Source: Spirilliplanes yamanashiensis
GTDB taxonomy: Bacteria > Actinomycetota > Actinomycetes > Mycobacteriales > Micromonosporaceae
Direction of reading: 5' to 3'
DNA length: 64,000 nt
Assembly (NCBI RefSeq): GCF_016863475.1
Contig: NZ_BOOY01000029.1
Coordinates: forward strand, 1-64,000
Position numbers and translations under genes: made by a program. Positions 1-64,000 of the stretch are shown in pieces (the stretch's first letter is position 1; each line of letters opens with the position of its first letter). Below the pieces are notes generated by a model. The model did no database searches and was not told the origin of the DNA. It worked only from the letters and a program-made list of their open reading frames with translations.

Positions 1-295
1 CCCGCCGCCGACGCCTCTGCTTCGCGGCGACGTCGTCGGTTCCAGCCCAGCGGCAGGCGTGAAGATGCGAAGAAGCCCTCGACCCGCCTCGATCAGAGGT
101 AGGTCGGTGGCTTCCGGATTCTTGGCTGCGAGAGCCGGTCCTCGCCGCACGGGCAGGCTCCAGGATGTGTGCGGATCCACCCTGTCTGCCTGCCCAGAGG
201 GAAGCCAGACCGCCGCCAGGGGTGCGAACGGTAGGCGTCTTTGCACTCCTGCGCCGGCCCGGTCCGACGTGACCCTCGACGTCCAGGGCGGTGCC
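1..295. other. Left-edge stretch with no recognisable gene
   Basis: Open frames cross this stretch on both strands, but none has a recognisable domain and none shows codon bias better than the alternatives. Codon usage only becomes clearly coding inside the NUDIX gene that ends at 296. It may be intergenic sequence or the decayed end of a gene lying further left. No tRNA, terminator or repeat was recognised. Confidence 0.4.
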
Positions 296-724
296 CTACT
301 GCAACGCCGAAATGACCGCCAGGCGCTCGAACGCCGGCAGGTGACGCGCCGCCGCCAGCACGCCGTGGGGGAGCGAGAGGCCGCCCAGCGCGCCGATCCC
401 GACCCAGGCGATGTCGTCGTGCTCGTCGGGGGCCCGGTTGGCCGGCGAGCCGGCCCACGCGCCGATCAGCCACACCCCCACGCGGACGGCGTCCGCCCCA
501 CGGCCGGCCCGCAGGACGCCCAGCCGCGCGGCGGACTCCGCCACGATGTGCACGCCCAGCTCCTCGTGCATCTCGCGGGCGAGGGCCTGGAGCTCCGACT
601 CGCCCGCCTCGACCTGCCCGCCCGGCAGGTCCCAGACGTCGGGGTACACCCGCTTGTCCGGCCTGCGGTGCACCAGCAGGACCGCGCCGCCCTGCACCAG
701 GACGCCCGTGACGACGGCGGGCAC
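296..724 (-). CDS. NUDIX hydrolase
   Basis: Small (about 142 residues) NUDIX-fold hydrolase, expected to cleave a nucleoside diphosphate linked to another group in the cytoplasm. The Nudix box is complete near residues 35-58: GGQVEAGES, then REMHEELGV, matching G-x5-E-x7-REUxEExGU. The true substrate cannot be read from sequence; MutT-like, ADP-ribose-type or dinucleotide substrates are all possible. The GTG at 722-724 is chosen; a CTG at 734-736 would overlap the stop of the upstream reductase gene. The two genes are adjacent on the same strand, so they are probably co-transcribed and possibly translationally coupled. No strong ribosome binding site is visible, which makes the start uncertain. 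Confidence 0.85.
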   Translation of the reverse strand: MPAVVTGVLVQGGAVLLVHRRPDKRVYPDVWDLPGGQVEAGESELQALAREMHEELGVHIVAESAARLGVLRAGRGADAVRVGVWLIGAWAGSPANRAPDEHDDIAWVGIGALGGLSLPHGVLAAARHLPAFERLAVISALQ

Positions 725-732
725 GACCGCGG

Positions 733-1314
733 TCAGCGGCGCACCCGGTAGCGCAGGTGCAGCACCCGGTCGCCCCGGATCACCACGTCGGGGTCCTCCA
801 GCAGGTGCTGCGCGTCGATCGACCCGAAGTAGCGCTTGCCGGAGCCGAACACGACGGGCGCGACGTCCATGCGCACCTCGTCGACCAGGCCCGCGGCCAG
901 CACCTGGCCGCCGACGTCGCCGGCGGCGACCTCGACCAGGCGGTCGCCCGCCAGCTCCTGCGCCCGGGCGACGGCCGCCTCGACGCCGTCGACGAAGTGG
1001 AACGGTGCCGCCGGGTCCCAGCCGTCGGGCGGCGGCCGGTGCGTCACGACGACCACGTGGGCGATCCCGCCCGGGGGCTTGCCGTCCCAGCCGTCCGTCA
1101 GGTCGAAGACGCGCCGGCCGCAGATCGTCACCCCGATCCGGTCCCAGTACGGCCGGACGTAGTCGTACGACGTCTGCGACACCCGGACCCCGCCGTCGGC
1201 GTCCAGCGGCACGTCGCCGCTGACCAGCCACTCGAACAGCGGGCCGGGCTGGTCGCCGGCGTCGGCGATGAAGCCGTCCACCGACACCGAGCTGTACATC
1301 ACGACCGTGCCCAC
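733..1314 (-). CDS. Dihydrofolate-reductase/RibD C-terminal family reductase
   Basis: 193-residue protein of the RibD_C/DHFR-like fold, usually NADPH-dependent reductases of unknown substrate in actinobacteria. Typical elements are the N-terminal strand MYSSVSVDGFIAD, the ICGRRVFDLTDGWDG segment and the C-terminal APVVFGSGKRYFG loop seen in YyaP/YwjB-like members. The GTG at 1312-1314 is chosen because the upstream minus-strand sequence carries AGAGGAGA at a good distance; an internal ATG lies five codons later. The gene is followed directly by the NUDIX gene. It is not a housekeeping FolA: the family lacks the classical folate-site signature, so a role in antifolate metabolism should not be assumed. 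A second member of the same superfamily lies at 4748-5317. Confidence 0.85.
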   Translation of the reverse strand: MGTVVMYSSVSVDGFIADAGDQPGPLFEWLVSGDVPLDADGGVRVSQTSYDYVRPYWDRIGVTICGRRVFDLTDGWDGKPPGGIAHVVVVTHRPPPDGWDPAAPFHFVDGVEAAVARAQELAGDRLVEVAAGDVGGQVLAAGLVDEVRMDVAPVVFGSGKRYFGSIDAQHLLEDPDVVIRGDRVLHLRYRVRR

Positions 1315-1379
1315 GGGGCTCTCCTCTGCTGTCCGGGCCCCCAAGCTAGCGTGTCCTGAGCGGGGGTTCTTGTACGAAA

Positions 1380-2213
1380 TCAATCGGCCGGCAGCGGCCA
1401 GCCGTCCAGCGCGTGGCCGGGATGCTCGCGCAGGAACCGCCGCCGGACGTCGACGTACCGGGTCGGCGTGAGCCCGGTGAACTCCCGGAACTCGTGGCCG
1501 AAGTGGGCCTGGTCGAAGTAGCCCGCGCGGGCGGCGAGGTCGCCCCAGTCGACCGGCCCGGCCGGGTCGAGCGCGAACACGGCGGCGGCGAAGCGGTACG
1601 TGCGGGCCAGCCGCTTCGGCGTGACCCCGATCGTCTCCTTGAACCGCCGCGCCATGAGCGTGCTGCTGACCCCGGCCGCCTCGCTCAGGCCGCCGATCGG
1701 CGCCGCCCCGCGGGTGGCCGCGATGAGCCCGCTCGTGTGGCGGACCAGGCCCAGGCCGGCGGTCGAGCGCAGCCGGCGCATCAGCTCGTCCTCGAGCATC
1801 GTCAGCATCTCCCGCGGCCCGGCCGCCGCGGCCAGCCGGTCGCGCAGCTCCGCGACGGCGGCCCGGCCCCAGACCTGCTCCACCGGCACCGGCCGGTCCC
1901 GCAGCTCGGCCGCGGGCATCGGCAGGAACGGCGCCAGCCCCCACGGCTTGACGTGCACGCCGACGGACCGGGTCCGGGGCGGGTAGCCGAACTCCAGCGC
2001 GCGGGTGGGCGTGGTGATGACGCAGCCGTCGGCGAACTCGGCCGCCTCGGCGCCCGTGCGGATGCGGAACGGCGCCCCGAGGTTGACGATAAGCAGCGCC
2101 GCCGGCATCGGCGGCAGCGTCAGCCGGGCGTACGGCGCCGCACCGGCCAGGTAGTAGACGTCGTCGATCAGGGCGTCCAGCGGCGGCCGCGGCACTCTGG
2201 ACACGTACTCCAC
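1380..2213 (-). CDS. AraC family transcriptional regulator
   Basis: 277-residue cytoplasmic regulator. The C-terminal third carries the two-helix AraC/XylS DNA-binding domain: a first HTH around ARRFKETIGVTPKRLART and a second around YFDQAHFGHEFREFTGLTP, ending with the typical PTRYVDVRR. The N-terminal about 170 residues form a cupin-like effector domain of the kind found with DUF6597 (PYARLTLPPMPAALLIVNLG). The GTG at 2211-2213 (VEYVSRVP) is chosen; the frame stays open upstream to about 2300 but that stretch is low-quality and collides with other features. It lies immediately upstream of the DHFR-like and NUDIX genes on the same strand and may control them. The effector is unknown. Confidence 0.85.
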   Translation of the reverse strand: MEYVSRVPRPPLDALIDDVYYLAGAAPYARLTLPPMPAALLIVNLGAPFRIRTGAEAAEFADGCVITTPTRALEFGYPPRTRSVGVHVKPWGLAPFLPMPAAELRDRPVPVEQVWGRAAVAELRDRLAAAAGPREMLTMLEDELMRRLRSTAGLGLVRHTSGLIAATRGAAPIGGLSEAAGVSSTLMARRFKETIGVTPKRLARTYRFAAAVFALDPAGPVDWGDLAARAGYFDQAHFGHEFREFTGLTPTRYVDVRRRFLREHPGHALDGWPLPAD

Positions 2214-2326
2214 GCCCCCAGCATCGCCGATGCCCGCCCGGCGCCGCACGCCGGTCGGCCTGCCCGTTCGGTACCCTCGGGCGGTGATCCGTGGCGACAC
2301 CGTGGCGACGCCGTGACCGCCCGCTG

Positions 2327-2599
2327 ATGGGCGTCCGGAACGATCTGGTCGAGGGCGTCTCCGGCACCGGCAAGACGACGGTCTGCGACGAACTGCAGCG
2401 CCGCGGCCACCACGCCGTGCACGGCGACCGCGAGCCGGCGTACCAGGGCGACTCGGTCACCGGCGAGCCGACGGACACCGCCGCGCACGCGCTGGTGGCC
2501 GACCGGAGCGCGCCGGTGACGTTCTTCTGCGGCGGGTCCCGGAACTTCCCGGCGTTCATCAGCCTGTTCGAACGGCGGCTCGCCGGGCGCCCGGCGGAC
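2327..2599 (+). pseudogene. Truncated P-loop nucleotide kinase remnant
   Basis: Reads as the start of a P-loop kinase/ATPase. VEGVSGTGKTT is a Walker A motif, followed by ELQRRGHHAVHGDRE, YQGDSVTGEP and VTFFCGGSRNF, the order seen in actinobacterial AAA-type kinases of about 180-200 residues. After RRLAGRPADF the reading frame runs into antisense sequence of a VOC-family gene and no C-terminal half follows. The spacing between TGEP and ALVADR also looks shorter than in intact relatives as I remember them, suggesting an internal deletion. The remnant is convergent with the VOC remnant at 2600-2698. It is very unlikely to make a functional kinase. Confidence 0.7.
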
Positions 2600-2698
2600 T
2601 TCCGGGACGGTGCCGATCGTGGTGTACCCGACGGCCGTGTAGAACGCGAGCGACCGCTGCAGGTCGGTGACCCGCAGCCCCAGGTGCAGCATGCGCAT
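2600..2698 (-). pseudogene. Truncated glyoxalase/VOC family gene remnant
   Basis: The minus-strand frame starting at 2698 begins MRMLHLGLRVTDLQRSLAFY and continues to IGTVPE. This is the first beta-alpha-beta unit of a glyoxalase I-like (vicinal oxygen chelate) protein. Right after this the sequence stops resembling the family (the expected LGHLTMLKLP-type second strand is missing) and instead is the antisense of the kinase remnant on the other strand. Only about 33 of an expected 120-130 residues remain. The open frame itself continues to 2168 but without family character, so I treat it as a broken gene. Confidence 0.7.
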
Positions 2699-2729
2699 GC
2701 CGGCAGGTTAGTGCGTGCCGCGGCGACCG

Positions 2730-3440
2730 TCACCCGGGGCGGTCGTCGAGGTAGGCGTGCAGGGCGGCGGCGCCGGCGAGCATGGAGCGGCCGCGGGCCG
2801 ACAGCCGGGCGCGCCAGTCGCGCAGCACGGTCTCCAGCGGTTCGACGCCGCCGGCGGAGCGGACCTGGGCGATCACCACCGCGATGCGCTCCAGCGGGTA
2901 GCCGCCACGCCGCAGCTGGTGGGCGAGCCGGGCGTCGCGCACGTCGGCCGCGCCGTACACCCGGTAGCCGGTCCGGGGGTCGCGGGGCGGCCGGACCAGG
3001 CCGGCGCGTTCCCACGCGCGCAGGGTGGCCGGGCGGATGCCGAGGCGGTGGGCCAGCGGGCCGACGAACGTGCCGCCGCGGTCCGGCGGCGCCGGGGCGA
3101 GGTCGCGGACGGCGGCCTCGACGGCGTGCAGGGTGCGGCGGTCGTCCAGCAGCTGGGCGTGGCCGGTGTCGACGAGGTGCAGCGCCTCCTCGACGGCGTC
3201 CCGGTGCACGGCCCGCATGATCGACGCGGCGGCCCGGTGGCCGTGGCCCGGGATGAGGGCGAGGAAGGCGCGCAGGGCGGCGGCGTGCCGCGCGGTGTAG
3301 GTGCGGTAGCCGTGCGGGGTGCGCGTGGCCGGGGGCAGGATGCCGGCGGCCTCGTAGTTGCGCACCGCCTGGGTGGACAGGCCGTGCTCCCGGGCCAGGT
3401 CGACCGGCCGCAGGTGATCACCGGTTTGAAGGTTTCGCAT
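2730..3440 (-). CDS. TioE-type MerR family regulator with two HTH domains
   Basis: 236 residues containing two separate MerR-type winged HTH units. One is at about residues 11-50 (VDLAREHGLSTQAVRNYEAA, then GYRTYT). The second is at about 125-170 (GPLAHRLGIRPATLRAWERA, then GYRVYGAADVRDA). This duplicated layout is the hallmark of the TioE family, named from the Micromonospora thiocoraline cluster. The C-terminus lacks a visible metal site. The gene is divergent from the erythromycin-esterase-like gene at 3502 and shares a 61-bp intergenic region containing spaced GTTTCAAC/GTTCAAC repeats, so it probably controls that gene and itself. The inducer is unknown. Confidence 0.85.
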   Translation of the reverse strand: MRNLQTGDHLRPVDLAREHGLSTQAVRNYEAAGILPPATRTPHGYRTYTARHAAALRAFLALIPGHGHRAAASIMRAVHRDAVEEALHLVDTGHAQLLDDRRTLHAVEAAVRDLAPAPPDRGGTFVGPLAHRLGIRPATLRAWERAGLVRPPRDPRTGYRVYGAADVRDARLAHQLRRGGYPLERIAVVIAQVRSAGGVEPLETVLRDWRARLSARGRSMLAGAAALHAYLDDRPG

Positions 3441-3467
3441 CCGCGCACAGCTCGCCGTCGCCGCAAA

Positions 3468-3487
3468 GTTTCAACCGGAAGTTCAAC
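3468..3487 (+). promoter_or_regulatory. Candidate MerR/TioE operator between divergent genes
   Basis: Direct copies of a GTT(T)CAAC motif, GTTTCAAC at 3468 and GTTCAAC at 3481, lie about one helical turn apart in the short region between the divergent TioE-like regulator and the esterase-like gene. MerR-family regulators bind within long promoter spacers in such positions. No clear -35/-10 pair could be fixed, so this is only a candidate. Confidence 0.35.
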
Positions 3488-3501
3488 GATAGCGTGGAGG
3501 T

Positions 3502-4701
3502 ATGAGTGCTGGTGTGAACGCCGACGCCGTCCTGGACCTGCTCGCGGCCCGGCCGCGGGTGCTCGCCCTCGGCGAGCCCACCCACGGCGAGGAGGATCTG
3601 CTGGGCCTGCGCAACGACCTGTTCCGGCAGCTGGTGGAGCGGGCGGGGTACCGGACGATCGCCGTCGAGAGCGACTGCCTGATGGGCCTGGTCGTCGACG
3701 CGTACGTCACCGCGGGCGCCGGCGACCTCGACGAGGTGATGGCGCGCGGCTTCAGCCACGGGTGGGGCGCCTTGGCGGGCAACCGGGAGCTGGTGCGGTG
3801 GCTGCGCGCGCACAACGACGGCCGGCCCCCGGCCGAGCGGGTGCGCTTCGCCGGGTTCGACGGCCCGCTGGAGATCACGGCCGCCGCCAGCCCCCGGCAG
3901 GCGCTGCTCGGGCTGCACGCCCACCTGGCCGCGCGGGTGGACCCCGGCCTGCTGCCCTGCACCGCGGGGACCCTGGACGACCTGCTCGGCGCCGACGACC
4001 GGTGGACCGAGCCGGCCGCCATGCGCGACCCGGCGCGGTCCGTGGGCCGCACCGCCGACGCGCGCGAGCTGCGGCTGCTCGCCGACGACCTGGCGGGCCT
4101 GCTCGACGCGCAGGCACCGCAGCTGGCCGGGCCCGCGCCGGCCGAGGACTGGCACCGGGCCCGGCTGTACGCGCGCACCGCCGTCGGGCTGCTGCGCTAC
4201 CACTGGGCGATGGCCGGCGCCGGGCCGGAACGGCTGGCGATGCTGCTGGGCGTGCGCGACGCGATGATGGCCGCGAACCTGCTCGCCCTCGCCGGCCGCG
4301 GCCCGGTGCTGGTGCACGCCCACAACAGCCACCTGCAGCGCGACCCCAGCTCGATGCGGATGGGCGGGGAGCCGGTGCGGTGGTGGAGCGCCGGCGCGAT
4401 CGCCGGCACCTACCTGGGCGACGACTACGCGGTCCTGGCGACCGCCGTCGGCACCATCCACCACCGCGGCGTCGGCGTCCCGCCACCGGACACCGTCGAA
4501 GGGCTGCTGTACGCGCAGCCCGGGGACCGCCGCCTGGCCGACCCGCGCGGGCTGGCCGCGGCCGCGGGACGCGACGCGCGGGTGTCGCCCTGGTACGGCT
4601 ACGCCCCGCTGGACCCGGCGCACCTGCCGAACTACGACGGCATCGTCTTCCTCCGGGACGCCCGCGACGCCCGGGACGCCCGGAGCGCGCCGTCCGCGTG
4701 A
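3502..4701 (+). CDS. Erythromycin esterase family protein
   Basis: 399-residue cytoplasmic protein of the erythromycin esterase/succinoglycan-synthesis (EreA/B-like) superfamily. The conserved LALGEPTHGEEDLLGLRN motif, with the His used as general base in Ere enzymes, is at about residues 15-30. IAVESD follows, and the second conserved region LVHAHNSHLQRD is present near residue 275. Ere enzymes hydrolyse the macrolactone ring, but many chromosomal homologues have unknown substrates. A GGAGG sits only one base before the ATG at 3502; a GTG at 3514 is better spaced, so the protein may be four residues shorter. Its divergent TioE-type regulator suggests inducible expression. Confidence 0.8.
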   Translation: MSAGVNADAVLDLLAARPRVLALGEPTHGEEDLLGLRNDLFRQLVERAGYRTIAVESDCLMGLVVDAYVTAGAGDLDEVMARGFSHGWGALAGNRELVRWLRAHNDGRPPAERVRFAGFDGPLEITAAASPRQALLGLHAHLAARVDPGLLPCTAGTLDDLLGADDRWTEPAAMRDPARSVGRTADARELRLLADDLAGLLDAQAPQLAGPAPAEDWHRARLYARTAVGLLRYHWAMAGAGPERLAMLLGVRDAMMAANLLALAGRGPVLVHAHNSHLQRDPSSMRMGGEPVRWWSAGAIAGTYLGDDYAVLATAVGTIHHRGVGVPPPDTVEGLLYAQPGDRRLADPRGLAAAAGRDARVSPWYGYAPLDPAHLPNYDGIVFLRDARDARDARSAPSA

Positions 4702-4747
4702 CCACCGGGGCCCGGTTGTACACCGGAGCCCGGCCTGCGGAAGGCTG

Positions 4748-5317
4748 ATGCCCATGCGGACACTGACCCTGGCCATGAACGTCAGCCTGGACGGCTACGT
4801 CGCCGGGCCCGGCGACGACCTCGGCTGGGGCGTGCCGAGCGACGAGCTGTTCCAGTTCTGGTCCGACCGGGTGGGCTCGACCGGCCTGGCCCTGTACGGC
4901 CGCCGGATCTGGGCGGGGATGAACGCCCACTGGCCGACCGCCGACCGGCAGCCCGGCGCCACCCCGGCGCACATCACCTACGCCCGCCGCTGGCGGGACA
5001 TGCCGAAGGTGGTGTTCTCCTCGACGCTGAGCACGGTCGACGGCAACGCCCGCCTGGTCACCGGCGACGCGGTCGCCGAGATCACCCGGCTGAAGGCCGG
5101 CGACGGCGGGCCCATGGACATCGGCGGCGCCACCCTCGCCGCGGCGGCGATGCGGGCCGATCTGATCGACGAGTACGTGCTCGTCACTCACCCGGTCCTG
5201 GTGGGCGGCGGCACGCCGTTCTTCCCCACCCTCGACCGGCGGGTGGACCTGACCCTGGCGGAGACCCGGACGTTCCCCGGCGGCGTGCTGCTGACCCGGT
5301 ACGCGACCCGGCGCTGA
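4748..5317 (+). CDS. Dihydrofolate-reductase/RibD C-terminal family reductase
   Basis: 189-residue member of the same superfamily as 733-1314 but clearly not a recent copy. Features are the N-terminal LTLAMNVSLDGYVAGPGDD, the central LYGRRIWAGM and PKVVFSSTLSTVDGNARLV, the glycine-rich MDIGGATLAA loop that contacts the nicotinamide cofactor in this fold, and the C-terminal HPVLVGGGTPFFP. Probably a cytoplasmic NADPH-dependent reductase; substrate unknown. Start at 4748, though an ATG two codons later (MRTLTLAM) is equally plausible. It stands alone, 46 bp after the esterase-like gene and convergent with the sigma factor gene. Confidence 0.85.
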   Translation: MPMRTLTLAMNVSLDGYVAGPGDDLGWGVPSDELFQFWSDRVGSTGLALYGRRIWAGMNAHWPTADRQPGATPAHITYARRWRDMPKVVFSSTLSTVDGNARLVTGDAVAEITRLKAGDGGPMDIGGATLAAAAMRADLIDEYVLVTHPVLVGGGTPFFPTLDRRVDLTLAETRTFPGGVLLTRYATRR

Positions 5318-5333
5318 GCGGCCGGGCGCCCGG

Positions 5334-6638
5334 TCAGCCGAGCGCGGCGGCCTTGCGCAGCAGGACGGAGCGTTCGCGGGCGTTGCGGCACAGCCGGGCG
5401 GCCAGCTCCAGCTCGGCGCGGGCCTCGGTGGTGCGGCCCAGCCGGGTCAGCAGCTCACCGCGGACGCCGGGCAGCAGATGCGAGCCGGGCAACCGGTCGG
5501 CGGCGACCAGGTCGTCCACGATGGACAGGCCCGCGGCCGGGCCGTGCGCCATGGCGACGGCGACGGCCCGGTTGAGGTCGACGACGGGGGAGGGGGCGAT
5601 GCGCCCCAGCGCCTCGTACAGCAGCACGACGCGGTCCCAGTCGGTCTCGGGCACCGACGCGGCGGTGGCGTGGCAGGCGGCGATGGCGGCCTGCAGGCCG
5701 TACGGGCCGAGGCCGCGCCCGGCGGCGGTCGCCCGGTCCAGCGCGGCCAGGCCGCGGCGGATCGCCGAGGTGTCCCAGCGGCGGCGGTCCTGGTCCTCCA
5801 GCAGCACCGGCTCGCCGTCGGGGCCGGTGCGGGCCGGGAACCGGGCGGCGGTCAGCTCGCACAGCGCCAGCAGGCCGTGCGCCTCCGGCTCGCCGGGCAG
5901 CAGCGCGGTCAGCGTGCGGGCCAGCCGGATCGCCTCGTAGGCCAGGTCGGGGCGCAGCAGGTCGTCGCCGGCCGTCGCGGTCGATCCCTCGGTGAAGATC
6001 ACGTAGAGGACGCTGAGGACGCCGCCGAGCCGGTCCGGCCGCTGCTCGGGCGGCGGCAGCTCGAACGGCACCCGGGCCGCGGCGATGGTCTTCTTCGCGC
6101 GGGTGATCCGGGCCTGGATCGTCGGCACCGGCACCAGGAACGCCCGGGCGATCTCCTCGCTGGTGAGGCCGCCGACGGTGCGCAGGGTCAGCGCCACCCG
6201 CGCCTCCGGCGGCAGCACCGGGTGGCAGGCGACGAACATCAGCGCCAGGACGTCGTCCTCGATGCGGTCGGGGTCCCAGGGCAGCTCGTCCGGGCCGGGG
6301 CGGGCCGGCACGGCGCCCGAGCTGGCCTCGCCCTCGGCCAGCTGGCCGGCCAGCAGCGCGTACCGCTCGTCGCGGGCCGACCGGCGGCGGAACGCGTCGA
6401 TGGCGCGCCGCCGGGCGGTGGCGAGCAGCCAGCCCACCGGGCTCGCCGGGGCGCCGTCGCGCGACCAGGTCACCAGCGCCTCGGCCAGCGCCTCCTGCGC
6501 GACGTCCTCGGCGAGGGCGAAGTCGCCGGTGTAGCGGGCGAGCGCGCCGACGATGCGGGCGCTCTCGATGCGCCACACGGCCTCGACGGCCCGCCGCGCC
6601 GGCTCGGTGAGCGGCGGGCCGTCGTGGGCGCCGGACAT
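5334..6638 (-). CDS. ECF sigma factor of the ECF42 type with C-terminal TPR-like domain
   Basis: 434-residue RNA polymerase sigma factor. Region 2 is near residues 30-95 (YTGDFALAEDVAQEALAEAL, ATARRRAIDAFRRR). Region 4 is around residues 155-200 (LTLRTVGGLTSEEIARAFLV, then ARITRAKKTI). A long helical C-terminal extension (DUF6596/TPR-like, about 230 residues) ends the protein, characteristic of group ECF42. No anti-sigma factor gene is adjacent. In this group control is linked to DGPF/YCII proteins, and exactly such a gene lies upstream: the ATG at 6636-6638 shares one base with its TGA stop, implying translational coupling. Confidence 0.9.
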   Translation of the reverse strand: MSGAHDGPPLTEPARRAVEAVWRIESARIVGALARYTGDFALAEDVAQEALAEALVTWSRDGAPASPVGWLLATARRRAIDAFRRRSARDERYALLAGQLAEGEASSGAVPARPGPDELPWDPDRIEDDVLALMFVACHPVLPPEARVALTLRTVGGLTSEEIARAFLVPVPTIQARITRAKKTIAAARVPFELPPPEQRPDRLGGVLSVLYVIFTEGSTATAGDDLLRPDLAYEAIRLARTLTALLPGEPEAHGLLALCELTAARFPARTGPDGEPVLLEDQDRRRWDTSAIRRGLAALDRATAAGRGLGPYGLQAAIAACHATAASVPETDWDRVVLLYEALGRIAPSPVVDLNRAVAVAMAHGPAAGLSIVDDLVAADRLPGSHLLPGVRGELLTRLGRTTEARAELELAARLCRNARERSVLLRKAAALG

Positions 6639-7057
6639 CAGAGCTGACCGGTCCGCTCGCGCCAGGCCCGCTCGACCTTGATCCACTCGTTGTCCTGCGG
6701 GAACTCGTCGATGCCGGGCACCCGGCGGATCTCGCACTTCGAGCCGGGGAACGCGGGCATCCGCTTGGCCCACTCGACCGCCTCCTCCTTGGAGGCCACG
6801 TCGAGGATGTAGAAGCCGCCGAACAGCTCCTTGGTCTCGCCGTACGGGCCGTCGGTGACGACCGGAGCCTCGGCGCCGTAGTCGACGACGACGCCCTGCG
6901 CCGCGTCGTCGAGGCCCTCGGCCGCGACCAGCACGCCCGCGCGGATCAGCTCGTCGTTGAACCGGCCGACGTGCTCCAGCATCTCCTCGAACGGCGTCTG
7001 CATCATCCGGGCCATCGACTCGTCGGTGCCGCGCATGATGAGCATGTACTTCGCCAT
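6638..7057 (-). CDS. YCII/DGPF domain protein
   Basis: 139-residue small cytoplasmic alpha/beta protein of the YCII (DGPF) family. It begins MAKYMLIMRG and contains DGPYGETKELFGGFYIL, the DGPF-type signature, plus a C-terminal helix-strand ending in ERTGQL. Such proteins are the regular genomic partners of ECF42 sigma factors and are thought to be their targets or cofactors; the biochemical role is unclear. The ATG at 7055-7057 is preceded by AGGGAGATC, a good ribosome binding site. The frame remains open upstream but without family sequence. Stop and downstream sigma start overlap (TGATG). Confidence 0.9.
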   Translation of the reverse strand: MAKYMLIMRGTDESMARMMQTPFEEMLEHVGRFNDELIRAGVLVAAEGLDDAAQGVVVDYGAEAPVVTDGPYGETKELFGGFYILDVASKEEAVEWAKRMPAFPGSKCEIRRVPGIDEFPQDNEWIKVERAWRERTGQL

Positions 7058-7151
7058 GGTGGATCTCCCTGTTTCCCGGTTGCGAGGTCGCGGTCCGACC
7101 TTCTCACCCCAGGGTCGAACGGGGCGGGCGCGGATCGACACCGCGCCGCGA

Positions 7152-8081
7152 TCAGTTGTCCGGAGTTCCCGGCGGGGCCATCACGCGCAGCGCGTTGGGC
7201 TCCACGGCGACGGTCAGCGGGGTCCGCCCGCAGGGTTCGCCGTCGACCTCGACGCGGGCGGGCCGGTCGGTCTCCAGCCGCAGCTCGCCGACGGCCAGGA
7301 ACGGCTCGTCGGCCACGGTGCGGCGGTGGCCGTGCGCCGCGTTGCGCGCCGTCTCGCGCAGCAGGTCGCGCCGCGCCGGGCCGCCCACGGGGTACGCCAC
7401 CAGCAGCCGGTCGTCGGCGTGCGCGTCGGCCGTGATGGGCCGGCCGGCGTGGAAGCCGCCGTTGGCCACGTACAGCTGGTGGGTGACGAACTCGTGCCGG
7501 CGGCCGGCGGCGTGCACGACGGCGCGCAGCGGCCGGTGCCGGGCCAGCAGGGCCAGCGCGGTGGCCGGGTACGCCAGCCGCCCGGCGACCCGCTTGAGCG
7601 CGCGCGGCGCGGACAGCATCACCTCGGCGGACAGCCCCACGCCGACGTGGTTGGTGAACAGCAGGTCCCCGGCCCGCCCGAGGTCGACGTCGACGACGGT
7701 GCCGCCGGCCAGGGTGGCGACGGCGGCGTCCAGGTCCAGCGGCATGCCGACGGTGCGGGCGAAGTTGTTGGTGGTGCCCAGCGGCAGCAGCCCCAGGGCG
7801 ATGTCGCGGTGGGCGAGCAGCCGCGCGGCGGTGCTGATCGTGCCGTCGCCGCCCCCGGCGACGAGCAGGTCGGGCCCGGCGGCGACGGCGGCGGCCAGCC
7901 GGTCCTCCAGCTCGCCGGGGCGGTCGACGCGCTCGTCGGCGAGGAGGGTGAACCCGGCCGCGAGCAGCCGCGCGCGGGCGCCCGCGTACAGCCGGCGCCC
8001 CCGGCGGGAGCCGGTGTTGACCACGAGCGCCGCGCGCCGGTCCCGCCGGATGTCCTCGCTGAGCCGATCTTTGGTCCGCAT
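7152..8081 (-). CDS. Diacylglycerol kinase/lipid kinase family protein
   Basis: 309-residue cytoplasmic lipid kinase-like protein of the DAGK catalytic superfamily. The nucleotide-binding GGGDGTI motif is at about residues 77-83, the second glycine-rich motif PLGTTNNFART at 100-110, followed by YVANGGFHAGRP and the C-terminal VEVDGEPCGRTPLTV strand typical of YegS/DgkB-like enzymes. It probably phosphorylates a lipid alcohol such as diacylglycerol or a sphingoid-like lipid, though the substrate is not determined. The ATG at 8079-8081 is divergent from the membrane protein gene starting at 8151. A second member of the superfamily is at 46140-47036. Confidence 0.85.
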   Translation of the reverse strand: MRTKDRLSEDIRRDRRAALVVNTGSRRGRRLYAGARARLLAAGFTLLADERVDRPGELEDRLAAAVAAGPDLLVAGGGDGTISTAARLLAHRDIALGLLPLGTTNNFARTVGMPLDLDAAVATLAGGTVVDVDLGRAGDLLFTNHVGVGLSAEVMLSAPRALKRVAGRLAYPATALALLARHRPLRAVVHAAGRRHEFVTHQLYVANGGFHAGRPITADAHADDRLLVAYPVGGPARRDLLRETARNAAHGHRRTVADEPFLAVGELRLETDRPARVEVDGEPCGRTPLTVAVEPNALRVMAPPGTPDN

Positions 8082-8150
8082 CGGCCCAGACCCTACCGAA
8101 GTGCCGCCGACGGGACACACGGACAAGATCGTCCGCCCTATCCTGGCGCG

Positions 8151-10163
8151 ATGTCGTCCCCCCTGCCGCCACCGGCGTCCCGCGGACCGCTGGCCGGCCT
8201 CCTGGGCAACGCCCTGGCCGGCTACCGGCTGGCGTGGGCCCACCGCGGCCGGGTGCTGCCCGTCGTGCTGCCGGTGCTGGCCGTGGCCCTGCTGGGCGGC
8301 CTGGCGCTGGACCTGCTGCTCGGCCGCGACGGGCTGGCCGTCGTCGACGGGGTGCCGGTGTTCCCCGGCGCCGGCGACGGCGCCCTCGCCTGGGCGCGGC
8401 CCGCGCCGGCCGTCGCGGCGTGGCTGGTCGCGCTCCCCGCGGGCGCGCTGGCGCTGGCCGGCGCGGCCCGTGGGCACACGGTGCGGCCCGGCGCGGCGCT
8501 GGCCGTCGCGGCCCGGCAGGTCCCGCGACTGGCCGTCGGCCTGTGCGCGGCGGCCGCCGCCGCGGTCGCCGCGGTGTGGGTGGTCGGGGGCGTCGCGGGC
8601 GCCACCGGCCGCGCCGGCGTGCTGCTGGTCCTCGGGGCCCTGGCGGCGGTCGCGGTGGTGGCGGCGCGGCTGCTGCCCGGGGTCCTCGCGCGGCCGCTGG
8701 GCGGGTCCGCGTGGGGCCTGACGAAGGGCCGGGTGGCGGGCACGGCCGGGGCCCTCCTGCTGGGCGGCGTGGTGGTCCCGCTGGTCCTGGTGTACGTGCG
8801 CGACCTCGCGCGGCCGGCCCTGGACCGGCCGGTGCTGGGCGGGCTGGCCGACGCGGCGCTGCTGACCGCCGTGGTGGCCGCCCAGGCGGGCATCCTGGCC
8901 CACACCTACCTGCTGCAGCGCGACGTGCTGCGCTCGACCGGGCAGGAGTCGGCCGACCTGGCCGCCGCCGACGCCCGGCTGGCACCGCTGGCCGCCGCCG
9001 AGCCGCGGCGGGTCTGGCCCGGCGTCGCGGCGATCTGCGCGCCCGTGCTGCTCACCGCCGCCGTCGCCGTGCTGCCCACCGGGGCGCCGTCGGTGCGCTC
9101 GCACGGCGACGCCCCCATCGGCGCGGTGGCCGTGGCCTGGCCGGCCGGGCGGCACCCGGTCATCGTGGGCACCGCCGAGGTGCGGTTCTGCGACAACGAC
9201 CCGTGCGACCGCTACGTCACCCGGCACGGCGGCCCGGCGGTGATGGACGGCCGCGGCGCCGTCGCCGTCGGCCCGGACGGCGCCGTGGTCACGGCCGTCG
9301 TCAGCGGGTCGGCGGACGGCGGCGGCCCGTTCGTCCACTATGCGCGCTGCACCCGCGACGGCTGCCGCGAGGGCTGGCTGCCGGTGCGCGGCTCGGCCCG
9401 CGAGCCGTTCGGGTGGCCGCTGCTGGCGGCGGCGGCCGCGCCCGACGGCGCCCTCTGGTTCGCGCTGGCGATGCCGTCGCCGGACGGCGCGGCCGGCGCA
9501 CCCACCTACGGCGTCACGCTCGTGCGCTGCGCCGACGCCACCTGCGCCGCCCCGCGGCGGCACCGGGTCGCGACCCTGGAACGCGTCCCCGAGGACGGTT
9601 TCCCCGACGAGCGCCGCGCCCGGCTGGCGGTCGGCGCCGACGGGCGCCCGGTGGCGACGTTCCACATCGGGCAGTCGCTGCAGCAGGTCACCTGCGACCC
9701 GCCCGCCTGCACCGCGCCCCGCCGCGCGGCGGCTTCGGCCGGGCCGCCCGACGCGCTGTTGCTCACCCCGGAGCGGCTGGGCGGCGAGGCCGTGTCGCTG
9801 AAGCCGGGCCGGCTCCGGCTCGGCGGCGGCGGGGCGGTGGCACTGTCCAACGGCATCGCGCCCGGCTCCGGCGCGCTCGCCGCGGCCGGCGGCCACACGT
9901 ACGTCACGTCGGCGGTGCGGACCACCCGCCCGGGCGGCCCGCACGTCACCGTGGGCGCGGCGCCGTCGTTCTGGCGGCAGACCGTGTGGCGCTGCACCGG
10001 TGTGCGCTGCGACCGGCACCCGCTGGACGTGTTCGGCGGCCCGGCCGGCCCCGAGCTGATGGCGGTCGGCCCGGACGGGCGGGTGCTCGTCGTGCGCCCC
10101 GGCCGGGTGCTGCTGGCGACGCTGTCCGGCACCGGACAGCGGCCCGGTCACCGACCCGACTGA
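8151..10163 (+). CDS. Large membrane protein with Cys-x4-Cys repeat ectodomain
   Basis: 670 residues. The first about 310 are a hydrophobic block with roughly seven to eight predicted membrane segments (for example VLPVVLPVLAVALLGGLALD near residue 36). The remainder is a soluble, presumably extracytoplasmic domain. That domain contains five Cys-x4-Cys pairs beginning at residues 347, 400, 460, 515 and 615 (CDNDPC, CTRDGC, CADATC, CDPPAC, CTGVRC), each ending a beta-rich unit of about 53-60 residues. This is consistent with a beta-propeller whose blades carry small disulphide loops. No enzyme motif was recognised; a sensor or binding role is possible. It is divergent from the lipid kinase gene, and its codon use is normal. 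Confidence 0.75.
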   Translation: MSSPLPPPASRGPLAGLLGNALAGYRLAWAHRGRVLPVVLPVLAVALLGGLALDLLLGRDGLAVVDGVPVFPGAGDGALAWARPAPAVAAWLVALPAGALALAGAARGHTVRPGAALAVAARQVPRLAVGLCAAAAAAVAAVWVVGGVAGATGRAGVLLVLGALAAVAVVAARLLPGVLARPLGGSAWGLTKGRVAGTAGALLLGGVVVPLVLVYVRDLARPALDRPVLGGLADAALLTAVVAAQAGILAHTYLLQRDVLRSTGQESADLAAADARLAPLAAAEPRRVWPGVAAICAPVLLTAAVAVLPTGAPSVRSHGDAPIGAVAVAWPAGRHPVIVGTAEVRFCDNDPCDRYVTRHGGPAVMDGRGAVAVGPDGAVVTAVVSGSADGGGPFVHYARCTRDGCREGWLPVRGSAREPFGWPLLAAAAAPDGALWFALAMPSPDGAAGAPTYGVTLVRCADATCAAPRRHRVATLERVPEDGFPDERRARLAVGADGRPVATFHIGQSLQQVTCDPPACTAPRRAAASAGPPDALLLTPERLGGEAVSLKPGRLRLGGGGAVALSNGIAPGSGALAAAGGHTYVTSAVRTTRPGGPHVTVGAAPSFWRQTVWRCTGVRCDRHPLDVFGGPAGPELMAVGPDGRVLVVRPGRVLLATLSGTGQRPGHRPD

Positions 10164-10318
10164 GCGTGCCGTCCGGCCGACGGCCCGCCCGCATGATCGG
10201 ACGCGGGCGCCCGCTGATCGACGCGGGGGACGCGGCCCGCGCGCGATGTGCGCCGCCGCGACCCGGCGTGACGATGACGGGACGAGGGCACACCCGCCCT
10301 TGAGCGGAAAGGCACGCC

Positions 10319-10381
10319 ATGGACCGATCCTGCACCCGTCGTCCCGCCGCCCGCCCGCCCCGATCGCGGAGCCCGCGATGA
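10319..10381 (+). CDS. Possible 20-residue leader peptide
   Basis: A short ATG frame encodes 20 residues rich in Arg and Pro (starts MDRSCTRRP). It has a good ribosome binding site (GGAAAGG) eight bases upstream, and its TGA overlaps the ATG of the next gene as ATGA at 10378-10381. The downstream gene lacks its own obvious ribosome binding site, so this frame may serve as a translationally coupling leader. No homology is claimed. Confidence 0.4.
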   Translation: MDRSCTRRPAARPPRSRSPR

Positions 10382-11085
10382 GCTGGGGCGGCCTGAATCC
10401 CGCGCTGACCGTCTGGCGCAACGCCATCAACGCCCGGTTCCCGGACCGCGGCCTGGCCTCCGACGGCGCGGTCGCCGACGAGTTCCACTCCCCGTCATCG
10501 CGCCACCAGCCGGACGCCGACGGCACCGTCGACGCCTTCGACTGCGACGTCAACTTCCTCGGCTCGAACCGCCCGCAGGGCACGCCGGAGGAGCGGCGCA
10601 TCTGCGAGGCGCTCAAGCTCGACTTCGAGAACGACCCGCACGGCCGGTCGATCCTGTGGATCCATCAGCGGGTCATCGCGAACGCCACCGTCGACGACTG
10701 GCGCGAACGCGAGTACACCGGCGACAGCCCGCACGACAAGCACATCCACTTCCAGAGCCGGCAGAACCGCGAGCACGACGACCGCCCGTGGCCCATGCCC
10801 CGCACCGACGCGCTGCTGCGCGAGACGGAGGACCTCCCCATGAAGCAGGACGACTTCGACAAGCTGATGACCTCGTGGGCGCGCAGCCGCGCCGGCCGGG
10901 ACGCCCTGCACGAGGTGATGCGGTCCATCGTGGAGAAGGACCCGGCCACGGGCGAGGAGAACCTGCGCTGGGGCGGCGCCATCCGCACCCAGAACCAGCG
11001 CCGCGACCAGCAGACGACCACGATCACCCGGCGCATCGACGCGCGCGCCGACGAGATCCTCGCCGCGGTGCGCGACAACGGCTGA
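10378..11085 (+). CDS. Peptidase M15/hedgehog-fold-like protein, phage-endolysin-like
   Basis: 235 residues. A zinc-site pattern typical of M15-like (D-Ala-D-Ala carboxypeptidase/hedgehog) folds is visible: Ser-Arg-His at residue 43, an Asp in VDAFDCDV (residues 51-58), and His-x-His at 122-124 in HDKHIHFQ. In relatives these coordinate Zn2+ and cut peptide cross-links; similar proteins occur in actinophage lysis modules and as chromosomal genes. The C-terminal about 80 residues (MKQDDFDKLMTSWA onward) look like a helical phage-type tail domain, without an enzyme motif. There is no signal peptide. The start ATG overlaps the stop of a 20-codon leader frame. Assignment is by motif only. Confidence 0.55.
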   Translation: MSWGGLNPALTVWRNAINARFPDRGLASDGAVADEFHSPSSRHQPDADGTVDAFDCDVNFLGSNRPQGTPEERRICEALKLDFENDPHGRSILWIHQRVIANATVDDWREREYTGDSPHDKHIHFQSRQNREHDDRPWPMPRTDALLRETEDLPMKQDDFDKLMTSWARSRAGRDALHEVMRSIVEKDPATGEENLRWGGAIRTQNQRRDQQTTTITRRIDARADEILAAVRDNG

Positions 11086-11103
11086 GCGGCGGCCCGCCGC
11101 GGC

Positions 11104-11427
11104 TCAGGCGGCGGGCTGGTGCCCCAGCACCGAGTCCAGGGCGCGGTGCAGGTCGGCCACGTTGACGGTGACGGTGGGGGACTGGCGGCGCGCGGTCAGC
11201 CAGCGCACGACGATGTCCTGCATCAGCTTGCTCGGGTTGGTGCCGAGGCGGCCGGCCTCGGCCTCCAGCTCCTCCGAGAACTCGGCGGGCAGCCGGGTGG
11301 AGTGGACCACGGTGGGCCGGCGTTCGCTCGCGCGGGCGCCGGGCCGCTCGACGATCCGGCCGGCGGCCGGGTCGAACGGCAGGGCCAGGGCGGCCTTGGC
11401 CGCGGCGATGTCGTCCTTGCTGGTCAT
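11104..11427 (-). CDS. Ribbon-helix-helix antitoxin candidate
   Basis: 107 residues. The central part (TRLPAEFSEELEAEAGRLG, then SKLMQDIVVRWLTARR) fits a ribbon-helix-helix DNA-binding unit of the CopG/BrnA kind: a short strand followed by two helices. The N-terminal about 45 residues are probably a flexible linker. The ATG at 11425-11427 follows GGAGG by eight bases and comes one base after the stop of the upstream BrnT-like gene, so the two are one operon in the toxin-first order usual for brnTA. It probably neutralises the neighbouring protein and represses their shared promoter; this is inferred from fold and arrangement. Confidence 0.6.
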   Translation of the reverse strand: MTSKDDIAAAKAALALPFDPAAGRIVERPGARASERRPTVVHSTRLPAEFSEELEAEAGRLGTNPSKLMQDIVVRWLTARRQSPTVTVNVADLHRALDSVLGHQPAA

Positions 11428-11428
11428 G

Positions 11429-11704
11429 TCACACACCTCCGGTGGCGGCGTCGGCGACCGCGGACTCCTCGGCGTCGAGGCGGCGGGCGTCGTGGACGTG
11501 GTACGTGTCGTCGTGGGTCTCGACGGCCACGACGGTCAGCCAGGAACCGTCGGCGGCGCGGCCGGTCAGCAGCAGCACCCGGCCCAGGTGCCGGCGGATG
11601 ACCGGGCTGCTGTGCCGGATCACGTACTGGGCGTCCTGCCAGGGCACGTGGCTCGCGGCGAGACGGTCGTAGCTGTCGTCGTCCCAGATGTAGTTGTCGT
11701 TCAT
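11429..11704 (-). CDS. BrnT-like toxin candidate (RelE-type fold)
   Basis: 91 residues starting MNDNYIWDDDSYDRLAASHV. The pattern (acidic N-terminus, HVPWQDAQYVI helix, GRVLLLTGRAADGSWLTVVAVE strands, and a terminal HVHDARRLDAEE) resembles BrnT/RelE-superfamily toxins, whose beta-sheet ends in an AR(R/K)-type motif followed by an acidic residue. If real it would be an mRNA-cleaving toxin controlled by the RHH protein encoded directly downstream. The ATG at 11702-11704 is used; a GTG one codon earlier is possible. An inverted-repeat-like GTATAC/GTAAAC element lies just upstream. Identity to BrnT is not certain; small regulatory proteins of unknown function share this size. Confidence 0.5.
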   Translation of the reverse strand: MNDNYIWDDDSYDRLAASHVPWQDAQYVIRHSSPVIRRHLGRVLLLTGRAADGSWLTVVAVETHDDTYHVHDARRLDAEESAVADAATGGV

Positions 11705-11720
11705 CACTCTGCGCCGCAGT

Positions 11721-11736
11721 GTATACGAATGTAAAC
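11721..11736 (-). promoter_or_regulatory. Candidate operator/promoter of the toxin-antitoxin pair
   Basis: On the minus strand the sequence GTTTAC-ATTC-GTATAC lies 17 bases upstream of the toxin ATG. It is an imperfect inverted repeat of GTWTAC half-sites and includes a TATACA string that could act as a -10 box. RHH antitoxins commonly bind such closely spaced half-sites to repress their own operon. It sits in the 46-bp gap after the LysR gene. Confidence 0.4.
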
Positions 11737-11750
11737 GGCTTCGACCAGCG

Positions 11751-12638
11751 TCACGCCTGGGCGCGCAGCAGGTCCAGCACCAGCGCCAGCGGCGGCCAGG
11801 CCGCCCGGCCGCGCCGCACCACCGCGTACGCGCGCAGCGTCACCCCCGGCCCGGCGAGCGGCACGATGCGGATGCCCGGCGTGGTGCGCATCGGCTGCGG
11901 CAGCAGGCCCACGCCGAGCCCGGCCACGATGAGGTCCTGGAACAGGTCGAGGCTGTCGGAGCGGTGCGCGATCCGCGGCTCGAAGCCCGCCATGGACGCC
12001 ACCGTCCGGACCACCTCCTCGTCGGCGGTGTGCCGCGAGTTCACCATCCAGTCGTGGTCGCGGTAGCGGCGGAACGCGGCCGGGGTGTCGCCGGCGGGGA
12101 CGCCGGTGTCGGCGGCCGGCACGCCCAGCCCCCACGGCACGGACCACAGGGGCAGCGCCTCCAGCGTGCGGTCGACGCCGGCCGGCGCCAGGTCGTAGTC
12201 GTAGGTCAGCGCCAGGTCGATGGCGTCGGCGGCGAGCAGCGTCAGCGCCTCGGGCGGCTCGTGCTCGTGCAGCAGCGGCCGCACCCGCGGGTGGCTGCGG
12301 GCGAGCGTGGCGACCACCGGCAGCAGGCTGCGCCGGATCGCCGTGGCGAACCCGGTGATCCGCAGCGTGCCGGCCGGTTCGGCGCCCGGGTCGAGGTCGA
12401 GCCGGGCGGCGTCGACGGCGGCGAGGATCGTCACCGCGTGCTCGGCGAGCCGCCGTCCGGCCGGGGTGAGCCGCACCCGGCGGCCCTGCGGCTCGATCAG
12501 GCCGGTGCCGGCCTCCCGGGCCAGCGCGGCGATCTGCTGCGACACCGTCGAGGTGGTGACGCCCAGCTCGTCGGCGACGGCGCGCATGGACCCCAGCCGC
12601 GACAGCTCCAGCAGCAGCTCCAGCCGGCGGGTCTCCAT
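11751..12638 (-). CDS. LysR family transcriptional regulator
   Basis: 295-residue LTTR. The N-terminal winged HTH is at about residues 4-60 (LLELSRLGSMRAVADELGVT, TSTVSQQIAALA, RRVRLTPAGRRL). The effector-binding periplasmic-binding-like domain follows (GTLRITGFATA near residue 93 and the closing segment near GLGVGLLPQPM). The start ATG is at 12636-12638. It is divergent from an EamA-type exporter gene, the classical arrangement in which the LysR protein activates the neighbour; a perfect palindrome containing a T-N11-A LysR box lies between them. Confidence 0.9.
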   Translation of the reverse strand: METRRLELLLELSRLGSMRAVADELGVTTSTVSQQIAALAREAGTGLIEPQGRRVRLTPAGRRLAEHAVTILAAVDAARLDLDPGAEPAGTLRITGFATAIRRSLLPVVATLARSHPRVRPLLHEHEPPEALTLLAADAIDLALTYDYDLAPAGVDRTLEALPLWSVPWGLGVPAADTGVPAGDTPAAFRRYRDHDWMVNSRHTADEEVVRTVASMAGFEPRIAHRSDSLDLFQDLIVAGLGVGLLPQPMRTTPGIRIVPLAGPGVTLRAYAVVRRGRAAWPPLALVLDLLRAQA

Positions 12639-12649
12639 CCGCCTTATTA

Positions 12650-12664
12650 TTCAGTGAGACTGAA
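12650..12664. promoter_or_regulatory. LysR-type box, perfect 6-3-6 palindrome
   Basis: TTCAGTGAGACTGAA is a perfect inverted repeat (TTCAGT, three-base centre, ACTGAA) containing the T-N11-A spacing of LysR-type binding sites. It is 12 bases from the regulator start and 60 bases from the exporter start, as expected for autoregulation and activation of the divergent gene. Confidence 0.7.
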
Positions 12665-12723
12665 CGGTGTGTCCAGCAAAGTCACGTGGACGTGAACGGT
12701 TGCCGTCGCGTGTACTGGTCCGC

Positions 12724-13617
12724 ATGACCCCGTCGTCCCGCTCCGGCGCCGCGCTGGCCGTCGTCGCCATGGTGTGCGTGCAGCTCGGCCTCGCCCTGTC
12801 CGTCACGCTCATCGACACCGTCGGCGCCCAGGGCGCGGCGTGGCTGCGGCTGGCGTGGGCGGGCCTGCTGTTCGCCGCCGTCGTCCGGCCGCGCCCGTCC
12901 CGCTTCACCCGGCGCGCGCTGCTGGCCTGCGTCGCGCTCGGCGTGGTGACGGCGGGCATCACCATGCTGTTCATGGCCGCCGTCGCCCGGCTGCCGCTCG
13001 GCACGGCCAGCGCCCTGGAGTTCCTCGGCCCGCTCGGCGTCGCCGTCGCCCGCGGGCGCGGCGGCCGGGCCGGGTGGCCGCTGCTCGCCGGGGCCGGGGT
13101 CCTGCTGCTCACCGAGCCGTGGCACGGCGGCGCCGACCCGGCCGGCGTGGCGTACGCGCTGGGCGCCGCGGTCTGCTGGGCGGCGTACATCCTGCTCACC
13201 CAGCGCGTCGGCGACGAGGTGTCCGGCGTGCAGGGCCTGGCCGTGTCCATGCCGGTGGCCGCGCTGGTCGCCACCGCCGTCGCCGGGCCGTCGACGTTCC
13301 CGCTGCTCACCCCGGAGCTGCTCGCCGTCGGCCTGGGGCTGGCCGTGCTGCTGCCGGCGGTGCCGTTCGTGCTGGAGCTGTACGCGCTGCGCCGGCTCAC
13401 CGCCGCCGCGTTCGGCACCCTGATGAGCCTGGAGCCGGCGATCGCGCTGGTCGTCGGGCTGGTCGCGCTGCGCCAGGTGCCGGGCTGGGCGGCGGTGGCG
13501 GGCATCGCCTGCGTGGTGGCGGCCGGCGTCGGCGCCACCCGGCAGGGCGCCCGCCCCGGCGCCGCGCCGCCGAGCCCCGCCCACGAGCTGGCGGGCGCGC
13601 TGCCCGGGCCCGGCTGA
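12724..13617 (+). CDS. EamA/RhtA-like inner membrane exporter
   Basis: 297-residue drug/metabolite transporter superfamily member with about ten membrane segments arranged as two EamA repeats. Diagnostic stretches are [20 protein letters not shown] (repeat 1), [19 protein letters not shown] (start of repeat 2) and [19 protein letters not shown]. These are closest in style to RhtA-type amino acid/homoserine exporters, but substrate specificity cannot be inferred. The ATG at 12724 (MTPSSRSG) is taken; the frame is open further left without family sequence. The short C-terminal tail is Pro/Ala-rich. Probably controlled by the divergent LysR protein. Confidence 0.85.
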
Positions 13618-13620
13618 CCG

Positions 13621-14082
13621 TCAGGGCAGGACGGCGGCGACCGCCTCGGCCGCCGTCGCGCACCGGGTGACGGCCGCGTCCACCGGACCGTCCGGCCCGG
13701 ACACCGTCCAGCCGCCCACCGCGGCGACGGGCTTGCCGGCCCGCGCCGCCAGCGCCACCTCGCTGAGCGTCCCCCAGTTGCCGCCGACCGCGATCAGCGC
13801 GTCGGCGGCGGCCACCACCAGGCCGTTGCGCAGCTGCCCCAGGCCGGTGGGCAGGGCGACGGTGAGGTGCGGGTTCGCGCCCGCGCGGGTGTCGCCCGGC
13901 AGCAGGCCGACGGTGGTGCCGCCGTGCGCCGCCGCGCCCCGGCAGGCCGCCGCCATCACCCCGCCCAGGCCGCCGCAGACCACGATCGCGCCGCGCCGGG
14001 CGAGCAGCGCGCCGACCTCCTCCGCCACCGCGCACACCGCCGGCGGGGCGTCGCCGGGACCGGCTACCGCGACGTACGTCAT
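13621..14082 (-). CDS. SLOG/LOG-like (TIGR00725-type) Rossmann protein
   Basis: 153-residue protein with the DprA/lysine-decarboxylase-like Rossmann fold of the TIGR00725 group. VAVAGPGDAPP opens strand 1, IVVCGGLGGVMAAACRGA is the nucleotide-binding GGxxGVM-type motif, and IAVGGNWGTLSEVALA is the GGxGTxxE motif shared with LOG cytokinin-activating phosphoribohydrolases. It may bind a nucleotide or nucleotide-derived signal; the reaction of this subgroup is not established. It is convergent with the exporter gene (3-bp gap). The ATG start lies about 100 bp from the divergent serine hydrolase gene. Confidence 0.85.
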   Translation of the reverse strand: MTYVAVAGPGDAPPAVCAVAEEVGALLARRGAIVVCGGLGGVMAAACRGAAAHGGTTVGLLPGDTRAGANPHLTVALPTGLGQLRNGLVVAAADALIAVGGNWGTLSEVALAARAGKPVAAVGGWTVSGPDGPVDAAVTRCATAAEAVAAVLP

Positions 14083-14187
14083 GGCCGGTGAGCGTACCGA
14101 TCGGGTGCGGGGGACGCGGCGGGTCGCAACCGGGTGCCATCATGCTGACGTGACGCAGACCACTGCCGCGCGCGGGCCGGCCCGGCC

Positions 14188-15087
14188 GTGACCGCCCGCC
14201 TGCGCGCCGCCATCGCCGGCATCGAGGAGCAGCTGCACGGCGACCCCGCCTTCGCGCACGTGTCGCACCTGCTCGTGCGGGTGGGCGGCCGGGTGGTGCA
14301 CGACGCGCACTACCGCGGGCCCCGCGTCGCCGACACGTTCTCGCTGACGAAGTCGGTGATCGCCACGCTGGTCGGGGCCGCCGTCCGCGAGGGTTACGTG
14401 CCCGACCTCGACGCGGCCGCCCCCGGCGCCGACTGCACCTGGCGGCAGCTGCTGACGATGACCCGCGGCCGCGCCGTCGACGGCCCGTGGGAGATCGACG
14501 CGGTGATGGCGCTGTCGTCGGGCCGGCTCGACCGGATCCGCTCCGCGCCCCGCCTCGACGAGCCGGGCGTCACCTTCCGCTACGACAACGGCGCCGCGCA
14601 CCTGCTCGCCGCCGCCCTGCGCGAGGCCACCCGCATGCCCGTCGAGCGGTACGCGGCCACCCGGCTGTTCGACCCGCTCGGCATCACCGCGTGGGACTGG
14701 CCCGCCGACTCCGACGGCGTCCACCTCGGCTTCGGGCACCTGCGCCTGGGCGCCGCCGACCTGGCCGAGCTGGGCGAGCTGTGGCTGCGCGGCGGCGAGG
14801 GGATCATGGACCCGGCGTTCGCGCGGGCGATGACCACCGCCCAGAACCCGGGCGGCCCGCCCGAGAACGTGCCCTACGGCTACCTGCTGTGGGTCGACTC
14901 CTACGGCTACTTCGCCGGCGGCTGGGCCGGGCAGTCCATCACGGTCGTGCCCGCCGCCCGCGCGGTCGTCGTGACGACGGGCGACCCCCGCTTCGACCCC
15001 GGGCCGCCGCCGACCGACGCCCTGCGCGACGGCTGGCGCTCGGCCCGCGACCTGGTCGTCGAGCGGCTGATCCCGGTGCTGGCCTGA
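14188..15087 (+). CDS. Serine hydrolase of the beta-lactamase/class C family
   Basis: 299 residues. The active-site Ser-x-x-Lys is at residues 52-55 (FSLTKS) and the Tyr-x-Asn motif at 132-134 (FRYDNGAAH), followed by a late GGWAGQ segment. This is the architecture of class C beta-lactamase-like hydrolases and esterases. There is no signal peptide, so a cytoplasmic esterase or amidase is more likely than a beta-lactamase or PBP. The GTG at 14188 overlaps, as GTGA, the stop of a 13-codon frame starting at 14150 that might be a leader. It stands alone between convergent genes. Confidence 0.85.
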   Translation: MTARLRAAIAGIEEQLHGDPAFAHVSHLLVRVGGRVVHDAHYRGPRVADTFSLTKSVIATLVGAAVREGYVPDLDAAAPGADCTWRQLLTMTRGRAVDGPWEIDAVMALSSGRLDRIRSAPRLDEPGVTFRYDNGAAHLLAAALREATRMPVERYAATRLFDPLGITAWDWPADSDGVHLGFGHLRLGAADLAELGELWLRGGEGIMDPAFARAMTTAQNPGGPPENVPYGYLLWVDSYGYFAGGWAGQSITVVPAARAVVVTTGDPRFDPGPPPTDALRDGWRSARDLVVERLIPVLA

Positions 15088-15091
15088 CCGG

Positions 15092-15829
15092 TCAGCGGGC
15101 CGCCACCGACGGGGCGCCGAACGTCACCGGCACGCCGGGGGAGTACAGCACGCTCACCGGCGGCCCGGCCGGCGCGGGCAGGCCGGCCGCCTCGACCAGC
15201 TCGTCGTCGAGGTGCAGCAGCGTGGCCCGGTGCAACGGCCAGCGCGGGTGCTCGTTCGGCAGGTGCAGGGTGCGGCCCCACGCCCGGGTGTGCAGGCCCC
15301 ACCGGGCGGTCAGGAAGTGCTCCAGCGCGGTGGGCCGCTCGATCGGCGCGCCGACCTGGATCGTCATCCGGCTGAACGCGCCGCGCGGGCCCGGCCACCG
15401 CCGCCGGTTGACGTAGGTGATCCGGTCGCCGTCGCGGTCCAGCCGCATCCGCGACCACAGGTACGGCAGCCGCAGCAGCGCCCGCGCGGCCAGCACCGGC
15501 AGCAGCCGCGCCGCGTCGAGCGACCGGAACACCACGGCCCGCCGCCCGGCGTCGTCCACGGAGTACAGCCGGACGTTCGTCTCGCAGAACGTGCCCAGGT
15601 ACGGCAGGCCCGGCCCGCGCAGCGGGCCGAGCCCCACCATCCGGAAGCCGATCAGCCCCGCGTAGGTGACCCCGTCCAGGGTGTCCGGCCGCACGCCCGG
15701 CGGCAGCAGCGGCGCCACCCGCGCCGGGTCGACGGGCCAGTGCAGGAACGCCAGATCCTCCCAGCGCTGCACCAGCCACGGCCGGCGCACCGGCCGGGTG
15801 GTGAGCTCGCTGACCGCCTCGATCTCCAC
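15092..15829 (-). CDS. DUF2071 (YqjF-like) protein
   Basis: 245 residues. The YqjF/DUF2071 family is recognised from WEDLAFLHWPVDPARVAPLL, the conserved start with a Trp-Pro-Val pattern, then VTYAGLIGFRM, YLGTFCETNVRLYS and the C-terminal LYSPGVPVTFGAP. The family has an acetoacetate-decarboxylase-like beta-barrel fold, but no reaction is known. The GTG at 15827-15829 is the likely start, though no clear ribosome binding site is visible. Convergent with the serine hydrolase gene (4-bp gap) and downstream of the aldo/keto reductase gene on the same strand. Confidence 0.85.
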   Translation of the reverse strand: MEIEAVSELTTRPVRRPWLVQRWEDLAFLHWPVDPARVAPLLPPGVRPDTLDGVTYAGLIGFRMVGLGPLRGPGLPYLGTFCETNVRLYSVDDAGRRAVVFRSLDAARLLPVLAARALLRLPYLWSRMRLDRDGDRITYVNRRRWPGPRGAFSRMTIQVGAPIERPTALEHFLTARWGLHTRAWGRTLHLPNEHPRWPLHRATLLHLDDELVEAAGLPAPAGPPVSVLYSPGVPVTFGAPSVAAR

Positions 15830-15852
15830 CCGACCATCATGCGCGCCGCCCG

Positions 15853-16833
<981 letters not shown>

Positions 16834-16936
16834 GCTCCGTTGATCCCTTCGCGGGTCCGAATCTCCCGCTTACGCTATGCCGCCCCACCGGCAATTCCTG
16901 ACGCACCCTGTCAGCCTCCGGTGCGATGGTGGGCCC

Positions 16937-17341
16937 ATGCCCGAGATCACCGCAGCCTTCCAGATCACCCGCTGGGACCAGACCCCCGCCGACAACCCCG
17001 CCGACGGCCCGGTCGCCGGCCCGGCGCTCGCCCGCGCCCAGGTGGACAAGACCTACACCGGCGACCTCGCCGGCACGTCCGTCGCGCACCTGGTCATGGC
17101 CGGGGAGATCGCCTACAGCGCCGTCGAGCGGGTCACCGGCCGGCTCGGCGGGCGCACCGGCACGTTCGTGCTGGCGCACGGCGCGGTCACCGGCTCCGGG
17201 CCGGCGGACTTCTCGCCCGGCGTCGTCGTGCCCGGCACCGGCACCGGCGAGCTGGCCGGCCTCACCGGCACGGTGGAGTTCCGGCACGACGACGCCGGCG
17301 CCCGCGTCGTCCTGCGCTACGAGCTCGCCCCGTCGGAGTGA
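16937..17341 (+). CDS. DUF3224 family protein
   Basis: 134 residues with the allene-oxide-cyclase-like beta-barrel signature of DUF3224: KTYTGDLAGTSVAHLVMAGE, AYSAVERVTGRLGGRTGTFV, and a C-terminal GTGTGELAGLTGTVEF. Function unknown; members are often thought to be small antioxidant or scavenging proteins without proof. The ATG at 16937 is chosen over a frame start at 16877 because the family begins MPEITAAFQI-like. It is divergent from the aldo/keto reductase gene (about 100 bp) and precedes the zinc-protease-like lipoprotein gene by 75 bp. Confidence 0.8.
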   Translation: MPEITAAFQITRWDQTPADNPADGPVAGPALARAQVDKTYTGDLAGTSVAHLVMAGEIAYSAVERVTGRLGGRTGTFVLAHGAVTGSGPADFSPGVVVPGTGTGELAGLTGTVEFRHDDAGARVVLRYELAPSE

Positions 17342-17416
17342 GTCGCCGGAAGTTGGGGAACGTACGGGCGAGCGCGGCACGGCCCCGGTGCCGCCGAACC
17401 CCGGGAGGGTCCCCCC

Positions 17417-18169
17417 ATGCCCGCGCGCGCCCGCCGCACCGCCGGAGTCCTCGGCGCCGTCACCGCCCTGGTCACCGCGGGGTGCTTCCTCGCCCCCGCC
17501 GGTGAGCAGACCGAGGGCGCCGACCGTCCCGCCGGGCGCCTGCCCACCACCGCGCAGCCCCGGCCGACCGGCACCGTCGACGTCGACGGCACCGACACGG
17601 TCGAGGAGTTCCGCGAGGACATCGACGCCGCCACCGCCATCGCCGAGCAGTACTGGCGGGCGCAGCTGGAGGCGTCCGGCATCGCCTTCCAGCCGGTCGA
17701 GACCGTCGTGCCGTACAGCGAGGACGGCGAGATCGCCTGCGGCGGCCAGGCGCTGGGCCGCAACAACGCCGCCTACTGCTCCGCGGGCGACTTCATCGCC
17801 TACGACCAGAACTGGGCGTTCGCGCAGTTCCGCGAGATCGGCGACGCGTTCCTGTTCTACCTGCTCGGCCACGAGTACGCGCACGCCATCCAGATCCGCC
17901 TGGGCATCCGCGCCGAGTTCACCATCCAGCAGGAGCTGCAGGCCGACTGCATGGCCGGCGCGTACATCGGTGACTCCACCCGCGGCGAGCGGCCGGCGCT
18001 GCGCCTGGCCGACGGCGACATCGACGAACTGCGCGCCGGGCTGCGCGCGGTCGCGGACGCGCCCGGCCAGCCGTGGTTCGCCGAGGGCTCGCACGGCTCG
18101 GCCCAGCAGCGCACCACCGCGTTCGCCAACGGCTACAACGACAGCCTGCAGCCCTGCGGCCTGACCTGA
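17417..18169 (+). CDS. Secreted lipoprotein, neutral zinc metallopeptidase-like (YpfJ-type)
   Basis: 250 residues. The N-terminal signal ends with a lipobox at VTAGC (Cys23), so the mature protein is likely anchored to the outer face of the membrane. The catalytic zinc motif HEYAH is at residues 152-156, and QQELQADCMAG (Glu173) gives the third ligand, as in putative neutral zinc metallopeptidases of the YpfJ/DUF2342-like kind. Two Cys (about 108 and 121) probably form a disulphide. The GTPase- or nucleotide-binding motifs of other families are absent. The start ATG has GGGAGGG six bases upstream. Substrates are unknown. Confidence 0.8.
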   Translation: MPARARRTAGVLGAVTALVTAGCFLAPAGEQTEGADRPAGRLPTTAQPRPTGTVDVDGTDTVEEFREDIDAATAIAEQYWRAQLEASGIAFQPVETVVPYSEDGEIACGGQALGRNNAAYCSAGDFIAYDQNWAFAQFREIGDAFLFYLLGHEYAHAIQIRLGIRAEFTIQQELQADCMAGAYIGDSTRGERPALRLADGDIDELRAGLRAVADAPGQPWFAEGSHGSAQQRTTAFANGYNDSLQPCGLT

Positions 18170-18253
18170 CGCGTGCGTCACAACCTGCCGCCCGGCCCGC
18201 CGGGCCGGGGCAGGATGGAGGACGTCACGACAGCGATGAGGGGCGGTACACGG

Positions 18254-18922
18254 GTGGACCGGCAGCCGGCGGCGGTGCTGTTCGACATGGACGGCACGCT
18301 GGTCGACAGCGAGAAGGTGTGGGACGTGGCGCTGCACGAGCTGGCGGCGCTCGCCGGCGGGCGGCTGTCCCATCCGGCCCGGCTCGCCATGATCGGCAGC
18401 AGCATGGACCAGTCGATGCGCATCCTGCGCGAGGACCTCGGCCAGCCGGACCGCGACCCCGGCCCCGACGTGGTGTGGATCGAGCAGCGGGTGTACGAGC
18501 TGTTCGGCAGCGGCCTGGTGTGGCGCCCAGGCGCCCGCGAGCTGCTCGCCGAGGTGCGCGCCGCCGGCGTGCCGGCCGCCCTGGTCACCTCCACCGGCCG
18601 CCGGCTCGTGGAGGTGGCCCTGGAGACCCTCGGCCGGGACAGCTTCGACGTGACGGTGTGCGGCGACGAGGTCAGCCGGGCCAAGCCCGACCCGGCGCCG
18701 TACCTGACCGCGGCCGAGCTGCTCGGCGTGCCGATTGCCGGCTGCGTCGCCATCGAGGACTCGCCGACCGGCGTGGCGTCCGCGCACGCCTCCGGCGCCG
18801 CCGTGCTGGCCGTGCCGTGCGAGCTGCCGCTGGCGCCGCTGGACGGCGTCACCCAGCGCGACTCCCTGCGCGGCGTCGACCTGGCGTTCCTGGCGCGGCT
18901 GGCGGCGACGGCCCCCGCCTGA
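18254..18922 (+). CDS. HAD family hydrolase (beta-phosphoglucomutase-like)
   Basis: 222-residue haloacid-dehalogenase phosphatase with the class of cap seen in phosphoglycolate phosphatase/beta-phosphoglucomutase relatives. Motif I FDMDGTLVDSE lies at the N-terminus, motif II TSTGRR in ALVTSTGRR, motif III Lys in SRAKPDPAPY and motif IV in AIEDSPTGV. Substrate not predictable. The GTG at 18254 is preferred since GAGGGG stands ten bases upstream; ATG codons at 18215 and 18236 are possible earlier starts. It is convergent with the ABC permease gene. Confidence 0.85.
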   Translation: MDRQPAAVLFDMDGTLVDSEKVWDVALHELAALAGGRLSHPARLAMIGSSMDQSMRILREDLGQPDRDPGPDVVWIEQRVYELFGSGLVWRPGARELLAEVRAAGVPAALVTSTGRRLVEVALETLGRDSFDVTVCGDEVSRAKPDPAPYLTAAELLGVPIAGCVAIEDSPTGVASAHASGAAVLAVPCELPLAPLDGVTQRDSLRGVDLAFLARLAATAPA

Positions 18923-18945
18923 GGGCCGCCGCCGCGCGCCGCCCG

Positions 18946-21486
18946 TCACTCGTGGGCGATGGCCCCGAGCACGTTGAGCCGGGCCGCCCGGATCGACGGC
19001 ACGACCGCCGCCACCACGCCGACCAGGGCGGCGAGCCCCAGGTAGACGCCCATCTGCTGCCACGGCAGCACCAGCTTGTCGATGCCCTCCGACGACAGGC
19101 CCTCGACCATCGCCCAGCCGAGACCCGCGCCGACGACGACGCCCAGCAGCGCCCCGAACACCGCGATGACGACCGCCTCGACGGTGATCATCCGCATGGT
19201 CTGCGCCCGGCCCAGGCCGACGGCCCGCAGCAGGCCCAGCTCCCGGGTGCGTTCCAGCACCGACAGCGCCAGCGTGTTGACCACGCCCAGCACGGCGATG
19301 AGGATGGCCAGCCCCAGCAGGATCTGGATCATCGTGATGACCTGGTCGAAGCCGGCGGTCTGCTGCTCGATGAACGCGCTGCGGTCGATCGCCGACACCT
19401 CCGGGCTGTCCGCGACCAGCGCCGACACCGCCGGCAGCACCGAGGCCACCGTCGCGCCGTCGGCCAGCCGCACGAAGCCGAGCACCGGCTGCGCGATGCC
19501 GAAGTCGGCCGCCGCCGCCGCGGGCAGCAGGATCGACCCCGGCAGGTCACCGTCGGCGTACGTGCCCGCCACCGTGTACGTGCGCTCCTCGCCCTTCGCC
19601 AGCTGCACCGTCATCGTCGCGCCCACGGCCAGCCCGCGCTCGGCGGCCTCGTCGGTGCTCAGCACCGCCTGGTCGGGCCGCAGCGTGGCCAGTGAGCCGG
19701 TGGCGGCGGTCGCCCCGTACACGTCGGCCAGGCGGGCCAGGTCGTCGGCGGCGTTGACGTACTGCAGCTCGCCGCCGACCTCCGCCACGTCGTTCCAGAC
19801 GCCGGCCACCGCCCGCACGCCCGGGACCGCCGCCGCCCGCTCCAGCACGGCCGCGTCGAACGTCGGCGGCCGCGGCCCGGTCTGCTCCCCGGAGATCATG
19901 ACCTCCGCCTTGATGGCGTCCTCGGCCTGCGCGGCCAGGCTGCTCTTGGCCGAGTCCATGACGACGGTGACGCCGGTGACCAGCGCGATGCCGACCATCA
20001 GGGCGGCGGCGGTGATCGCGGTCCGGCGCGGGTTGCGGCCGGAGTTGAGCCGGCCCAGCCGGCCCGGCACCGACCAGGCGAACAGGCGCCCGAGCGCGCC
20101 CACGACCGGCCGGCTGACCAGCGGCGTCAGCAGCGCCACCCCGATGAACACGGTCAGCACGCCGCCGAACAGCAGCGTCAGCGACTCCTGCGCCATGCCC
20201 AGCGCGAGCCCGGCGCCGCCGGCGGCCGTGACGAGCGCGCCCGCCACACTGATCGCGGTGAGCGGCCGGTCGGGCGTCGCCACCTCCTGCAGCGCCGCCA
20301 CCGGCGGGATGCGGGAGGCGCGGATCGCCGGCAGCACCGCCGCCACCACGGTGACGACCACGCCGACGGCGAACGCGCTGACGACGGCGCTCATCGGCAG
20401 GCCGACGCCCGCCAGCTGCAGGCCGCCCGCGCCGAACGTGCCGAACGCCCACGCCAGCGCGGCGCCCGCGCCCACGCCGGCCGCCAGCCCCAGGATCGCC
20501 GCGACGAATCCGATGACCAGCGCCTCCACCAGCACCGACCCGATCACCTGGCGGCGGTTCGCGCCGAGCGCGCGCAGCAGCGCCAGCTCGCGGGTCCGCT
20601 GCGCCACGATGATCGAGAACGTGTTGAGGATGAGGAAGATGCCGACGAACAGGGCGACGGCGGCGAAGCCGAGCAGGATCCGGGTGAAGAACGACAGCCC
20701 CTCCTGCAGCCCGGCCGCGGAGTCCTCGGCGAGCTGCTCGCCGGTGCGCACCTGGAAGCCGGCGCCCAGCGCCGCCGCGATGTCGTCGCGCAGCTCCGCC
20801 GGCGCCACCCCGTCCGCGGCCGTCACCGTGATCTCGGTGAACACCCCCGGCTCGCCGAGCATCAGCCGCTGCGCCACCGGCGTGGTGAACATGACCTCCT
20901 GCGAGCCGCCCAGGCTGTCCCGCCCGCCGCTGTAGCCGAACGTGCCGACCAGCGTGAACTGCTGCTTGGGCGCCAGCGTCAGCACGCCCACGGAGTCGCC
21001 GACCGCGAGTCCCGCCCGGGCGGCCGCGTCGGCGTTCAGGGCGATCTCGTCGTCGGCCTGCGGGCCGCGCCCGCTGCGCAGCTGCAGCAGCTCGTTCTCG
21101 CCGGTCCAGTTCTCGCCCAGGCGCGGCGGCCCGAACGACTGCAGCACCTTGCCGTCGGCGCCGATGACCCGGGCGCCGTCGGCGGCGACCAGCCCGGTCG
21201 CCGACGCCACCCCCGGCACCGCCCGGACCCGCTCCACCACTGCCGCGGGCAGCGTCGCCGGGGCCGTCTCGCCGTCCATCTCGCCGACGTCCAGCTTGGG
21301 CGCCGCGGACACGCCGACGTCGGTCAGCGCGTACACGTCGCCGAACACCTTGTCGAACGAGCGGCTCAGCGTGTCCGTCAGCACGAACGAACCCGACACG
21401 AACATCACGCCCAGCACCACCGCCAGGCCGGACAGCACCAGCCGCAGCTTGCGGGCCAGCAGGCTCTTCAGGGTCGCCCGCAACAT
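18946..21486 (-). CDS. MacB/FtsX-type ABC transporter permease
   Basis: 846-residue integral membrane protein with two FtsX domains: TM1 at the N-terminus (LVLSGLAVVLGVMFVSGSFV), a large extracytoplasmic MacB-PCD-like domain, three TM helices (about 270-390), further helices in the middle, a second extracytoplasmic domain, and a terminal three-helix FtsX unit ending VPSIRAARLNVLGAIAHE. It is the permease of a probable exporter of peptides, lipids or antibiotics, or a mechanotransmission complex, working with the ATPase encoded upstream. The ATG overlaps the ATPase stop (TGATG), so the pair is translationally coupled. The convergent HAD gene ends 23 bp away. Confidence 0.9.
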   Translation of the reverse strand: MLRATLKSLLARKLRLVLSGLAVVLGVMFVSGSFVLTDTLSRSFDKVFGDVYALTDVGVSAAPKLDVGEMDGETAPATLPAAVVERVRAVPGVASATGLVAADGARVIGADGKVLQSFGPPRLGENWTGENELLQLRSGRGPQADDEIALNADAAARAGLAVGDSVGVLTLAPKQQFTLVGTFGYSGGRDSLGGSQEVMFTTPVAQRLMLGEPGVFTEITVTAADGVAPAELRDDIAAALGAGFQVRTGEQLAEDSAAGLQEGLSFFTRILLGFAAVALFVGIFLILNTFSIIVAQRTRELALLRALGANRRQVIGSVLVEALVIGFVAAILGLAAGVGAGAALAWAFGTFGAGGLQLAGVGLPMSAVVSAFAVGVVVTVVAAVLPAIRASRIPPVAALQEVATPDRPLTAISVAGALVTAAGGAGLALGMAQESLTLLFGGVLTVFIGVALLTPLVSRPVVGALGRLFAWSVPGRLGRLNSGRNPRRTAITAAALMVGIALVTGVTVVMDSAKSSLAAQAEDAIKAEVMISGEQTGPRPPTFDAAVLERAAAVPGVRAVAGVWNDVAEVGGELQYVNAADDLARLADVYGATAATGSLATLRPDQAVLSTDEAAERGLAVGATMTVQLAKGEERTYTVAGTYADGDLPGSILLPAAAAADFGIAQPVLGFVRLADGATVASVLPAVSALVADSPEVSAIDRSAFIEQQTAGFDQVITMIQILLGLAILIAVLGVVNTLALSVLERTRELGLLRAVGLGRAQTMRMITVEAVVIAVFGALLGVVVGAGLGWAMVEGLSSEGIDKLVLPWQQMGVYLGLAALVGVVAAVVPSIRAARLNVLGAIAHE

Positions 21487-22241
21487 CAGGCCGCCCCCAC
21501 CAGGACGTCGAGGTGCTTCATCGTGTCCAGCACGTCCTCGGCGGTCGGGTCGTCCAGCTCGGACACGAGCGCGCCGTCGGCGAGGAACACCACCCGGTCC
21601 GCGTAGCTCGCCGCGACCGGGTCGTGCGTGACCATCACGATGGTCTGGCCGTGCGCGCGGACGCTGTCGCGCAGGAAGCCCAGCACCTCCGCGCCCGAGC
21701 GCGAGTCCAGGTTGCCGGTCGGCTCGTCGGCGAAGATCACCTCGGGGCGGCCGACCAGCGCCCGCGCGCACGCGACGCGCTGCTGCTGGCCGCCGGACAG
21801 CTGCGCCGGCCGGTGCCGCAGCCGGTCCGCCAGCCCGACGGTGGCGATGACGGTGTCCCACCACTGCGGGTCCGCCTTGCGCCCGGCGATGTCCAGCGGC
21901 AGCCGGATGTTCTCCTCGGCGGTCAGTGTCGGCAGCAGGTTGAACTGCTGGAAGATGAAGCCGATCTTGTCGCGGCGCAGCCGGGTCAGCGCCTTGTCGC
22001 CCAGCCCGCTCACCCGGGTGTCGCCGACGAACACCTCGCCGCGGGTCACCGTGTCCAGGCCGGCCAGGCAGTGCATCAGCGTCGACTTCCCGCTGCCCGA
22101 CGGGCCCATGATCGCGGTGAACCGCCCCCGCCCGACGCTCAGGCTGACGCCGCGCAGCGCGGTGACCCCCGCCTCGCCCGTCCCGTAGACCTTCCAGACG
22201 TCGTCGGCGCGTGCCGCGGCCGCCTGCGATTGTGCCGTCAC
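21486..22241 (-). CDS. ABC transporter ATP-binding protein (MacB/LolD type)
   Basis: 251-residue ATPase with all motifs: Walker A GPSGSGKST, Q-loop FIFQQFNLLP, signature LSGGQQQRVACARAL, Walker B VIFADEPTGNLD and switch His in VMVTHDP. The FNLLPTLTAEENI stretch is typical of MacB/LolD-type exporters. GTG start at 22239-22241 with AGGGGGAG upstream. First gene of a two-gene operon with the FtsX-type permease. A NarL-type two-component system lies just upstream on the same strand and is a likely regulator, as in antimicrobial-peptide detoxification modules; that link is inferred from position. Confidence 0.95.
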   Translation of the reverse strand: MTAQSQAAAARADDVWKVYGTGEAGVTALRGVSLSVGRGRFTAIMGPSGSGKSTLMHCLAGLDTVTRGEVFVGDTRVSGLGDKALTRLRRDKIGFIFQQFNLLPTLTAEENIRLPLDIAGRKADPQWWDTVIATVGLADRLRHRPAQLSGGQQQRVACARALVGRPEVIFADEPTGNLDSRSGAEVLGFLRDSVRAHGQTIVMVTHDPVAASYADRVVFLADGALVSELDDPTAEDVLDTMKHLDVLVGAA

Positions 22242-22402
22242 GTCGAGCTCCCCCTCGCGAGAAATGGTCCGGCGCGGAGCACTCTCCGGCCGGCCGTCTC
22301 ATCGTCGGGGCGCGACGCGCCCGGCACGTCCGCCCGAGGGCGGAGCCGAGGCGGAATTCGCGCTGCGGGTGACCCCGGGCGTCCTCTCAGGGTTGCCCCC
22401 GA

Positions 22403-23074
22403 TCAGCTGCCCGGCCGCACCAGCCCGCTCTCGTACGCCAGCACCACCGCCTGCACCCGGTCGCGCAGACCCAGCTTGCCCAGCACGTGCCCGACGTGCG
22501 TCTTCACCGTCGTCTCGCTCACCGTCAGCGCCTTGGCGATCTCCGCGTTGGACAACCCGCGCGCCACCTGCACCAGCACCTCGCGCTCCCGCTCGGTCAG
22601 GGTGTCCAGGGCGCGCGGCGGCGTCGCGTCCAGGTCGGGCAGGGTGTCGGCGAACCGGTCCAGCAGCCGCTTCAGGATGCGCGGCGCCACCACCGCCTCG
22701 CCCGCGGCCACCGTGCGGATGGCGGTCACCAGGTCGTCGGCCGGCACGTCCTTGGCCAGGAAGCCGCTCGCCCCGGCGCGCAACGCCCCCACCACGTACT
22801 CGTCCAGGTCGAACGTCGTCAGGATCAGCACCCGCACCGGCAGCCGGGCGTCCACGATCGCCCGGGTCGCCGCCACCCCGTCCAGCCGGGGCATCCGGAT
22901 GTCCATCAGCACCACGTCCGGCAGCAGCCGCCGGGCCAGCTCCACCGCCTCCGCGCCGTCGCCCGCCTCGCCGACGATGTCGAGGTCGGGCTCGCCGCCC
23001 AGCACCATCCGGAAGCCGGTGCGCAGCAGGGGCTGGTCGTCGGCGAGCAGGATGCGCACGGGCCGTTCGGTCAC
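22403..23074 (-). CDS. NarL/FixJ family response regulator
   Basis: 223 residues. The receiver domain spans about 6-122 with acidic residues ADD, the phospho-acceptor Asp58 in VVLMDIRMP, Thr in ILTTFD and Lys in FLAKDVP. The LuxR-type HTH is at about 155-215 (LTEREREVLVQVARGLSNAE, then VSETTVKTHVGHVLGKLGL). The GTG at 23072-23074 is used. The partner kinase gene is directly upstream (38-bp gap) on the same strand, and the ABC exporter operon lies downstream. It probably activates the exporter genes, an inference from gene order. Confidence 0.95.
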   Translation of the reverse strand: MTERPVRILLADDQPLLRTGFRMVLGGEPDLDIVGEAGDGAEAVELARRLLPDVVLMDIRMPRLDGVAATRAIVDARLPVRVLILTTFDLDEYVVGALRAGASGFLAKDVPADDLVTAIRTVAAGEAVVAPRILKRLLDRFADTLPDLDATPPRALDTLTEREREVLVQVARGLSNAEIAKALTVSETTVKTHVGHVLGKLGLRDRVQAVVLAYESGLVRPGS

Positions 23075-23112
23075 GAAAACTCCAGATGTGTCGGCGGTCG
23101 GCGCCAGCTTAG

Positions 23113-24396
23113 TCAGGGCGCGGCCGTCAGCTGGTCGGCCGGGATCGTGGCGTGCACGCAGTACCCGCCGCCGGGGCGCGGGCCGGTGCGCAGCGAACCC
23201 CCGTACAGGGCGATCCGCTCCCGCATGCCCACCAGGCCGTGCCCCACCCCGCGGTCGGCGCCCTTCACCGGGCCGCGGCCGTTGTCGCCCACCTCGACGG
23301 TCAGCCCGTCCGGCCGGAACCGCAGCTCCACCGACGCCACCGCCACCCCGGCGTGCTTCAGGGTGTTCGTCAGCGCCTCCTGCACGATCCGGTACACCGT
23401 CAGCGCCACCCCCTGGTCCAGGTCCACCGGCGGGCCGTCCACGCTGAGCCGCACCGGCAGGCCCGCCTCGCGCACCTGCTCCACCAGCTGCTCGATGCCC
23501 GCCAGGCCCGGCTGCGGGGTCAGGTCCGCGCCCGGCTCCTCGTCGGTGCGCAGCACGCTCAGCAGCCGGCGCATCTCCCGCAACGTGCTGCGGCTCGTGT
23601 CCTCGATCGTGTGCAGCGCCTCGTCCGCCGCCGCCGGGTCGCGGTCCAGCACCCGCCGCGCCCCGGTCGCCAGCACCCCGATGACGCTCATGTGGTGCGC
23701 CACCACGTCGTGCAGCTCCCGCGCGATGCGCCGCCGCTCGTCCGCCACCGCCTGCGCCGCCAGAGCCGCCTGGTTGATCTCCGCCGCCCGGGCCCGCCGC
23801 TCGGCGCCCAGCGCCGTGTCCCGCCGGTGCCCCACGAACCGCCCCAGGAAGAACGGGACCAGCCCCGCGAACACGTTGTTCAGCACCACGTACACCCGCT
23901 GCACCTCGGGCGTCATGTCGCCGATCGTCTCGCCCGGCGGCGACAGCAGGTTGAGGATCAGCACCGGCACCCACAGCGCCGCCGTGGTCGCCACCGCCGG
24001 CCACAGCAGCGACCCGGCCGCCACCGTGTACGTCACCACCACGAAACTGATCACGTGGCTGAGCGGGTAGTGGTCCAGCCACACCGCCGCCACCAGCACC
24101 GCCAGGCAGCCCGCCGCCGCCGTGCGCATCGCCACCCGGCGGATCAGCACCGGCAGCGCGCACACCGCGCTGAACAGCGTCATGCTCCAGAACCCGCCGA
24201 CCCACATGCTGCGCGGCATCACGGCGTTCAACAGCATCTCGACCACCACGACGCCCGCGAACAACGCCCCGTCGAACGCCAGCGCCCGCCGCCGCGCCAC
24301 CAGCCACGCCCACACCGCGCCGGCCCGGCCGCGCGGCGCCTCGCCGGCGGCCCCGGCCGCCTCGGCGGTGCCGGGCACGATCAGCGGGACGCTCAT
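23113..24396 (-). CDS. Sensor histidine kinase (HisKA_3/NarL-type, DesK-like)
   Basis: 427 residues. Four to six membrane helices occupy about residues 37-185, with little periplasmic sequence between them, suggesting intramembrane sensing. The dimerisation and phosphorylation helix contains the His in RRIARELHDVVAHHMSVIGV (about residue 225). The ATPase domain has IVQEALTNTLKHAG (N box) and VGDNGRGP (G1), then GHGLVGMRERIALYGG (G2). It phosphorylates the response regulator encoded downstream. The start ATG is at 24394-24396. Full length for the family. Confidence 0.95.
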   Translation of the reverse strand: MSVPLIVPGTAEAAGAAGEAPRGRAGAVWAWLVARRRALAFDGALFAGVVVVEMLLNAVMPRSMWVGGFWSMTLFSAVCALPVLIRRVAMRTAAAGCLAVLVAAVWLDHYPLSHVISFVVVTYTVAAGSLLWPAVATTAALWVPVLILNLLSPPGETIGDMTPEVQRVYVVLNNVFAGLVPFFLGRFVGHRRDTALGAERRARAAEINQAALAAQAVADERRRIARELHDVVAHHMSVIGVLATGARRVLDRDPAAADEALHTIEDTSRSTLREMRRLLSVLRTDEEPGADLTPQPGLAGIEQLVEQVREAGLPVRLSVDGPPVDLDQGVALTVYRIVQEALTNTLKHAGVAVASVELRFRPDGLTVEVGDNGRGPVKGADRGVGHGLVGMRERIALYGGSLRTGPRPGGGYCVHATIPADQLTAAP

Positions 24397-24481
24397 CCCA
24401 CGACGCTAACCCGGCCCGCGCGGCGCGGATTCGTCACCGGCGCGGAGAACGCCTCGTCCGCGAGGAGGAGGACGCACCCCC

Positions 24482-25981
24482 TCAGGTCATCTCCCGCGCC
24501 CCCGCGCCGACCGTCTCCGCCGCGTCGGCCGCCGCGTCCGCCGGGCTGTCCGACGGCGCCGGCCGCTGCGGGAACGGCGGCGGCGTGCCCCCGTACGCCG
24601 GGCACAGCGCCTGGTGACTGCACCACCCGCACAACCGGCTCGGCTTCGGCCGGAAGTCCTGCGCCGCCGTCGCCTGCTCGATGGCCCGCCACAGCGCGAC
24701 GACCGTGCGCTCGAACCGCTCCAGCTCCTCGGCGTCGGGGGAGTAGTCGCACACCTCGGCGTCCTTCAGGTACAGCAGCCGCAGCACCCGCGGCACCACC
24801 CCGCGGGTCCGCCACAGCACCAGCGCGTAGAACTTCAGCTGGAACAACGCCCGCGCCTCGAACGCCTCCCGCGGCGCCCCGCCCGTCTTGTAGTCGACCA
24901 CCCGCAGGTCGCCCGCGGGGGAGACGTCGAGCCGGTCGATGTAGCCCCGGATCGTCAGCTCGTCGTCGACCAAGGTGGACACCAGGCTCTCCCGCTCCGC
25001 GGGCTCCAGCCGCGTCGGGTCCTCCACCCGGAAGTACCCGCCGAGCAGGCCGCTCGCCGAGGCGAGGAACGCCCCGACCCGGTCCTCGCCGGCCCCGGTG
25101 ATCTCGACGTCGATGGCGGTCTGCACCGGCACACCGCCGGCCGCGCCGGCCGCGCCGGCCGCGCCGGCTTGGGCGGCCTGGGTGGCTTGGGCGGCCCCGC
25201 CGCCGGGGCCGGCTGCCGCGGCCTTGCCGCCCACGCCCGCCACCGCGGGCTCGCCGCCCGGCCGCCCGGTCTCGCCGCCCGGCCGCCCGGCCTCGCCGGT
25301 GGGGCCGGCCTCGGCCAGCTCGCCGGCCGGGCGGCCCGCCGGGGCCGGCTCGAAGATCTGCGCCAGGGCGGGCTCGCGCTCCAGCAGCTCCGCCCACTGC
25401 GGCGCGACCAGCGCGGCCGCCGCCTCGGGGGTGCGCTCGGCCGCGGGCAGGTCGAACAACCGCTCCAGGACCGCGTGGACGAGGGTGCCGCGCAGCTGGT
25501 CGGCGGTCGGCCGCTCGGGCAGCCGGTCGATGCTGCGGAAGCGGTAGAGCAGCGGGCACGTCTTGAAGTCGGCGGCCCGCGACGGCGACAGCGACGGCCC
25601 CCGCGGCCGCTCACCCGCGGCCTCGCCGGCCTCGCCGCCGGCCCCGTGAACCGGCTCGCTTCCGGCGACCCCACCCGGCTCGCCGCCGACGGTCGCACCC
25701 GGCTCGCCGCCGACGGTCGCGCCCGGCTCCCCACCGCCGGATGGAACCGGCTCGCCGCCGGCAGCCCCGCCCGGCTCCCCGCCCGGCTCCCCGCCGGGCT
25801 CCGCGCCCGGCTCCCCGCCGCCGGATCGAACCGGCTCCCCGCCGGCAGCCCCACCCGGCTCGCCGCCGGCAGCCCTGTCCAGCTCCCCGCCGGCCACTCC
25901 GACAGGCGCGCCGCGAGGGGCGGCGACCGGGGCGGCGGCTGCGGCGGCCGGGTCGGGCTCAGTCACTGCGGGTGCCGTCAT
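24482..25981 (-). CDS. RecB-family PD-(D/E)xK exonuclease with low-complexity insertions
   Basis: 499 residues. The nuclease core has FKTCPLLYRFR (first Fe-S Cys), LRGTLVHAVLERLFDLP (helix with the HxxLE-type motif), ITIRGYIDRLDV-like GYIDRLDV and VVDYKTGG (the D...ExK-type catalytic pair) and a Cys cluster CGWCSHQALC near the C-terminus, which with the first Cys would hold an AddB-like 4Fe-4S cluster. Related proteins are about 270-300 residues. Here an N-terminal tract of GGEP-like repeats (about residues 25-120) and a second Gly/Ala-rich insertion (about 215-285) add roughly 170-200 residues. The ATG at 25979-25981 is used; an upstream start at 26011 is possible. Divergent from the site-2 protease gene. 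Confidence 0.85.
   Translation of the reverse strand: MTAPAVTEPDPAAAAAAPVAAPRGAPVGVAGGELDRAAGGEPGGAAGGEPVRSGGGEPGAEPGGEPGGEPGGAAGGEPVPSGGGEPGATVGGEPGATVGGEPGGVAGSEPVHGAGGEAGEAAGERPRGPSLSPSRAADFKTCPLLYRFRSIDRLPERPTADQLRGTLVHAVLERLFDLPAAERTPEAAAALVAPQWAELLEREPALAQIFEPAPAGRPAGELAEAGPTGEAGRPGGETGRPGGEPAVAGVGGKAAAAGPGGGAAQATQAAQAGAAGAAGAAGGVPVQTAIDVEITGAGEDRVGAFLASASGLLGGYFRVEDPTRLEPAERESLVSTLVDDELTIRGYIDRLDVSPAGDLRVVDYKTGGAPREAFEARALFQLKFYALVLWRTRGVVPRVLRLLYLKDAEVCDYSPDAEELERFERTVVALWRAIEQATAAQDFRPKPSRLCGWCSHQALCPAYGGTPPPFPQRPAPSDSPADAAADAAETVGAGAREMT
25640..25900. repeat. Imperfect tandem repeats encoding GGEP-like tract
   Basis: Near-tandem units such as CCCGGCTCGCCGCCG recur many times on the plus strand and encode the GGEP/GGEPGA-rich tract of the nuclease N-terminus on the minus strand. 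One unit (GGEPGATV) is repeated exactly twice in a row near 25671-25730. The tract is probably unstable in length by slippage. Confidence 0.8.
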
Positions 25982-26056
25982 GGCGACCACCGTAGGGCAG
26001 GGGTCCGACAAAACGTGCGCACGGTCCGCTCAGGTGCGATCAGTAGCATCGACGCC

Positions 26057-27250
26057 GTGAGCGAGAGCGCGCCGCCGGCGCCCCCGACGCGCCGCGGGCC
26101 GCGGCCCCTGGCGCGCGTCCTCGGCATCCCGGTGTTCGCGCGGGCCTCGATGCTGCTGCTGGCCGGTGTGGTGACGCTGATCTACGGCCAGTTCGCGCAG
26201 CGCACCCTCGACCTGGCCCCGGCGGTGGGCTACGCGCTGGGCCTGCTGTTCGTCGTCCTGCTGCTGGGGTCGGTGCTGCTGCACGAGCTGGGGCACGCGC
26301 TGACCGCCCGCCGGTACGGCATCGGGGTGCGGGGCATCACGCTGGAGCTGCTCGGCGGGTACACGGAGATGGATCGTGACGCCCCCAGCGCCCGGGTGGA
26401 CCTGCTGGTGTCGCTGGCGGGCCCGGCGGTGTCGGCGGTGCTGGGCGGGTTCGCGGCGGTCGCGGCTGCGGTGCTGCCGGACCGGACGCTGGCCGATCAG
26501 CTGGCGTTCCAGCTGGCGCTGGGCAACATCGTGGTGGCGGTGTTCAACGTGCTGCCGGGGTTGCCGCTGGACGGCGGGCGGGCGTTGCGGGCGGCGGTGT
26601 GGGCGGCGACGAAGGACCGGCACCGGGCCACCGTGGTGGCGGGCTGGGCGGGCCGGGTGCTCGCCGCGGGCACCGCGTTCTCGGTGGTGCTAGCGACCGC
26701 GCACGGCTACCTGACGGTGTTCGGGCTGGTGTTCCTGCTGCTGGTGACGTTCACGCTGTACCAGGGGGCGACGCAGTCGATCCGGCTCGGCCGGATGAGC
26801 AGCCGGTTCCCGCTGGTGAAGGTGGACGAGCTGGCCCGGCCGGTGCTGAGCGTGCCGTCGGGCACCCCGCTGGCGGAGGCGCAGCGCCGGCACGCCGACG
26901 CCGCCCCGCCGCCGGAGGCCCGGCGCGGCCGGCGGCCGCGCGGCGCCGTGCCGGCGGGGCCGGCGCTGGGCATCGCGGACGCGTCCGGCCGGCTGGTCGC
27001 CCTGGTCGACCGGGCGGCGGCGGCCGCGGTGCCGGCGGACCGGCGCCCGTGGGTGAGCGTGGACAGCGTCGCCCGCAGCGTGGCCGGGCTGCCCGCGCTG
27101 CCGGCGGGGCTGAGCGGTGAGCAGGTGGTCAAGGCGGTGCAGGCGCACCCGGGTGCGCAGTACCTGGTGACGGCAGGCGAGGATGTCGTGGGCGTGCTGC
27201 ACGTGGCCGACCTCGCCGAGGTCCTGGAGCCCGGCCGCCGCGCCCGCTGA
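26057..27250 (+). CDS. Site-2 protease family (M50) membrane metalloprotease with CBS-like C-terminus
   Basis: 397 residues. The zinc motif HELGH at 76-80 lies in a membrane helix (GSVLLHELGHALTARRYG), and the second site VLPGLPLDGGRALRA carries the conserved Asp of the NPxPLDGG class. About six membrane segments occupy residues 30-260. The C-terminal 140 residues are soluble and resemble a degenerate CBS-domain pair (QYLVTAGEDVVGVLHVADLA). Such Rip3/SpoIVFB-type proteases cut transmembrane regulators such as anti-sigma factors. The GTG at 26057 is chosen. It is divergent from the RecB-like gene and 30 bp upstream of trmI, the same neighbour order seen in many actinobacteria. Confidence 0.85.
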   Translation: MSESAPPAPPTRRGPRPLARVLGIPVFARASMLLLAGVVTLIYGQFAQRTLDLAPAVGYALGLLFVVLLLGSVLLHELGHALTARRYGIGVRGITLELLGGYTEMDRDAPSARVDLLVSLAGPAVSAVLGGFAAVAAAVLPDRTLADQLAFQLALGNIVVAVFNVLPGLPLDGGRALRAAVWAATKDRHRATVVAGWAGRVLAAGTAFSVVLATAHGYLTVFGLVFLLLVTFTLYQGATQSIRLGRMSSRFPLVKVDELARPVLSVPSGTPLAEAQRRHADAAPPPEARRGRRPRGAVPAGPALGIADASGRLVALVDRAAAAAVPADRRPWVSVDSVARSVAGLPALPAGLSGEQVVKAVQAHPGAQYLVTAGEDVVGVLHVADLAEVLEPGRRAR

Positions 27251-28267
<1,017 letters not shown>

Positions 28268-28363
28268 CCGGGGTACGTACCATCCGGTAGCGTCCGGAGC
28301 CGGGTGTTCGACGGGTGTCGTTCCGCTGGGGTGGCGGGCGACTCCCACAGCGAAGGGACGAGT

Positions 28364-28960
28364 GTGGGCGCGATGAGCTCACCGCCGTTCGGCGGTGGCG
28401 ACATGCCGGCGGTGTTCCCGGACTGGTCGCCGTACCAGGACCTGGACTCCGCCGCCCGGGCGTACCTGCGCGACCCCGAGGTCGCCCTGGACTCGCTGTT
28501 CGGGGTGCTGCGCGGCGCGGCCGTGCTGACGTTCACGCTGGAGCGCTTCGTCAACGAGGTCAACGGCGTCTGGCAGGAGGTCGTCGTGTGCGACGGCAGC
28601 CGGCTGGTGCTGTGGCACGGCGAGGACGTGGCGCCCGGCGACGGCCCGGTCGGGGCGATGACGTCGTCGCTGCGGGTGGTGCCGCTGTCCACGGTCACCG
28701 AGGTGGGCTGCCGCCGCCGGCTGTCGCGCACCCCGGGCGGCAAGGTCCAGGTCGACAGCATCGACGTCTACCTGCTGCTCAGCTCGGTCGACGACGCGCC
28801 GGTGCCGCCCGGCGTGGGCGAGGACGAGTCGCGGTCGGTGCTGCGCCACGACGCGCTGCGCTTCGGCAAGACGCTCGACGACGGGGGAGCGGGCCAGATC
28901 GCCCGGCTGGAGGACTTCTCCCGGGTGGTGGCGTCGCTGGTGGGCCGGCCGACCCTGTAG
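28364..28960 (+). CDS. Conserved hypothetical protein between trmI and arc
   Basis: 198 residues without a recognised domain. It is predicted to be soluble, with an acidic N-terminal segment (FPDWSPYQDLDSAARAYLRD), an amphipathic region and a beta-rich middle (LTFTLERFVNEV, RLVLWHGEDV, SIDVYLLLSS) ending in an alpha helix. The GTG at 28364 is chosen because GAAGGGACGA precedes it; an ATG follows at 28373. Codon usage is clearly coding. The position next to trmI and the proteasome genes suggests a conserved actinobacterial gene, but I cannot name it. Confidence 0.7.
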   Translation: MGAMSSPPFGGGDMPAVFPDWSPYQDLDSAARAYLRDPEVALDSLFGVLRGAAVLTFTLERFVNEVNGVWQEVVVCDGSRLVLWHGEDVAPGDGPVGAMTSSLRVVPLSTVTEVGCRRRLSRTPGGKVQVDSIDVYLLLSSVDDAPVPPGVGEDESRSVLRHDALRFGKTLDDGGAGQIARLEDFSRVVASLVGRPTL

Positions 28961-28979
28961 GCCGGGCCGGCACGGCGGG

Positions 28980-29273
28980 TCAGTCGGCGCCGGGGCCGGC
29001 GACGGGCGCGTCGTCGGCGTTGCGCCGCACGTGGATGCACTCGCCGGGGCACTCCTTGGCCGCGTCGATGACCTCGAGCCGCAGGTGCACCGGCACGTCG
29101 ACGCGCTCGCCGGGCAGCTGCCGCAGCTCGCCGTCGGGGCCCTTGACGTAGGCCAGCCCGTCGATGTCGAACTCGAAGACCTCGGGCGCGTACTGCACGC
29201 ACAGACCGTCACCGGTGCACAGGTCCTGATCCACCCAGACCGAGAGTTCGTCCGTTTCGGTCGAGATCGTCAC
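28980..29273 (-). CDS. Ferredoxin, [3Fe-4S]-like
   Basis: 97-residue small acidic iron-sulphur protein. Cysteines are at 19, 25, 75 and 79 ([18 protein letters not shown], then [10 protein letters not shown]). The position of the third Cys in a bacterial 4Fe-4S C-x2-C-x2-C motif is replaced by other residues, pointing to a [3Fe-4S]-type cluster as in actinobacterial ferredoxins that serve cytochrome P450s and other oxygenases. The ATG is at 29271-29273. The gene is convergent with the upstream hypothetical gene and divergent from arc. Electron partners are not encoded nearby. Confidence 0.85.
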
Positions 29274-29487
29274 GGCCCACCTCCATACGCTGCGCGATCA
29301 CGGTCGTTCCCCGCCCACGACGGTACCGGACGCCATCGGCCGGGCGGCCTGTGCCGTCCGGCACACGGCCGGTTCCGGCGGCCCGCAACGATCAAGAGTC
29401 GATGACGAGGGCGTTGCGACGGATGAAAACGCCGTCACAGCGGTTAGGGTTGTCAGAAGAACGTTCGAGCCCCCGGGGAGGTGGGAC

Positions 29488-31269
29488 GTGGCACGCAACG
29501 ACGAGGCGGATTCACGAGCCGCACGTTGGGAGAAGGAAGCCAACGATCTCTCCAGCCAGGTGGCGTTCCTCCAGGAGGAACTCGCACTGGTGCGGCGCAA
29601 GCTGACCGAAAGCCCCCGACACGTCCGGCAGCTCGAGGAGCGGCTCGCGGCGACGCAGGCGCAGCTGGCGCGGCTGTCCGAGAACAACGAGCGTCTCGTG
29701 GCCACCTTGAAAGAGGCCCGGACGCAGATCGTCACTCTCAAGGAAGAGATTGACCGCCTCGCCCAGCCGCCCAGCGGCTACGGCGTCTTCCTGGCCAAGC
29801 ACGAGGACGGCAGTGTCGACGTCTTCACGGGCGGCCGCAAGCTGAGGGTGGCGGTGTCCCCGTCGCTCGAGGTCGACGAGCTGCAGCGTGGGCAGGAAGT
29901 CCTGCTCAACGACGCGCTCAACGTGGTCGACGCGTTCGGTTACGAGCGGGTCGGCGAGGTCGTCCTGCTGAAGGAGATCCTCGAGAACCCGGACGGCGGT
30001 CCCGGTGACCGCGCCCTGGTCGTCTCGCACGCCGACGAGGAGCGCATCGTGCACCTCGCCGAGAGCCTCATCGGCTCGGTGCTGCGGGCCGGCGACTCGC
30101 TCATGATCGAGTCGCGGTCGGCGTACGCGTACGAGCGCATCCCGAAGAGCGAGGTCGAGGAGCTCGTCCTCGAAGAGGTGCCGGACGTCGACTACTCCGA
30201 CATCGGTGGCCTGCACTCGCAGATCGAGCAGATCCGCGACGCGGTGGAGCTGCCGTTCCTGCACGCCGACCTGTTCCGTGAGCACCAGCTCCGCCCGCCG
30301 AAGGGCATCCTGCTCTACGGCCCGCCCGGCTGCGGCAAGACGCTCATCGCCAAGGCGGTGGCGAACTCGCTGGCCAAGAAGATCGCCGAGCGGCAGGGCA
30401 AGGAGAAGCACACCAGCTTCTTCCTGAACATCAAGGGCCCGGAGCTGCTCAACAAGTACGTGGGTGAGACCGAGCGGCACATCCGCCTGGTCTTCCAGCG
30501 GGCGCGCGAGAAGGCCGGCGAGGGCACGCCGGTCATCGTGTTCTTCGACGAGATGGACTCGATCTTCCGCACCCGCGGCTCGGGCGTCAGCTCGGACGTG
30601 GAGAACACGATCGTCCCCCAGCTCCTCAGCGAGATCGACGGCGTCGAGGGTCTGGAGAACGTCATCGTCATCGGCGCCTCGAACCGCGAGGACATGATCG
30701 ACCCGGCGATCCTGCGGCCGGGCCGGCTCGACGTCAAGATCAAGATCGAGCGTCCGGACGCCGAGGCGGCCAAGGACATCTTCGCCAAGTACATCCTGGC
30801 CGGCCTGCCGCTCTCCGAGGACGACGTGGCCGAGCACGGCGGCGACAAGGACGCCACGGTGGCGGCCATGATCGAGGCCGTGGTCCTGCGCATGTACTCG
30901 GAGATCGAGGAGAACCGCTTCCTCGAGGTCACCTACGCCAACGGTGACAAGGAAGTCATGTACTTCAAGGACTTCAACTCCGGCGCGATGATCCAGAACA
31001 TCGTCGACCGCGGCAAGAAGATGGCCATCAAGGAGTTCCTCACCTCAGGACGCAAGGGCCTGCGGCTCCAGCACCTGCTGGACTCGTGCGTCGACGAGTT
31101 CCGCGAGAACGAGGACCTGCCGAACACCACCAACCCGGACGACTGGGCCCGCATCTCCGGCAAGAAGGGCGAGCGGATCGTCTACATCCGCACGCTGGTC
31201 TCCGGCGGCAAGGGCACCGAGGCCGGCCGGTCCATCGAGACGGCCAGCAACACGGGCCAGTACCTGTAA
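29488..31269 (+). CDS. arc: Proteasome-associated AAA ATPase ARC/Mpa
   Basis: 593-residue hexameric unfoldase (Mpa in mycobacteria) that recognises Pup and threads pupylated substrates into the 20S core. The N-terminal coiled coil is at about residues 10-80 (heptads through [20 protein letters not shown]) and captures Pup. Two OB-fold domains follow at about 90-230. The AAA module has Walker A GPPGCGKT near residue 278, Walker [13 protein letters not shown] and an arginine-rich second region around [15 protein letters not shown]. The C-terminus ends Gln-Tyr-Leu, the gate-opening tail that docks on the proteasome. GTG start with GGGGAGG upstream. It is monocistronic, followed by a strong terminator. 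Confidence 0.97.
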
Positions 31270-31283
31270 CAGACCGAGCGAGG

Positions 31284-31313
31284 CGGGGCGGTGTGCTGCG
31301 GCACGCCGCCCCG
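31284..31313 (+). terminator. Hairpin terminator after arc
   Basis: A 12-bp stem (CGGGGCGGTGTG paired with CACGCCGCCCCG, one G-T wobble) with a six-base loop lies 14 bp after the arc stop and is followed by TTTC. It should end the arc transcript and isolate it from the acyltransferase gene. Confidence 0.8.
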
Positions 31314-31397
31314 TTTCACGTAACGGAACACGCCGATACGCGGTTAAGGGGGGCGTACCGGCCGAAACGGCCGAACTGCTGACACAGTAGGGACGCC

Positions 31398-32789
31398 ATG
31401 ACCTCCGCCACCGCCCAGGACACGGCCGCCGCCGCACCCGCCCGCCCCGTCGCCCGGATGGCGTGGCTCGACGCCCTGCGCGGCTTCGCCGCCCTCGTCG
31501 TGGCCTACTTCCACCTGCAGACGTACGTGCTGGACAAGCCGTACGACCTGGTCTTCGCCGGCCGACTCGACCTCGGCCGCTACGGCGTGCTGCTGTTCTT
31601 CCTCGTCAGCGGCTACGTGATCATGATGTCGCTGGAGCGCTACGGCAGCCTGCGCCGCTTCTGGGTCGGCCGGATCTTCCGCATCTACCCGGCGCTGCTG
31701 CTCACCGCCGTGCTCATGCTGGTCGTCATCGCCGCCGGCGTCCGCCCGCTCAGCCGCTACTTCCGCGACGAGCCGGTCGCCGCCGTCCTCGGCCACGCCA
31801 CCATGCTGCAGGAGCTGCTCGGCGTCCCCAGCCTCGTCAACGTGTTCTGGACGCTGTCCTACGAGATGGTGTTCTACCTGGTCATCTCCGGGCTGTTCGT
31901 GCTCGGCTGGCACCGCCGCATCGCCTGGTGGGCCATCGGCCTGGCCGTGTTCTGCCTCGTCGCCGGCCGGTTCCTGCCGCGGGACCTGCTCAGCGGGGAC
32001 GACCTGCAGCACGTCACCGCCGCCGCCGTCGCCGTCACGCTCGTGCTGGCCGGCTCCGTCGCCGCGTACGTCAGCGGTCGCCGCTCCGCCGCCGTGGCCG
32101 CCGCCGCGGCCGGCGTCGGGATGCTGCTGCTGCCCGCCCTCAACGGCGCCGCCGCCCCCGACAGCCACGCCCCCGCCGGCTCCTGGCGGGCCCTGTCGTT
32201 CCTCACCGTCATGCTGGCCGGCACCGTCGTCTACGCCGCCCATCACGGCCGGATGAGCCGCCGCGCCGCCGCCGCCGTGCTCGGCACCGTGCTGGCCGTG
32301 CAGCTCGCCGTCGACTGGGTGCACACCCCGCAGCAGTGGCAGACCGCCGAGCAGGCCATGGGGCTGCGCCTGATCACCTGCACCACCCTGCTCGCCGTCG
32401 TCGCCACGTTCGCGCTCGGTTTCGCCCTGCGGCACCGGCGTGTGCCAACCTGGCTGGCGTGGCTGGGCCGGGTCAGCTACTCGATCTACCTGCTGCACCC
32501 GCTCGTCCGGGTGACCCTGCCGGAGCTGTGGCCGGGCGCCGACGACTACCCGTTCGCCGGCCAGCTCGCCGTCGGCGCCGTCTACCTCGCCGCCACCCTG
32601 CTGGCCGCGTGGGCGGCCTACCACCTCGTCGAGCGCCCCGGCCAGCGCCTCGGCAAGCGGGTGTCGGTGTGGCTCGACGCGCGGCTGCCCGCCGACCGCT
32701 GCGTGCGTACCCCCGCCGGGCCGGCGGCCCCCGAGGTGCCGACGGCGCGCACCGAGGCGCAGCCCCGCGACCTGCGTAGCCGGGTCTGA
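31398..32789 (+). CDS. Acyltransferase 3 family membrane protein
   Basis: 463 residues with about ten membrane segments. AT-3 signatures are seen: [20 protein letters not shown] at the start (with the conserved His), [19 protein letters not shown], and the Arg-rich [18 protein letters not shown]. Such proteins transfer acetyl or other acyl groups from the cytoplasmic side to cell-surface sugars (OafA/NodX type) or to secreted antibiotics. The ATG at 31398 lies 128 bp after the arc stop. It is not part of the conserved proteasome set, and no glycan genes flank it, so its substrate is unknown. Confidence 0.85.
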
Positions 32790-32884
32790 CCGGCACGCAC
32801 CGTGGCACGGCCGCCACGGCCCGCGCGAAATCGCCCCGCGATCCGGACTAGGCTCGACGTACCGGCGAGCGGAGGCTAAGAAGC

Positions 32885-32968
32885 ATGAGCGAGCGCAGCG
32901 AGCGAATCAGGGGACTCAGCGCGGCGGTGCCTCATGGCGCCGCGGAGCGCAGCGGAGCGGCGGCATGA
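32885..32968 (+). CDS. Candidate 27-residue leader peptide of dop (MSERSER repeat)
   Basis: An ATG frame preceded by GGAGG encodes [16 protein letters not shown] and continues to 27 residues; its TGA overlaps the dop ATG as ATGA at 32965-32968. The nucleotide sequence is built of GAGCGAGCGCAGCGAGCG-like repeats (a second GCGGAGCGCAGCGGAGCGG copy sits next to it). As I remember, MSERSER leaders of this kind precede many genes in Micromonosporaceae. It probably couples translation of dop to its own translation, since no ribosome binding site stands directly before dop. Confidence 0.55.
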
Positions 32969-34482
32969 GCGTACGACGGATCATGGGGACCGAAGTCGAG
33001 TACGGCATCTCGGTGCCCGGCCAGGCCGGTGCCAACCCGATGGTGACCTCGTCTCAGGTCGTCAACGCCTACGGCGCCCGGCCCGAGCTCAACCGCGGCG
33101 GACGGGCGCGCTGGGACTACGAGGAGGAGTCGCCGCTGCGCGACGCGCGCGGCTTCACCTACTCGGGCGCCGCCTACGACCCCGCCGAGGCCCTGGCCGA
33201 CGAGGACCTCGGCCTGGCCAACGTCATCCTCACCAACGGCGCGCGGCTCTACGTCGACCACGCCCACCCCGAGTACTCGACGCCCGAGGTCACCACGCCG
33301 ATGGACATCGTGCGCTGGGACAAGGCCGGCGAGCTGATCATGGCCGAGGCGTCCCGGCGCGCCGCCACGATCCCCGGCACGCACCCGATCCACCTGTACA
33401 AGAACAACACCGACAACAAGGGCGCCAGCTACGGCGCGCACGAGAACTACCTGATGCGCCGCCAGACCCCGTTCGCGGACATCGTCGCGCACCTCACGCC
33501 GTTCTTCGTGACCCGCCAGATCGTCTGCGGCGCCGGCCGCGTCGGCATCGGCCAGGACGGCTCGGGCAGCGGCTTCCAGATCAGCCAGCGCGCGGACTTC
33601 TTCGAGGTCGAGGTCGGCCTCGAGACGACCCTCAAGCGCCCGATCATCAACACCCGCGACGAGCCGCACGCCGACGCCGACAAGTACCGCCGGCTGCACG
33701 TCATCATCGGCGACGCCAACCTGTCCGAGATCTCCACGTACCTCAAGGTCGGCACCACCGCCCTCGTGCTCGCCATGATCGAGGAGAAGGTGCTCACCGG
33801 CGAGCTCGGCATCGCCGACCCGGTCAGCGAGCTCAAGAACGTCAGCCACGACCCGTCGCTCAAGCACCTCATGCGGCTGCGCGACGGCCGCAAGCTCACC
33901 GCCCTCGACCTGCAGTGGGCGTACTACGAGCGGGCCCGCGAGTTCGTCGAGCAGCGCTACGGCGCCGACACCGACGACCAGACCGCGGACGTGCTCCAGC
34001 GCTGGGAGACGATCCTCACCAAGCTCGGCGACGACCCGTTCTCCTGCGCCGACGAGCTCGACTGGGTCGCCAAGCTGCGCCTGCTGGAGGGCTACCGGGA
34101 CCGGGAGAACCTGGGCTGGGGCTCGCACAAGCTGCAGCTCGTCGACCTGCAGTACTCCGACGTGCGCAAGGAGAAGGGCCTCTACCACCGCCTGGTCAGC
34201 CGCGGCTCCATGAAGACGCTGCTGACCGACGACGAGACCCGCCGCGCCATGACGGAGCCGCCGGAGGACACCCGCGCCTACTTCCGCGGCCGCTGCCTCG
34301 CCCAGTACGCCAGCGAGGTCGTCGCCGCCAGCTGGGACTCGGTCATCTTCGACGTCGGCCGCGAGTCGCTGGTCCGGGTGCCGATGATGGAGCCCGAGCG
34401 GGGCACGAAGAAGCACGTCGGCGCCCTGTTCGACAAGTGCCCGAGCGCCAAGGACCTCCTCGAGGTCATCACCGCCGGGTGA
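32965..34482 (+). CDS. dop: Depupylase/deamidase of Pup
   Basis: 505 residues. Dop deamidates the C-terminal Gln of Pup to Glu and removes Pup from substrates; it has the carboxylate-amine ligase fold shared with Paf[11 protein letters not shown] opens the fold. The Dop loop, an insertion absent from PafA, is present at about residues 37-75 ([18 protein letters not shown]). [19 protein letters not shown] contains the active-site Asp98, and [20 protein letters not shown] the nucleotide/Mg site. The family-typical C-terminal domain follows. Start ATG at 32965; the leader frame ends inside it. Upstream of pup, as in all pupylation loci of this type. Confidence 0.97.
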
Positions 34483-34501
34483 TCCACGACGACGGTCCGT
34501 G

Positions 34502-34540
34502 CGACCCGCCGCGCGAAATCACCGTCGCGGCGGGTCGTTT
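34502..34540 (+). terminator. Hairpin between dop and pup
   Basis: A perfect 12-bp stem (CGACCCGCCGCG with CGCGGCGGGTCG), 12-base loop and a short TTT follow the dop stop by 19 bp. It would attenuate read-through, giving pup its own promoter; a TAGGTT string shortly after (about 34557) could be a -10 box. Confidence 0.75.
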
Positions 34541-34595
34541 CGTCGTAACCGCGAGGTAGGTTTTCCCCAACCCGATGTTGGAGGAGGGGGCAGGG

Positions 34596-34811
34596 ATGGC
34601 AACCCGAGACACCGGCGGCCAGTCGCAGTCCGGAAAGTCGCGCAGCAGCGAAGAGGTCGAGGACGTCACCACCGAGGCGAACCCCGAGGTGGCCGAGCGG
34701 CACGCCGAGATCACCGAGGATGTCGACGACCTGCTCGACGAGATCGACTCCGTCCTCGAGGAGAACGCCGAAGAGTTCGTGAGGGGCTATGTACAGAAAG
34801 GGGGTCAGTAG
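34596..34811 (+). CDS. pup: Prokaryotic ubiquitin-like protein Pup
   Basis: 71 residues. Intrinsically disordered tag with the typical acidic helical second half (ITEDVDDLLDEIDSVLEENA binds the ARC/Mpa coiled coil) and the C-terminal VRGYVQKGGQ. It ends in Gln, so Dop must first deamidate it to Glu before PafA can ligate it to lysines. Lys68 allows poly-pupylation or self-modification. The ATG at 34596 is preceded by GGAGGAGGGGG. It lies five bases before the endonuclease VII-like gene, so both are probably on one transcript with prcB and prcA. Confidence 0.97.
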   Translation: MATRDTGGQSQSGKSRSSEEVEDVTTEANPEVAERHAEITEDVDDLLDEIDSVLEENAEEFVRGYVQKGGQ

Positions 34812-34816
34812 GGCAT

Positions 34817-35500
34817 ATGTCCGTTTCGCGGGGATCGGACGTCAAGCTCTGCCCCCAGTGTGGCCGCGCGCTGCCGGCCACCGCGTTCCACCGCAACGCC
34901 CGCCGACCCGACGGGCTGGCCTTCTACTGCAAGGCCTGCGCGGCTGAGCGGTCGGAGGCCAGCCGTCGGCGCCGCGGCATCGCGCCGCGGCCCCGCCGGC
35001 CGGAGCCGGCGGGGGAGGGCACGAAATGGTGCCCGGACTGCCGCACGACCAAGCCGCTGTCCGAGTTCGCCCGGACGAAGGCCCGGACGAAGGCCCGGGC
35101 GAGCGGCATCCACACCTACTGCCTGCCGTGCCACAACGCCCGGGGCCGTGAGTCCAAGCAACGGCTGCACGGCGGGTCGCGGGAGTACCACCTGCGCCGC
35201 CGCTACGGCATCGGCCAGGTCGAGGTCGACGAGCTCCTGGAGGCCCAGGGCGGGCGCTGCGCGATCTGCGGCCGGCCGGACCCGGAACACGTCGATCACG
35301 ATCATCGCACCGGGTGGGTGCGCGGGATACTGTGCTTCAACTGCAACGGCGGCCTCGGCCAGTTCCGGGACGACCCCGGCCTGCTCGGCGAGGCGCTCAC
35401 ATATCTGAAGGGAACCACGTGGCAGCGGGTTTTGATCCATCCGGGCGTCTTCCAGATGTGTTCACCAATGCGGGGACGTCCTCCTTCACGCAGTTCCTGA
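34817..35500 (+). CDS. Recombination endonuclease VII/HNH-like zinc protein in the proteasome operon
   Basis: 227 residues. Two N-terminal zinc-ribbon-like units: CPQCG with CKAC (about residues 14-42), and CPDC with CLPC (about 75-108). They are followed by an endonuclease VII/HNH domain: [20 protein letters not shown], then [18 protein letters not shown] (about 150-195). The DHDH residues and four Cys give the metal and catalytic site. The C-terminal 27 codons run into prcB, whose GTG lies 82 bp before this gene's stop. The ATG lies five bases after pup. Family members cut branched DNA (T4 EndoVII) or act as HNH nucleases in phages; a cellular role here is unknown. Not found in the mycobacterial proteasome operon. 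Confidence 0.85.
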
Positions 35501-36258
35501 CCCAGGCCATGCCCGAGCTGCTGCCCGGGCGGCGCCCCCTGCCGGTGGGCATGTCGGCCGACCTGGCGCCGCACGCCACGACGATCGTCGCGATCGTCAC
35601 CGCGGAGGGCGTGGTGATGGCCGGCGACCGGCGGGCCACCATGGGCAACCTCATCGCCAGCCGGGACATCGAGAAGGTGCACCCCGCCGACGCGCACTCG
35701 CTCATCGGCATCGCCGGAACGGCCGGCATCGGCATCGAGCTGATGCGGCTGTTCCAGGTCGAGCTGGAGCACTACGAGAAGATCGAGGGCATCGCGCTGT
35801 CGCTGGACGGCAAGGCGAACCGCCTGGCTGGCATGGTGCGCGGCAACCTCGGCGCGGCCATGCAGGGGCTCGCGGTGGTGCCGCTGTTCGCGGGCTTCGA
35901 CCTGGCGGCGGCCGACCCGGCGAAGACGGGCCGCATCTTCAGCTTCGACGTGGCGGGTGGGCTCTACGAGGAGACCGGCTACGACGCGATCGGCTCGGGT
36001 TCGCTGTTCGCGAAGTCGGCGCTGAAGAAGCGGTACCGGGCGGGGCTGTCCACGGCGGACGCGATCCGGCTGGCCGTCGAGGCGCTGTACGACGCCGCCG
36101 ACGACGACACCGCGACGGGCGGCCCGGACCTGACCCGCAAGATCTACCCGGTGGTCATGTCGGCCACCGCCGAGGGCACCCACCGGCTGACCGACGCGGA
36201 GGTGACGGCCGTCGCCGAGGCCGTCGTGGCCGCCCGCATGGAGAACCCGGGCGGCTGA
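35419..36258 (+). CDS. prcB: 20S proteasome beta subunit
   Basis: 279 residues with an N-terminal propeptide of 53. Autocleavage before Thr54 ([14 protein letters not shown]) would expose the catalytic N-terminal threonine of the peptidase. The fold follows with [19 protein letters not shown] (Lys and Asp of the active site) and [13 protein letters not shown] start at 35419 with GAAGGGA upstream. Its first 82 bp lie in a different frame inside the end of the endonuclease VII-like gene, a rare overlap that ties their translation. prcA follows after 53 bp. Confidence 0.97.
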
Positions 36259-36311
36259 GTTCCGTGCCGTTGTCGCCCCGCCGGTCGTCGTCGTCGAAGG
36301 AGTAGCCCACC

Positions 36312-37133
36312 GTGGCCATGCAGTTCTACGCATCGCCCGAGCAGGTCCAGCGGGACCGCTCGGAGTACGCCCGCAAGGGCATCGCCCGCGGCCGCAGCGC
36401 CGTGGTGCTCACCTACGAGGGCGGCGTGCTGTTCGTCGCCGAGAACCTCACCACGCTGCGCAAGATCAGCGAGATCTACGACCGCATCGGCTTCGCCGCC
36501 GTCGGCCGGTACAACGAGTTCGAGAACCTGCGCCGGGCCGGCGTGCGGATGGCCGACCTGAACGGCTACAGCTACGACCGGCGCGACGTGACCGGCCGCG
36601 GCCTGGCCAACGCGTACACGCAGACGCTGGGCGCGATCTTCACCGAGACGCAGAAGCCGTACGAGGTGGAGATCTGCGTGGCCCAGGTGGGCCCGGCGGT
36701 CGGCACGGACGAGCTGTACCGGATCACCTACGACGGTTCCGTGCAGGACGAGCCGGGCTTCATGGCGATGGGCGGGCAGGCCGAGGCCATCTCGGGCGTG
36801 CTGCGCTCCCGGCACTCCGAGTCGGCGTCGCTGGCGGACGCGCTGCGGCTGGCCGTGGAGGCGCTGGGCAGCGTCGGCGGCGAGAACGGCGCCACCCGCA
36901 CGCTGGGCCCGGACCAGCTCGAGGTGGCGTTCCTCGACCGCAAGCGCACCGGGCGCACGTTCCGCCGCATCAGCGGGGCGGCGCTGACGAGCCTGCTGGG
37001 CGGCGACGCGACGGCGGCGGAGGCCCCGGACGAGCCGGCGAAGACCCCGGCGCCGCCGGAGGGCAAGCCGACGGTGTCGGCGGCCTCGGCGGACCTGGAG
37101 GACCAGGCGAACGAGGACTTCCCGAAGAGCTGA
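36312..37133 (+). CDS. prcA: 20S proteasome alpha subunit
   Basis: 273 residues forming the outer rings and gate of the 20S core. [20 protein letters not shown] is the N-terminal gating helix, and the family core has [34 protein letters not shown] and [20 protein letters not shown]. The long acidic, Pro/Ala-rich C-terminus (about 235-273) is presumably disordered. The GTG at 36312 with AAGGAG upstream is used; an ATG follows two codons later. It is the last gene of the pup operon, ended by the large hairpin at 37164. Confidence 0.97.
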
Positions 37134-37453
37134 CCCCGTAGAGCTGACCGGGCGACGGGCGGGCGGCCCGCGGCGGCCGGGGGATCGACGGACCCCGGCG
37201 CCGCGGGCCGTCGCGCGTCCGGGACGGCGTTCCGCCAGGTGGGCACCGGCGGCCGGCGGCCGGCGGCGGCCCGGGGCGTGTGCGGGACGCCTGCCGGGCG
37301 GAGTCCTGGCTGCTCACGGTCGTTGTCGAGGGGCAACCGACCCGGCGGCGCGCCGCGGCCGCCACGCAGCGTGCGGAGAAAATGACACTCCTGTAAGCGA
37401 TCATGCGGCTCTGTGACTGCCGCTGACCCCTTCCGGGCGGCTAGTGTTTCGTC
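37134..37453. other. Intergenic region between prcA and pafA
   Basis: 320 bp without a gene. It contains the strong hairpin at 37164-37210. A TAGTGT string at about 37442 could be the -10 box of a pafA promoter, which would give a very short leader; no convincing -35 box was found. Short open frames here lack coding character. Confidence 0.6.
37164..37210 (+). terminator. Terminator hairpin after prcA
   Basis: CGGCCCGCGGCG plus a GGGG part on the left and the complementary ACCCC plus CGCCGCGGGCCG on the right form a long stem of about 18 pairs with one small bulge and a short loop. No U run follows, as usual in high-GC actinobacterial terminators. Confidence 0.7.
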
Positions 37454-38812
37454 ATGGAACGGCGAATCTTCGGTCTCGAGACCGAGTACGGCGTCACATG
37501 CACCTACCGCGGTCAGCGGCGGCTGTCGCCGGACGAGGTGGCCCGCTACCTGTTCCGCCGCGTGGTGTCATGGGGACGGTCCAGCAACGTCTTCCTGCGC
37601 AACGGGGCCCGGCTGTACCTGGACGTCGGTTCCCACCCCGAGTACGCGACCCCCGAGTGCGACAACGTCGCCGACCTGGTGGCCCACGACCGCGCCGGCG
37701 AGCGCATCCTCGAGGGCCTGCTCGTCGACGCTGAGAAGCGCCTGCACGACGAGGGCATCGCGGGCGAGATCTACCTGTTCAAGAACAACACCGACTCGGC
37801 CGGCAACTCCTACGGCTGCCACGAGAACTACCTGGTGAGCCGGCACGGCGAGTTCGGCCGGCTGGCCGACGTGCTGATCCCGTTCCTGGTCACCCGGCAG
37901 CTGATCTGCGGGGCGGGCAAGGTGCTGCAGACCCCGCGCGGCGCGGTGTTCTGCCTGTCGCAGCGCGCCGAGCACATCTGGGAGGGCGTCTCCAGCGCGA
38001 CGACGCGCAGCCGCCCGATCATCAACACGCGCGACGAGCCGCACGCCGACGCGGAGCGCTACCGCCGGCTGCACGTCATCGTCGGCGACTCCAACATGAA
38101 CGAGGTCACCACGCTGCTGAAGGTCGGCTCGGCCGACATCGTGCTGCGGATGATCGAGGCCGGCGTGGTCATGCGGGACCTGACGCTGGAGAACCCGATC
38201 CGGGCGATCCGCGAGGTGTCGCACGACGTCACCGGGCGGCGCAAGATCCGGCTGGCGAACAACAAGGAGATCTCCGCGCTGGAGATCCAGCAGGAGTACC
38301 TGGCGAAGGCGACCGAGTTCGTCGAGCGGCGCGGCGCCGACCCGACGGCGAAGCGGGTCGTGGAGCTGTGGGGGCGGGTCCTCGCGGCCGTCGAGAGCGG
38401 CGACCTGGACCCGGTGTCCCGCGAGATCGACTGGGTGTCGAAGCTGAAGCTGATCGAGCGGTACCAGGCCAAGCACGACATGAGCCTGTCGCACCCGCGC
38501 ATCGCCCAGCTCGACCTGGCGTACCACGACGTGCGCCGCGGCCGCGGCCTGTACGCGCTGATGGAGAAGCGCAAGCAGGTCGACCGCATCGCCAACGACC
38601 TGCAGATCTTCGAGGCGAAGGAGACGCCGCCGCAGACCACCCGGGCGCGGCTGCGCGGCGAGTTCATCCGGCACGCCCAGGAGAAGCGCCGCGACTTCAC
38701 CGTCGACTGGGTGCACCTGAAGCTGAACGACCAGGCGCAGCGCACCGTGCTGTGCAAGGACCCGTTCCGCGCCTACGACGAGCGGGTGGAGCGGCTCATC
38801 GCGAGCATGTGA
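37454..38812 (+). CDS. pafA: Pup ligase
   Basis: 452 residues. PafA phosphorylates the C-terminal Glu of deamidated Pup with ATP and attaches it to substrate lysines. Carboxylate-amine ligase fold as in Dop but without the Dop loop: [30 protein letters not shown] (Asp57 is the active-site base) and [19 protein letters not shown]. The C-terminal domain ends [18 protein letters not shown] at 37454. The gene is immediately followed by a small membrane protein gene. Together with dop, pup and prcBA it makes the pathway complete. Confidence 0.97.
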
Positions 38813-38827
38813 CATAGGGTTCCGGTC

Positions 38828-39001
38828 GTGAGTCTCGATCGCCCGGAGGAGCGGCTGCCCCGCCACGAGCGCCGCCGGCAGAAGATCGCGGCGGAGATCC
38901 GCCGCAACCGCGAGGGCAACCACCGGGTGCCCACCTGGGTGCTGGCGACGATCCTCGGGCTGATCCTGGCCGGCTGGGTCGCCCTGATCGTCGTCAGCTG
39001 A
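38828..39001 (+). CDS. 57-residue single-span membrane protein after pafA
   Basis: Small gene with strong coding codon bias. The N-terminal half is charged and helical (ERLPRHERRRQKIAAEIRRN), the C-terminal half one membrane helix (TWVLATILGLILAGWVALIV), ending VVS. GTG at 38828, 15 bp after the pafA stop, so it is probably co-transcribed with pafA. Its stop region overlaps, by 8 bp, the convergent DUF3866 gene end at 38994. No function known; topology suggests a cytoplasmic basic tail with a membrane anchor. Confidence 0.75.
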   Translation: MSLDRPEERLPRHERRRQKIAAEIRRNREGNHRVPTWVLATILGLILAGWVALIVVS

Positions 39002-40070
39002 CCGTCAGCAGCGCCGCCGCGTGCCGCCCGGCCGCGGCGGCCGCGAGGAAGTACAGGTGGTCGGCGTCCAGGCCGCGGCCCATCGTCGACAGGCGCACCG
39101 GGCTGGCCCGCAGCGCGGCGTCCAGCCCGGCGGTGTCCACCGCGACGATCCGGTGCCGCTCGGCGAGCGGCCGCAGGGCCTCGGCCAGCGCCGGGTCCAG
39201 GCCCGCGGGCACCGGCAGGTCCGCGGCGGCCAGCGCCACCCGGCCGTACGCGGTGAGGCTGTGGTGCGACACCCCGCGGTGCCGGTCGCGGGCGTCCGCC
39301 CCGGACAGCCGCAGCGACCCGACCGGCCGCCCGCCCAGCACGGCGGCCGCGTTGACGGCCTCGCCGGCGGCGACCCCGGTGAACCCCCACGCCGTGCCGG
39401 TGCCGAGGTTGCCGGGGCCCTGCGCCACGACGGCGACGTCGGCGCGCAGCACGTGCCGGGCGGCGAGCAGCGCGGTGTGCACGGTGGACGCCTCCAGGTC
39501 GCCGCCGAACGCCTGCCCCACGGTGACCGTGCCGGCCAGCACCGGCGCCAGGCCGTCGAGGGTGCGGGAGAACCAGGCCGGCAGCGCGCCGCCGTCGGTC
39601 ATCACGTACGCGACGCGGGCGGCCGGCCGGTCGGCGTGCACCCCGGCCACGACGGCGGGCAGCGCCGAGTGCAGGTCGGCGGTCACCACGGGCATGCCGT
39701 CCAGCGAGGTGGCGGACGCCAGCACGGCGCGGTGCGGCGACGCCTCCTCGTCCACGCCCAGCACGATGGCCTGCAGCGGCGTGTACCGGGCCTTCACCAT
39801 GTGCCCGTGGTCGCGGGTGTCGCCCGCGTCGGGCGGGTCGGCGGGCAGCCGGTCGGGCAAGGCCACCACCAGCGCGTACCCGCCGGTGCCCAGGCCCATG
39901 ACCTGCGCGCCCACGTTGAGCAGGACCCGGTCGCCCGGCTCCGGCTCGCCCACCAGGGCGGGGTACGCGAGGGCGCGCACCGTGTCCGCGCCGACGGCCA
40001 CGTCGAGCTGCACCGCCCCGGCCCACCGGGCCCGGATCGCCGTCACCGTGCCGGACCGCCATCGCACCAT
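38994..40070 (-). CDS. DUF3866 family protein
   Basis: 358-residue protein of DUF3866. Characteristic are VALAYP-like ALAYPALVGEPEPGDRVLLN, MVKARYTPLQAIVLGVDEEA, QGPGNLGTGTAWGFTGVAAG and HHSLTAYGRVALAAA. The function is unknown; it is an actinobacterial family regularly found next to pafBC. The ATG is at 40068-40070. It is encoded against the surrounding pafA/pafB direction; its end overlaps the small membrane protein gene by 8 bp, and it is divergent from the condensation-like gene. Confidence 0.85.
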   Translation of the reverse strand: MVRWRSGTVTAIRARWAGAVQLDVAVGADTVRALAYPALVGEPEPGDRVLLNVGAQVMGLGTGGYALVVALPDRLPADPPDAGDTRDHGHMVKARYTPLQAIVLGVDEEASPHRAVLASATSLDGMPVVTADLHSALPAVVAGVHADRPAARVAYVMTDGGALPAWFSRTLDGLAPVLAGTVTVGQAFGGDLEASTVHTALLAARHVLRADVAVVAQGPGNLGTGTAWGFTGVAAGEAVNAAAVLGGRPVGSLRLSGADARDRHRGVSHHSLTAYGRVALAAADLPVPAGLDPALAEALRPLAERHRIVAVDTAGLDAALRASPVRLSTMGRGLDADHLYFLAAAAAGRHAAALLTVS

Positions 40071-40140
40071 GGTCGGGAAGGCTAGCGGGGACCCGGCGCA
40101 CCGCGGCGCGCGGACACGCGGCTGCCGCTAGGGTGCCCGC

Positions 40141-41214
40141 ATGCCGAGTGACCGGGCGTCCGGCGGGGGCGCCGCGCGGGCCTGGCGCGCCGCCGACGCC
40201 GCCGTCGGCCTGTACGGCGACCCGGCCGTGCCGTGGAGCATCGTCGTGCGCGCCACGCTGGCCGAGCCGGTCGCCGCCGGCGCGGTCGCCGCCCGGCTGG
40301 CCGCGCTGACCGGGCGGCACCCGCACCTGGGGGCGGCGCCGGACGTCGCCGAGGTCGACGGCGACCCGGCCGGCCCCCTCGCCGCGTTCGCCGCCCGGGC
40401 GTACACCCCGGACCGTCCGCTGATCCGGGCCGCGGTCGCCGACGGCGGCCGGACGCTGCTGCTCGCCGCGCACCACGGCGCCGTCGACGGCCTCGGCCTG
40501 CTGGGGGTGCTCGGCGCCGCCCTCGACCGGCCGGTGACCAGCGGCGCCGCCGGGCTGCGCGCCCGGCCCGCCGTCCGGTCGTTCGCCGCCGGGGCGGTGC
40601 GCCGCGCCGCCGAGGCGCTGGTGGCCCCGCCGACCCGGCTGCGGGTGTGCCCGGACGGCGCCGGCGGCGGCGAGACCCTGGCCGAGCGGGCGGTCGCGGC
40701 GGCCCGGCTGGACACCGCCGCGCTGGTCGCCGCGACGACGGCCGCGGTCGCCTGGTGGAACGGCGCGCCGCCGCGCCGCGCCGTCGTGGCGGTCGGGGCG
40801 TCCCGGCGGCCGGGCAGCGACCCGGCGCCGGAGCTGCGGTCGGTGTACCTGCGGCTGCGCGTCCCGGCCGGCGCCGACCGGGCGGCGGCGCGCCGGCTGC
40901 TCGCCGCGGCGCGGCCCGAGCCGGACTTCCCGCCGTCGCGCAGCCGGGCGGTGGCCCTGGCCCGGCGCGCCCTCGCCGGCCGGCTGGGCGCCACCGCGCT
41001 GGTGTCCAACCTGGGCGCCGTCGACGCCGGCGGGGCCGTGTCGGCGCTGGCGTTCTACCCGCAGCCGAGCGGCCCGGCGGGCCTGGCGGTCGGGCTGGCG
41101 AGCGTCGGCGGCGCGGCGACCGTGACGATCCGGGCCCGCGGCCGGGACCTCGGCGTGGCCGCCGCCGACCGGCTGCTCGACCGGATCGTGGCGGGCCTGC
41201 GGGCGGGCGGCTGA
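40141..41214 (+). CDS. Condensation/acyltransferase-like protein with HHxxxDG motif
   Basis: 357 residues. The acyltransferase motif HHGAVDG is at residues 116-122 (LLLAAHHGAVDGLGLLG), the catalytic signature of condensation domains, PapA-type and alcohol O-acetyltransferases. The second half has a matching VSNLGAVDAGG (equivalent of the DFGWG-like region, not conserved) and a beta strand near FYPQPSG. The fold suggests ester or amide formation between two small molecules; no carrier protein gene is nearby. Ala-rich throughout but with regular coding bias. ATG at 40141. Divergent from the DUF3866 gene and in front of pafB by 75 bp. Confidence 0.65.
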   Translation: MPSDRASGGGAARAWRAADAAVGLYGDPAVPWSIVVRATLAEPVAAGAVAARLAALTGRHPHLGAAPDVAEVDGDPAGPLAAFAARAYTPDRPLIRAAVADGGRTLLLAAHHGAVDGLGLLGVLGAALDRPVTSGAAGLRARPAVRSFAAGAVRRAAEALVAPPTRLRVCPDGAGGGETLAERAVAAARLDTAALVAATTAAVAWWNGAPPRRAVVAVGASRRPGSDPAPELRSVYLRLRVPAGADRAAARRLLAAARPEPDFPPSRSRAVALARRALAGRLGATALVSNLGAVDAGGAVSALAFYPQPSGPAGLAVGLASVGGAATVTIRARGRDLGVAAADRLLDRIVAGLRAGG

Positions 41215-41289
41215 CGCCCCGGTCCGGAACCCCGGCGCGGGCTCACCCGTGCGGGTGCCGGGGGCCCGTGCAGGGCTATTGTCGTGGGC

Positions 41290-42294
41290 GTGTCGCGCAT
41301 CCGCACCGAGCGCCTGGTCAATCTGGTGATCTGCCTGCTGTCGACGCGACGGTTCCTGACCGCCGCGCAGATCGCCGCGACCGTGCCCGGCTACGAGCAC
41401 GACCCCGACGACCCGAAGGACCACGAGGCGTTCCAGCGCAAGTTCGAGCGGGACAAGGCCGAGCTGCGCGAGCTGGGCGTCCCGCTGGAGACCGGCACCG
41501 CCAGCGTGTTCGACAGCGAGCCCGGCTACCGCATCGCCCACCGCGAGTACGCGCTGCCCGACATCCCGCTCAAGCCCGACGAGGCGGCCGCCGTCGGCAT
41601 CGCCGCCCGGCTGTGGCAGCACGCCGGGCTGGCCGCCGCCGCGTCGTCCGGCCTGGCGAAGCTGCGCGCCGCGGGCGTCGACGTCGACCCGTCCGCCACC
41701 CTCGGCGTGGAGCCCGTCGTCACGGTCGACCCGGCGTTCGCGCCGCTCACCGCCGCCGCCCGGGAACGCCGCGCCGTCACGTTCCAGTACCGCACCCCGG
41801 AGGGCGACGAGCCGGTCGCCCGGCACCTGGAGCCGTGGGGCGTGGTGTGCTGGCAGGGCCGGTGGTACGTGGTGGGCCACGACCGTGACCGCGGCGCCAC
41901 CCGTTGCTTCCGGCTGTCGCGCATGGTCGGCGCGGTCAAGGCCACCGGGCGGCCGGGCGCGTTCACCCCGCCCGAGCAGGTCGACCTCATCAGCCACGTC
42001 GCGCACTACTCCGGGCCGGTCCCGACGGTCGGCCGGGCCACCGTCGTGGTCGCCCCGGGCCGGGCGGCCGGGCTGCGCCGCTGGGCCACCGAGACCCTGC
42101 CCGGCCCCGACGGCGACCGCCTGGTGCTGCCGTACGGCGACGTCGAGCGCCTCGCCGGCACTCTGGTCGGCTACGGCGCCGACGTGACCGCCCTCGACCC
42201 GCCGGAGCTGCGCGACGCCGTCATCCAGGCGCTGAAGGAGGTCGTGGCCCGCTACGACACCCGCGCCGACACCCCGGCTGAGGTCGCGTCGTGA
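41290..42294 (+). CDS. pafB: WYL-domain regulator PafB
   Basis: 334-residue transcriptional activator half of the PafBC complex, which controls the LexA-independent DNA-damage response in mycobacteria. The N-terminal winged HTH covers about residues 5-70 (RLVNLVICLLSTRRFLTAAQ), followed by the WYL domain (about 140-205; GVVCWQGRWYVVGHD with the conserved WYV, then RCFRLSRMVG) and the WCX helical C-terminus. GTG 41290 is taken; GTG 41284 two codons earlier is possible. pafC overlaps by four bases (GTGA). Confidence 0.93.
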   Translation: MSRIRTERLVNLVICLLSTRRFLTAAQIAATVPGYEHDPDDPKDHEAFQRKFERDKAELRELGVPLETGTASVFDSEPGYRIAHREYALPDIPLKPDEAAAVGIAARLWQHAGLAAAASSGLAKLRAAGVDVDPSATLGVEPVVTVDPAFAPLTAAARERRAVTFQYRTPEGDEPVARHLEPWGVVCWQGRWYVVGHDRDRGATRCFRLSRMVGAVKATGRPGAFTPPEQVDLISHVAHYSGPVPTVGRATVVVAPGRAAGLRRWATETLPGPDGDRLVLPYGDVERLAGTLVGYGADVTALDPPELRDAVIQALKEVVARYDTRADTPAEVAS

Positions 42295-43259
42295 GCACCA
42301 CGGCCGGCCGCGCCTCCGCCGACCGGCTGGCGCGGCTGCTCAACCTGGTGCCGTACCTGCTGGCCCGGCCCGGCATCGCCGTGTCCGAGGCCGCCGCCGA
42401 CCTGGGCGTCACCGAGCGGCAGCTGCGCGAGGACCTGGAACTGCTGTGGGTGTGCGGCCTGCCCGGGTACGGCCCGGGCGACCTCATCGACATGGCGTTC
42501 GACGGCGACCGGGTCACCATCACCTACGACGCGGGCATCGACCGGCCGCTGCGGCTCACCCCCGACGAGGCGCTCGCCCTGGTGGTGGCGCTGCGGATGC
42601 TGGCCGAGATGCCCGGCGTCGGCGGCCGCGACGCCGTCGAGCGGGCCCTGGCCAAGATCGAGAACGCGGCGGGCGACCTGGCCGGCGCCCCGGTGGCGGT
42701 GCGGCTGCCCGGCGACGACGCCCGGCTCGCCGAGATCCGCGCCGCCGTCGAGCGCGGCCGCGCCCTGCGCCTGACCTACTACACCGCCGCCCGCGACGAG
42801 ACCACCGAGCGGGTCGTCGACCCGATGCGGGTGCTGATGGTCGCCGGGCGCGGCTACCTGGAGGCGTGGTGCCGCCGGGTCGAGGCGGTCCGGCTGTTCC
42901 GGGTCGACCGCATCGACGCGTTCACCGAGCTGGCCGAGCCGGCCGCGCCGCCGGCCGCCGCCCGGCCGCACGACGTCAGCGCCGGGGTGTTCCGGCCGAC
43001 CGACGACCTGCCGCTGGTCACCGTGCGGCTGGGCCGCTCCAGCCGCTGGGTCACCGAGTACTACCCGTGCGAGGAGGTGCGCCGCGGCGCCGGCGACGAC
43101 TGGGTGGCCACGCTGCGCGTCGCCGACCTGGGCTGGGCGCAGCGGTTCCTGCTCAGCCTCGGCCCGGACGTCACCGTCCTGGGCCCGCCGGAGCTCGTCG
43201 ACCGGATCCGGGCGCAGGCGGCCATGGCGCTCGACGCGTACGCCACCCCGGCCGGTTAG
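42291..43259 (+). CDS. pafC: WYL-domain regulator PafC
   Basis: 322-residue partner of PafB. N-terminal HTH (about 10-60; ARLLNLVPYLLARPGIAVSE, AADLGVTERQLREDLELLWV), WYL domain (about 145-210; LRLTYYTAARDETTERVV, then YLEAWCRRVEAVRLFRVDRI) and C-terminal WCX domain. It heterodimerises with PafB; a ligand, possibly single-stranded DNA, is thought to activate the complex. The start overlaps the pafB stop. Followed after 9 bp by a small coiled-coil membrane protein gene. Confidence 0.93.
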   Translation: MSTTAGRASADRLARLLNLVPYLLARPGIAVSEAAADLGVTERQLREDLELLWVCGLPGYGPGDLIDMAFDGDRVTITYDAGIDRPLRLTPDEALALVVALRMLAEMPGVGGRDAVERALAKIENAAGDLAGAPVAVRLPGDDARLAEIRAAVERGRALRLTYYTAARDETTERVVDPMRVLMVAGRGYLEAWCRRVEAVRLFRVDRIDAFTELAEPAAPPAAARPHDVSAGVFRPTDDLPLVTVRLGRSSRWVTEYYPCEEVRRGAGDDWVATLRVADLGWAQRFLLSLGPDVTVLGPPELVDRIRAQAAMALDAYATPAG

Positions 43260-43268
43260 GGTGGTCCC

Positions 43269-43556
43269 GTGGTGATCTGGATCGTGGTGGGCATCTGTGT
43301 CCTGGCCGTGCTGGTTCTCGGGCTGGCCGTCCGTCCCGTGCTCGGCCGCGTCGACGGCCTGCTCACCGCCGCGGAGCGCCTCCAGCGGCACCGCACGGCG
43401 GTGCTGGCGCTGCAGGCGCGGGCCGAGTCGCTGGCGGCCGGCGTGCAGCGGCTCGGCGAGCGCGCCGAGACGGTGCAGGACCGCCTCACCGTGATCAGAG
43501 CGGCCCGCGGGAAGCAGGACGCCACCCCGGAGTTCATCACCCGCCGGGCGGGCTGA
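43269..43556 (+). CDS. Small membrane-anchored coiled-coil protein
   Basis: 95 residues. One N-terminal membrane segment (IWIVVGICVLAVLVLGLAV), then an amphipathic, presumably cytoplasmic helix with Leu/Ala heptads (LLTAAERLQRHRTAVLALQA, RAESLAAGVQRLGERAETVQ). It is too short for a TatB protein and lacks the Tat hinge glycine. GTG start right behind pafC, so probably in the pafBC operon. Its gene ends 2 bp before a repeat copy described at 43558. Function unknown; TatB- or DivIC-like roles are only topological analogies. Confidence 0.75.
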   Translation: MVIWIVVGICVLAVLVLGLAVRPVLGRVDGLLTAAERLQRHRTAVLALQARAESLAAGVQRLGERAETVQDRLTVIRAARGKQDATPEFITRRAG

Positions 43557-43557
43557 G

Positions 43558-43608
43558 CGCCGCCGGCGGTTGGCGCAGTCTTCACGATCCGGCCCGATCA
43601 ACCGCCGG
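43558..43608. repeat. 51-bp direct repeat, left copy
   Basis: This copy matches the copy at 44645-44695 at 46 of 51 positions (central TTGGCGCAGTCTTCACG identical). Inside it, CCGGCGGTTG (43563) and CAACCGCCGG (43599) are perfect inverted repeats, so it can also fold into a hairpin and may act as the terminator of the pafBC operon. The copy at the other end has lost this symmetry. Confidence 0.85.
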
Positions 43609-43785
43609 AGCGGCCCCGGGATTGCGACAGCCATTACGCGAATGAGTCCTACTGGCACAGGCGCCGAGCCCTGTTCTTGCGCTGGGAGCGTGCCCGATTT
43701 CCACCGGCCGGCTGTGAACACTGTCCGCTTGGGTTAGCGTTAGGCGTAGCGCCTCAGGGCCAGCAGTGGAAGTGTTGCCAACGCT

Positions 43786-43917
43786 ATGTCGACTCCGTGC
43801 CGCATGCCGGAACGTCTAGTGGAGACCGCTGAGTTGGATTTCGGAGACATCGCCATCGCGGCAAGGCGTACCTATCGGGGCGAGGTCCTAGACGTAGGTT
43901 CGGGCGAGACGCGATGA
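43786..43917 (+). CDS. Short 43-codon frame of uncertain reality
   Basis: ATG frame MSTPCRMPERLVETAELDFG and on to 43 residues ending GSGETR. A GGAAG lies 14 bases upstream, which is far. Codon usage is less biased than that of the chromosome but in line with the lower-GC surroundings. No domain recognised. It could be an insert-borne peptide or a chance frame. Confidence 0.25.
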   Translation: MSTPCRMPERLVETAELDFGDIAIAARRTYRGEVLDVGSGETR

Positions 43918-43983
43918 GCGGCGTCTGATCGTCGCTGACCGAATCAACTGATAGGCAGCTCGTCATTGCGTAATTCCAAATTT

Positions 43984-44018
43984 GGCTCTCGGTCAACGCC
44001 TGGCCCTGACCGAGAGCC
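43984..44018 (-). terminator. Perfect hairpin after the secreted-protein gene
   Basis: GGCTCTCGGTCA and TGACCGAGAGCC pair over 12 bp with an 11-base loop. On the minus strand it lies 33 bp beyond the stop of the secreted-protein gene and is followed by CAAATTTGG. The gene thus carries its own terminator. Confidence 0.8.
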
Positions 44019-44050
44019 TCAGCCCCGTTATGTAATGATGACTCAGTTAC

Positions 44051-44443
44051 TTAGCTGATGCGGTTCCAATTCTCGCAGTCTTCCGTGGTGCCGCGTACGA
44101 GGCACATCCGGTATGCGGTGATCCGGTCTCCGGGAGGCACCTCCTTGTAGTAGCTGCAAACTCCGCGCGATCCGTTGGCGTCCGACACGTAGCGGTGCAC
44201 GTTGTGGTTGTCGATGTACCAGGCGCGAGCGCCTCTTCCATCGGCTTCGCGGTCGCATGCGAAGATGCGAGTGTTGTTGTTCGTGATGATGGTTGAGGCT
44301 TCACAGTCGATTCGCCCCTTCCAGCAGGTCTCACCATCGGCGAAGGCGGGAGTGGCTGGAACTGTCAGCGATGCTGCGATCACAACACCGCTCGCGAACG
44401 CGCGGCCGAAGTGGCGGCGCATCTTGGCATTTCTCGAATTCAT
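44051..44443 (-). CDS. Small secreted cysteine-rich protein, lower GC
   Basis: 130 residues. The N-terminus is a Sec signal peptide: basic MNSRNAKMRRHFGR, then a hydrophobic core and cleavage after FA in VPATPAFADG (about residue 35). The mature protein of about 95 residues has six Cys (in ETCWKG, IDCEAS, FACDRE, GVCSYY, YRMCLV, EDCENW), suggesting three disulphides and an extracellular compact fold. No family is recognised. The ATG at 44441-44443 follows AAGGA at good distance. Third-codon GC is lower than in all neighbours. The gene is oriented against the pafBC and tat operons between which it stands. Confidence 0.7.
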   Translation of the reverse strand: MNSRNAKMRRHFGRAFASGVVIAASLTVPATPAFADGETCWKGRIDCEASTIITNNNTRIFACDREADGRGARAWYIDNHNVHRYVSDANGSRGVCSYYKEVPPGDRITAYRMCLVRGTTEDCENWNRIS

Positions 44444-44779
44444 TCGCAAGTCCTTGTCTTGATCATGGGGCGTCAGCACCATACACCATGTTGAATGCGT
44501 CGACCCAAGTGGTGCGAATGCAGAGCAGGGCCGGTGTCCAGGCACTGGGCGGGCGTTTCCGGTCCACGACCGCCTTGGCTGTGCCTGAGCGGCGGGCGGT
44601 CTGGACGACTCGGTGCCTGGCTGTCACCTGCCTGACATGTCGAACGCCGCCCATGGTTGGCGCAGTCTTCACGGTCCGGCCCGATCATCCGCCGGTGCCA
44701 CGAGCGGAACCGCCACGTACGATGGGCCTGACACCCCTCGGTGCCCCCGGGCGCCGGACCGGATCATCTGGAGATTCTC
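44444..44779. other. Region between the secreted-protein gene and tatA
   Basis: 336 bp without a convincing gene. It holds the promoter area of the minus-strand secreted-protein gene, the right repeat copy (44645-44695) and probably the tatA promoter. A TACGAT string at about 44718 is a possible -10 box; no matching -35 box is convincing. The part before 44645 belongs to the insert by its position between the repeats. Confidence 0.55.
44645..44695. repeat. 51-bp direct repeat, right copy
   Basis: Copy of the element at 43558-43608, 46 of 51 bases alike, located 85 bp upstream of tatA. Mismatches include the left arm of the internal inverted repeat, so the hairpin of the left copy cannot form here. 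Start-to-start distance of the copies is 1,087 bp. Confidence 0.85.
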
Positions 44780-45163
44780 ATGGGCCTGGTTAAGCCGTGG
44801 CACATCATCGTCCTGGTCGTCGTGCTGATCCTGCTGTTCGGCGCGAAGCGGCTCCCGGATGCGGCCCGGTCGCTCGGCCGGTCGCTGCGCATCATCAAGT
44901 CCGAGACCAAGGGCCTGATCGATGACGACAAGGACAGGGGCGACCTGTCGGAGAAGGCGGACGCCCAGCACGGGCGCCAGCCGCTGCACCCGACCGAGAT
45001 CCAGCACCCCGGCCAGCAGCCCCCGTACCAGGGCCAGCAGCCCTACCAGCAGCAGCCGTACCAGGGCCAGCAGCCGTACCAGCAGCCCCAGCAGCCGTAC
45101 GCGCAGCCGGGTCAGCCGCAGCAGCCCTTCGTCGACCCGGTGCAGCGCACCCAGGACCGCTGA
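44780..45163 (+). CDS. tatA: Twin-arginine translocase subunit TatA
   Basis: 127 residues. One N-terminal membrane helix ([20 protein letters not shown] with the conserved FG-x-x-x-LP hinge) followed by an amphipathic helix ([19 protein letters not shown]). The C-terminal tail is an unusual [10 protein letters not shown]-type repeat (residues about 78-120) rich in Gln, Pro and Tyr. TatA oligomerises to form the protein-conducting path for folded proteins. ATG at 44780 behind CTGGAG. Located nine bases before tatC. Confidence 0.93.
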
Positions 45164-45172
45164 TCCGCGGCC

Positions 45173-46108
45173 GTGGCGCTGACGCTTCGCCGTAAGAAGG
45201 GCCCGTCGAAGTTCGAGCAGGCCTCGGACGGCTCCATGACGCTCATGGAGCACCTGATCGAGCTCCGTTCGCGGCTCTTCAAGGCGGCCCTCGCCGTCGT
45301 GGCCGGCCTGATCGCCGGCCTGTTCCTCGCCCAGCCGGTCTTCGAACTGTTGAAGAGGCCGTACGAGGAACTGCCCGGTGCGGTCGGACTGGTGGCTCTC
45401 GGTCCTACTGATCCTTTTACCGTCAAGCTTCAGCTGGCCATGTGGATCGGCTTGCTGGTCGGCTCACCGGTCTGGATGTATCAGATGTGGGCGTTCGTCG
45501 CGCCCGGCCTGCACCGCCACGAACGCAAGTGGGCCTACGTCTTCGTGGCGCTGGCAGTGCCGCTGTTCTTCGCTGGTGCGGTGCTTGCCTGGTTCGTCGT
45601 CGACAAGAGTCTTTTCTTTCTCATTGATGCGGGTATCGGCGGCCTGACCACGTCGTTCGAGGCGAAACGCTACATCGACTTCGTCACCACGATGCTGCTG
45701 CTGTTCGGCGTCGCGTTCGAGTTCCCGCTGCTGCTGCTCATGCTCAACTTCACCGGCGTGGTCACCGCGCGGCGGCTGGCCAGCTGGTGGCGGGCGGTCA
45801 TCTTCATCTGCACCCTGTTCGCCGCCATCGTCACCCCCGACCCGGGCGTGTTCGGCATGCTGACCCTGGCGGGCGCGCTGTCGCTGCTGTACTTCATGGC
45901 GCTGGGCGTGGCGTTCATCAACGACCGGCGCAAGGGCCGCGGCAAGGAGCTGTACGCCGGCCTCGACGACGACGAGCTGTCGCCGCTGGAGGACGACCGG
46001 CACCCGGTGTCGGTCACCGACCGGATCGACGCCCCGGAACCCGTCCCGGCGCCCGAGCCGGTGGCCCGCCCGATGCCGCTCGAACGACGCTACGACGAGT
46101 CGACGTAG
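45173..46108 (+). CDS. tatC: Twin-arginine translocase subunit TatC
   Basis: 311 residues with six membrane helices. TatC is the receptor for twin-arginine signal peptides. Recognised by SMTLMEHLIELRSRLFKAAL, ALGPTDPFTVKLQLAMWIGL, PVWMYQMWAFVAPGLHRHER, and FEFPLLLLMLNFTGVV. The last about 60 residues form a charged, Pro-rich cytoplasmic tail. GTG start nine bases after tatA. Some codons around 45360-45640 use more A/T than neighbours, but the protein looks complete. Confidence 0.95.
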   Translation: MALTLRRKKGPSKFEQASDGSMTLMEHLIELRSRLFKAALAVVAGLIAGLFLAQPVFELLKRPYEELPGAVGLVALGPTDPFTVKLQLAMWIGLLVGSPVWMYQMWAFVAPGLHRHERKWAYVFVALAVPLFFAGAVLAWFVVDKSLFFLIDAGIGGLTTSFEAKRYIDFVTTMLLLFGVAFEFPLLLLMLNFTGVVTARRLASWWRAVIFICTLFAAIVTPDPGVFGMLTLAGALSLLYFMALGVAFINDRRKGRGKELYAGLDDDELSPLEDDRHPVSVTDRIDAPEPVPAPEPVARPMPLERRYDEST

Positions 46109-46139
46109 CACCCGCCGCCCAGCCGGTACCCTCCCGGCT

Positions 46140-47036
46140 GTGACCGACATGATCGCGGTGCTGGCCAACCCGGCGGCGGGCCGGGGCCGGCACCGCGGCC
46201 TGCTGCCCGGCGTCCTCGACCGGCTCGGCGCCGCCGGCGCCACCGTCGAGCTGCTCACCGCCGCCAGCGCCGGCGAGGCCGAGGCGGCGTGCCACGCCGC
46301 CGTCCGCGGCGGCGCCCGCGCCGTGGTGGCCGTCGGCGGCGACGGCACCGTCCACCGCGCCCTGCAGGCCGTCGCCGGGTCGGACGTCGCGTTCGGCATC
46401 GTGCCGGCCGGCACCGGCAACGACATCGCGGCCGCCGCCGGCCTGCCGCCGGACCCGCTGAGCGCGGCGTCCGCGCTGGCCGAGGCGCTGCGCGACGGCC
46501 GCACCCACCCGCTCGACCTTGCCCGCGTGACCACCGCGCACGGCGGGACGCGCTGGTTCGGCGGCGTGCTCGCCGCGGGCTTCGACGCCGTCGTCAACGA
46601 GCGCGCCAACCGGCTGCGCTGGCCCCGCGGCCCGCGCCGCTACGACCTGGCCATCGCCGTCGAGCTGGCCCGGCTGCGCCCCCGCGCGTACACCCTGACC
46701 CTCGACGGCGCCGAGCACCGGCTGCCGGCCGTGCTGGTCGCGGTGTGCAACACCGCCAGCTACGGCGGCGGCATCCGGATCGGGCCCGGCGCCGACCCGG
46801 CCGACGGGCTGCTCGACGTGGTCGTCGGCGCCCCGATGAGCCGGCGGACGCTGGCCCGGCTCACCCCGCACGTGCACCGCGGCACCCACGTCGGCGACCC
46901 GCTGGTCACCGTGCACCGGGCCCGCGAGGTCACCGTCGCCGCGGACGGCATCGTCGGGTACGCCGACGGCGAGCGCCTGGCCGCCCTGCCGCTCACGGTC
47001 ACCTGCGTGCCCGGCGCGCTGCGCCTGCTGGTGTGA
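46140..47036 (+). CDS. Diacylglycerol kinase family protein
   Basis: 298-residue lipid kinase with GGDGTVHRAL (residues about 67-76), PAGTGNDIAAAAGL and the C-terminal ADGIVGYADGERLAA. Conserved neighbour of tatC and helY in actinobacteria; in mycobacteria the equivalent gene follows tatAC. It presumably phosphorylates diacylglycerol or a related lipid at the membrane. GTG at 46140, 31 bp after tatC, so possibly in the tat operon. Distinct from the homologue at 7152-8081. Confidence 0.9.
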   Translation: MTDMIAVLANPAAGRGRHRGLLPGVLDRLGAAGATVELLTAASAGEAEAACHAAVRGGARAVVAVGGDGTVHRALQAVAGSDVAFGIVPAGTGNDIAAAAGLPPDPLSAASALAEALRDGRTHPLDLARVTTAHGGTRWFGGVLAAGFDAVVNERANRLRWPRGPRRYDLAIAVELARLRPRAYTLTLDGAEHRLPAVLVAVCNTASYGGGIRIGPGADPADGLLDVVVGAPMSRRTLARLTPHVHRGTHVGDPLVTVHRAREVTVAADGIVGYADGERLAALPLTVTCVPGALRLLV

Positions 47037-47075
47037 CCCGGCGGCCGGACGAGGGCGGCCGACGGCCGCGCCGGC

Positions 47076-47849
47076 TCAGCAGCCCGCCAGCGCCAGGCTC
47101 GCGCCCAGGCCGTTGACGGCGCCCGCCTCGCCCGCCGGCAGCACCAGCGCGGCGCAGCCCGCCCGCACCGCGCCCGCGTCGGCGGGGGAGTCGCCCACCA
47201 TCAGCGCCCGCTCCGGGTCGACGCCGATCATGCCGCAGGCGCGCAGGAAGATCGCCGGGTCGGGCTTGCAGCGGCCCACCTCGTACGACAGCGCGTACGC
47301 CCCGACCAGGTCGGCCAGGCCCCACGCGGCGAACAGCGGGCGGATGTCGAAGCCGACGTTGCTGACCACCGCCACCGGCACCCCCGCGTCGCGCAGCGCC
47401 CGCAGCGTGCCGGCGGTGTCCGCGTACGGGGCCCAGCCGTCGGGGCTGAGCAGGCGGTCGTACAGCGCGTCGGCGAGGCCGTCCACGTCGGAGCCGACGG
47501 TGGCGGCCAGTCCGGTGTAGGCGGCGCGGTGGCAATGCTCGTACAGGTCGCGGTCGGCCCACACGTCGGCCAGGTGCGGCGGCACCCGGTGCGGCAGCGG
47601 CCCGCCGGCCCGCCCGGCCATCACGAGCCGGTCGGCCAGGGCGGTCGCGCGGGCGCGTTCCAGCTCGACGCCGCAGCTGGCGGCGGCGGCGAGCACCCAG
47701 GCCACGGCGTCCTCGACCTGGGCGAGGGTGCCGTGGAAGTCGAACAGGACCCCCTCGACCGGCCGGCGGGGCGGCGTGGCGTCGGAGCACCGCGGGGCAG
47801 GGTTCGGACTGTCCGGCACGGGGTGCACGATACCGACCGGTCCGGACAC
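47076..47849 (-). CDS. HAD family hydrolase
   Basis: 257 residues. Haloacid dehalogenase phosphatase: motif I is altered to FDFHGTLAQ (His in place of the second Asp region common in some subfamilies; the general acid Asp of D-x-D is thus replaced), motif II VVSNVG, motif III GRCKPDP, motif IV VGDSPADAG. The change D-x-D to D-F-H may lower phosphatase activity or point to another leaving group. The start at 47849 is uncertain, since a GTG eight codons later fits equally. Convergent with the lipid kinase, divergent from helY. Confidence 0.8.
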   Translation of the reverse strand: MSGPVGIVHPVPDSPNPAPRCSDATPPRRPVEGVLFDFHGTLAQVEDAVAWVLAAAASCGVELERARATALADRLVMAGRAGGPLPHRVPPHLADVWADRDLYEHCHRAAYTGLAATVGSDVDGLADALYDRLLSPDGWAPYADTAGTLRALRDAGVPVAVVSNVGFDIRPLFAAWGLADLVGAYALSYEVGRCKPDPAIFLRACGMIGVDPERALMVGDSPADAGAVRAGCAALVLPAGEAGAVNGLGASLALAGC

Positions 47850-47926
47850 TCCCGGCGGGCGGCTCGCGACCGGCCGCGCCGCACCGCGGCGAGATCCTGT
47901 CGGCGGTGCCCACTAGCCTGGGGACC

Positions 47927-50698
47927 ATGACCAGCCCCGCGGAGCGGTACGCGGCGTCCCGGCGCCGGGCCGCTGCGGCGGCGCAGCACCCTGCGCTGAC
48001 CGCGTTCATGGACGGCCTGAGCTTCGACCTCGACGACTTCCAGCGCGCCGCCTGCGAGTCCCTCGAGCGCGGCTCCGGCGTGCTCGTCTGCGCGCCGACC
48101 GGGGCGGGCAAGACGGTCGTCGGCGAGTTCGCGGTGCACCTGGCGCTGACCGGCGCGCCCGGCCGCAAGTGCTTCTACACCACGCCGATCAAGGCGCTGT
48201 CCAACCAGAAGTACCACGACCTGGTCGAGCGGCACGGCGCGGCGAACGTCGGCCTGCTCACCGGCGACAACGCGATCAACGGCGACGCGCCCGTGGTGGT
48301 CATGACCACCGAGGTGCTGCGCAACATGCTCTACGCGGGCTCCGACACGCTGCGCGGCCTCGCGTACGTGGTGATGGACGAGGTGCACTACCTGGCCGAC
48401 CGGTTCCGCGGCGCGGTCTGGGAGGAGGTGATCATCCACCTGCCGGCGTCGGTCACCCTGGTCTCGCTGTCGGCCACCGTCAGCAACTACGAGGAGTTCG
48501 CCGACTGGCTGGTCACCGTCCGCGGCCAGACGGAGGTGGTGGTCAGCGAGGACCGGCCCGTGCCGCTGTGGCAGCACATGCTCGTCGGCCGGCGCATGTT
48601 CGACCTGTTCCACGACGCCGACGCCGCCCGCAAGCACGACGTGCACCCCGAGCTGCTGCGCTACTCGCGGGAGATGCTGCGCCGGCTGGAGATGACCACC
48701 GGCGCCGACCGCGGCCGCCCGGGCGCCCGGCCGCGCCGCTGGCAGCCGCCGCTGCGCGCCGACGTCGTCGAACGCCTCGACCGGGCGTCGCTGCTGCCCG
48801 CCATCCTGTTCATCTTCAGCCGGGCCGGCTGCGACGCCGCCGTGCAGCAGTGCCTGGCCGCCGGGCTGCGCCTCACCGACCCCGACGAGCGGGCCGCGAT
48901 TCGCGCCATCGCCACCGAGAAGGTCGCGGCGATCCCGCCGGAGGACCTCACCGTGCTGGGCTACTGGGAGTGGCTCGACGGCCTCGAGCGCGGCGTCGCC
49001 GCCCACCACGCCGGCATGCTGCCCGCCTTCAAGGAGGCGGTCGAGGAGTGCTTCGTCCGCGGCCTGGTCAAGGCGGTGTTCGCCACCGAGACCCTGGCGC
49101 TGGGCATCAACATGCCGGCCCGCTGCGTGGTGCTGGAGCGGCTGGTCAAGTTCAACGGCGAGGCGCACGTCGACCTGACCCCGGGGGAGTACACCCAGCT
49201 CACCGGCCGGGCCGGGCGGCGCGGCATCGACGTCGAGGGCCACGCCGTCGTGGTGTGGAGCCCCGAGGTCGACCCGCGGCACGTCGCCGGGCTGGCGTCC
49301 ACCCGCACCTACCCGCTGCGGTCCAGCTTCCGGCCGTCGTACAACATGGCGGTCAACCTGGTCGCCACCGTCGGCGCCGAGCGGGCCCGCACGCTGCTGG
49401 AGTCGTCGTTCGCGCAGTTCCAGGCCGACCGCTCCGTCGTCGGCCTGGCCCGCCAGGTGCAGCGCAACGTGGACACCATGGCCTCCTACGAGGCCGAGGC
49501 GGAGTGCCACCACGGCGACTTCGCCGAGTACTTCGCCATCCGGGTCGCCATCGCCGACCGCGAGCGCGACATCGCCCGGCAGGGCCGCCACCAGCAGCGC
49601 GCCGCGTCCGTGGCGTCGCTGGAGCGGCTGCGCGTCGGCGACGTCATCCGCGTCGCCCAGGGCCGCCGGGCCGGGCTGGCCGTCGTGCTCGACCCGGGTG
49701 TCGGCGGCTTCGGCGAGCCGCGGCCCATGGTGCTCACCCAGGACCGGTGGGCCGGCCGGGTCAGCACCGCCGACTTCGCCGGTCCCGTCGACGTGCTCGA
49801 CCGGGTGCGGGTGCCCAAGCACTTCAACCCGCGCTCGCCGGGCGCCCGCCGCGACCTGGCCGCCACGGTCGCCGCCACCGGCCACGACCGGCACCCCGGC
49901 CGCGCCGACCGGGCCGCCCGCGGCTCCGGCAAGGGCCGCGACCGCGGCGAGGACGCCGAGATCGCCCTGCTGAAGATCCAGATGCGGCAGCACCCCTGCC
50001 ACGCCTGCCCCGACCGCGAGGCGCACGCCCGCTGGGCCGAACGCCGGCACCGCCTGGAACGCGACACCGAGGCCCTGCGCGACAAGGTGTCCGGCCGCAC
50101 CGGCTCGCTGGCCCGCACGTTCGACCAGGTCTGCGCCGTGCTCGCCGGCCGCGGCTACCTGTCCGCCGACGGCGAGGTCACCGACGCCGGGCGGATGCTC
50201 GCCCGCATCTGGGCCGAGACCGACCTGCTCGTCGCCGAGTGCCTGCGCCGCGGCGTGTGGGACGGCCTCAGCCCCGAGGAGCTGGCCGCCGCCGTGTCCG
50301 TCGTGCTGTACGAGTCGCGCCGCGACGGCGAGGAACGCGCCAGCATCCCGCGCGGGCCCGTCGCCGACGCCATCGACGCCACCGGCAAGCTGTGGGCCGG
50401 CATCCAGGCCGAGGAGCAGGACCACGAGCTGTCGCTGACCCGCGAGCCCGACCTCGGCTTCGTGTGGCCCATGTACCGGTGGGCGCGCGGCGAGCCGCTG
50501 GCCCGCGTGCTGGCCAGCGGCACCCAGCTCGACCAGGACATGCCCGCCGGCGACTTCGTGCGCTGGGCCCGCCAGGTGCTCGACCTGCTCGGCCAGCTCA
50601 CCGACGCCGCGGGCGCGTCCGAGTCGCTGCGCGCCACCGCCCGGCAGGCGATGAGCGTGGTGAAGCGGGGCGTGCTGGCGTACCAGACGGGCCTGTAG
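47927..50698 (+). CDS. helY: DEAD/DEAH-box (Ski2/Mtr4-like) RNA helicase HelY
   Basis: 923 residues. Superfamily-2 helicase of the Ski2-like group. Walker A APTGAGKTVVGEFAV at about residue 57, motif Ia TTPIKALSNQKY, motif II MDEVHYLAD, motif III LSATVSN, then the second RecA domain with AAHHAGMLPAFKEAVEE and TGRAGRRGIDVEG (motifs IV-VI). The C-terminal DSHCT domain is last (PRGPVADAIDATGKLWAGIQ). The ATG at 47927 is chosen over one at 47906. Typically next to the tat operon in actinobacteria. Presumed role: RNA processing or degradation. Confidence 0.93.
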   Translation: MTSPAERYAASRRRAAAAAQHPALTAFMDGLSFDLDDFQRAACESLERGSGVLVCAPTGAGKTVVGEFAVHLALTGAPGRKCFYTTPIKALSNQKYHDLVERHGAANVGLLTGDNAINGDAPVVVMTTEVLRNMLYAGSDTLRGLAYVVMDEVHYLADRFRGAVWEEVIIHLPASVTLVSLSATVSNYEEFADWLVTVRGQTEVVVSEDRPVPLWQHMLVGRRMFDLFHDADAARKHDVHPELLRYSREMLRRLEMTTGADRGRPGARPRRWQPPLRADVVERLDRASLLPAILFIFSRAGCDAAVQQCLAAGLRLTDPDERAAIRAIATEKVAAIPPEDLTVLGYWEWLDGLERGVAAHHAGMLPAFKEAVEECFVRGLVKAVFATETLALGINMPARCVVLERLVKFNGEAHVDLTPGEYTQLTGRAGRRGIDVEGHAVVVWSPEVDPRHVAGLASTRTYPLRSSFRPSYNMAVNLVATVGAERARTLLESSFAQFQADRSVVGLARQVQRNVDTMASYEAEAECHHGDFAEYFAIRVAIADRERDIARQGRHQQRAASVASLERLRVGDVIRVAQGRRAGLAVVLDPGVGGFGEPRPMVLTQDRWAGRVSTADFAGPVDVLDRVRVPKHFNPRSPGARRDLAATVAATGHDRHPGRADRAARGSGKGRDRGEDAEIALLKIQMRQHPCHACPDREAHARWAERRHRLERDTEALRDKVSGRTGSLARTFDQVCAVLAGRGYLSADGEVTDAGRMLARIWAETDLLVAECLRRGVWDGLSPEELAAAVSVVLYESRRDGEERASIPRGPVADAIDATGKLWAGIQAEEQDHELSLTREPDLGFVWPMYRWARGEPLARVLASGTQLDQDMPAGDFVRWARQVLDLLGQLTDAAGASESLRATARQAMSVVKRGVLAYQTGL

Positions 50699-51472
50699 GT
50701 GGCGCTGTTCGTGCACTGCGCGCCGGAACCGCTGGCGCGCCGCATCCGCCGGGCCGGGCTCACCACCGCGCGCACGCACTGCTTCCCGGTGCTGCCCGTG
50801 TACCCCGTCACCCACCAGTGGGCCCGCGAGCTGCGCCGCCGCGGCCACCGCACCACCGTCGCGGTCACCTTCACCGTCCCCGACACCGAACCCGTCGAGG
50901 TCGGCCACTACCACGGCCCGAAGCAGACCCTGCCCGCGTCGGCCGCCGCCGGGCTCGTCCGCGGCCTCGACGACCCCCTCGGGTACGAGGTGGTGCTGCA
51001 CCGCCCCGTCCCGCCCGGCGACCTGCGCCGCGTCCGCCGGGTCCCCGGCACCGTCGGCTGGCGGTACCGCCCCGGCGAGCACGGGCGGCGGCCCTGCGCC
51101 TGCCCCGCCTGCCTGCCGCGCGGCGGCTACGGCGCCGAGCGGCTGCGCGCCCGGCTCGGCGAGTCCCGGCGCGGCGCCCGCCGCCCGTACCCGGTGCTGC
51201 TGGCCGAACTGCGCGCCGGCGACCCGGACCGGGTCACCGACGCCCTCGCCGAACTTGGCAACTGGAGCTACGGGCGGCTGCGCGGCCGCGGCCGCCTCGC
51301 CGACGTGGCCCCGCTCGCCGCCCATCCCGACCCGGAGGTGCGCCGCGTCCTCGCCGACGTCGCCCCCGCCTGGCGCGACCCGCTCACCGTCGCGCTGCTC
51401 ACTGCCCTGGCCGCCGACCCCGACCCCGACGTGCGCGAGGCCGCCGAGGAGTCCCTCGCCGACCTCGGCTAG
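50699..51472 (+). CDS. Unknown protein with Cys cluster and C-terminal HEAT-like repeats
   Basis: 257 residues; the GTG start follows the helY stop with no gap (TAGGTG), so it must be translated with the helicase. Residues 1-120 are an unassigned alpha/beta domain. GRRPCACPACLPRGGYG (about 131-145) is a Cys-x-Cys-x2-Cys knot that may bind zinc. The C-terminal 80 residues are HEAT-type repeats (ADVAPLAAHPDPEVRRVLAD and ALAADPDPDVREAAEES). Probably a partner of HelY in RNA handling, inferred from the coupling. Its stop overlaps the convergent exonuclease gene end by 4 bp. Confidence 0.7.
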   Translation: MALFVHCAPEPLARRIRRAGLTTARTHCFPVLPVYPVTHQWARELRRRGHRTTVAVTFTVPDTEPVEVGHYHGPKQTLPASAAAGLVRGLDDPLGYEVVLHRPVPPGDLRRVRRVPGTVGWRYRPGEHGRRPCACPACLPRGGYGAERLRARLGESRRGARRPYPVLLAELRAGDPDRVTDALAELGNWSYGRLRGRGRLADVAPLAAHPDPEVRRVLADVAPAWRDPLTVALLTALAADPDPDVREAAEESLADLG

Positions 51473-52386
51473 GCGTGCCCCGCCAGGGCGTCGACCAGGC
51501 GCCGGCACGGGCTCGCGATGTTCCACCGCTGCGCCAGCTCCATCAGGCGGTCGCCGTCCACCGGCGCCGACGGCAGCTCCGGGTCGAAGTCCGGCAGCGG
51601 CACGTCCCGCGCCACCCGGCACACCGGCACCGCCGCCACCAGGTAGTCCGTGGCGGCGGCCAGCTTCGCCCGCAGCCCCGGCGCGAACCCCGCCGCCGGG
51701 TCGTCCAGCGCCGCCAGGATCTCCTCCGCGCCGCCGTACCGGGTCACCAGCCGCGCCGCGGTCTTCTCACCCACCCCCGGCACCCCCGGCAGGCCGTCAC
51801 TGGGGTCGCCGCGCAGCGCCGCGAAGTCCGCGTACCACTTCGCCGGCACCCCGTACTTGCTCTCCACCAGCGCGTTGTCGGCGTCCTCGAGCTTGGCGAC
51901 GCCGCGGCCGCAGTACAGCAGGCGCACCCCGCGCTCGTCGTCGACCAGCTGGAACAGGTCCCGGTCGCCGGACACCACCTCGACCGGGGCGGGCTGCGTG
52001 GTGGCCAGCGTGCCCAGCACGTCGTCCGCCTCGTAGTTCTTGACCCCGAACGCGGCGATGCCCACCGCCTCCAGCACCTGCAGAATCACGTCGATCTGCG
52101 GCACCAGCGCCGACGGCACCTCCTCGCCGCCGTTGGGCGCCAGCCGGTGCCGCTTGTACGACGGCACCAGCTCCACCCGCCACGCCGGCCGCCAGTCCGC
52201 GTCGAGCGCGCACACCAGCCGCCCGGGCCGCCGGGTGCGGATCAGCGTGGACACCATGTCGAGGAACCCGCGCACGGCGTTGACGGGCTCACCCGCGTCG
52301 GTGCGGGCGGCGGACTCCGGGATGCCGTGGAAGGCGCGGAAGTACAGGCTGGGAGCATCGACGGCGAGCAGCGGGCGCGTGGTCAC
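51469..52386 (-). CDS. 5'-3' exonuclease (DNA polymerase I N-terminal-like)
   Basis: 305 residues. Flap endonuclease-like nuclease: LVCALDADWRPAWRVELVPS, then YKRHR, KNYEADDVLGTLA, EVVSGDRDLFQLVDD and the helix-hairpin DGLPGVPGVGEKTAARLV carry the metal-binding Asp set. Stand-alone homologue of the 5' nuclease domain of PolA, about the size of the T5/T7-type and actinobacterial stand-alone forms. GTG at 52384-52386. Role probably in RNA primer removal or flap processing. Divergent from the PIG-V-like gene. Confidence 0.9.
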   Translation of the reverse strand: MTTRPLLAVDAPSLYFRAFHGIPESAARTDAGEPVNAVRGFLDMVSTLIRTRRPGRLVCALDADWRPAWRVELVPSYKRHRLAPNGGEEVPSALVPQIDVILQVLEAVGIAAFGVKNYEADDVLGTLATTQPAPVEVVSGDRDLFQLVDDERGVRLLYCGRGVAKLEDADNALVESKYGVPAKWYADFAALRGDPSDGLPGVPGVGEKTAARLVTRYGGAEEILAALDDPAAGFAPGLRAKLAAATDYLVAAVPVCRVARDVPLPDFDPELPSAPVDGDRLMELAQRWNIASPCRRLVDALAGHA

Positions 52387-52474
52387 ACCGAACACCCTGG
52401 CACATCCCCAGCCCGGGCCGAACCTGCCGCCCCGATCACTAGACTGGGCCGGGCGTGATCGGTGAAGGAGCGCG

Positions 52475-54298
52475 GTGACGGACACGAAGGCCGCGGACAC
52501 CCCGGCGGCGGCGCCCGGCCCTCACCCGGCCACCGCCCCGCCGGCCCCGCCTGCCGCTCCGACCGCCCCGATCGGCCCGGCCGGCTCGGCCGCCGCGCCG
52601 GCTGATGCGGACCTTGACCCGACGGCCGCGCCGGCACCCACCCCGGCCGCTGTGCCGACCACCTCGCCGGGCACCCCGGTGGCTTCCCCGCCGGCCGCCC
52701 CGGTGGTTTCGTCGGCGACCGCGCCAGGGGCGCAGGGCGCCGCGGCCGCGGCCGCGCCCGCGAAGGCCGCCCATGGCGAGGCCGCGGACGATGGCGCGGC
52801 CGCCGCGGTTGGGGACGCCGCCGCAGGCGGGGATGGCGGCCAGGCTGCGGGCCCTGCCGAGGTCGTGGGCTCTGCACAGGTCGCGGGCCCTACCCGGACC
52901 GGGGACACTGCCCAGGTCGTGGGCCAGGTCGCGGGCCCTGCCCGGGTCGTGGGCCAGGCCGCGTGCCCTGCCGAGGCCGCAGGCCCTGACCAAGCCGCCG
53001 TGCCCGACCTCCCCGGCGGCGCCGTCGAAGACGATCCGACCTCGGCACCGCCGGCAGGCAGCATGGCCGAGCCCGCGGCCCCGGCCGCCCCGGCCCCCGA
53101 GCCCACGCCGCCCGCCGCCCCCGCCACCAAGGCGCCCGCTACGCGGGCAACCCCGGCGGCGACGCTGCGGCAATGGGGGCGGCGGGCCGCCCGGGCGACC
53201 GTGCACGCCGCGCCCGCTCTCGTCGGCTACGCCGCGCTGCGAGCCGTCGGGCTGGTGGCGTTGTGGTGGGCGGCCGATGCGCAGGGCCGGGACTTCTGGG
53301 GGATGCTCGCCCGGTGGGACGGCCGGTGGTACCGGCAGATCGTCGAGGCGGGGTATCACCAGGCGATCCCGGTCGGGGTCGACGGGGTGCTGCAGCCGAC
53401 GAACCTGGCGTTCTTCCCGTTGTATCCGTGGCTGGTCGGCGCGGTCGACCCGGCGGTGCCGGGTGGGGTGGCGGTCGCGCAGATCGTGGTGTCGTGGGTG
53501 GCGTCGCTGGCGGCGGCGTGGGGGTTGTTCGCCGTCGGTGACGCGGTCGGCGGGCGGCGGGCCGGGGTGGCGCTGGCGCTGGTGTTCGCGGTGGTGCCGC
53601 ACGCCGTGGTCGAGTCGATGGCGTACACGGAGACGGTGTTCACGGCGTTCGCGGCGTGGGCGTTGTGGGCGGTGCTGCGGCGGCACTGGGTGCTCGCCGG
53701 GGTGCTGTGCAGCCTGGGCGGGCTGACCCGGCCGACCGGTGGGGCGCTGGTGGTGGCCGTGGGGCTGGCGGCGCTGGTGGCGGTGTGCCGGCGGCCGCGG
53801 GACTGGCGGGCGTGGCTGGGCGGGGCGCTGGCGCCGCTGGGGTTCCTCGGCTTCGCCGGCTGGGTGGGGGTGCGGCTGGGCCGCTGGGACGGCTACCTGC
53901 ACGTGCAGGGCGACGCCTGGGGGATGGCGTTCGACGGCGGGGCGTACACGCTGGCCCGGCTCGGTCAGGTGCTGACGCAGCCCGCGGACCTGCAGCTGGT
54001 GGTGGTGTCGATCGTGCTGCTGGCGGGGCTGGCCCTGCTGGCCCTGCTGCCGGGCCGGGCCATGCCGTGGCCGCTGGTGGTGTACGCGGCGGTGGTGCTG
54101 GTGCTGGCGGTGGGCGGCGACGGGTTCTACCACGCGAAGGCGCGGCTGCTGCTGCCCGCGTTCCCGCTGCTGCTGCCGGTCGCGCTGGGGCTGGCGAAGG
54201 CGCGCCTGCGCACGGTGGTGGTGACGCTGGGCGTGCTGGCGCTGTTCTCCGCCTGGTACGGGGTGTACCTGCTGACGATCTGGAACCGCAGCCCCTGA
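52475..54298 (+). CDS. PIG-V-like mannosyltransferase with long Ala/Pro tail
   Basis: 607 residues. The C-terminal about 380 residues are a membrane glycosyltransferase of the PIG-V/GT-C-like group: first helix near ALVGYAALRAVGLVALWWAA, then the conserved catalytic loop LARWDGRWYRQIVEAGYHQA (Asp of RWDG), LAFFPLYPWLVGAV, ESMAYTETVFTAFAAWALWA and about eight to ten helices. It should use polyprenyl-phosphate mannose to decorate lipids or proteins outside. The first about 225 residues are almost pure Ala, Pro, Gly, Val repeats and have no counterpart in relatives; the tail probably faces the cytoplasm. GTG/ATG start at 52475 with GGAG upstream. Confidence 0.8.
   Translation: MTDTKAADTPAAAPGPHPATAPPAPPAAPTAPIGPAGSAAAPADADLDPTAAPAPTPAAVPTTSPGTPVASPPAAPVVSSATAPGAQGAAAAAAPAKAAHGEAADDGAAAAVGDAAAGGDGGQAAGPAEVVGSAQVAGPTRTGDTAQVVGQVAGPARVVGQAACPAEAAGPDQAAVPDLPGGAVEDDPTSAPPAGSMAEPAAPAAPAPEPTPPAAPATKAPATRATPAATLRQWGRRAARATVHAAPALVGYAALRAVGLVALWWAADAQGRDFWGMLARWDGRWYRQIVEAGYHQAIPVGVDGVLQPTNLAFFPLYPWLVGAVDPAVPGGVAVAQIVVSWVASLAAAWGLFAVGDAVGGRRAGVALALVFAVVPHAVVESMAYTETVFTAFAAWALWAVLRRHWVLAGVLCSLGGLTRPTGGALVVAVGLAALVAVCRRPRDWRAWLGGALAPLGFLGFAGWVGVRLGRWDGYLHVQGDAWGMAFDGGAYTLARLGQVLTQPADLQLVVVSIVLLAGLALLALLPGRAMPWPLVVYAAVVLVLAVGGDGFYHAKARLLLPAFPLLLPVALGLAKARLRTVVVTLGVLALFSAWYGVYLLTIWNRSP
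52840..52995. repeat. Tandem GC-rich repeats coding the Ala/Pro tail
   Basis: Imperfect units such as GGTCGTGGGCCAGGTCGCGG and GGGCCCTGCC recur in tandem in this part of the PIG-V-like gene; they encode AGPAxVVGQVAGPAR-like strings. Length variation by slippage is likely. Confidence 0.75.
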
Positions 54299-54302
54299 CC
54301 GC

Positions 54303-55271
54303 TCAGGAGTGGCCGGTCACCGGGTGCGGCCGGTACGGCTCGGCGAGGGCGGCCAGTTCGTCGTCACTGAGCCGCAGGTCCACGGCGGCGACGGCGTCGT
54401 CGATGTGGCCGGTCTTGGACGCGCCGATGATCGGGGCGGTGACGGCGTCCTGGTGCAGCAGCCAGGCGAGCGCGACCTGGGCGGCGGGCACCCCGCGGTC
54501 GCCGGCGACCTTGCGCACGACCTCGGCGACGGCGAGGTCGTCGTCGCCGTACAGCTGCTTGGCGAAGTCGTCGGTGCGCGACCGGGTGGTGCCGGCGGCG
54601 CGCGACCCGGCGAGCAGGCCGCGGGCGAGCGGGCTCCATGGGATGACGCCGACGCCGGAGTCGAGGCAGTAGGGCAGCATCTCGCGTTCCTCCTCGCGGT
54701 AGGCGAGGTTGTAGTGCGGTTGCATGGACACGAACCGGGTCCAGCCGTGCCGCTCGGCGACGTGCTGGGCCTTGGCGAACTGCCACGTCCACATGCTGGA
54801 GGCGCCGATGTAGCGGGCCTTGCCGGCGCGCACGACGTCGTGCAGCGCCTCCATCGTCTCCTCGATCGGGGTCTCCGGGTCCCAGCGGTGGATCTGGTAC
54901 AGGTCGACGTGGTCGGTGCCGAGGCGGCGCAGGGAGTCGTCGATGCCGCTGAGGATGTGCTTGCGGGACAGGCCGCGGTCGTTGGGGCCGCCGCCCATGG
55001 CGCCGTGCACCTTGGTGGCCAGCACGTAGTAGTCGCGCCGGCCGAACAGCTTGGCGAGCAGCCGGCCGGTGATCTTCTCGCTGGCGCCCTGCGAGTACAC
55101 GTCGGCGGTGTCGAAGAAGGTGATGCCGCGTTCGACGGCCTGCCGGACGATCGGCTCGGCGGCCGCCTCGTCGAGGGCCCACGGCCGCCAGGCGGGGGAG
55201 CCGTAGGTCATCATGCCGAGGCAGATGCGGGACACCTTGAGGCCGGTCGCGCCGAGCCGGACGTACTCCAT
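54303..55271 (-). CDS. Aldo/keto reductase (YghZ/Kv-beta-like)
   Basis: 322 residues; catalytic Asp and Tyr in FFDTADVYSQG, Lys in YVLATKVHG, His in LYQIHRWD. The SMQPHYNLAYREEEREMLPY and IPWSPLARGLL stretches place it in the AKR11/12 branch, different from the AKR at 15853. Full length, NADPH-dependent carbonyl reductase expected. The ATG at 55269-55271 is divergent from the DUF4037 gene by 18 bp. Confidence 0.92.
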   Translation of the reverse strand: MEYVRLGATGLKVSRICLGMMTYGSPAWRPWALDEAAAEPIVRQAVERGITFFDTADVYSQGASEKITGRLLAKLFGRRDYYVLATKVHGAMGGGPNDRGLSRKHILSGIDDSLRRLGTDHVDLYQIHRWDPETPIEETMEALHDVVRAGKARYIGASSMWTWQFAKAQHVAERHGWTRFVSMQPHYNLAYREEEREMLPYCLDSGVGVIPWSPLARGLLAGSRAAGTTRSRTDDFAKQLYGDDDLAVAEVVRKVAGDRGVPAAQVALAWLLHQDAVTAPIIGASKTGHIDDAVAAVDLRLSDDELAALAEPYRPHPVTGHS

Positions 55272-55289
55272 GACCGTCACACTAGTGGC

Positions 55290-56315
55290 GTGACCTTCCT
55301 GCCCGGCCTGGAGCTGTCCCGCCGACTGCACGACGAGGTGGTGGCGCCGGTGCTGGCGCGGCGCTTCCCGGGCCTGCGGTACGCGGCGGCCCGGGTGGAC
55401 AGCGGCTCGGAGCTGCTGGGCTTCGACTCGCCGCGGTCGGCGGACCACGACTGGGGCGCGCGGCTGCAGGTCTTCGTGCCGCGCCGGGAGGCGGCGCCGG
55501 CGGTGGCCCGCGCCCTCGAGGCGGAGCTGCCGGACTCGGTGGCGGGCCACCCGGCCCGGTTCCGGGCGTTCGGTGCGCTGGGCGTCATGGACGCGGCCGG
55601 TGACCGGCACGGCCTGACGGTGCTGCCGCTGGCCGACTTCATGACCGCGCGGCTGGGCCGCGACCCGCGCGACGGGTGGACGGTGACGGACTGGCTGGCG
55701 ACGCCGACGCAGCGGCTGGCGGAGCTGACCGGCGGCGCGGTGTACGCCGACACCGACGGCGGCCTGACGGCGGTGCGCCGGCGGCTGGCCTGGTACCCGG
55801 ACGACGTGTGGCGTCACGTGCTGGCGTGCCAGTGGCACCGCGTCGACCAGGAGGAGCCGTTCCCGGGCCGGTGCCGCGAGGTGGGCGACGAGCTGGGGGC
55901 GCGGGTGGTGGAGGCGCGCCTGGCCCGGGACCTGATGCGGCTGTGCCTGCTGCTGGCGCGCCGCTGGCCGCCGTACTCGAAGTGGCTGGGCAGCGCGTTC
56001 GCGGCGCTGCCGTGCATCGGTCCGGTGCGCGACGCGCTGCTGGCCGGCGACGTCGGCACGGCGAGCGTGCTGGTGGCGGGGCGCAGCAACGCCTCGGGCC
56101 TGCACGCGCCGCTGGACGCGGCGCTGCGGCCGTTCCACGACCGGCCGTTCCCGGTGCTGGCGGCGGACCGGTTCGCCGAGGCGCTGCGGGCCGCGGTCAC
56201 CGATCCCGAGGTGCGGGCGCTGCCGCTGGTGGGGGCGGTGGACCAGGTGGTCGACAACGTGGACGCCCTCGGCCACCCGGCGCGGACACGGGGCCTTTTC
56301 CCAAACGACCGTTAA
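55290..56315 (+). CDS. DUF4037 protein (nucleotidyltransferase-like)
   Basis: 341 residues. Family recognised by FLPGLELSRRLHDEVVAPVL, DSGSELLGFDSPRSADHDWG (a nucleotidyltransferase-like Gly-Ser...Asp-x-Asp pattern), RLAWYPDDVWRHVLACQWHR and RDLMRLCLLLARRWPPYSKW. Function unknown; a fold similar to aminoglycoside-type nucleotidyltransferases is usual. The GTG at 55290 is chosen by family start. It precedes the acyl-CoA dehydrogenase gene by 9 bp and may be co-transcribed with it. Confidence 0.85.
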   Translation: MTFLPGLELSRRLHDEVVAPVLARRFPGLRYAAARVDSGSELLGFDSPRSADHDWGARLQVFVPRREAAPAVARALEAELPDSVAGHPARFRAFGALGVMDAAGDRHGLTVLPLADFMTARLGRDPRDGWTVTDWLATPTQRLAELTGGAVYADTDGGLTAVRRRLAWYPDDVWRHVLACQWHRVDQEEPFPGRCREVGDELGARVVEARLARDLMRLCLLLARRWPPYSKWLGSAFAALPCIGPVRDALLAGDVGTASVLVAGRSNASGLHAPLDAALRPFHDRPFPVLAADRFAEALRAAVTDPEVRALPLVGAVDQVVDNVDALGHPARTRGLFPNDR

Positions 56316-56324
56316 GCTCATGGC

Positions 56325-57467
56325 ATGACCGTCGAGCGCCTGCTTCCGACCGATGACGCGCGAGACCTGCTGGACCTGACGACCGAGCTCGCCGACCGCG
56401 AGCTCGCGCCGAAGGCCGCCGACTGTGAGGCACGCGGCGAGTTCCCGCGCGACGTGCTGCGCACCCTGGGCCGGGCCGGGCTGCTCGGCCTGCCCTACCC
56501 CGAGGAGTGCGGCGGCGCCGCCCAGCCGTACGAGGTGTACCTGCAGGTCATCGAGATCCTGGCGAGCCGATGGCTGGCGATCGCCGAGGCCGTCAGCGTG
56601 CACACCCTGTCCTGCTTCCCGGTCGCCGCGTACGGCTCGGAGCAGCAGCGCAAGCTCCTGCCCGACATGCTCGGCGGCGACCTGCTCGGCGCGTACTGCC
56701 TGTCCGAGCCGCAGGGCGGCTCCGACGCGGCTGCGCTGACCACCCGGGCCACCCGCGACGGCGACGACTACGTGGTGTCCGGCACCAAGGCGTGGATCAC
56801 CCACGCCGGGCACGCCGACTTCTACAACGTCTTCTGCCGCACCGGCGGGCCCGGCCCGCGCGGCATCTCCTGCCTGCTCGCCGATGCCCGTACCCCCGGC
56901 CTGGAGCCGCAGGCCCCCGAGCGGCTGATGGGCCTGCGCTCCTCGGCCCCCGCGCAGGTCGCGTTCGACGACGCCCGCGTCCCGGCGGACCGGCTGGTCG
57001 GCGCCGAGGGCCAGGGCTTCGCCATCGCGATGGCCGCGCTCGACGGCGGCCGGCTCGGCATCGCCGCCTGCGCGGTCGGCCTGGCCCAGGCCGCCCTCGA
57101 CTACGCCGTGGCCTACGCCCGCGAGCGCCGGCAGTTCGGCGCGCCGATCATCGACCACCAGGGCCTGGGGTTCCTGCTGGCCGACATGGCCACCCAGGTG
57201 TCGGCCGCCCGCGCGCTGTACCTGTCCGCGGCGCGGCTGCGCGACGCCGGCCGGCCGTACGCGACGCAGGCCGCGCAGGCCAAGCTGTTCGCCACGGACG
57301 CCGCCATGCGGGTCACCACCGACGCGGTGCAGGTCCTCGGCGGGTACGGCTACAGCGCCGACCACCCCGTCGAGCGCTACATGCGCGAGGCGAAGGTGCT
57401 GCAGATCGTCGAGGGCACCAACCAGATCCAGCGCCTGGTGATCAGCCGCGCGCTCGCCCGGGGCTGA
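56325..57467 (+). CDS. Acyl-CoA dehydrogenase
   Basis: 380-residue flavoprotein. FAD-binding and substrate segments AYCLSEPQGGSDAAALTTRA, TKAWITHAGHADFYNVFCRT, ALDGGRLGIAACAVGLAQAA and YARERRQFGAPI are typical. The catalytic Glu is in LQIVEGTNQIQRLVISRAL near residue 363, the usual position for short/medium-chain and short-branched-chain enzymes. It oxidises the alpha-beta bond of an acyl-CoA and passes electrons to ETF; the exact acyl group is not readable. ATG at 56325. The Lrp gene follows after 20 bp. Confidence 0.93.
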   Translation: MTVERLLPTDDARDLLDLTTELADRELAPKAADCEARGEFPRDVLRTLGRAGLLGLPYPEECGGAAQPYEVYLQVIEILASRWLAIAEAVSVHTLSCFPVAAYGSEQQRKLLPDMLGGDLLGAYCLSEPQGGSDAAALTTRATRDGDDYVVSGTKAWITHAGHADFYNVFCRTGGPGPRGISCLLADARTPGLEPQAPERLMGLRSSAPAQVAFDDARVPADRLVGAEGQGFAIAMAALDGGRLGIAACAVGLAQAALDYAVAYARERRQFGAPIIDHQGLGFLLADMATQVSAARALYLSAARLRDAGRPYATQAAQAKLFATDAAMRVTTDAVQVLGGYGYSADHPVERYMREAKVLQIVEGTNQIQRLVISRALARG

Positions 57468-57487
57468 CGCTGGGTAAGGTTCGCGTC

Positions 57488-57976
57488 GTGGAAGAGATCG
57501 ACCGCGCCATCGTGGTGGCGCTGACCGCGGACGGCCGGCTGTCGTACACCGACCTGGCCGAGCGGGTCGGGCTGAGCGTGTCCGCCGTGCACCAGCGGGT
57601 GCGCCGGCTGGAGCAGCGCGGGGTGATCAAGGGGTACGGGGCGCGCGTGTCGTACGACGCCCTCGAGCTGCCGATGACGGCGTTCGTGGCGATCCGCCCG
57701 TTCGACCCGTCGCAGCCCGACGACGCCCCGGACCGCCTGGCGCACCTGCCCGAGATCGACTCCTGCTACTCGGTGGCGGGGGAGGACTTCTACCTGCTGC
57801 TGGTACGGGTGGCCGGCCCGGCCGACCTGGAGCGGCTGCTGCAGGAGATCCGCACCGCCGCGAACGTCACCACGCGCACCACGGTGGTGCTGTCCACCCC
57901 GTACGAGAACCGCCCGCCGCGGCTGACGCGCCCGGACGGCGGCGCCGTCGACCGACGCTCCACACCAGTATCCTAG
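57488..57976 (+). CDS. Lrp/AsnC family transcriptional regulator
   Basis: 162 residues. N-terminal HTH (IVVALTADGRLSYTDLAERV, GLSVSAVHQRVRRLEQRGVI) and RAM effector domain from about 65 to 145 (LPMTAFVAIRPFDP, DSCYSVAGEDFYLLLVRVAG). Lrp-type regulators sense amino acids. GTG at 57488 with GGTAAGG upstream. The last codons overlap a pair of CCTAGG hexamers (57972-57987). Neighbours are an acyl-CoA dehydrogenase and a PLP-dependent dehydratase, suggesting control of amino-acid breakdown. Confidence 0.92.
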   Translation: MEEIDRAIVVALTADGRLSYTDLAERVGLSVSAVHQRVRRLEQRGVIKGYGARVSYDALELPMTAFVAIRPFDPSQPDDAPDRLAHLPEIDSCYSVAGEDFYLLLVRVAGPADLERLLQEIRTAANVTTRTTVVLSTPYENRPPRLTRPDGGAVDRRSTPVS

Positions 57977-57987
57977 GACGGCCTAGG
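57972..57987. promoter_or_regulatory. Paired CCTAGG motif, candidate operator
   Basis: CCTAGG-ACGG-CCTAGG at the end of the Lrp gene: two self-palindromic hexamers with 10-bp spacing, i.e. the same helix face, embedded in a longer TAGG-ACGG-CCTA symmetry. The hexamer is otherwise rare in this window (also at 62645). It may be bound by the Lrp protein or by a regulator of the downstream genes. Confidence 0.4.
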
Positions 57988-58019
57988 CGGTGTGGCCCGC
58001 GACGCCTACGATCAACGCC

Positions 58020-58175
58020 ATGGAGAAGCAGCAGGAGAGGCCCGACTACCGGAAGCTGCCCCCGCGCATCCGCCCCGAGCAGATGGTCGAGTCGCAGCCG
58101 GGCGCCGACAAGCCGCCGATGGAACCGGCCGGCCGCTTCGACGTCGAGACCCGGCTGATGCTGCTGTACTCGTGA
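58020..58175 (+). CDS. Small 51-residue conserved-looking protein
   Basis: MEKQQERPDYRKLPPRIRPE, then EQMVESQPGADKPPMEPAGR, then FDVETRLMLLYS. Hydrophilic, Pro-rich, no domain recognised. The ATG at 58020 gives a coding-like frame with G/C third positions; no strong ribosome binding site is seen. It stands 19 bp before the dehydratase gene and after the Lrp gene and the paired CCTAGG motif. Confidence 0.5.
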   Translation: MEKQQERPDYRKLPPRIRPEQMVESQPGADKPPMEPAGRFDVETRLMLLYS

Positions 58176-58194
58176 CCCGGACGCCGCCGGCCCC

Positions 58195-59124
58195 GTGATC
58201 ACCCGCGCCGACGTCGACGCCGCAGCCGCCCGCACCGCCGGGCGGCTGCGCCGTACCCCCGTGCTGGAGGCCGGCGACACCTGGCTGAAGCTGGAGTTCC
58301 TGCAGCACACCGGTACGTTCAAGGCCCGCGGCGCGATGAACCGGCTGCTGGGCGCCCGCGAGCGCGGCGAGCTCGACCCGGCCGTCGGCGTCGTGGTGGC
58401 CTCCGGCGGCAACGCCGGCCTGGCCAACGCGTGGGCCGCCGCCGAGCTCGGCGTCCCCGCCACCGTGTTCGTGCCGGCGGCGGCGCCACAGGTCAAGGTG
58501 GACCTGCTGCGCGCGTACGGCGCGACGGTGGTGCAGGGCGGCGCCGAGTACGCCGCGGCGCACGACGCGGCCGTCGCGCACGTGGCGCGCACCGGGGCGG
58601 TGTACTGCCACGCCTACGACCAGCCGGAGATCGCGGCCGGTGCGGGCACGGCCGGCCGGGAGCTGCTGGAGCAGACCGGCGGCGCGGTCGGCACGGTGCT
58701 GGTGGCGGTGGGTGGCGGCGGCCTGATGGCCGGGGTGGCCGCCGCCGTCGAGGGCGCCGCCGCGGTGGTGGCGGTGGAGCCGGCCGGCTGCCCGACGCTG
58801 CACGCCGCGCTGGCCGCGGGGGAGCCGGTGGATGTGCCGGTGTCCGGTGTGGCCGCCGACTCGCTGGGCGCCCGCCGGGCCGGGGCGGTCGCCTTCGCCG
58901 TGGCGGTCCGTACGGGGGTGCGCTCCGTGCTGGTGTCCGACGACGACCTGGTGGCGGCCCGGCGAGACCTGTGGCGGCGGTGGCGGATCGTGGTGGAGCA
59001 CGGCGCGGCGGCGGCGTGGGCGGCGCTGCTGACCGGCGCGTACGTGCCGGCGGCGGGGGAGCGGGTGGCGGTGCTGCTGTGCGGCGCCAACACGGACCCG
59101 GCCGGCCTGGACCTCAGGCGCTGA
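58195..59124 (+). CDS. Threonine/serine dehydratase-like PLP enzyme
   Basis: 309 residues, fold type II PLP enzyme. The Schiff-base Lys43 is in TGTFKARGAMN, the phosphate-binding ASGGNAGLANAW follows, and the glycine loop VAVGGGGLMAGVA is at about 180. No ACT regulatory domain is present, so it is a catabolic-type serine/threonine dehydratase or related racemase. GTG at 58195. Neighbouring Lrp regulator and acyl-CoA dehydrogenase fit amino-acid degradation. Confidence 0.9.
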   Translation: MITRADVDAAAARTAGRLRRTPVLEAGDTWLKLEFLQHTGTFKARGAMNRLLGARERGELDPAVGVVVASGGNAGLANAWAAAELGVPATVFVPAAAPQVKVDLLRAYGATVVQGGAEYAAAHDAAVAHVARTGAVYCHAYDQPEIAAGAGTAGRELLEQTGGAVGTVLVAVGGGGLMAGVAAAVEGAAAVVAVEPAGCPTLHAALAAGEPVDVPVSGVAADSLGARRAGAVAFAVAVRTGVRSVLVSDDDLVAARRDLWRRWRIVVEHGAAAAWAALLTGAYVPAAGERVAVLLCGANTDPAGLDLRR

Positions 59125-59166
59125 GCCCGGTGACGGCCGGGGTGGCGTCCTGGCGGGGACCCGGCC

Positions 59167-59472
59167 TCACCCGGTGAACAGGTCCAGGAGATCGCCGATG
59201 CGCCGGTCGGCCTCGGCGGGGTGGCGGAAGCGCCCGGCCGGGTTGACGGTGTAGTGGTTGCGGCGTCCGACGCGTTCGCGGGTGAGGTATCCGGCGGCTT
59301 CGAGGTCGGCGACGATGGCCTGCGCGGCGCGTTCGGTAATGCCGATGGTGTCGGCGACGTCGCGGAGCCGGGCCTGCGGGTCGCGGGCGATGGCGAGCAG
59401 CACGTGGGCGTGGTTGGTCAGGAACGTCCAGCCCCGGGTCGGGGTCTGCGGCTGGTGCGCTGCGGCCGTCAC
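59167..59472 (-). CDS. Winged helix-turn-helix transcriptional regulator (MarR/ArsR-like)
   Basis: 101 residues. Single winged HTH: FLTNHAHVLLAIARDPQARL, DVADTIGITERAAQAIVADL, EAAGYLTRERVGRRNHYTVN, and a C-terminal helix. Small size and lack of an N-terminal effector domain suggest a dimeric repressor. The GTG at 59470-59472 is preceded by GGGAGG. It is divergent from terC, and two copies of an ATGAAGCAC-centred motif lie in the region between, one close to each gene. Confidence 0.85.
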   Translation of the reverse strand: MTAAAHQPQTPTRGWTFLTNHAHVLLAIARDPQARLRDVADTIGITERAAQAIVADLEAAGYLTRERVGRRNHYTVNPAGRFRHPAEADRRIGDLLDLFTG

Positions 59473-59502
59473 CGTGTCCGGCCTCCCGTGCTGGCGCGAC
59501 AC

Positions 59503-59595
59503 ATGAAGCACGGATCGTATATTTCGGCGCCGCCGGCCGCCAGCCGACCCGCCTCCAGCCCTTGACATATGAAGCACACTTCGTGAATACTTCAT
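59503..59595. promoter_or_regulatory. Two operator-like repeats and terC promoter
   Basis: ATGAAGCAC occurs at 59503-59511 and 59569-59577, each followed by related sequence (GGATCGTATATTTC; ACTTCGTGAATACTTC), 66 bp apart. The second copy fills the spacer of a good promoter: TTGACA at 59562-59567, 18 bases, AATACT at 59586-59591. The first copy is near the regulator gene start. This is as expected for a repressor that controls terC and itself. Confidence 0.65.
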
Positions 59596-59604
59596 CGTAG
59601 TTCG

Positions 59605-59764
59605 AGGGGGAGTACCCGACGCTCCACGCACCGCCGTCAGTACGGGCCGGCCCATCCGGATCCCGGCGGTGCAGCCACCGGAAGGGTGGCCCGGGGAGAC
59701 CTTCGTCCATCTGCCGGCCCGCCCTGTCGCGGCGGCCGGCCAGGACGGAAGGTCTCCCTGTCAC
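59605..59764 (+). ncRNA. yybP-ykoY-type (manganese) riboswitch leader of terC
   Basis: The 5' untranslated leader before terC has the typical elements: GAGGGGGAGTACCC at 59605, internal hairpins, and CCGGGGAGACCTTCG at about 59691, a layout known for yybP-ykoY RNAs in front of TerC/Alx-type genes. The segment 59693-59706 (GGGGAGACCTTCGTCC region) can pair with 59743-59758 (GGACGGAAGGTCTCCC), which contains the ribosome binding site, so Mn2+ binding could release or hide it. The closing hairpin ends eight bases before the ATG. Confidence 0.7.
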
Positions 59765-59765
59765 C

Positions 59766-60749
59766 ATGTCTGTGTCCTGGTGGGTCTGGGCCGCGCTCAT
59801 GCTGGCCGTCGCGGCGATGCTCGCCGTCGACCTGTTCCTGCACCGCGACAACCACGTCATCGGCTTTCGTGAGGCGGCGCTCTGGTCGGGCGTCTGGATC
59901 GCCGCCGGCCTGCTGTTCGGCGTGATCCTGTGGGCGTGGCAGGGCGGCGACGTCGCCGGCACCTACTACGCCGGCTACCTGATCGAGAAGGCCCTGTCGA
60001 TCGACAACGTGTTCGTCTTCGCGCTGATCTTCACCTACTTCGCGGTGCCGCCCGCGTTCCAGCACAAGGTGCTGTTCTGGGGTGTCATCGGGGCGCTGGT
60101 GTTCCGGCTGGTGTTCATCTTCGTCGGCGCGGAACTGCTCGAGACGTTCTTCTGGACGGCGTACCTGTTCGGCGCCTTCCTGATCTGGACCGGCTGGAAG
60201 ATGGCGTTCCGCCACGGCGAGCAGACCCCGCCGGACCGCAACCCGGTCGTGCGCCTGGTGCGCCGGGTCATCCCGACCGACCCGGCGTACCACGGCGACC
60301 GGTTCTTCACCCGGATCGACGGCAAGCGCGTGGCGACCCTGCTGTTCGTGGTCCTGATCGCCGTCGAGGCCACCGACCTGATCTTCGCCGTGGACAGCGT
60401 CGCCGCGATCCTGGCGATCACCACCAGCACGTTCATCGTCTGGACCGCGAACGCGTTCGCCATCCTCGGCCTGCGCAGCCTGTACTTCTGCCTGGCCGGG
60501 CTGCTGCGCCGCTTCGTGCACCTGCACTACGGCCTCGCGGTGCTGCTCGCCTTCGCCGGCGTCAAGCTCATCCTGTCCGAGACGCCGGTCGGCAAGCTGC
60601 CCATCCCGGTCACCCTCGGCGTGATCGTCGTGACGATCGCCGTGTCGATCGTGTGGAGCCTGCGCAGCACCCGCGGCGCCACCCCGGACGGCGACACGCC
60701 CGGCGACTCCGCCCCCGCGGCGGACCCCGCCGCGAGCGCCGCGCGCTGA
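59766..60749 (+). CDS. TerC/Alx family integral membrane protein
   Basis: 327 residues with about eight to nine membrane helices. TerC signature: YLIEKALSIDNVFVFALIFT, then FEATDLIFAVDSVAAI-type EATDLIFAVDSVAAILAITT with the two conserved acidic Asp-Asn/Asp-Ser motifs. Members export Mn2+ (Alx, MeeF, YceF) or contribute to tellurite resistance. The C-terminus is a Pro/Ala-rich tail. The ATG at 59766 lies at the end of the manganese riboswitch leader, which supports a role in manganese homeostasis. Followed by two stress-like genes. Confidence 0.9.
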   Translation: MSVSWWVWAALMLAVAAMLAVDLFLHRDNHVIGFREAALWSGVWIAAGLLFGVILWAWQGGDVAGTYYAGYLIEKALSIDNVFVFALIFTYFAVPPAFQHKVLFWGVIGALVFRLVFIFVGAELLETFFWTAYLFGAFLIWTGWKMAFRHGEQTPPDRNPVVRLVRRVIPTDPAYHGDRFFTRIDGKRVATLLFVVLIAVEATDLIFAVDSVAAILAITTSTFIVWTANAFAILGLRSLYFCLAGLLRRFVHLHYGLAVLLAFAGVKLILSETPVGKLPIPVTLGVIVVTIAVSIVWSLRSTRGATPDGDTPGDSAPAADPAASAAR

Positions 60750-60791
60750 CCTCCCGCACCCGCACCACGAACCGAAAGGACCGCGCCGGTC

Positions 60792-61286
60792 ATGACCACC
60801 ACCCGCCCGTACCTCTGCCACGTCGCCGGCCGCACCCCCGCCTCCGGGCCGGTGATCGCCGTGCTCACCGACGGACCCACCGACCTGGCGGTGGCCGCCC
60901 ACGCCGCCGGCGTCGCCGCCCGCTCGGGCACCCTGCTCATCGCCGCGGCCGCCGTGCACACCACCGGGCCCAGCCTCAACGTGCTGCTGCACCACGCCCG
61001 CGAACGGCGCCTGCACGCCGACAGCGTCGCGATCGTCGGCCGCGTCGCCCCGGTCCTGCACCGGGCCGGCGTCGCCTGGATGCGCTCCTCCCTGCTGCTG
61101 CCCGCCGGCACCGACGCGCTGCGCGCCCTGCCGGTCGCCGCGGTGCGGCAGCTCGTCGACCGGTTCGGCGCCGTCGCCGTCGTCACCGCCCGGCCGCTGC
61201 GCGACCCGACCGGCGTCCTGCAGCCCGCCCCGCGCCTCCCGGACGACCCGGCGAGCGCGGCCGCCGGCCGCCCCGCCATCTCCTGA
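60792..61286 (+). CDS. Unknown small protein, Usp-like fold possible
   Basis: 164 residues: strand-helix pattern with VIAVLTDGPTDLAVAAHAAG at the N-terminus, TLLIAAAAVHTTG, and HADSVAIVGRVAPVLHRAGV. The repeated beta-alpha units fit a universal-stress-protein or NTP-binding Rossmann-like fold, but the Usp ATP motif G-2x-G-9x-G(S/T) is absent. ATG at 60792 with GAAAGGA upstream, 42 bp after terC; probably one operon with terC and the baeRF gene. Confidence 0.6.
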   Translation: MTTTRPYLCHVAGRTPASGPVIAVLTDGPTDLAVAAHAAGVAARSGTLLIAAAAVHTTGPSLNVLLHHARERRLHADSVAIVGRVAPVLHRAGVAWMRSSLLLPAGTDALRALPVAAVRQLVDRFGAVAVVTARPLRDPTGVLQPAPRLPDDPASAAAGRPAIS

Positions 61287-61319
61287 GACCGCCGTCCCGC
61301 CGACCCGTGAGGAACGATC

Positions 61320-62423
61320 ATGCCCATGACCGCGACCGCGACAGCCCCGGCCGCCGCCCAGATCACCGCCCTGCAGCAGGTCCACGAGTACCCCGCCGTC
61401 AGCGTGCTGCTGAGCACCACCCCGGCCGCGCAGCTCGGCCACGCCGACGCCCTGCGCCTGGACGCCCTCGCCGGCCGGGCGATCGACCGGCTGCGCACCG
61501 AGCTGCAACCGGCCGCCGCGGCCCCCGCCGTGCGGCGCCTGCGGGTGCTGGTCGACCGGGCCCGCCGCGGCCCGGCCACCCAGGCGCTCGCCCTGTACGC
61601 CAGCGCGAGCACCGACGCCCTGATCCGGCTGCCGATCGCCGTGCGGGACCGCGCCGTCGTCGACCCGACGTTCGCCACCCGGGACCTCGTCCGCGCCCTG
61701 CACCGCACGCCCCGGCACCTGGTCCTCGCCCTGAACGCCGGCCACGCCCGGCTGTTCGACGCCGCCGGTGACACCCTGCTGCCGGCGCTGACCACCGCGT
61801 TCCCGCTCACCGCGGTCCGGGCCGGCACCCGCAGCCGGGGCCGCGCCGACCGGCCGGCCCGCACCACCGGCGGCGACGACACCGACTTCTACCGCCGCGT
61901 CGACGCCGCCCTCGGCACCTACCTGCGCCTGCACCCGGCTCCGCTGGTGCTGGTCGGCAGCGAGCACGCCACCGCGGCGTTCCGGCGGATCTCGACGAAC
62001 TGCGCGCGGCTGGCCGGCACCGTCGACGGCAACCTGACGCACGCCGGCCGCCAGCTGCTCGTCACCCGCATCAGCACGGTCCTGGACGCCTATCTGCACC
62101 GCCGCCAGCAGGAGGCCCTCACGCTGATCGACCAGCGCGCCTCCGCGGGCCGGGTCGCGTCCGGCATGCCCGCCGCCTGGCTCGCCGCCCGCACCGCCCG
62201 GCCGGAGGTCCTCGCCGTCGACGAGTCGCTGTACTACCCGGCCCGGCTGTCCGACGACGGCGACACCCTGATCCCGGCCCACGACGTCGACCACCCCGAC
62301 GTGATCGACGACGCGGTCGACGAGCTCATCGAACTGGTCCTCACCCGCGGCGGCTGGATCGCCTTCACGAATCCCGGCGCCCTCGACCACCACCACGGCG
62401 TCGCCCTGGCCACCCGGTACTGA
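61320..62423 (+). CDS. baeRF3 family protein (bacterial eRF1-like)
   Basis: 367 residues, recognised as a baeRF (bacterial archaeo-eukaryotic release factor) family-3 member: YPAVSVLLSTTPAAQL, ALALYASASTDALIRLPIAV, HLVLALNAGHARLFDAAGD, and the C-terminal HAT-like GGWIAFTNPGALDHHHGVAL. These proteins are related to domain 2/3 of eRF1/Pelota and are thought to act on stalled ribosomes. The ATG at 61320 with GAGGAA upstream is used. Third gene of the terC group; in actinobacteria baeRF genes are frequent near stress genes. Confidence 0.8.
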   Translation: MPMTATATAPAAAQITALQQVHEYPAVSVLLSTTPAAQLGHADALRLDALAGRAIDRLRTELQPAAAAPAVRRLRVLVDRARRGPATQALALYASASTDALIRLPIAVRDRAVVDPTFATRDLVRALHRTPRHLVLALNAGHARLFDAAGDTLLPALTTAFPLTAVRAGTRSRGRADRPARTTGGDDTDFYRRVDAALGTYLRLHPAPLVLVGSEHATAAFRRISTNCARLAGTVDGNLTHAGRQLLVTRISTVLDAYLHRRQQEALTLIDQRASAGRVASGMPAAWLAARTARPEVLAVDESLYYPARLSDDGDTLIPAHDVDHPDVIDDAVDELIELVLTRGGWIAFTNPGALDHHHGVALATRY

Positions 62424-62440
62424 CGGCCCCGGCGAGCGCC

Positions 62441-62644
62441 TCAGGGGCGGGGGGAGTGGCGCCGCCGGCCCTTGTCGTCGCGGCGGTGGCCGGTGGCGGC
62501 CAGGCAGCGCGGGCAGACGTGTCCGATGTGGTCGGCCGGGGTCGGCCGGTCGCTGCGCCGGGTGTCGAACGGCACGTGGGGGAAGCCGCTGAGCCGGGCC
62601 CGGCTCAGCGGCAGCCGCGCGCCCCACACCTCCCATCCCAACAT
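62441..62644 (-). CDS. Small 67-residue protein with CxxC motif
   Basis: Clear coding bias from the first codons: MLGWEVWGARLPLSRARLSG, FPHVPFDTRRSDRPTPADHI, GHVCPRCLAATGHRRDDKGR and basic tail RRHSPRP. One CPRC pair may bind zinc as half of a shared site. The ATG at 62642-62644 lies inside the palindrome CATCCTAGGATG, so the mRNA could be leaderless or the start may be the GTG five codons later. It is convergent with the baeRF gene (17-bp gap). Confidence 0.55.
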   Translation of the reverse strand: MLGWEVWGARLPLSRARLSGFPHVPFDTRRSDRPTPADHIGHVCPRCLAATGHRRDDKGRRRHSPRP

Positions 62645-62653
62645 CCTAGGATG
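62642..62653. promoter_or_regulatory. Perfect palindrome CATCCTAGGATG
   Basis: A 12-bp perfect palindrome at the divide between the small CPRC gene (whose ATG it contains) and csbD. It includes the CCTAGG hexamer also seen twice at 57972-57987. Likely a dimeric repressor site. Confidence 0.5.
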
Positions 62654-62694
62654 CCCTACGCGATGTGCGCCGCGCCGCAGGTCACGGGGGAGTT

Positions 62695-62719
62695 GTTTCA
62701 ACAACGAGCCCTTCGGGCA
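62695..62719 (+). promoter_or_regulatory. SigB-like general-stress promoter of csbD
   Basis: GTTT at 62695-62698, 16-base spacer, GGGCA at 62715-62719: a close match to the GTTT-N14-17-GGGTA/GGGCA consensus of actinobacterial SigB/SigH-type stress sigma factors. It is 55 bp before the csbD ATG, and csbD-like genes are classical members of such regulons. Confidence 0.7.
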
Positions 62720-62774
62720 CCTTTTCATCGAAAGACGAAAACGCTTGTGAACGGTGACCAATCGGAGGTCGACG

Positions 62775-62966
62775 ATGAGCTTCACCGACAAGGTCAAGAA
62801 CAAGGCCGAAGAGCTGGTCGGCAAGGCCAAGCAGGGCGTCGGCGAGGCGACCGACAACGAGCGCCTCTACGCCGAGGGCCAGGCGGACGAGACGGCGGCG
62901 CACACCAAGCAGGCCGGCGAGCACGTCAAGGACGCCGGCAAGAGCATCGGCGACGCCTTCAAGTAG
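62775..62966 (+). CDS. CsbD family stress protein
   Basis: 63 residues, hydrophilic, helical: MSFTDKVKNKAEELVGKAKQ, GVGEATDNERLYAEGQADET, then a Lys/Ala helix ending GDAFK. Classic CsbD size. These are abundant, intrinsically flexible stress proteins of unknown biochemical role. The ATG at 62775 has CGGAGG six bases upstream; the frame start at 62754 is not preferred. Transcribed from the SigB-like promoter and ended by the perfect hairpin at 62986. Confidence 0.92.
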   Translation: MSFTDKVKNKAEELVGKAKQGVGEATDNERLYAEGQADETAAHTKQAGEHVKDAGKSIGDAFK

Positions 62967-62985
62967 GCCCGCCGCGCACGACGCG

Positions 62986-63016
62986 ACGGCCCCCGGGAGA
63001 TGCTCCCGGGGGCCGT
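62986..63016. terminator. Bidirectional terminator between csbD and the kamA-like gene
   Basis: ACGGCCCCCGGGAG and CTCCCGGGGGCCGT pair perfectly over 14 bp with a three-base loop. TTT follows on the plus strand. It stands 19 bp after csbD and 13 bp after the convergent radical SAM gene, so it serves both. Confidence 0.9.
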
Positions 63017-63029
63017 TTCGCGCGTGTGG

Positions 63030-64000
63030 TCAGTCCTGGGCGGACTGCTTGCTCCACCAGTCCTGGCCGGACTGCGGCAGCGTGTCGATCGGGTCGTAGT
63101 AGGCGTAGGTGCGGGTCAGCGCGGCCGGGTCGTCGGCCTCGATGGACGTGCGGTAGTTCTTCGTCCAGTACGAGATGCCGCGCTCGCGGTCGTACTCGGT
63201 GACCATGTGGACCCAGCGCTTGCCGACGAACGGCACGTCGCAGACGATGCGCGGCGTGGCGTACCCGGGCAGGTAGCCCATGATGTCGTGCTGGAGCGCC
63301 TGGGCGTGCCAGACGGGCACCCGCCAGTGCTCGGCGTTGGGGATCATGTCGCACATGTAGAAGTAGTAGGGCAGGATGCCGGCCTCGCCCTGCAGCGCGA
63401 AGCACAGGTCGAGCAGGTCGCCGGAGGTGGCGTTGACGCCGCGCATGAGCACGCCCTGGTTGCGCACGTCGCGGATGCCGACCTCCAGCGCGGTCTGGGC
63501 GGCCTTGGCGACCAGCGGGGTGATCGACTGGGCGTGGTTGGCGTGGGTGTGGATGGCGACGTTGACGCCGCGCTCGGCGGCGGCCTTGGCGACGCGGGCG
63601 AGGCCGTCGACGACGTCGGGCTGCAGCCAGTGCTGGGGCAGGCCGATGAGGGCCTTGGTGGCGAGCCGGATGTCGCGGACGGTGTCGATGCTGAGCAGGC
63701 CCATGAGGTACTGCTCGAGCTGGCGCCAGGGCACGTTGGCGACGTCGCCGCCGGAGACCACGACGTCGCGGACGCCGGGCTGCGAGCGCAGGTAGTCGAG
63801 GTGCTGGTGGAACCGGTCGGCGGGCTTGAGGGTGAGGCGCAGCTTGTCGACGGTGGGGGTGCTGTTGCCGACGAGGTCCATGCGGGTGCAGTGGCCGCAG
63901 TACTGGGGGCAGGTGGCGACGAGTTCGGCGAGGACCTTGGTGGGGTAGCGGTGGGTGAGGCCTTCGGCGACCCACATGTCGTGCTCGTGGAGGCTGTCGC
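63030..64000 (-). CDS. KamA-type radical SAM protein (lysine 2,3-aminomutase family), partial
   Basis: The last about 323 codons of a gene that runs off the right edge; the frame is open to 64000. The radical SAM motif C-x3-C-x2-C is in CPQYCGHCTRMDLVGNSTP, followed by DVVVSGGDVANVPWRQLEQY, DIRLATKALIGLPQHW and NVAIHTHANH. These fit lysine 2,3-aminomutase relatives, which move an amino group with a 5'-deoxyadenosyl radical and PLP. The usual Gly-Gly-Gly-Gly-Lys PLP motif is not seen; VGKRWVHMVTEYDRERG stands at the corresponding place. Full-length relatives have 430-470 residues. Confidence 0.85.
   Translation of the reverse strand, partial: DSLHEHDMWVAEGLTHRYPTKVLAELVATCPQYCGHCTRMDLVGNSTPTVDKLRLTLKPADRFHQHLDYLRSQPGVRDVVVSGGDVANVPWRQLEQYLMGLLSIDTVRDIRLATKALIGLPQHWLQPDVVDGLARVAKAAAERGVNVAIHTHANHAQSITPLVAKAAQTALEVGIRDVRNQGVLMRGVNATSGDLLDLCFALQGEAGILPYYFYMCDMIPNAEHWRVPVWHAQALQHDIMGYLPGYATPRIVCDVPFVGKRWVHMVTEYDRERGISYWTKNYRTSIEADDPAALTRTYAYYDPIDTLPQSGQDWWSKQSAQD

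Follow-up and report, generated by a model that had tools for sequence, protein, structure and literature searches.

A stretch of 64,000 nucleotides of the Spirilliplanes yamanashiensis genome, referred to as the window, carries between pup and prcB a gene for an EndoVII-type nuclease, the first ~120 residues of which, comprising two zinc modules, are according to alignments and trees a cassette that has been swapped repeatedly between species. We see an even chance that the gene specifies an orphan, probably sequence-specific nuclease of the Hpy99I/F-CphI ('DHHRN') kind, which would have a switchable specificity, act in defence or as a selfish homing element and reside in the proteasome operon.

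The source genome comprises 6.5 Mb in 59 contigs, and the window was placed as sister to the Actinoplanes-like Micromonosporaceae in a tree of the prcB/prcA flank. The Pup-proteasome block of the window has the order Arc/Mpa, acyltransferase, Dop, Pup, nuclease, PrcB, PrcA and PafA, with a WYL/WCX regulator located later (Table 1). The Acyl_transf_3 gene breaks up this block between arc/mpa and dop, and the other genes scanned near the nuclease include a DUF3866 gene and one gene at 40141-41214 without a Pfam match. The ATG at 34596 was chosen as the start of pup according to our reading of the ribosome site, and the stop codon of pup is TAG at 34809-34811. The nuclease gene begins with the ATG at 34817, five bases after this stop codon, and ends with TGA at 35498-35500, its 3' end overlapping prcB by 82 bp in a different frame. 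The coordinates, the gap and the overlap match what an earlier note on this DNA had described, as does its placement of the nuclease within the pup-prcB-prcA operon, since the gene lies close after or overlapping pup, overlaps prcB and occupies an old, conserved position. With respect to the further statement that PafB and PafC are encoded nearby, a PafB-like regulator was the part recovered.

Table 1. Features of the Pup-proteasome region and of the nuclease gene in the window.
Feature	Position	Strand	Remarks
Arc/Mpa gene	29488-31269		within Pup-proteasome block
Acyl_transf_3 acyltransferase gene	31398-32789		between arc/mpa and dop
dop	32965-34482	+	PF03136 (Pup_ligase), E 8.4e-193; named Dop from gene order
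pup	34596-34811	+	PF05639, E 2e-31; C-terminal GGQ
Exchangeable cassette	34752-35179	+	borders approximate; from the 3'-terminal ~60 bp of pup into the nuclease gene, near codon 121
EndoVII/Hpy99I-like nuclease gene	34817-35500	+	227 aa, N-terminal type A; PF02945
Zinc module 1, residues 9-52	34841-34972	+	beta4-alpha; C12, C15, C38, C41; AlphaFold2 model and alignment
Zinc module 2, residues 69-118	35021-35170	+	beta4-alpha; C72, C75, C102, C105; AlphaFold2 model and structural superposition
EndoVII beta-beta-alpha-Me catalytic core, residues 121-198	35177-35410	+	Pfam, PDB profile match, alignment, AlphaFold2 model
Shine-Dalgarno-like GAAGGGA of prcB	35407-35413	+	within nuclease gene; read from sequence
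Nuclease/prcB overlap	35419-35500	+	82 bp; nuclease C-terminal extension versus PrcB N-terminus in different frames
prcB, proteasome beta subunit	35419-36258	+	GTG start; PF00227, E 9.5e-37
prcA, proteasome alpha subunit	36312-37133	+	PF00227, E 1.5e-18
pafA	37454-38812	+	PF03136 (Pup_ligase), E 1.2e-169; named PafA from gene order
WYL/WCX regulator, PafB-like	41284-42294		profile match

The deduced protein contains the two N-terminal zinc units (CxxC...CxxC) and the intact EndoVII/HNH core reported before, the latter represented by the motifs CAICG (148-152), HVDHDH (158-163) and CFNCN (173-177) and matching PF02945 with 82.7 bits (E 1.8e-23; curated cut-off 23.6). The zinc ligands C148, C151, C173 and C176 of the core and the residues D160, H161, H163, R169 and N177 are invariant in 21 of 21 aligned proteins; the roles of the corresponding EndoVII motif residues (CxxC, D-H-x-H, R, CxxC, N) are set out in PMC6083498. 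For the window protein, AlphaFold2 (mean pLDDT 79.9, pTM 0.54) predicts two beta4-alpha zinc modules (9-52 and 69-118), a beta-beta-alpha-Me core (121-198) and a low-confidence beta-hairpin (203-215) formed by the C-terminal extension that is encoded in the overlap. The model of a type B protein, representing the second of two N-terminal types (see below), resembles it, although module 2 received fewer strands (pLDDT 81.4, pTM 0.45). Given the two pTM values, the predicted arrangement of the domains is uncertain.

The Helicobacter pylori type II restriction endonuclease Hpy99I (PDB 3fc3, 3gox) is the best match to the nuclease both in sequence and in fold. The best sequence match in the PDB (E 4.6e-13) aligns profile positions 71-197 with Hpy99I 75-197, thereby covering module 2 along with the EndoVII-type beta-beta-alpha-Me core that is C-terminal in both proteins, whereas the match to T4 endonuclease VII (E 6e-9) comprises the core alone (profile 132-186). 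Foldseek ranked Hpy99I first for both models (type A, E 6.8e-4; type B, E 2.6e-4), with low TM-scores of 0.16-0.20 suggesting that the domain arrangement either is unlike that of Hpy99I or was badly predicted. The runner-up in both searches was the fission yeast Stc1 tandem zinc finger (2luy; E 0.013 and 0.0087), and the type B protein also showed a sub-threshold Pfam match to Stc1. A superposition with VIA-align placed residues 61-111 (module 2) on the N-terminal zinc region of Hpy99I (55-106; rmsd 3.1, 50 aligned residues) with a modest Z of 5.5, which is under the telling level of 8 and followed by an axoneme protein at 4.8, and the core was superposed on T4 endonuclease VII with Z 4.6-4.7 over 53-54 residues. 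The likeness to Hpy99I accordingly extends beyond the catalytic core. Residues 1-105 of Hpy99I are assigned to DNA binding and dimerization in PMC3765158, and by homology with this DNA-binding N-terminus the zinc modules of the nuclease are probably DNA-binding as well. In a PADLOC search 40 residues of the core matched a type II enzyme model with E 4.8e-9, PDC-M01B appeared with E 0.04-0.07, and the NCBIfam scan of the nuclease gave nothing over the cut-off.

EndoVII proteins fall mostly into two clades, one with a C-terminal motif that includes homing and restriction enzymes and one with an N-terminal motif that includes resolvases, according to PMC6083498. In the nuclease the motif is C-terminal, the core occupying residues 121-198 of 227 behind the two zinc modules, so that motif position, a feature of 'most' members of each clade in PMC6083498, would place it in the homing and restriction clade. 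T4 endonuclease VII (gp49) shares the catalytic core and PF02945 with the nuclease but carries the core at its N-terminus, and the comparison revealed neither an N-terminal motif nor a whole-length alignment with gp49, the sequence match being confined to the core.

The position of the gene is conserved among actinomycetes. In every one of the best 80 of 215 relatives ranked by similarity (Micromonospora, Actinoplanes, Catellatospora, Catenuloplanes, Verrucosispora, Hamadaea and others) the nuclease is preceded by pup and followed by prcB. A class-wide profile search revealed the order pup-nuclease-prcB in 28 of 29 further loci (L215-L243), two of the 29 belonging to Micromonosporaceae; in the exception, L218, prcB is absent from the locus and the prcB gene of the same genome was located on a different contig, next to the contig end. 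The occupation of the identical slot in several families of the class rules out a random or recent insertion, which the earlier note had named as an outcome that would speak against its view, and shows that the nuclease is a long-standing resident of the pup-prcB slot of actinomycetes. Close packing with prcB recurs as well and its form varies by lineage: if prcB begins at the start codon closest to the match, which was our choice, 19 of the 20 intact family copies overlap it by 82 bp and the remaining copy by 20 bp, 36 of 36 loci of a genus from a second family (g46, presumably Streptomyces) by 49 bp and six further loci by 4 bp, while seven loci of family f100 show no overlap and other values occur.

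Within this conserved slot the gene is frequently decayed or undetected. The nuclease profile matched 79 of 296 genomes of the class, PrcB being present in 237 of 296. When the full-length protein was searched against 41 genomes, namely that of the window and those of 40 relatives, 17 gave a match, which was full length in some, broken in others and in others again confined to the region shared with prcB. All 121 genomes of the family sample, which shares some members with the set of 80 relatives, have PrcB, and the pup-prcB interval was analyzed in 115 of them; among the six omitted genomes, one contig begins 86 bases upstream of prcB. These 115 Micromonosporaceae loci with pup and prcB comprise 20 with an intact nuclease gene (180 aa or more in an uninterrupted frame and a match scoring 150 bits or more), 36 with a relic (a score above 30.8 bits, the best of 570 shuffled intervals) and 59 in which the gene was undetected. 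Even some of the 20 intact copies are probably impaired, to judge from their sequences, one being without about 40 N-terminal residues and others without some of the zinc cysteines. Intact copies are distributed over 9 of 42 genera, six of which also hold relic or empty loci, and of 121 genomes of genus g46, 102 gave a match, which scored 136 bits or more in 48 and was a short fragment in many of the others. The comparison of the interval across Micromonosporaceae and other actinomycetes, which had been proposed as a check, therefore confirmed a shared slot but an intact gene in no more than 20 of 115 family loci, and the nuclease is not a core member of the Pup-proteasome system that is kept wherever pup and prcB are kept. 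A frame interrupted in sister strains had been named as a second adverse outcome; truncated or broken genes do occur in congeners of intact carriers, namely in the six mixed genera, which comes near to that outcome, and the window's own genus is represented by one genome in the sample. In one locus (L120 of genome G014) the pup-prcB interval measures about 717 bp without detectable similarity to the nuclease.

An alignment of the nuclease proteins revealed two N-terminal types, A and B, that occur inside single genera. Sliding DNA identity in 50-bp steps between two loci of one genus (L090 and L091) yielded values of 84-100%, mostly 96-100%, in the dop-pup flank, 32-64% from the pup stop codon to the middle of the nuclease gene and 98-100% in the last 190 bp before prcB. 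The same profile was obtained as a mean of 14 close pairs of different type, in which pup is 97-100% identical except for its last 60 bp (88% then 77%); identity falls to 42-61% in the first 270 bp downstream of pup, recovers to 68-74% between 300 and 240 bp upstream of prcB and reaches 90-100% beyond that point, whereas 18 close pairs of the same type showed a shallower dip (73-86%) in this stretch. The cassette borders given for the window in Table 1 were transferred from the identity profile of these 14 pairs among the relatives, along with silent divergence, and the exchanged tract seems to take in the end of pup (about 34752-34811 in the window).

The distribution of the two types was mapped on a tree of the prcB/prcA DNA flank with 80 rows, consisting of the window and 79 of the relatives' loci (L160 was omitted owing to its short flank). 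A pattern rule of our own assigned 76 of the 80 rows to type A (35) or type B (41), four rows with truncated N-termini being left untyped; since the relatives were picked by similarity, these counts are not population frequencies. The flank tree required 20 changes between A and B, at least 18 of them forced by well supported branches, and shuffled labels required about 25 on average, with 15 of 500 shuffles for B and 11 of 500 for A giving a value this low, which indicates that the label is not wholly random on this tree. A single change was sufficient on the trees built from either module or from the whole N-terminal half, compared with 17 on the tree of the core. Sister species of opposite type are Winogradskya humida (A) and W. 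consettensis (B) as well as Amorphoplanes auranticolor (A) and A. nipponensis (B). Other carriers are Micromonospora noduli (A) and Micromonospora sp. H61 (B).

Silent sites showed the same partition of the gene. In 32 pairs with a prcB dS below 0.15 the median dS was 0.16 for dop, 0.22 for pup, 1.11 for module 1, 1.01 for module 2, 0.08 for the core and 0.11 for prcB, the pairs sharing species and thus not being independent and very high values being saturated or capped at 3. Both modules exceeded the largest value of dop, core and prcB more than threefold in 24 of these pairs, at least one module did so in 26 and neither did so in 6. In genus g46, 25 pairs with a prcB dS of 0.15-0.3 gave 1.09 for the N-terminal half, 0.31 for dop, 0.50 for pup, 0.49 for the core and 0.25 for prcB; the core thus often differs too (dN 0.08-0.21) and the borders of the cassette are less sharp. 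In one pair of this genus (dop 0.06, prcB 0.05) the whole gene is divergent, with 1.39 for the N-terminal half and 0.90 for the core.

Relaxed constraint is ruled out as the cause of the divergence of the N-terminal half, because silent sites have diverged too and dN/dS is low. The median dN/dS of same-type pairs was 0.18 for the N-terminal half (1155 of 1415 pairs usable) and 0.16 for the core (1367 of 1415), and pairs with a dS below 0.6 in the N-terminal half gave 0.15 (28 of 29) and 0.10 (29 of 29), respectively. The intact copies are under purifying selection. An excess of silent divergence cannot be produced by relaxed protein constraint and argues that the N-terminal half was brought in by recombination; in terms of sequence divergence it has the character of an old, constrained and functional lineage acquired in this way and not of a decaying stretch. 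Within a type dN/dS is low, and the signal is one of deep exchanged lineages rather than of positive selection at individual sites, which counts against the preferred explanation.

Two candidate donors of the cassette were considered. A second EndoVII-type gene of 146 aa is located at 79750-80190 of the same contig, about 44 kb downstream and beyond the window; with 42% identity over query positions 70-200 this paralogue is too distant and was rejected. Phage genes annotated as 'endonuclease VII / HNH', such as gp268 of Streptomyces phage Spilled, in some cases match query positions 9-197 and thus have the layout of two modules and a core, and PHROG 2633 matches positions 66-200 with E 5.7e-44. 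The phage matches listed with at least 80% coverage are 28-32% identical to the nuclease, 2 of 1670 phage records fall into the identity band of 60-80%, and for the viral contig loci, of which the best 80 of at least 544 were kept, identity is 29-54%, so that no close match to the cassette was met among the phage matches listed (30 of 1670) or among the best 80 viral contigs.

With respect to known systems, the nuclease differs from Hpy99I in its location within the proteasome operon of actinomycetes and in its exchanged N-terminal half. Moreover, 12 of 13 Helicobacter homologues of Hpy99I adjoin a methylase according to PMC6083498, whereas no methyltransferase was found among the genes checked at 29.5-42.3 kb of the window, and for this reason the nuclease is not classed as a member of a restriction-modification system. 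The F-CphI homing endonuclease of cyanophage S-PM2 and the DHHRN family share the catalytic residues and the C-terminal EndoVII motif (PMC6083498); F-CphI is phage-encoded and associated with an intron, whereas the nuclease is chromosomal, confined to one slot and under purifying selection. The exchange itself has an analogy. Target-recognition domains of HsdS in type I restriction are exchangeable by recombination, and the nuclease would resemble them in having a specificity module that is recombined between conserved flanks; it differs in being a single chain of another fold without modification or translocation subunits. The recognition site of Hpy99I is CGWCG, which occurs 847 times in the window, so that an active, unprotected cutter of CGWCG is not plausible. 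In the window, the lowest representation among 4- and 6-base palindromes with enough expected counts was observed for CTAG (15 versus 33.9 expected, 0.44), AGGCCT (3 versus 14.9 expected, 0.20) and AGCGCT (0.36), counts from this one stretch that are too few to point to avoidance of a recognition site.

Several other explanations of the locus have to be weighed. A selfish homing endonuclease would spread by cutting alleles that are without the gene or carry the other cassette, repair then copying the gene in; the exchange of the cassette would be a trace of gene conversion and the fossil genes the decay phase of a homing cycle. The catalytic motif and its C-terminal placement in F-CphI (PMC6083498), the single fixed site with patchy presence and parallel decay (36 relics in 115 loci) and the extension of the exchanged tract into the last 60 bp of pup, as in co-conversion, are consistent with this explanation, but a homing gene is not usually kept under strong purifying selection for so long, and no filled/empty site pair indicating a fresh invasion was met among the loci compared; we regard homing on its own as rather unlikely. 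A modification-dependent, Type IV-like restriction enzyme, whose modules would read modifications of foreign DNA and whose switching would track those of phages and plasmids, accounts for the absence of a methyltransferase and for self-safety, and one of the weak VIA-align rows obtained with the core is EcoKMcrA (Z 4.5), which is modification-dependent. This row, however, reflects the shared HNH fold only, and the scanned libraries (Pfam, PADLOC, NCBIfam) contained no match to a modification-reading domain, which leaves the explanation improbable.

The earlier note had considered plausible a link between pupylation and DNA repair or processing, taken here as a junction-resolving or repair nuclease that is co-expressed with the proteasome and tied to the PafBC DNA-damage response. 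The operon position and the translational overlap fit such a role, but the nearest solved relative is a restriction enzyme and not a junction resolvase, and the EndoVII core is C-terminal as in most members of the endonuclease clade (PMC6083498). Two pupylation reviews do not mention a nuclease in their text. The claim that the nuclease must work with the proteasome is not supported: 95 of the 115 family loci have pup and prcB but a decayed or undetected nuclease gene. Exchange of the N-terminal half between species is expected of a specificity module and not of a housekeeping repair partner, and a repair partner of the proteasome should stay with pup and prcB and be inherited with the flanks. 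We consequently consider a repair role distinctly improbable; exchange, loss and the lack of a methyltransferase among the genes checked fit an orphan nuclease instead. A role in cis, by which translation of the gene would carry ribosomes to the internal prcB start and set the level of PrcB with the nuclease activity being incidental, could draw on the prcB start and Shine-Dalgarno-like sequence inside the nuclease gene and on overlaps of 82, 49 or 4 bp that recur across lineages. Most sampled relatives nevertheless have prcB without an intact nuclease, some lineages are without an overlap and the catalytic residues, which are unneeded for a function in cis, are invariant in 21 of 21 proteins, making this role very improbable.

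The orphan nuclease with switchable specificity that we prefer could operate as follows. The two N-terminal zinc beta4-alpha modules would bind DNA and select the target, and the C-terminal EndoVII core would cut it. Recombination between species would replace the cassette from the end of pup to about codon 121, the core and the flanks staying in place, whereby a lineage could switch its target specificity in a single step. The nuclease may restrict foreign DNA or drive its own allele, and selection would favour switching and tolerate loss. The proteasome operon would serve as a translated safe harbour that may limit the level of the nuclease; its control by co-translation and proteolysis, hinted at by the operon, is speculation. 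In a bolder form, to which we attach little belief, the pup-prcB interval would be a hidden specificity-switching locus, in which the recognition half is traded under frequency-dependent selection by phages, plasmids or rival alleles and in which co-translation and degradation by pupylation and the proteasome provide the control that is otherwise exerted by a methyltransferase.

The Pup-proteasome locus has been studied extensively, yet the text of two pupylation reviews is silent on the nuclease: without the figures, it does not contain the word 'nuclease' even inside other words, and an early pupylation paper has no word beginning with 'nuclease' or 'endonuclease'. In the open-access literature no paper was found in which endonuclease VII appears together with both pup and prcB, or together with Micromonospora, in agreement with the earlier statement that a link between pupylation and a nuclease had not been described, and subscription papers may contain an earlier mention. 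Papers that pair endonuclease VII with the proteasome look unrelated by title among those listed, many of them apparently concerning endonuclease VIII, and the only one that also refers to actinobacteria is a species description. If correct, the preferred reading would mean that antibiotic-producing actinomycetes possess an additional system for cutting DNA, an orphan one whose specificity can be switched. It could then have a bearing on the poor uptake of foreign DNA by some of them and would provide natural pairs of A and B sister species for learning what zinc beta4-alpha modules recognise. It would also raise the question whether the proteasome restrains a dangerous nuclease. A gene presumably in the same slot is SCO1645 of S. 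coelicolor, which we take to sit between pup and prcB.

A variation of the architecture was observed in genus g348, where the pup-prcB slot of five loci (L228, L231, L232, L234 and L239) is occupied by a single frame of ~310-370 aa with two EndoVII cores; in L231, the one locus scanned with Pfam, two EndoVII stretches were recovered. A re-invasion of the slot by a second copy had been suspected from two consecutive matches and was discarded in favour of a fusion or duplication, since all five loci show one frame. The two cutters on one chain may represent a single-chain dimer.
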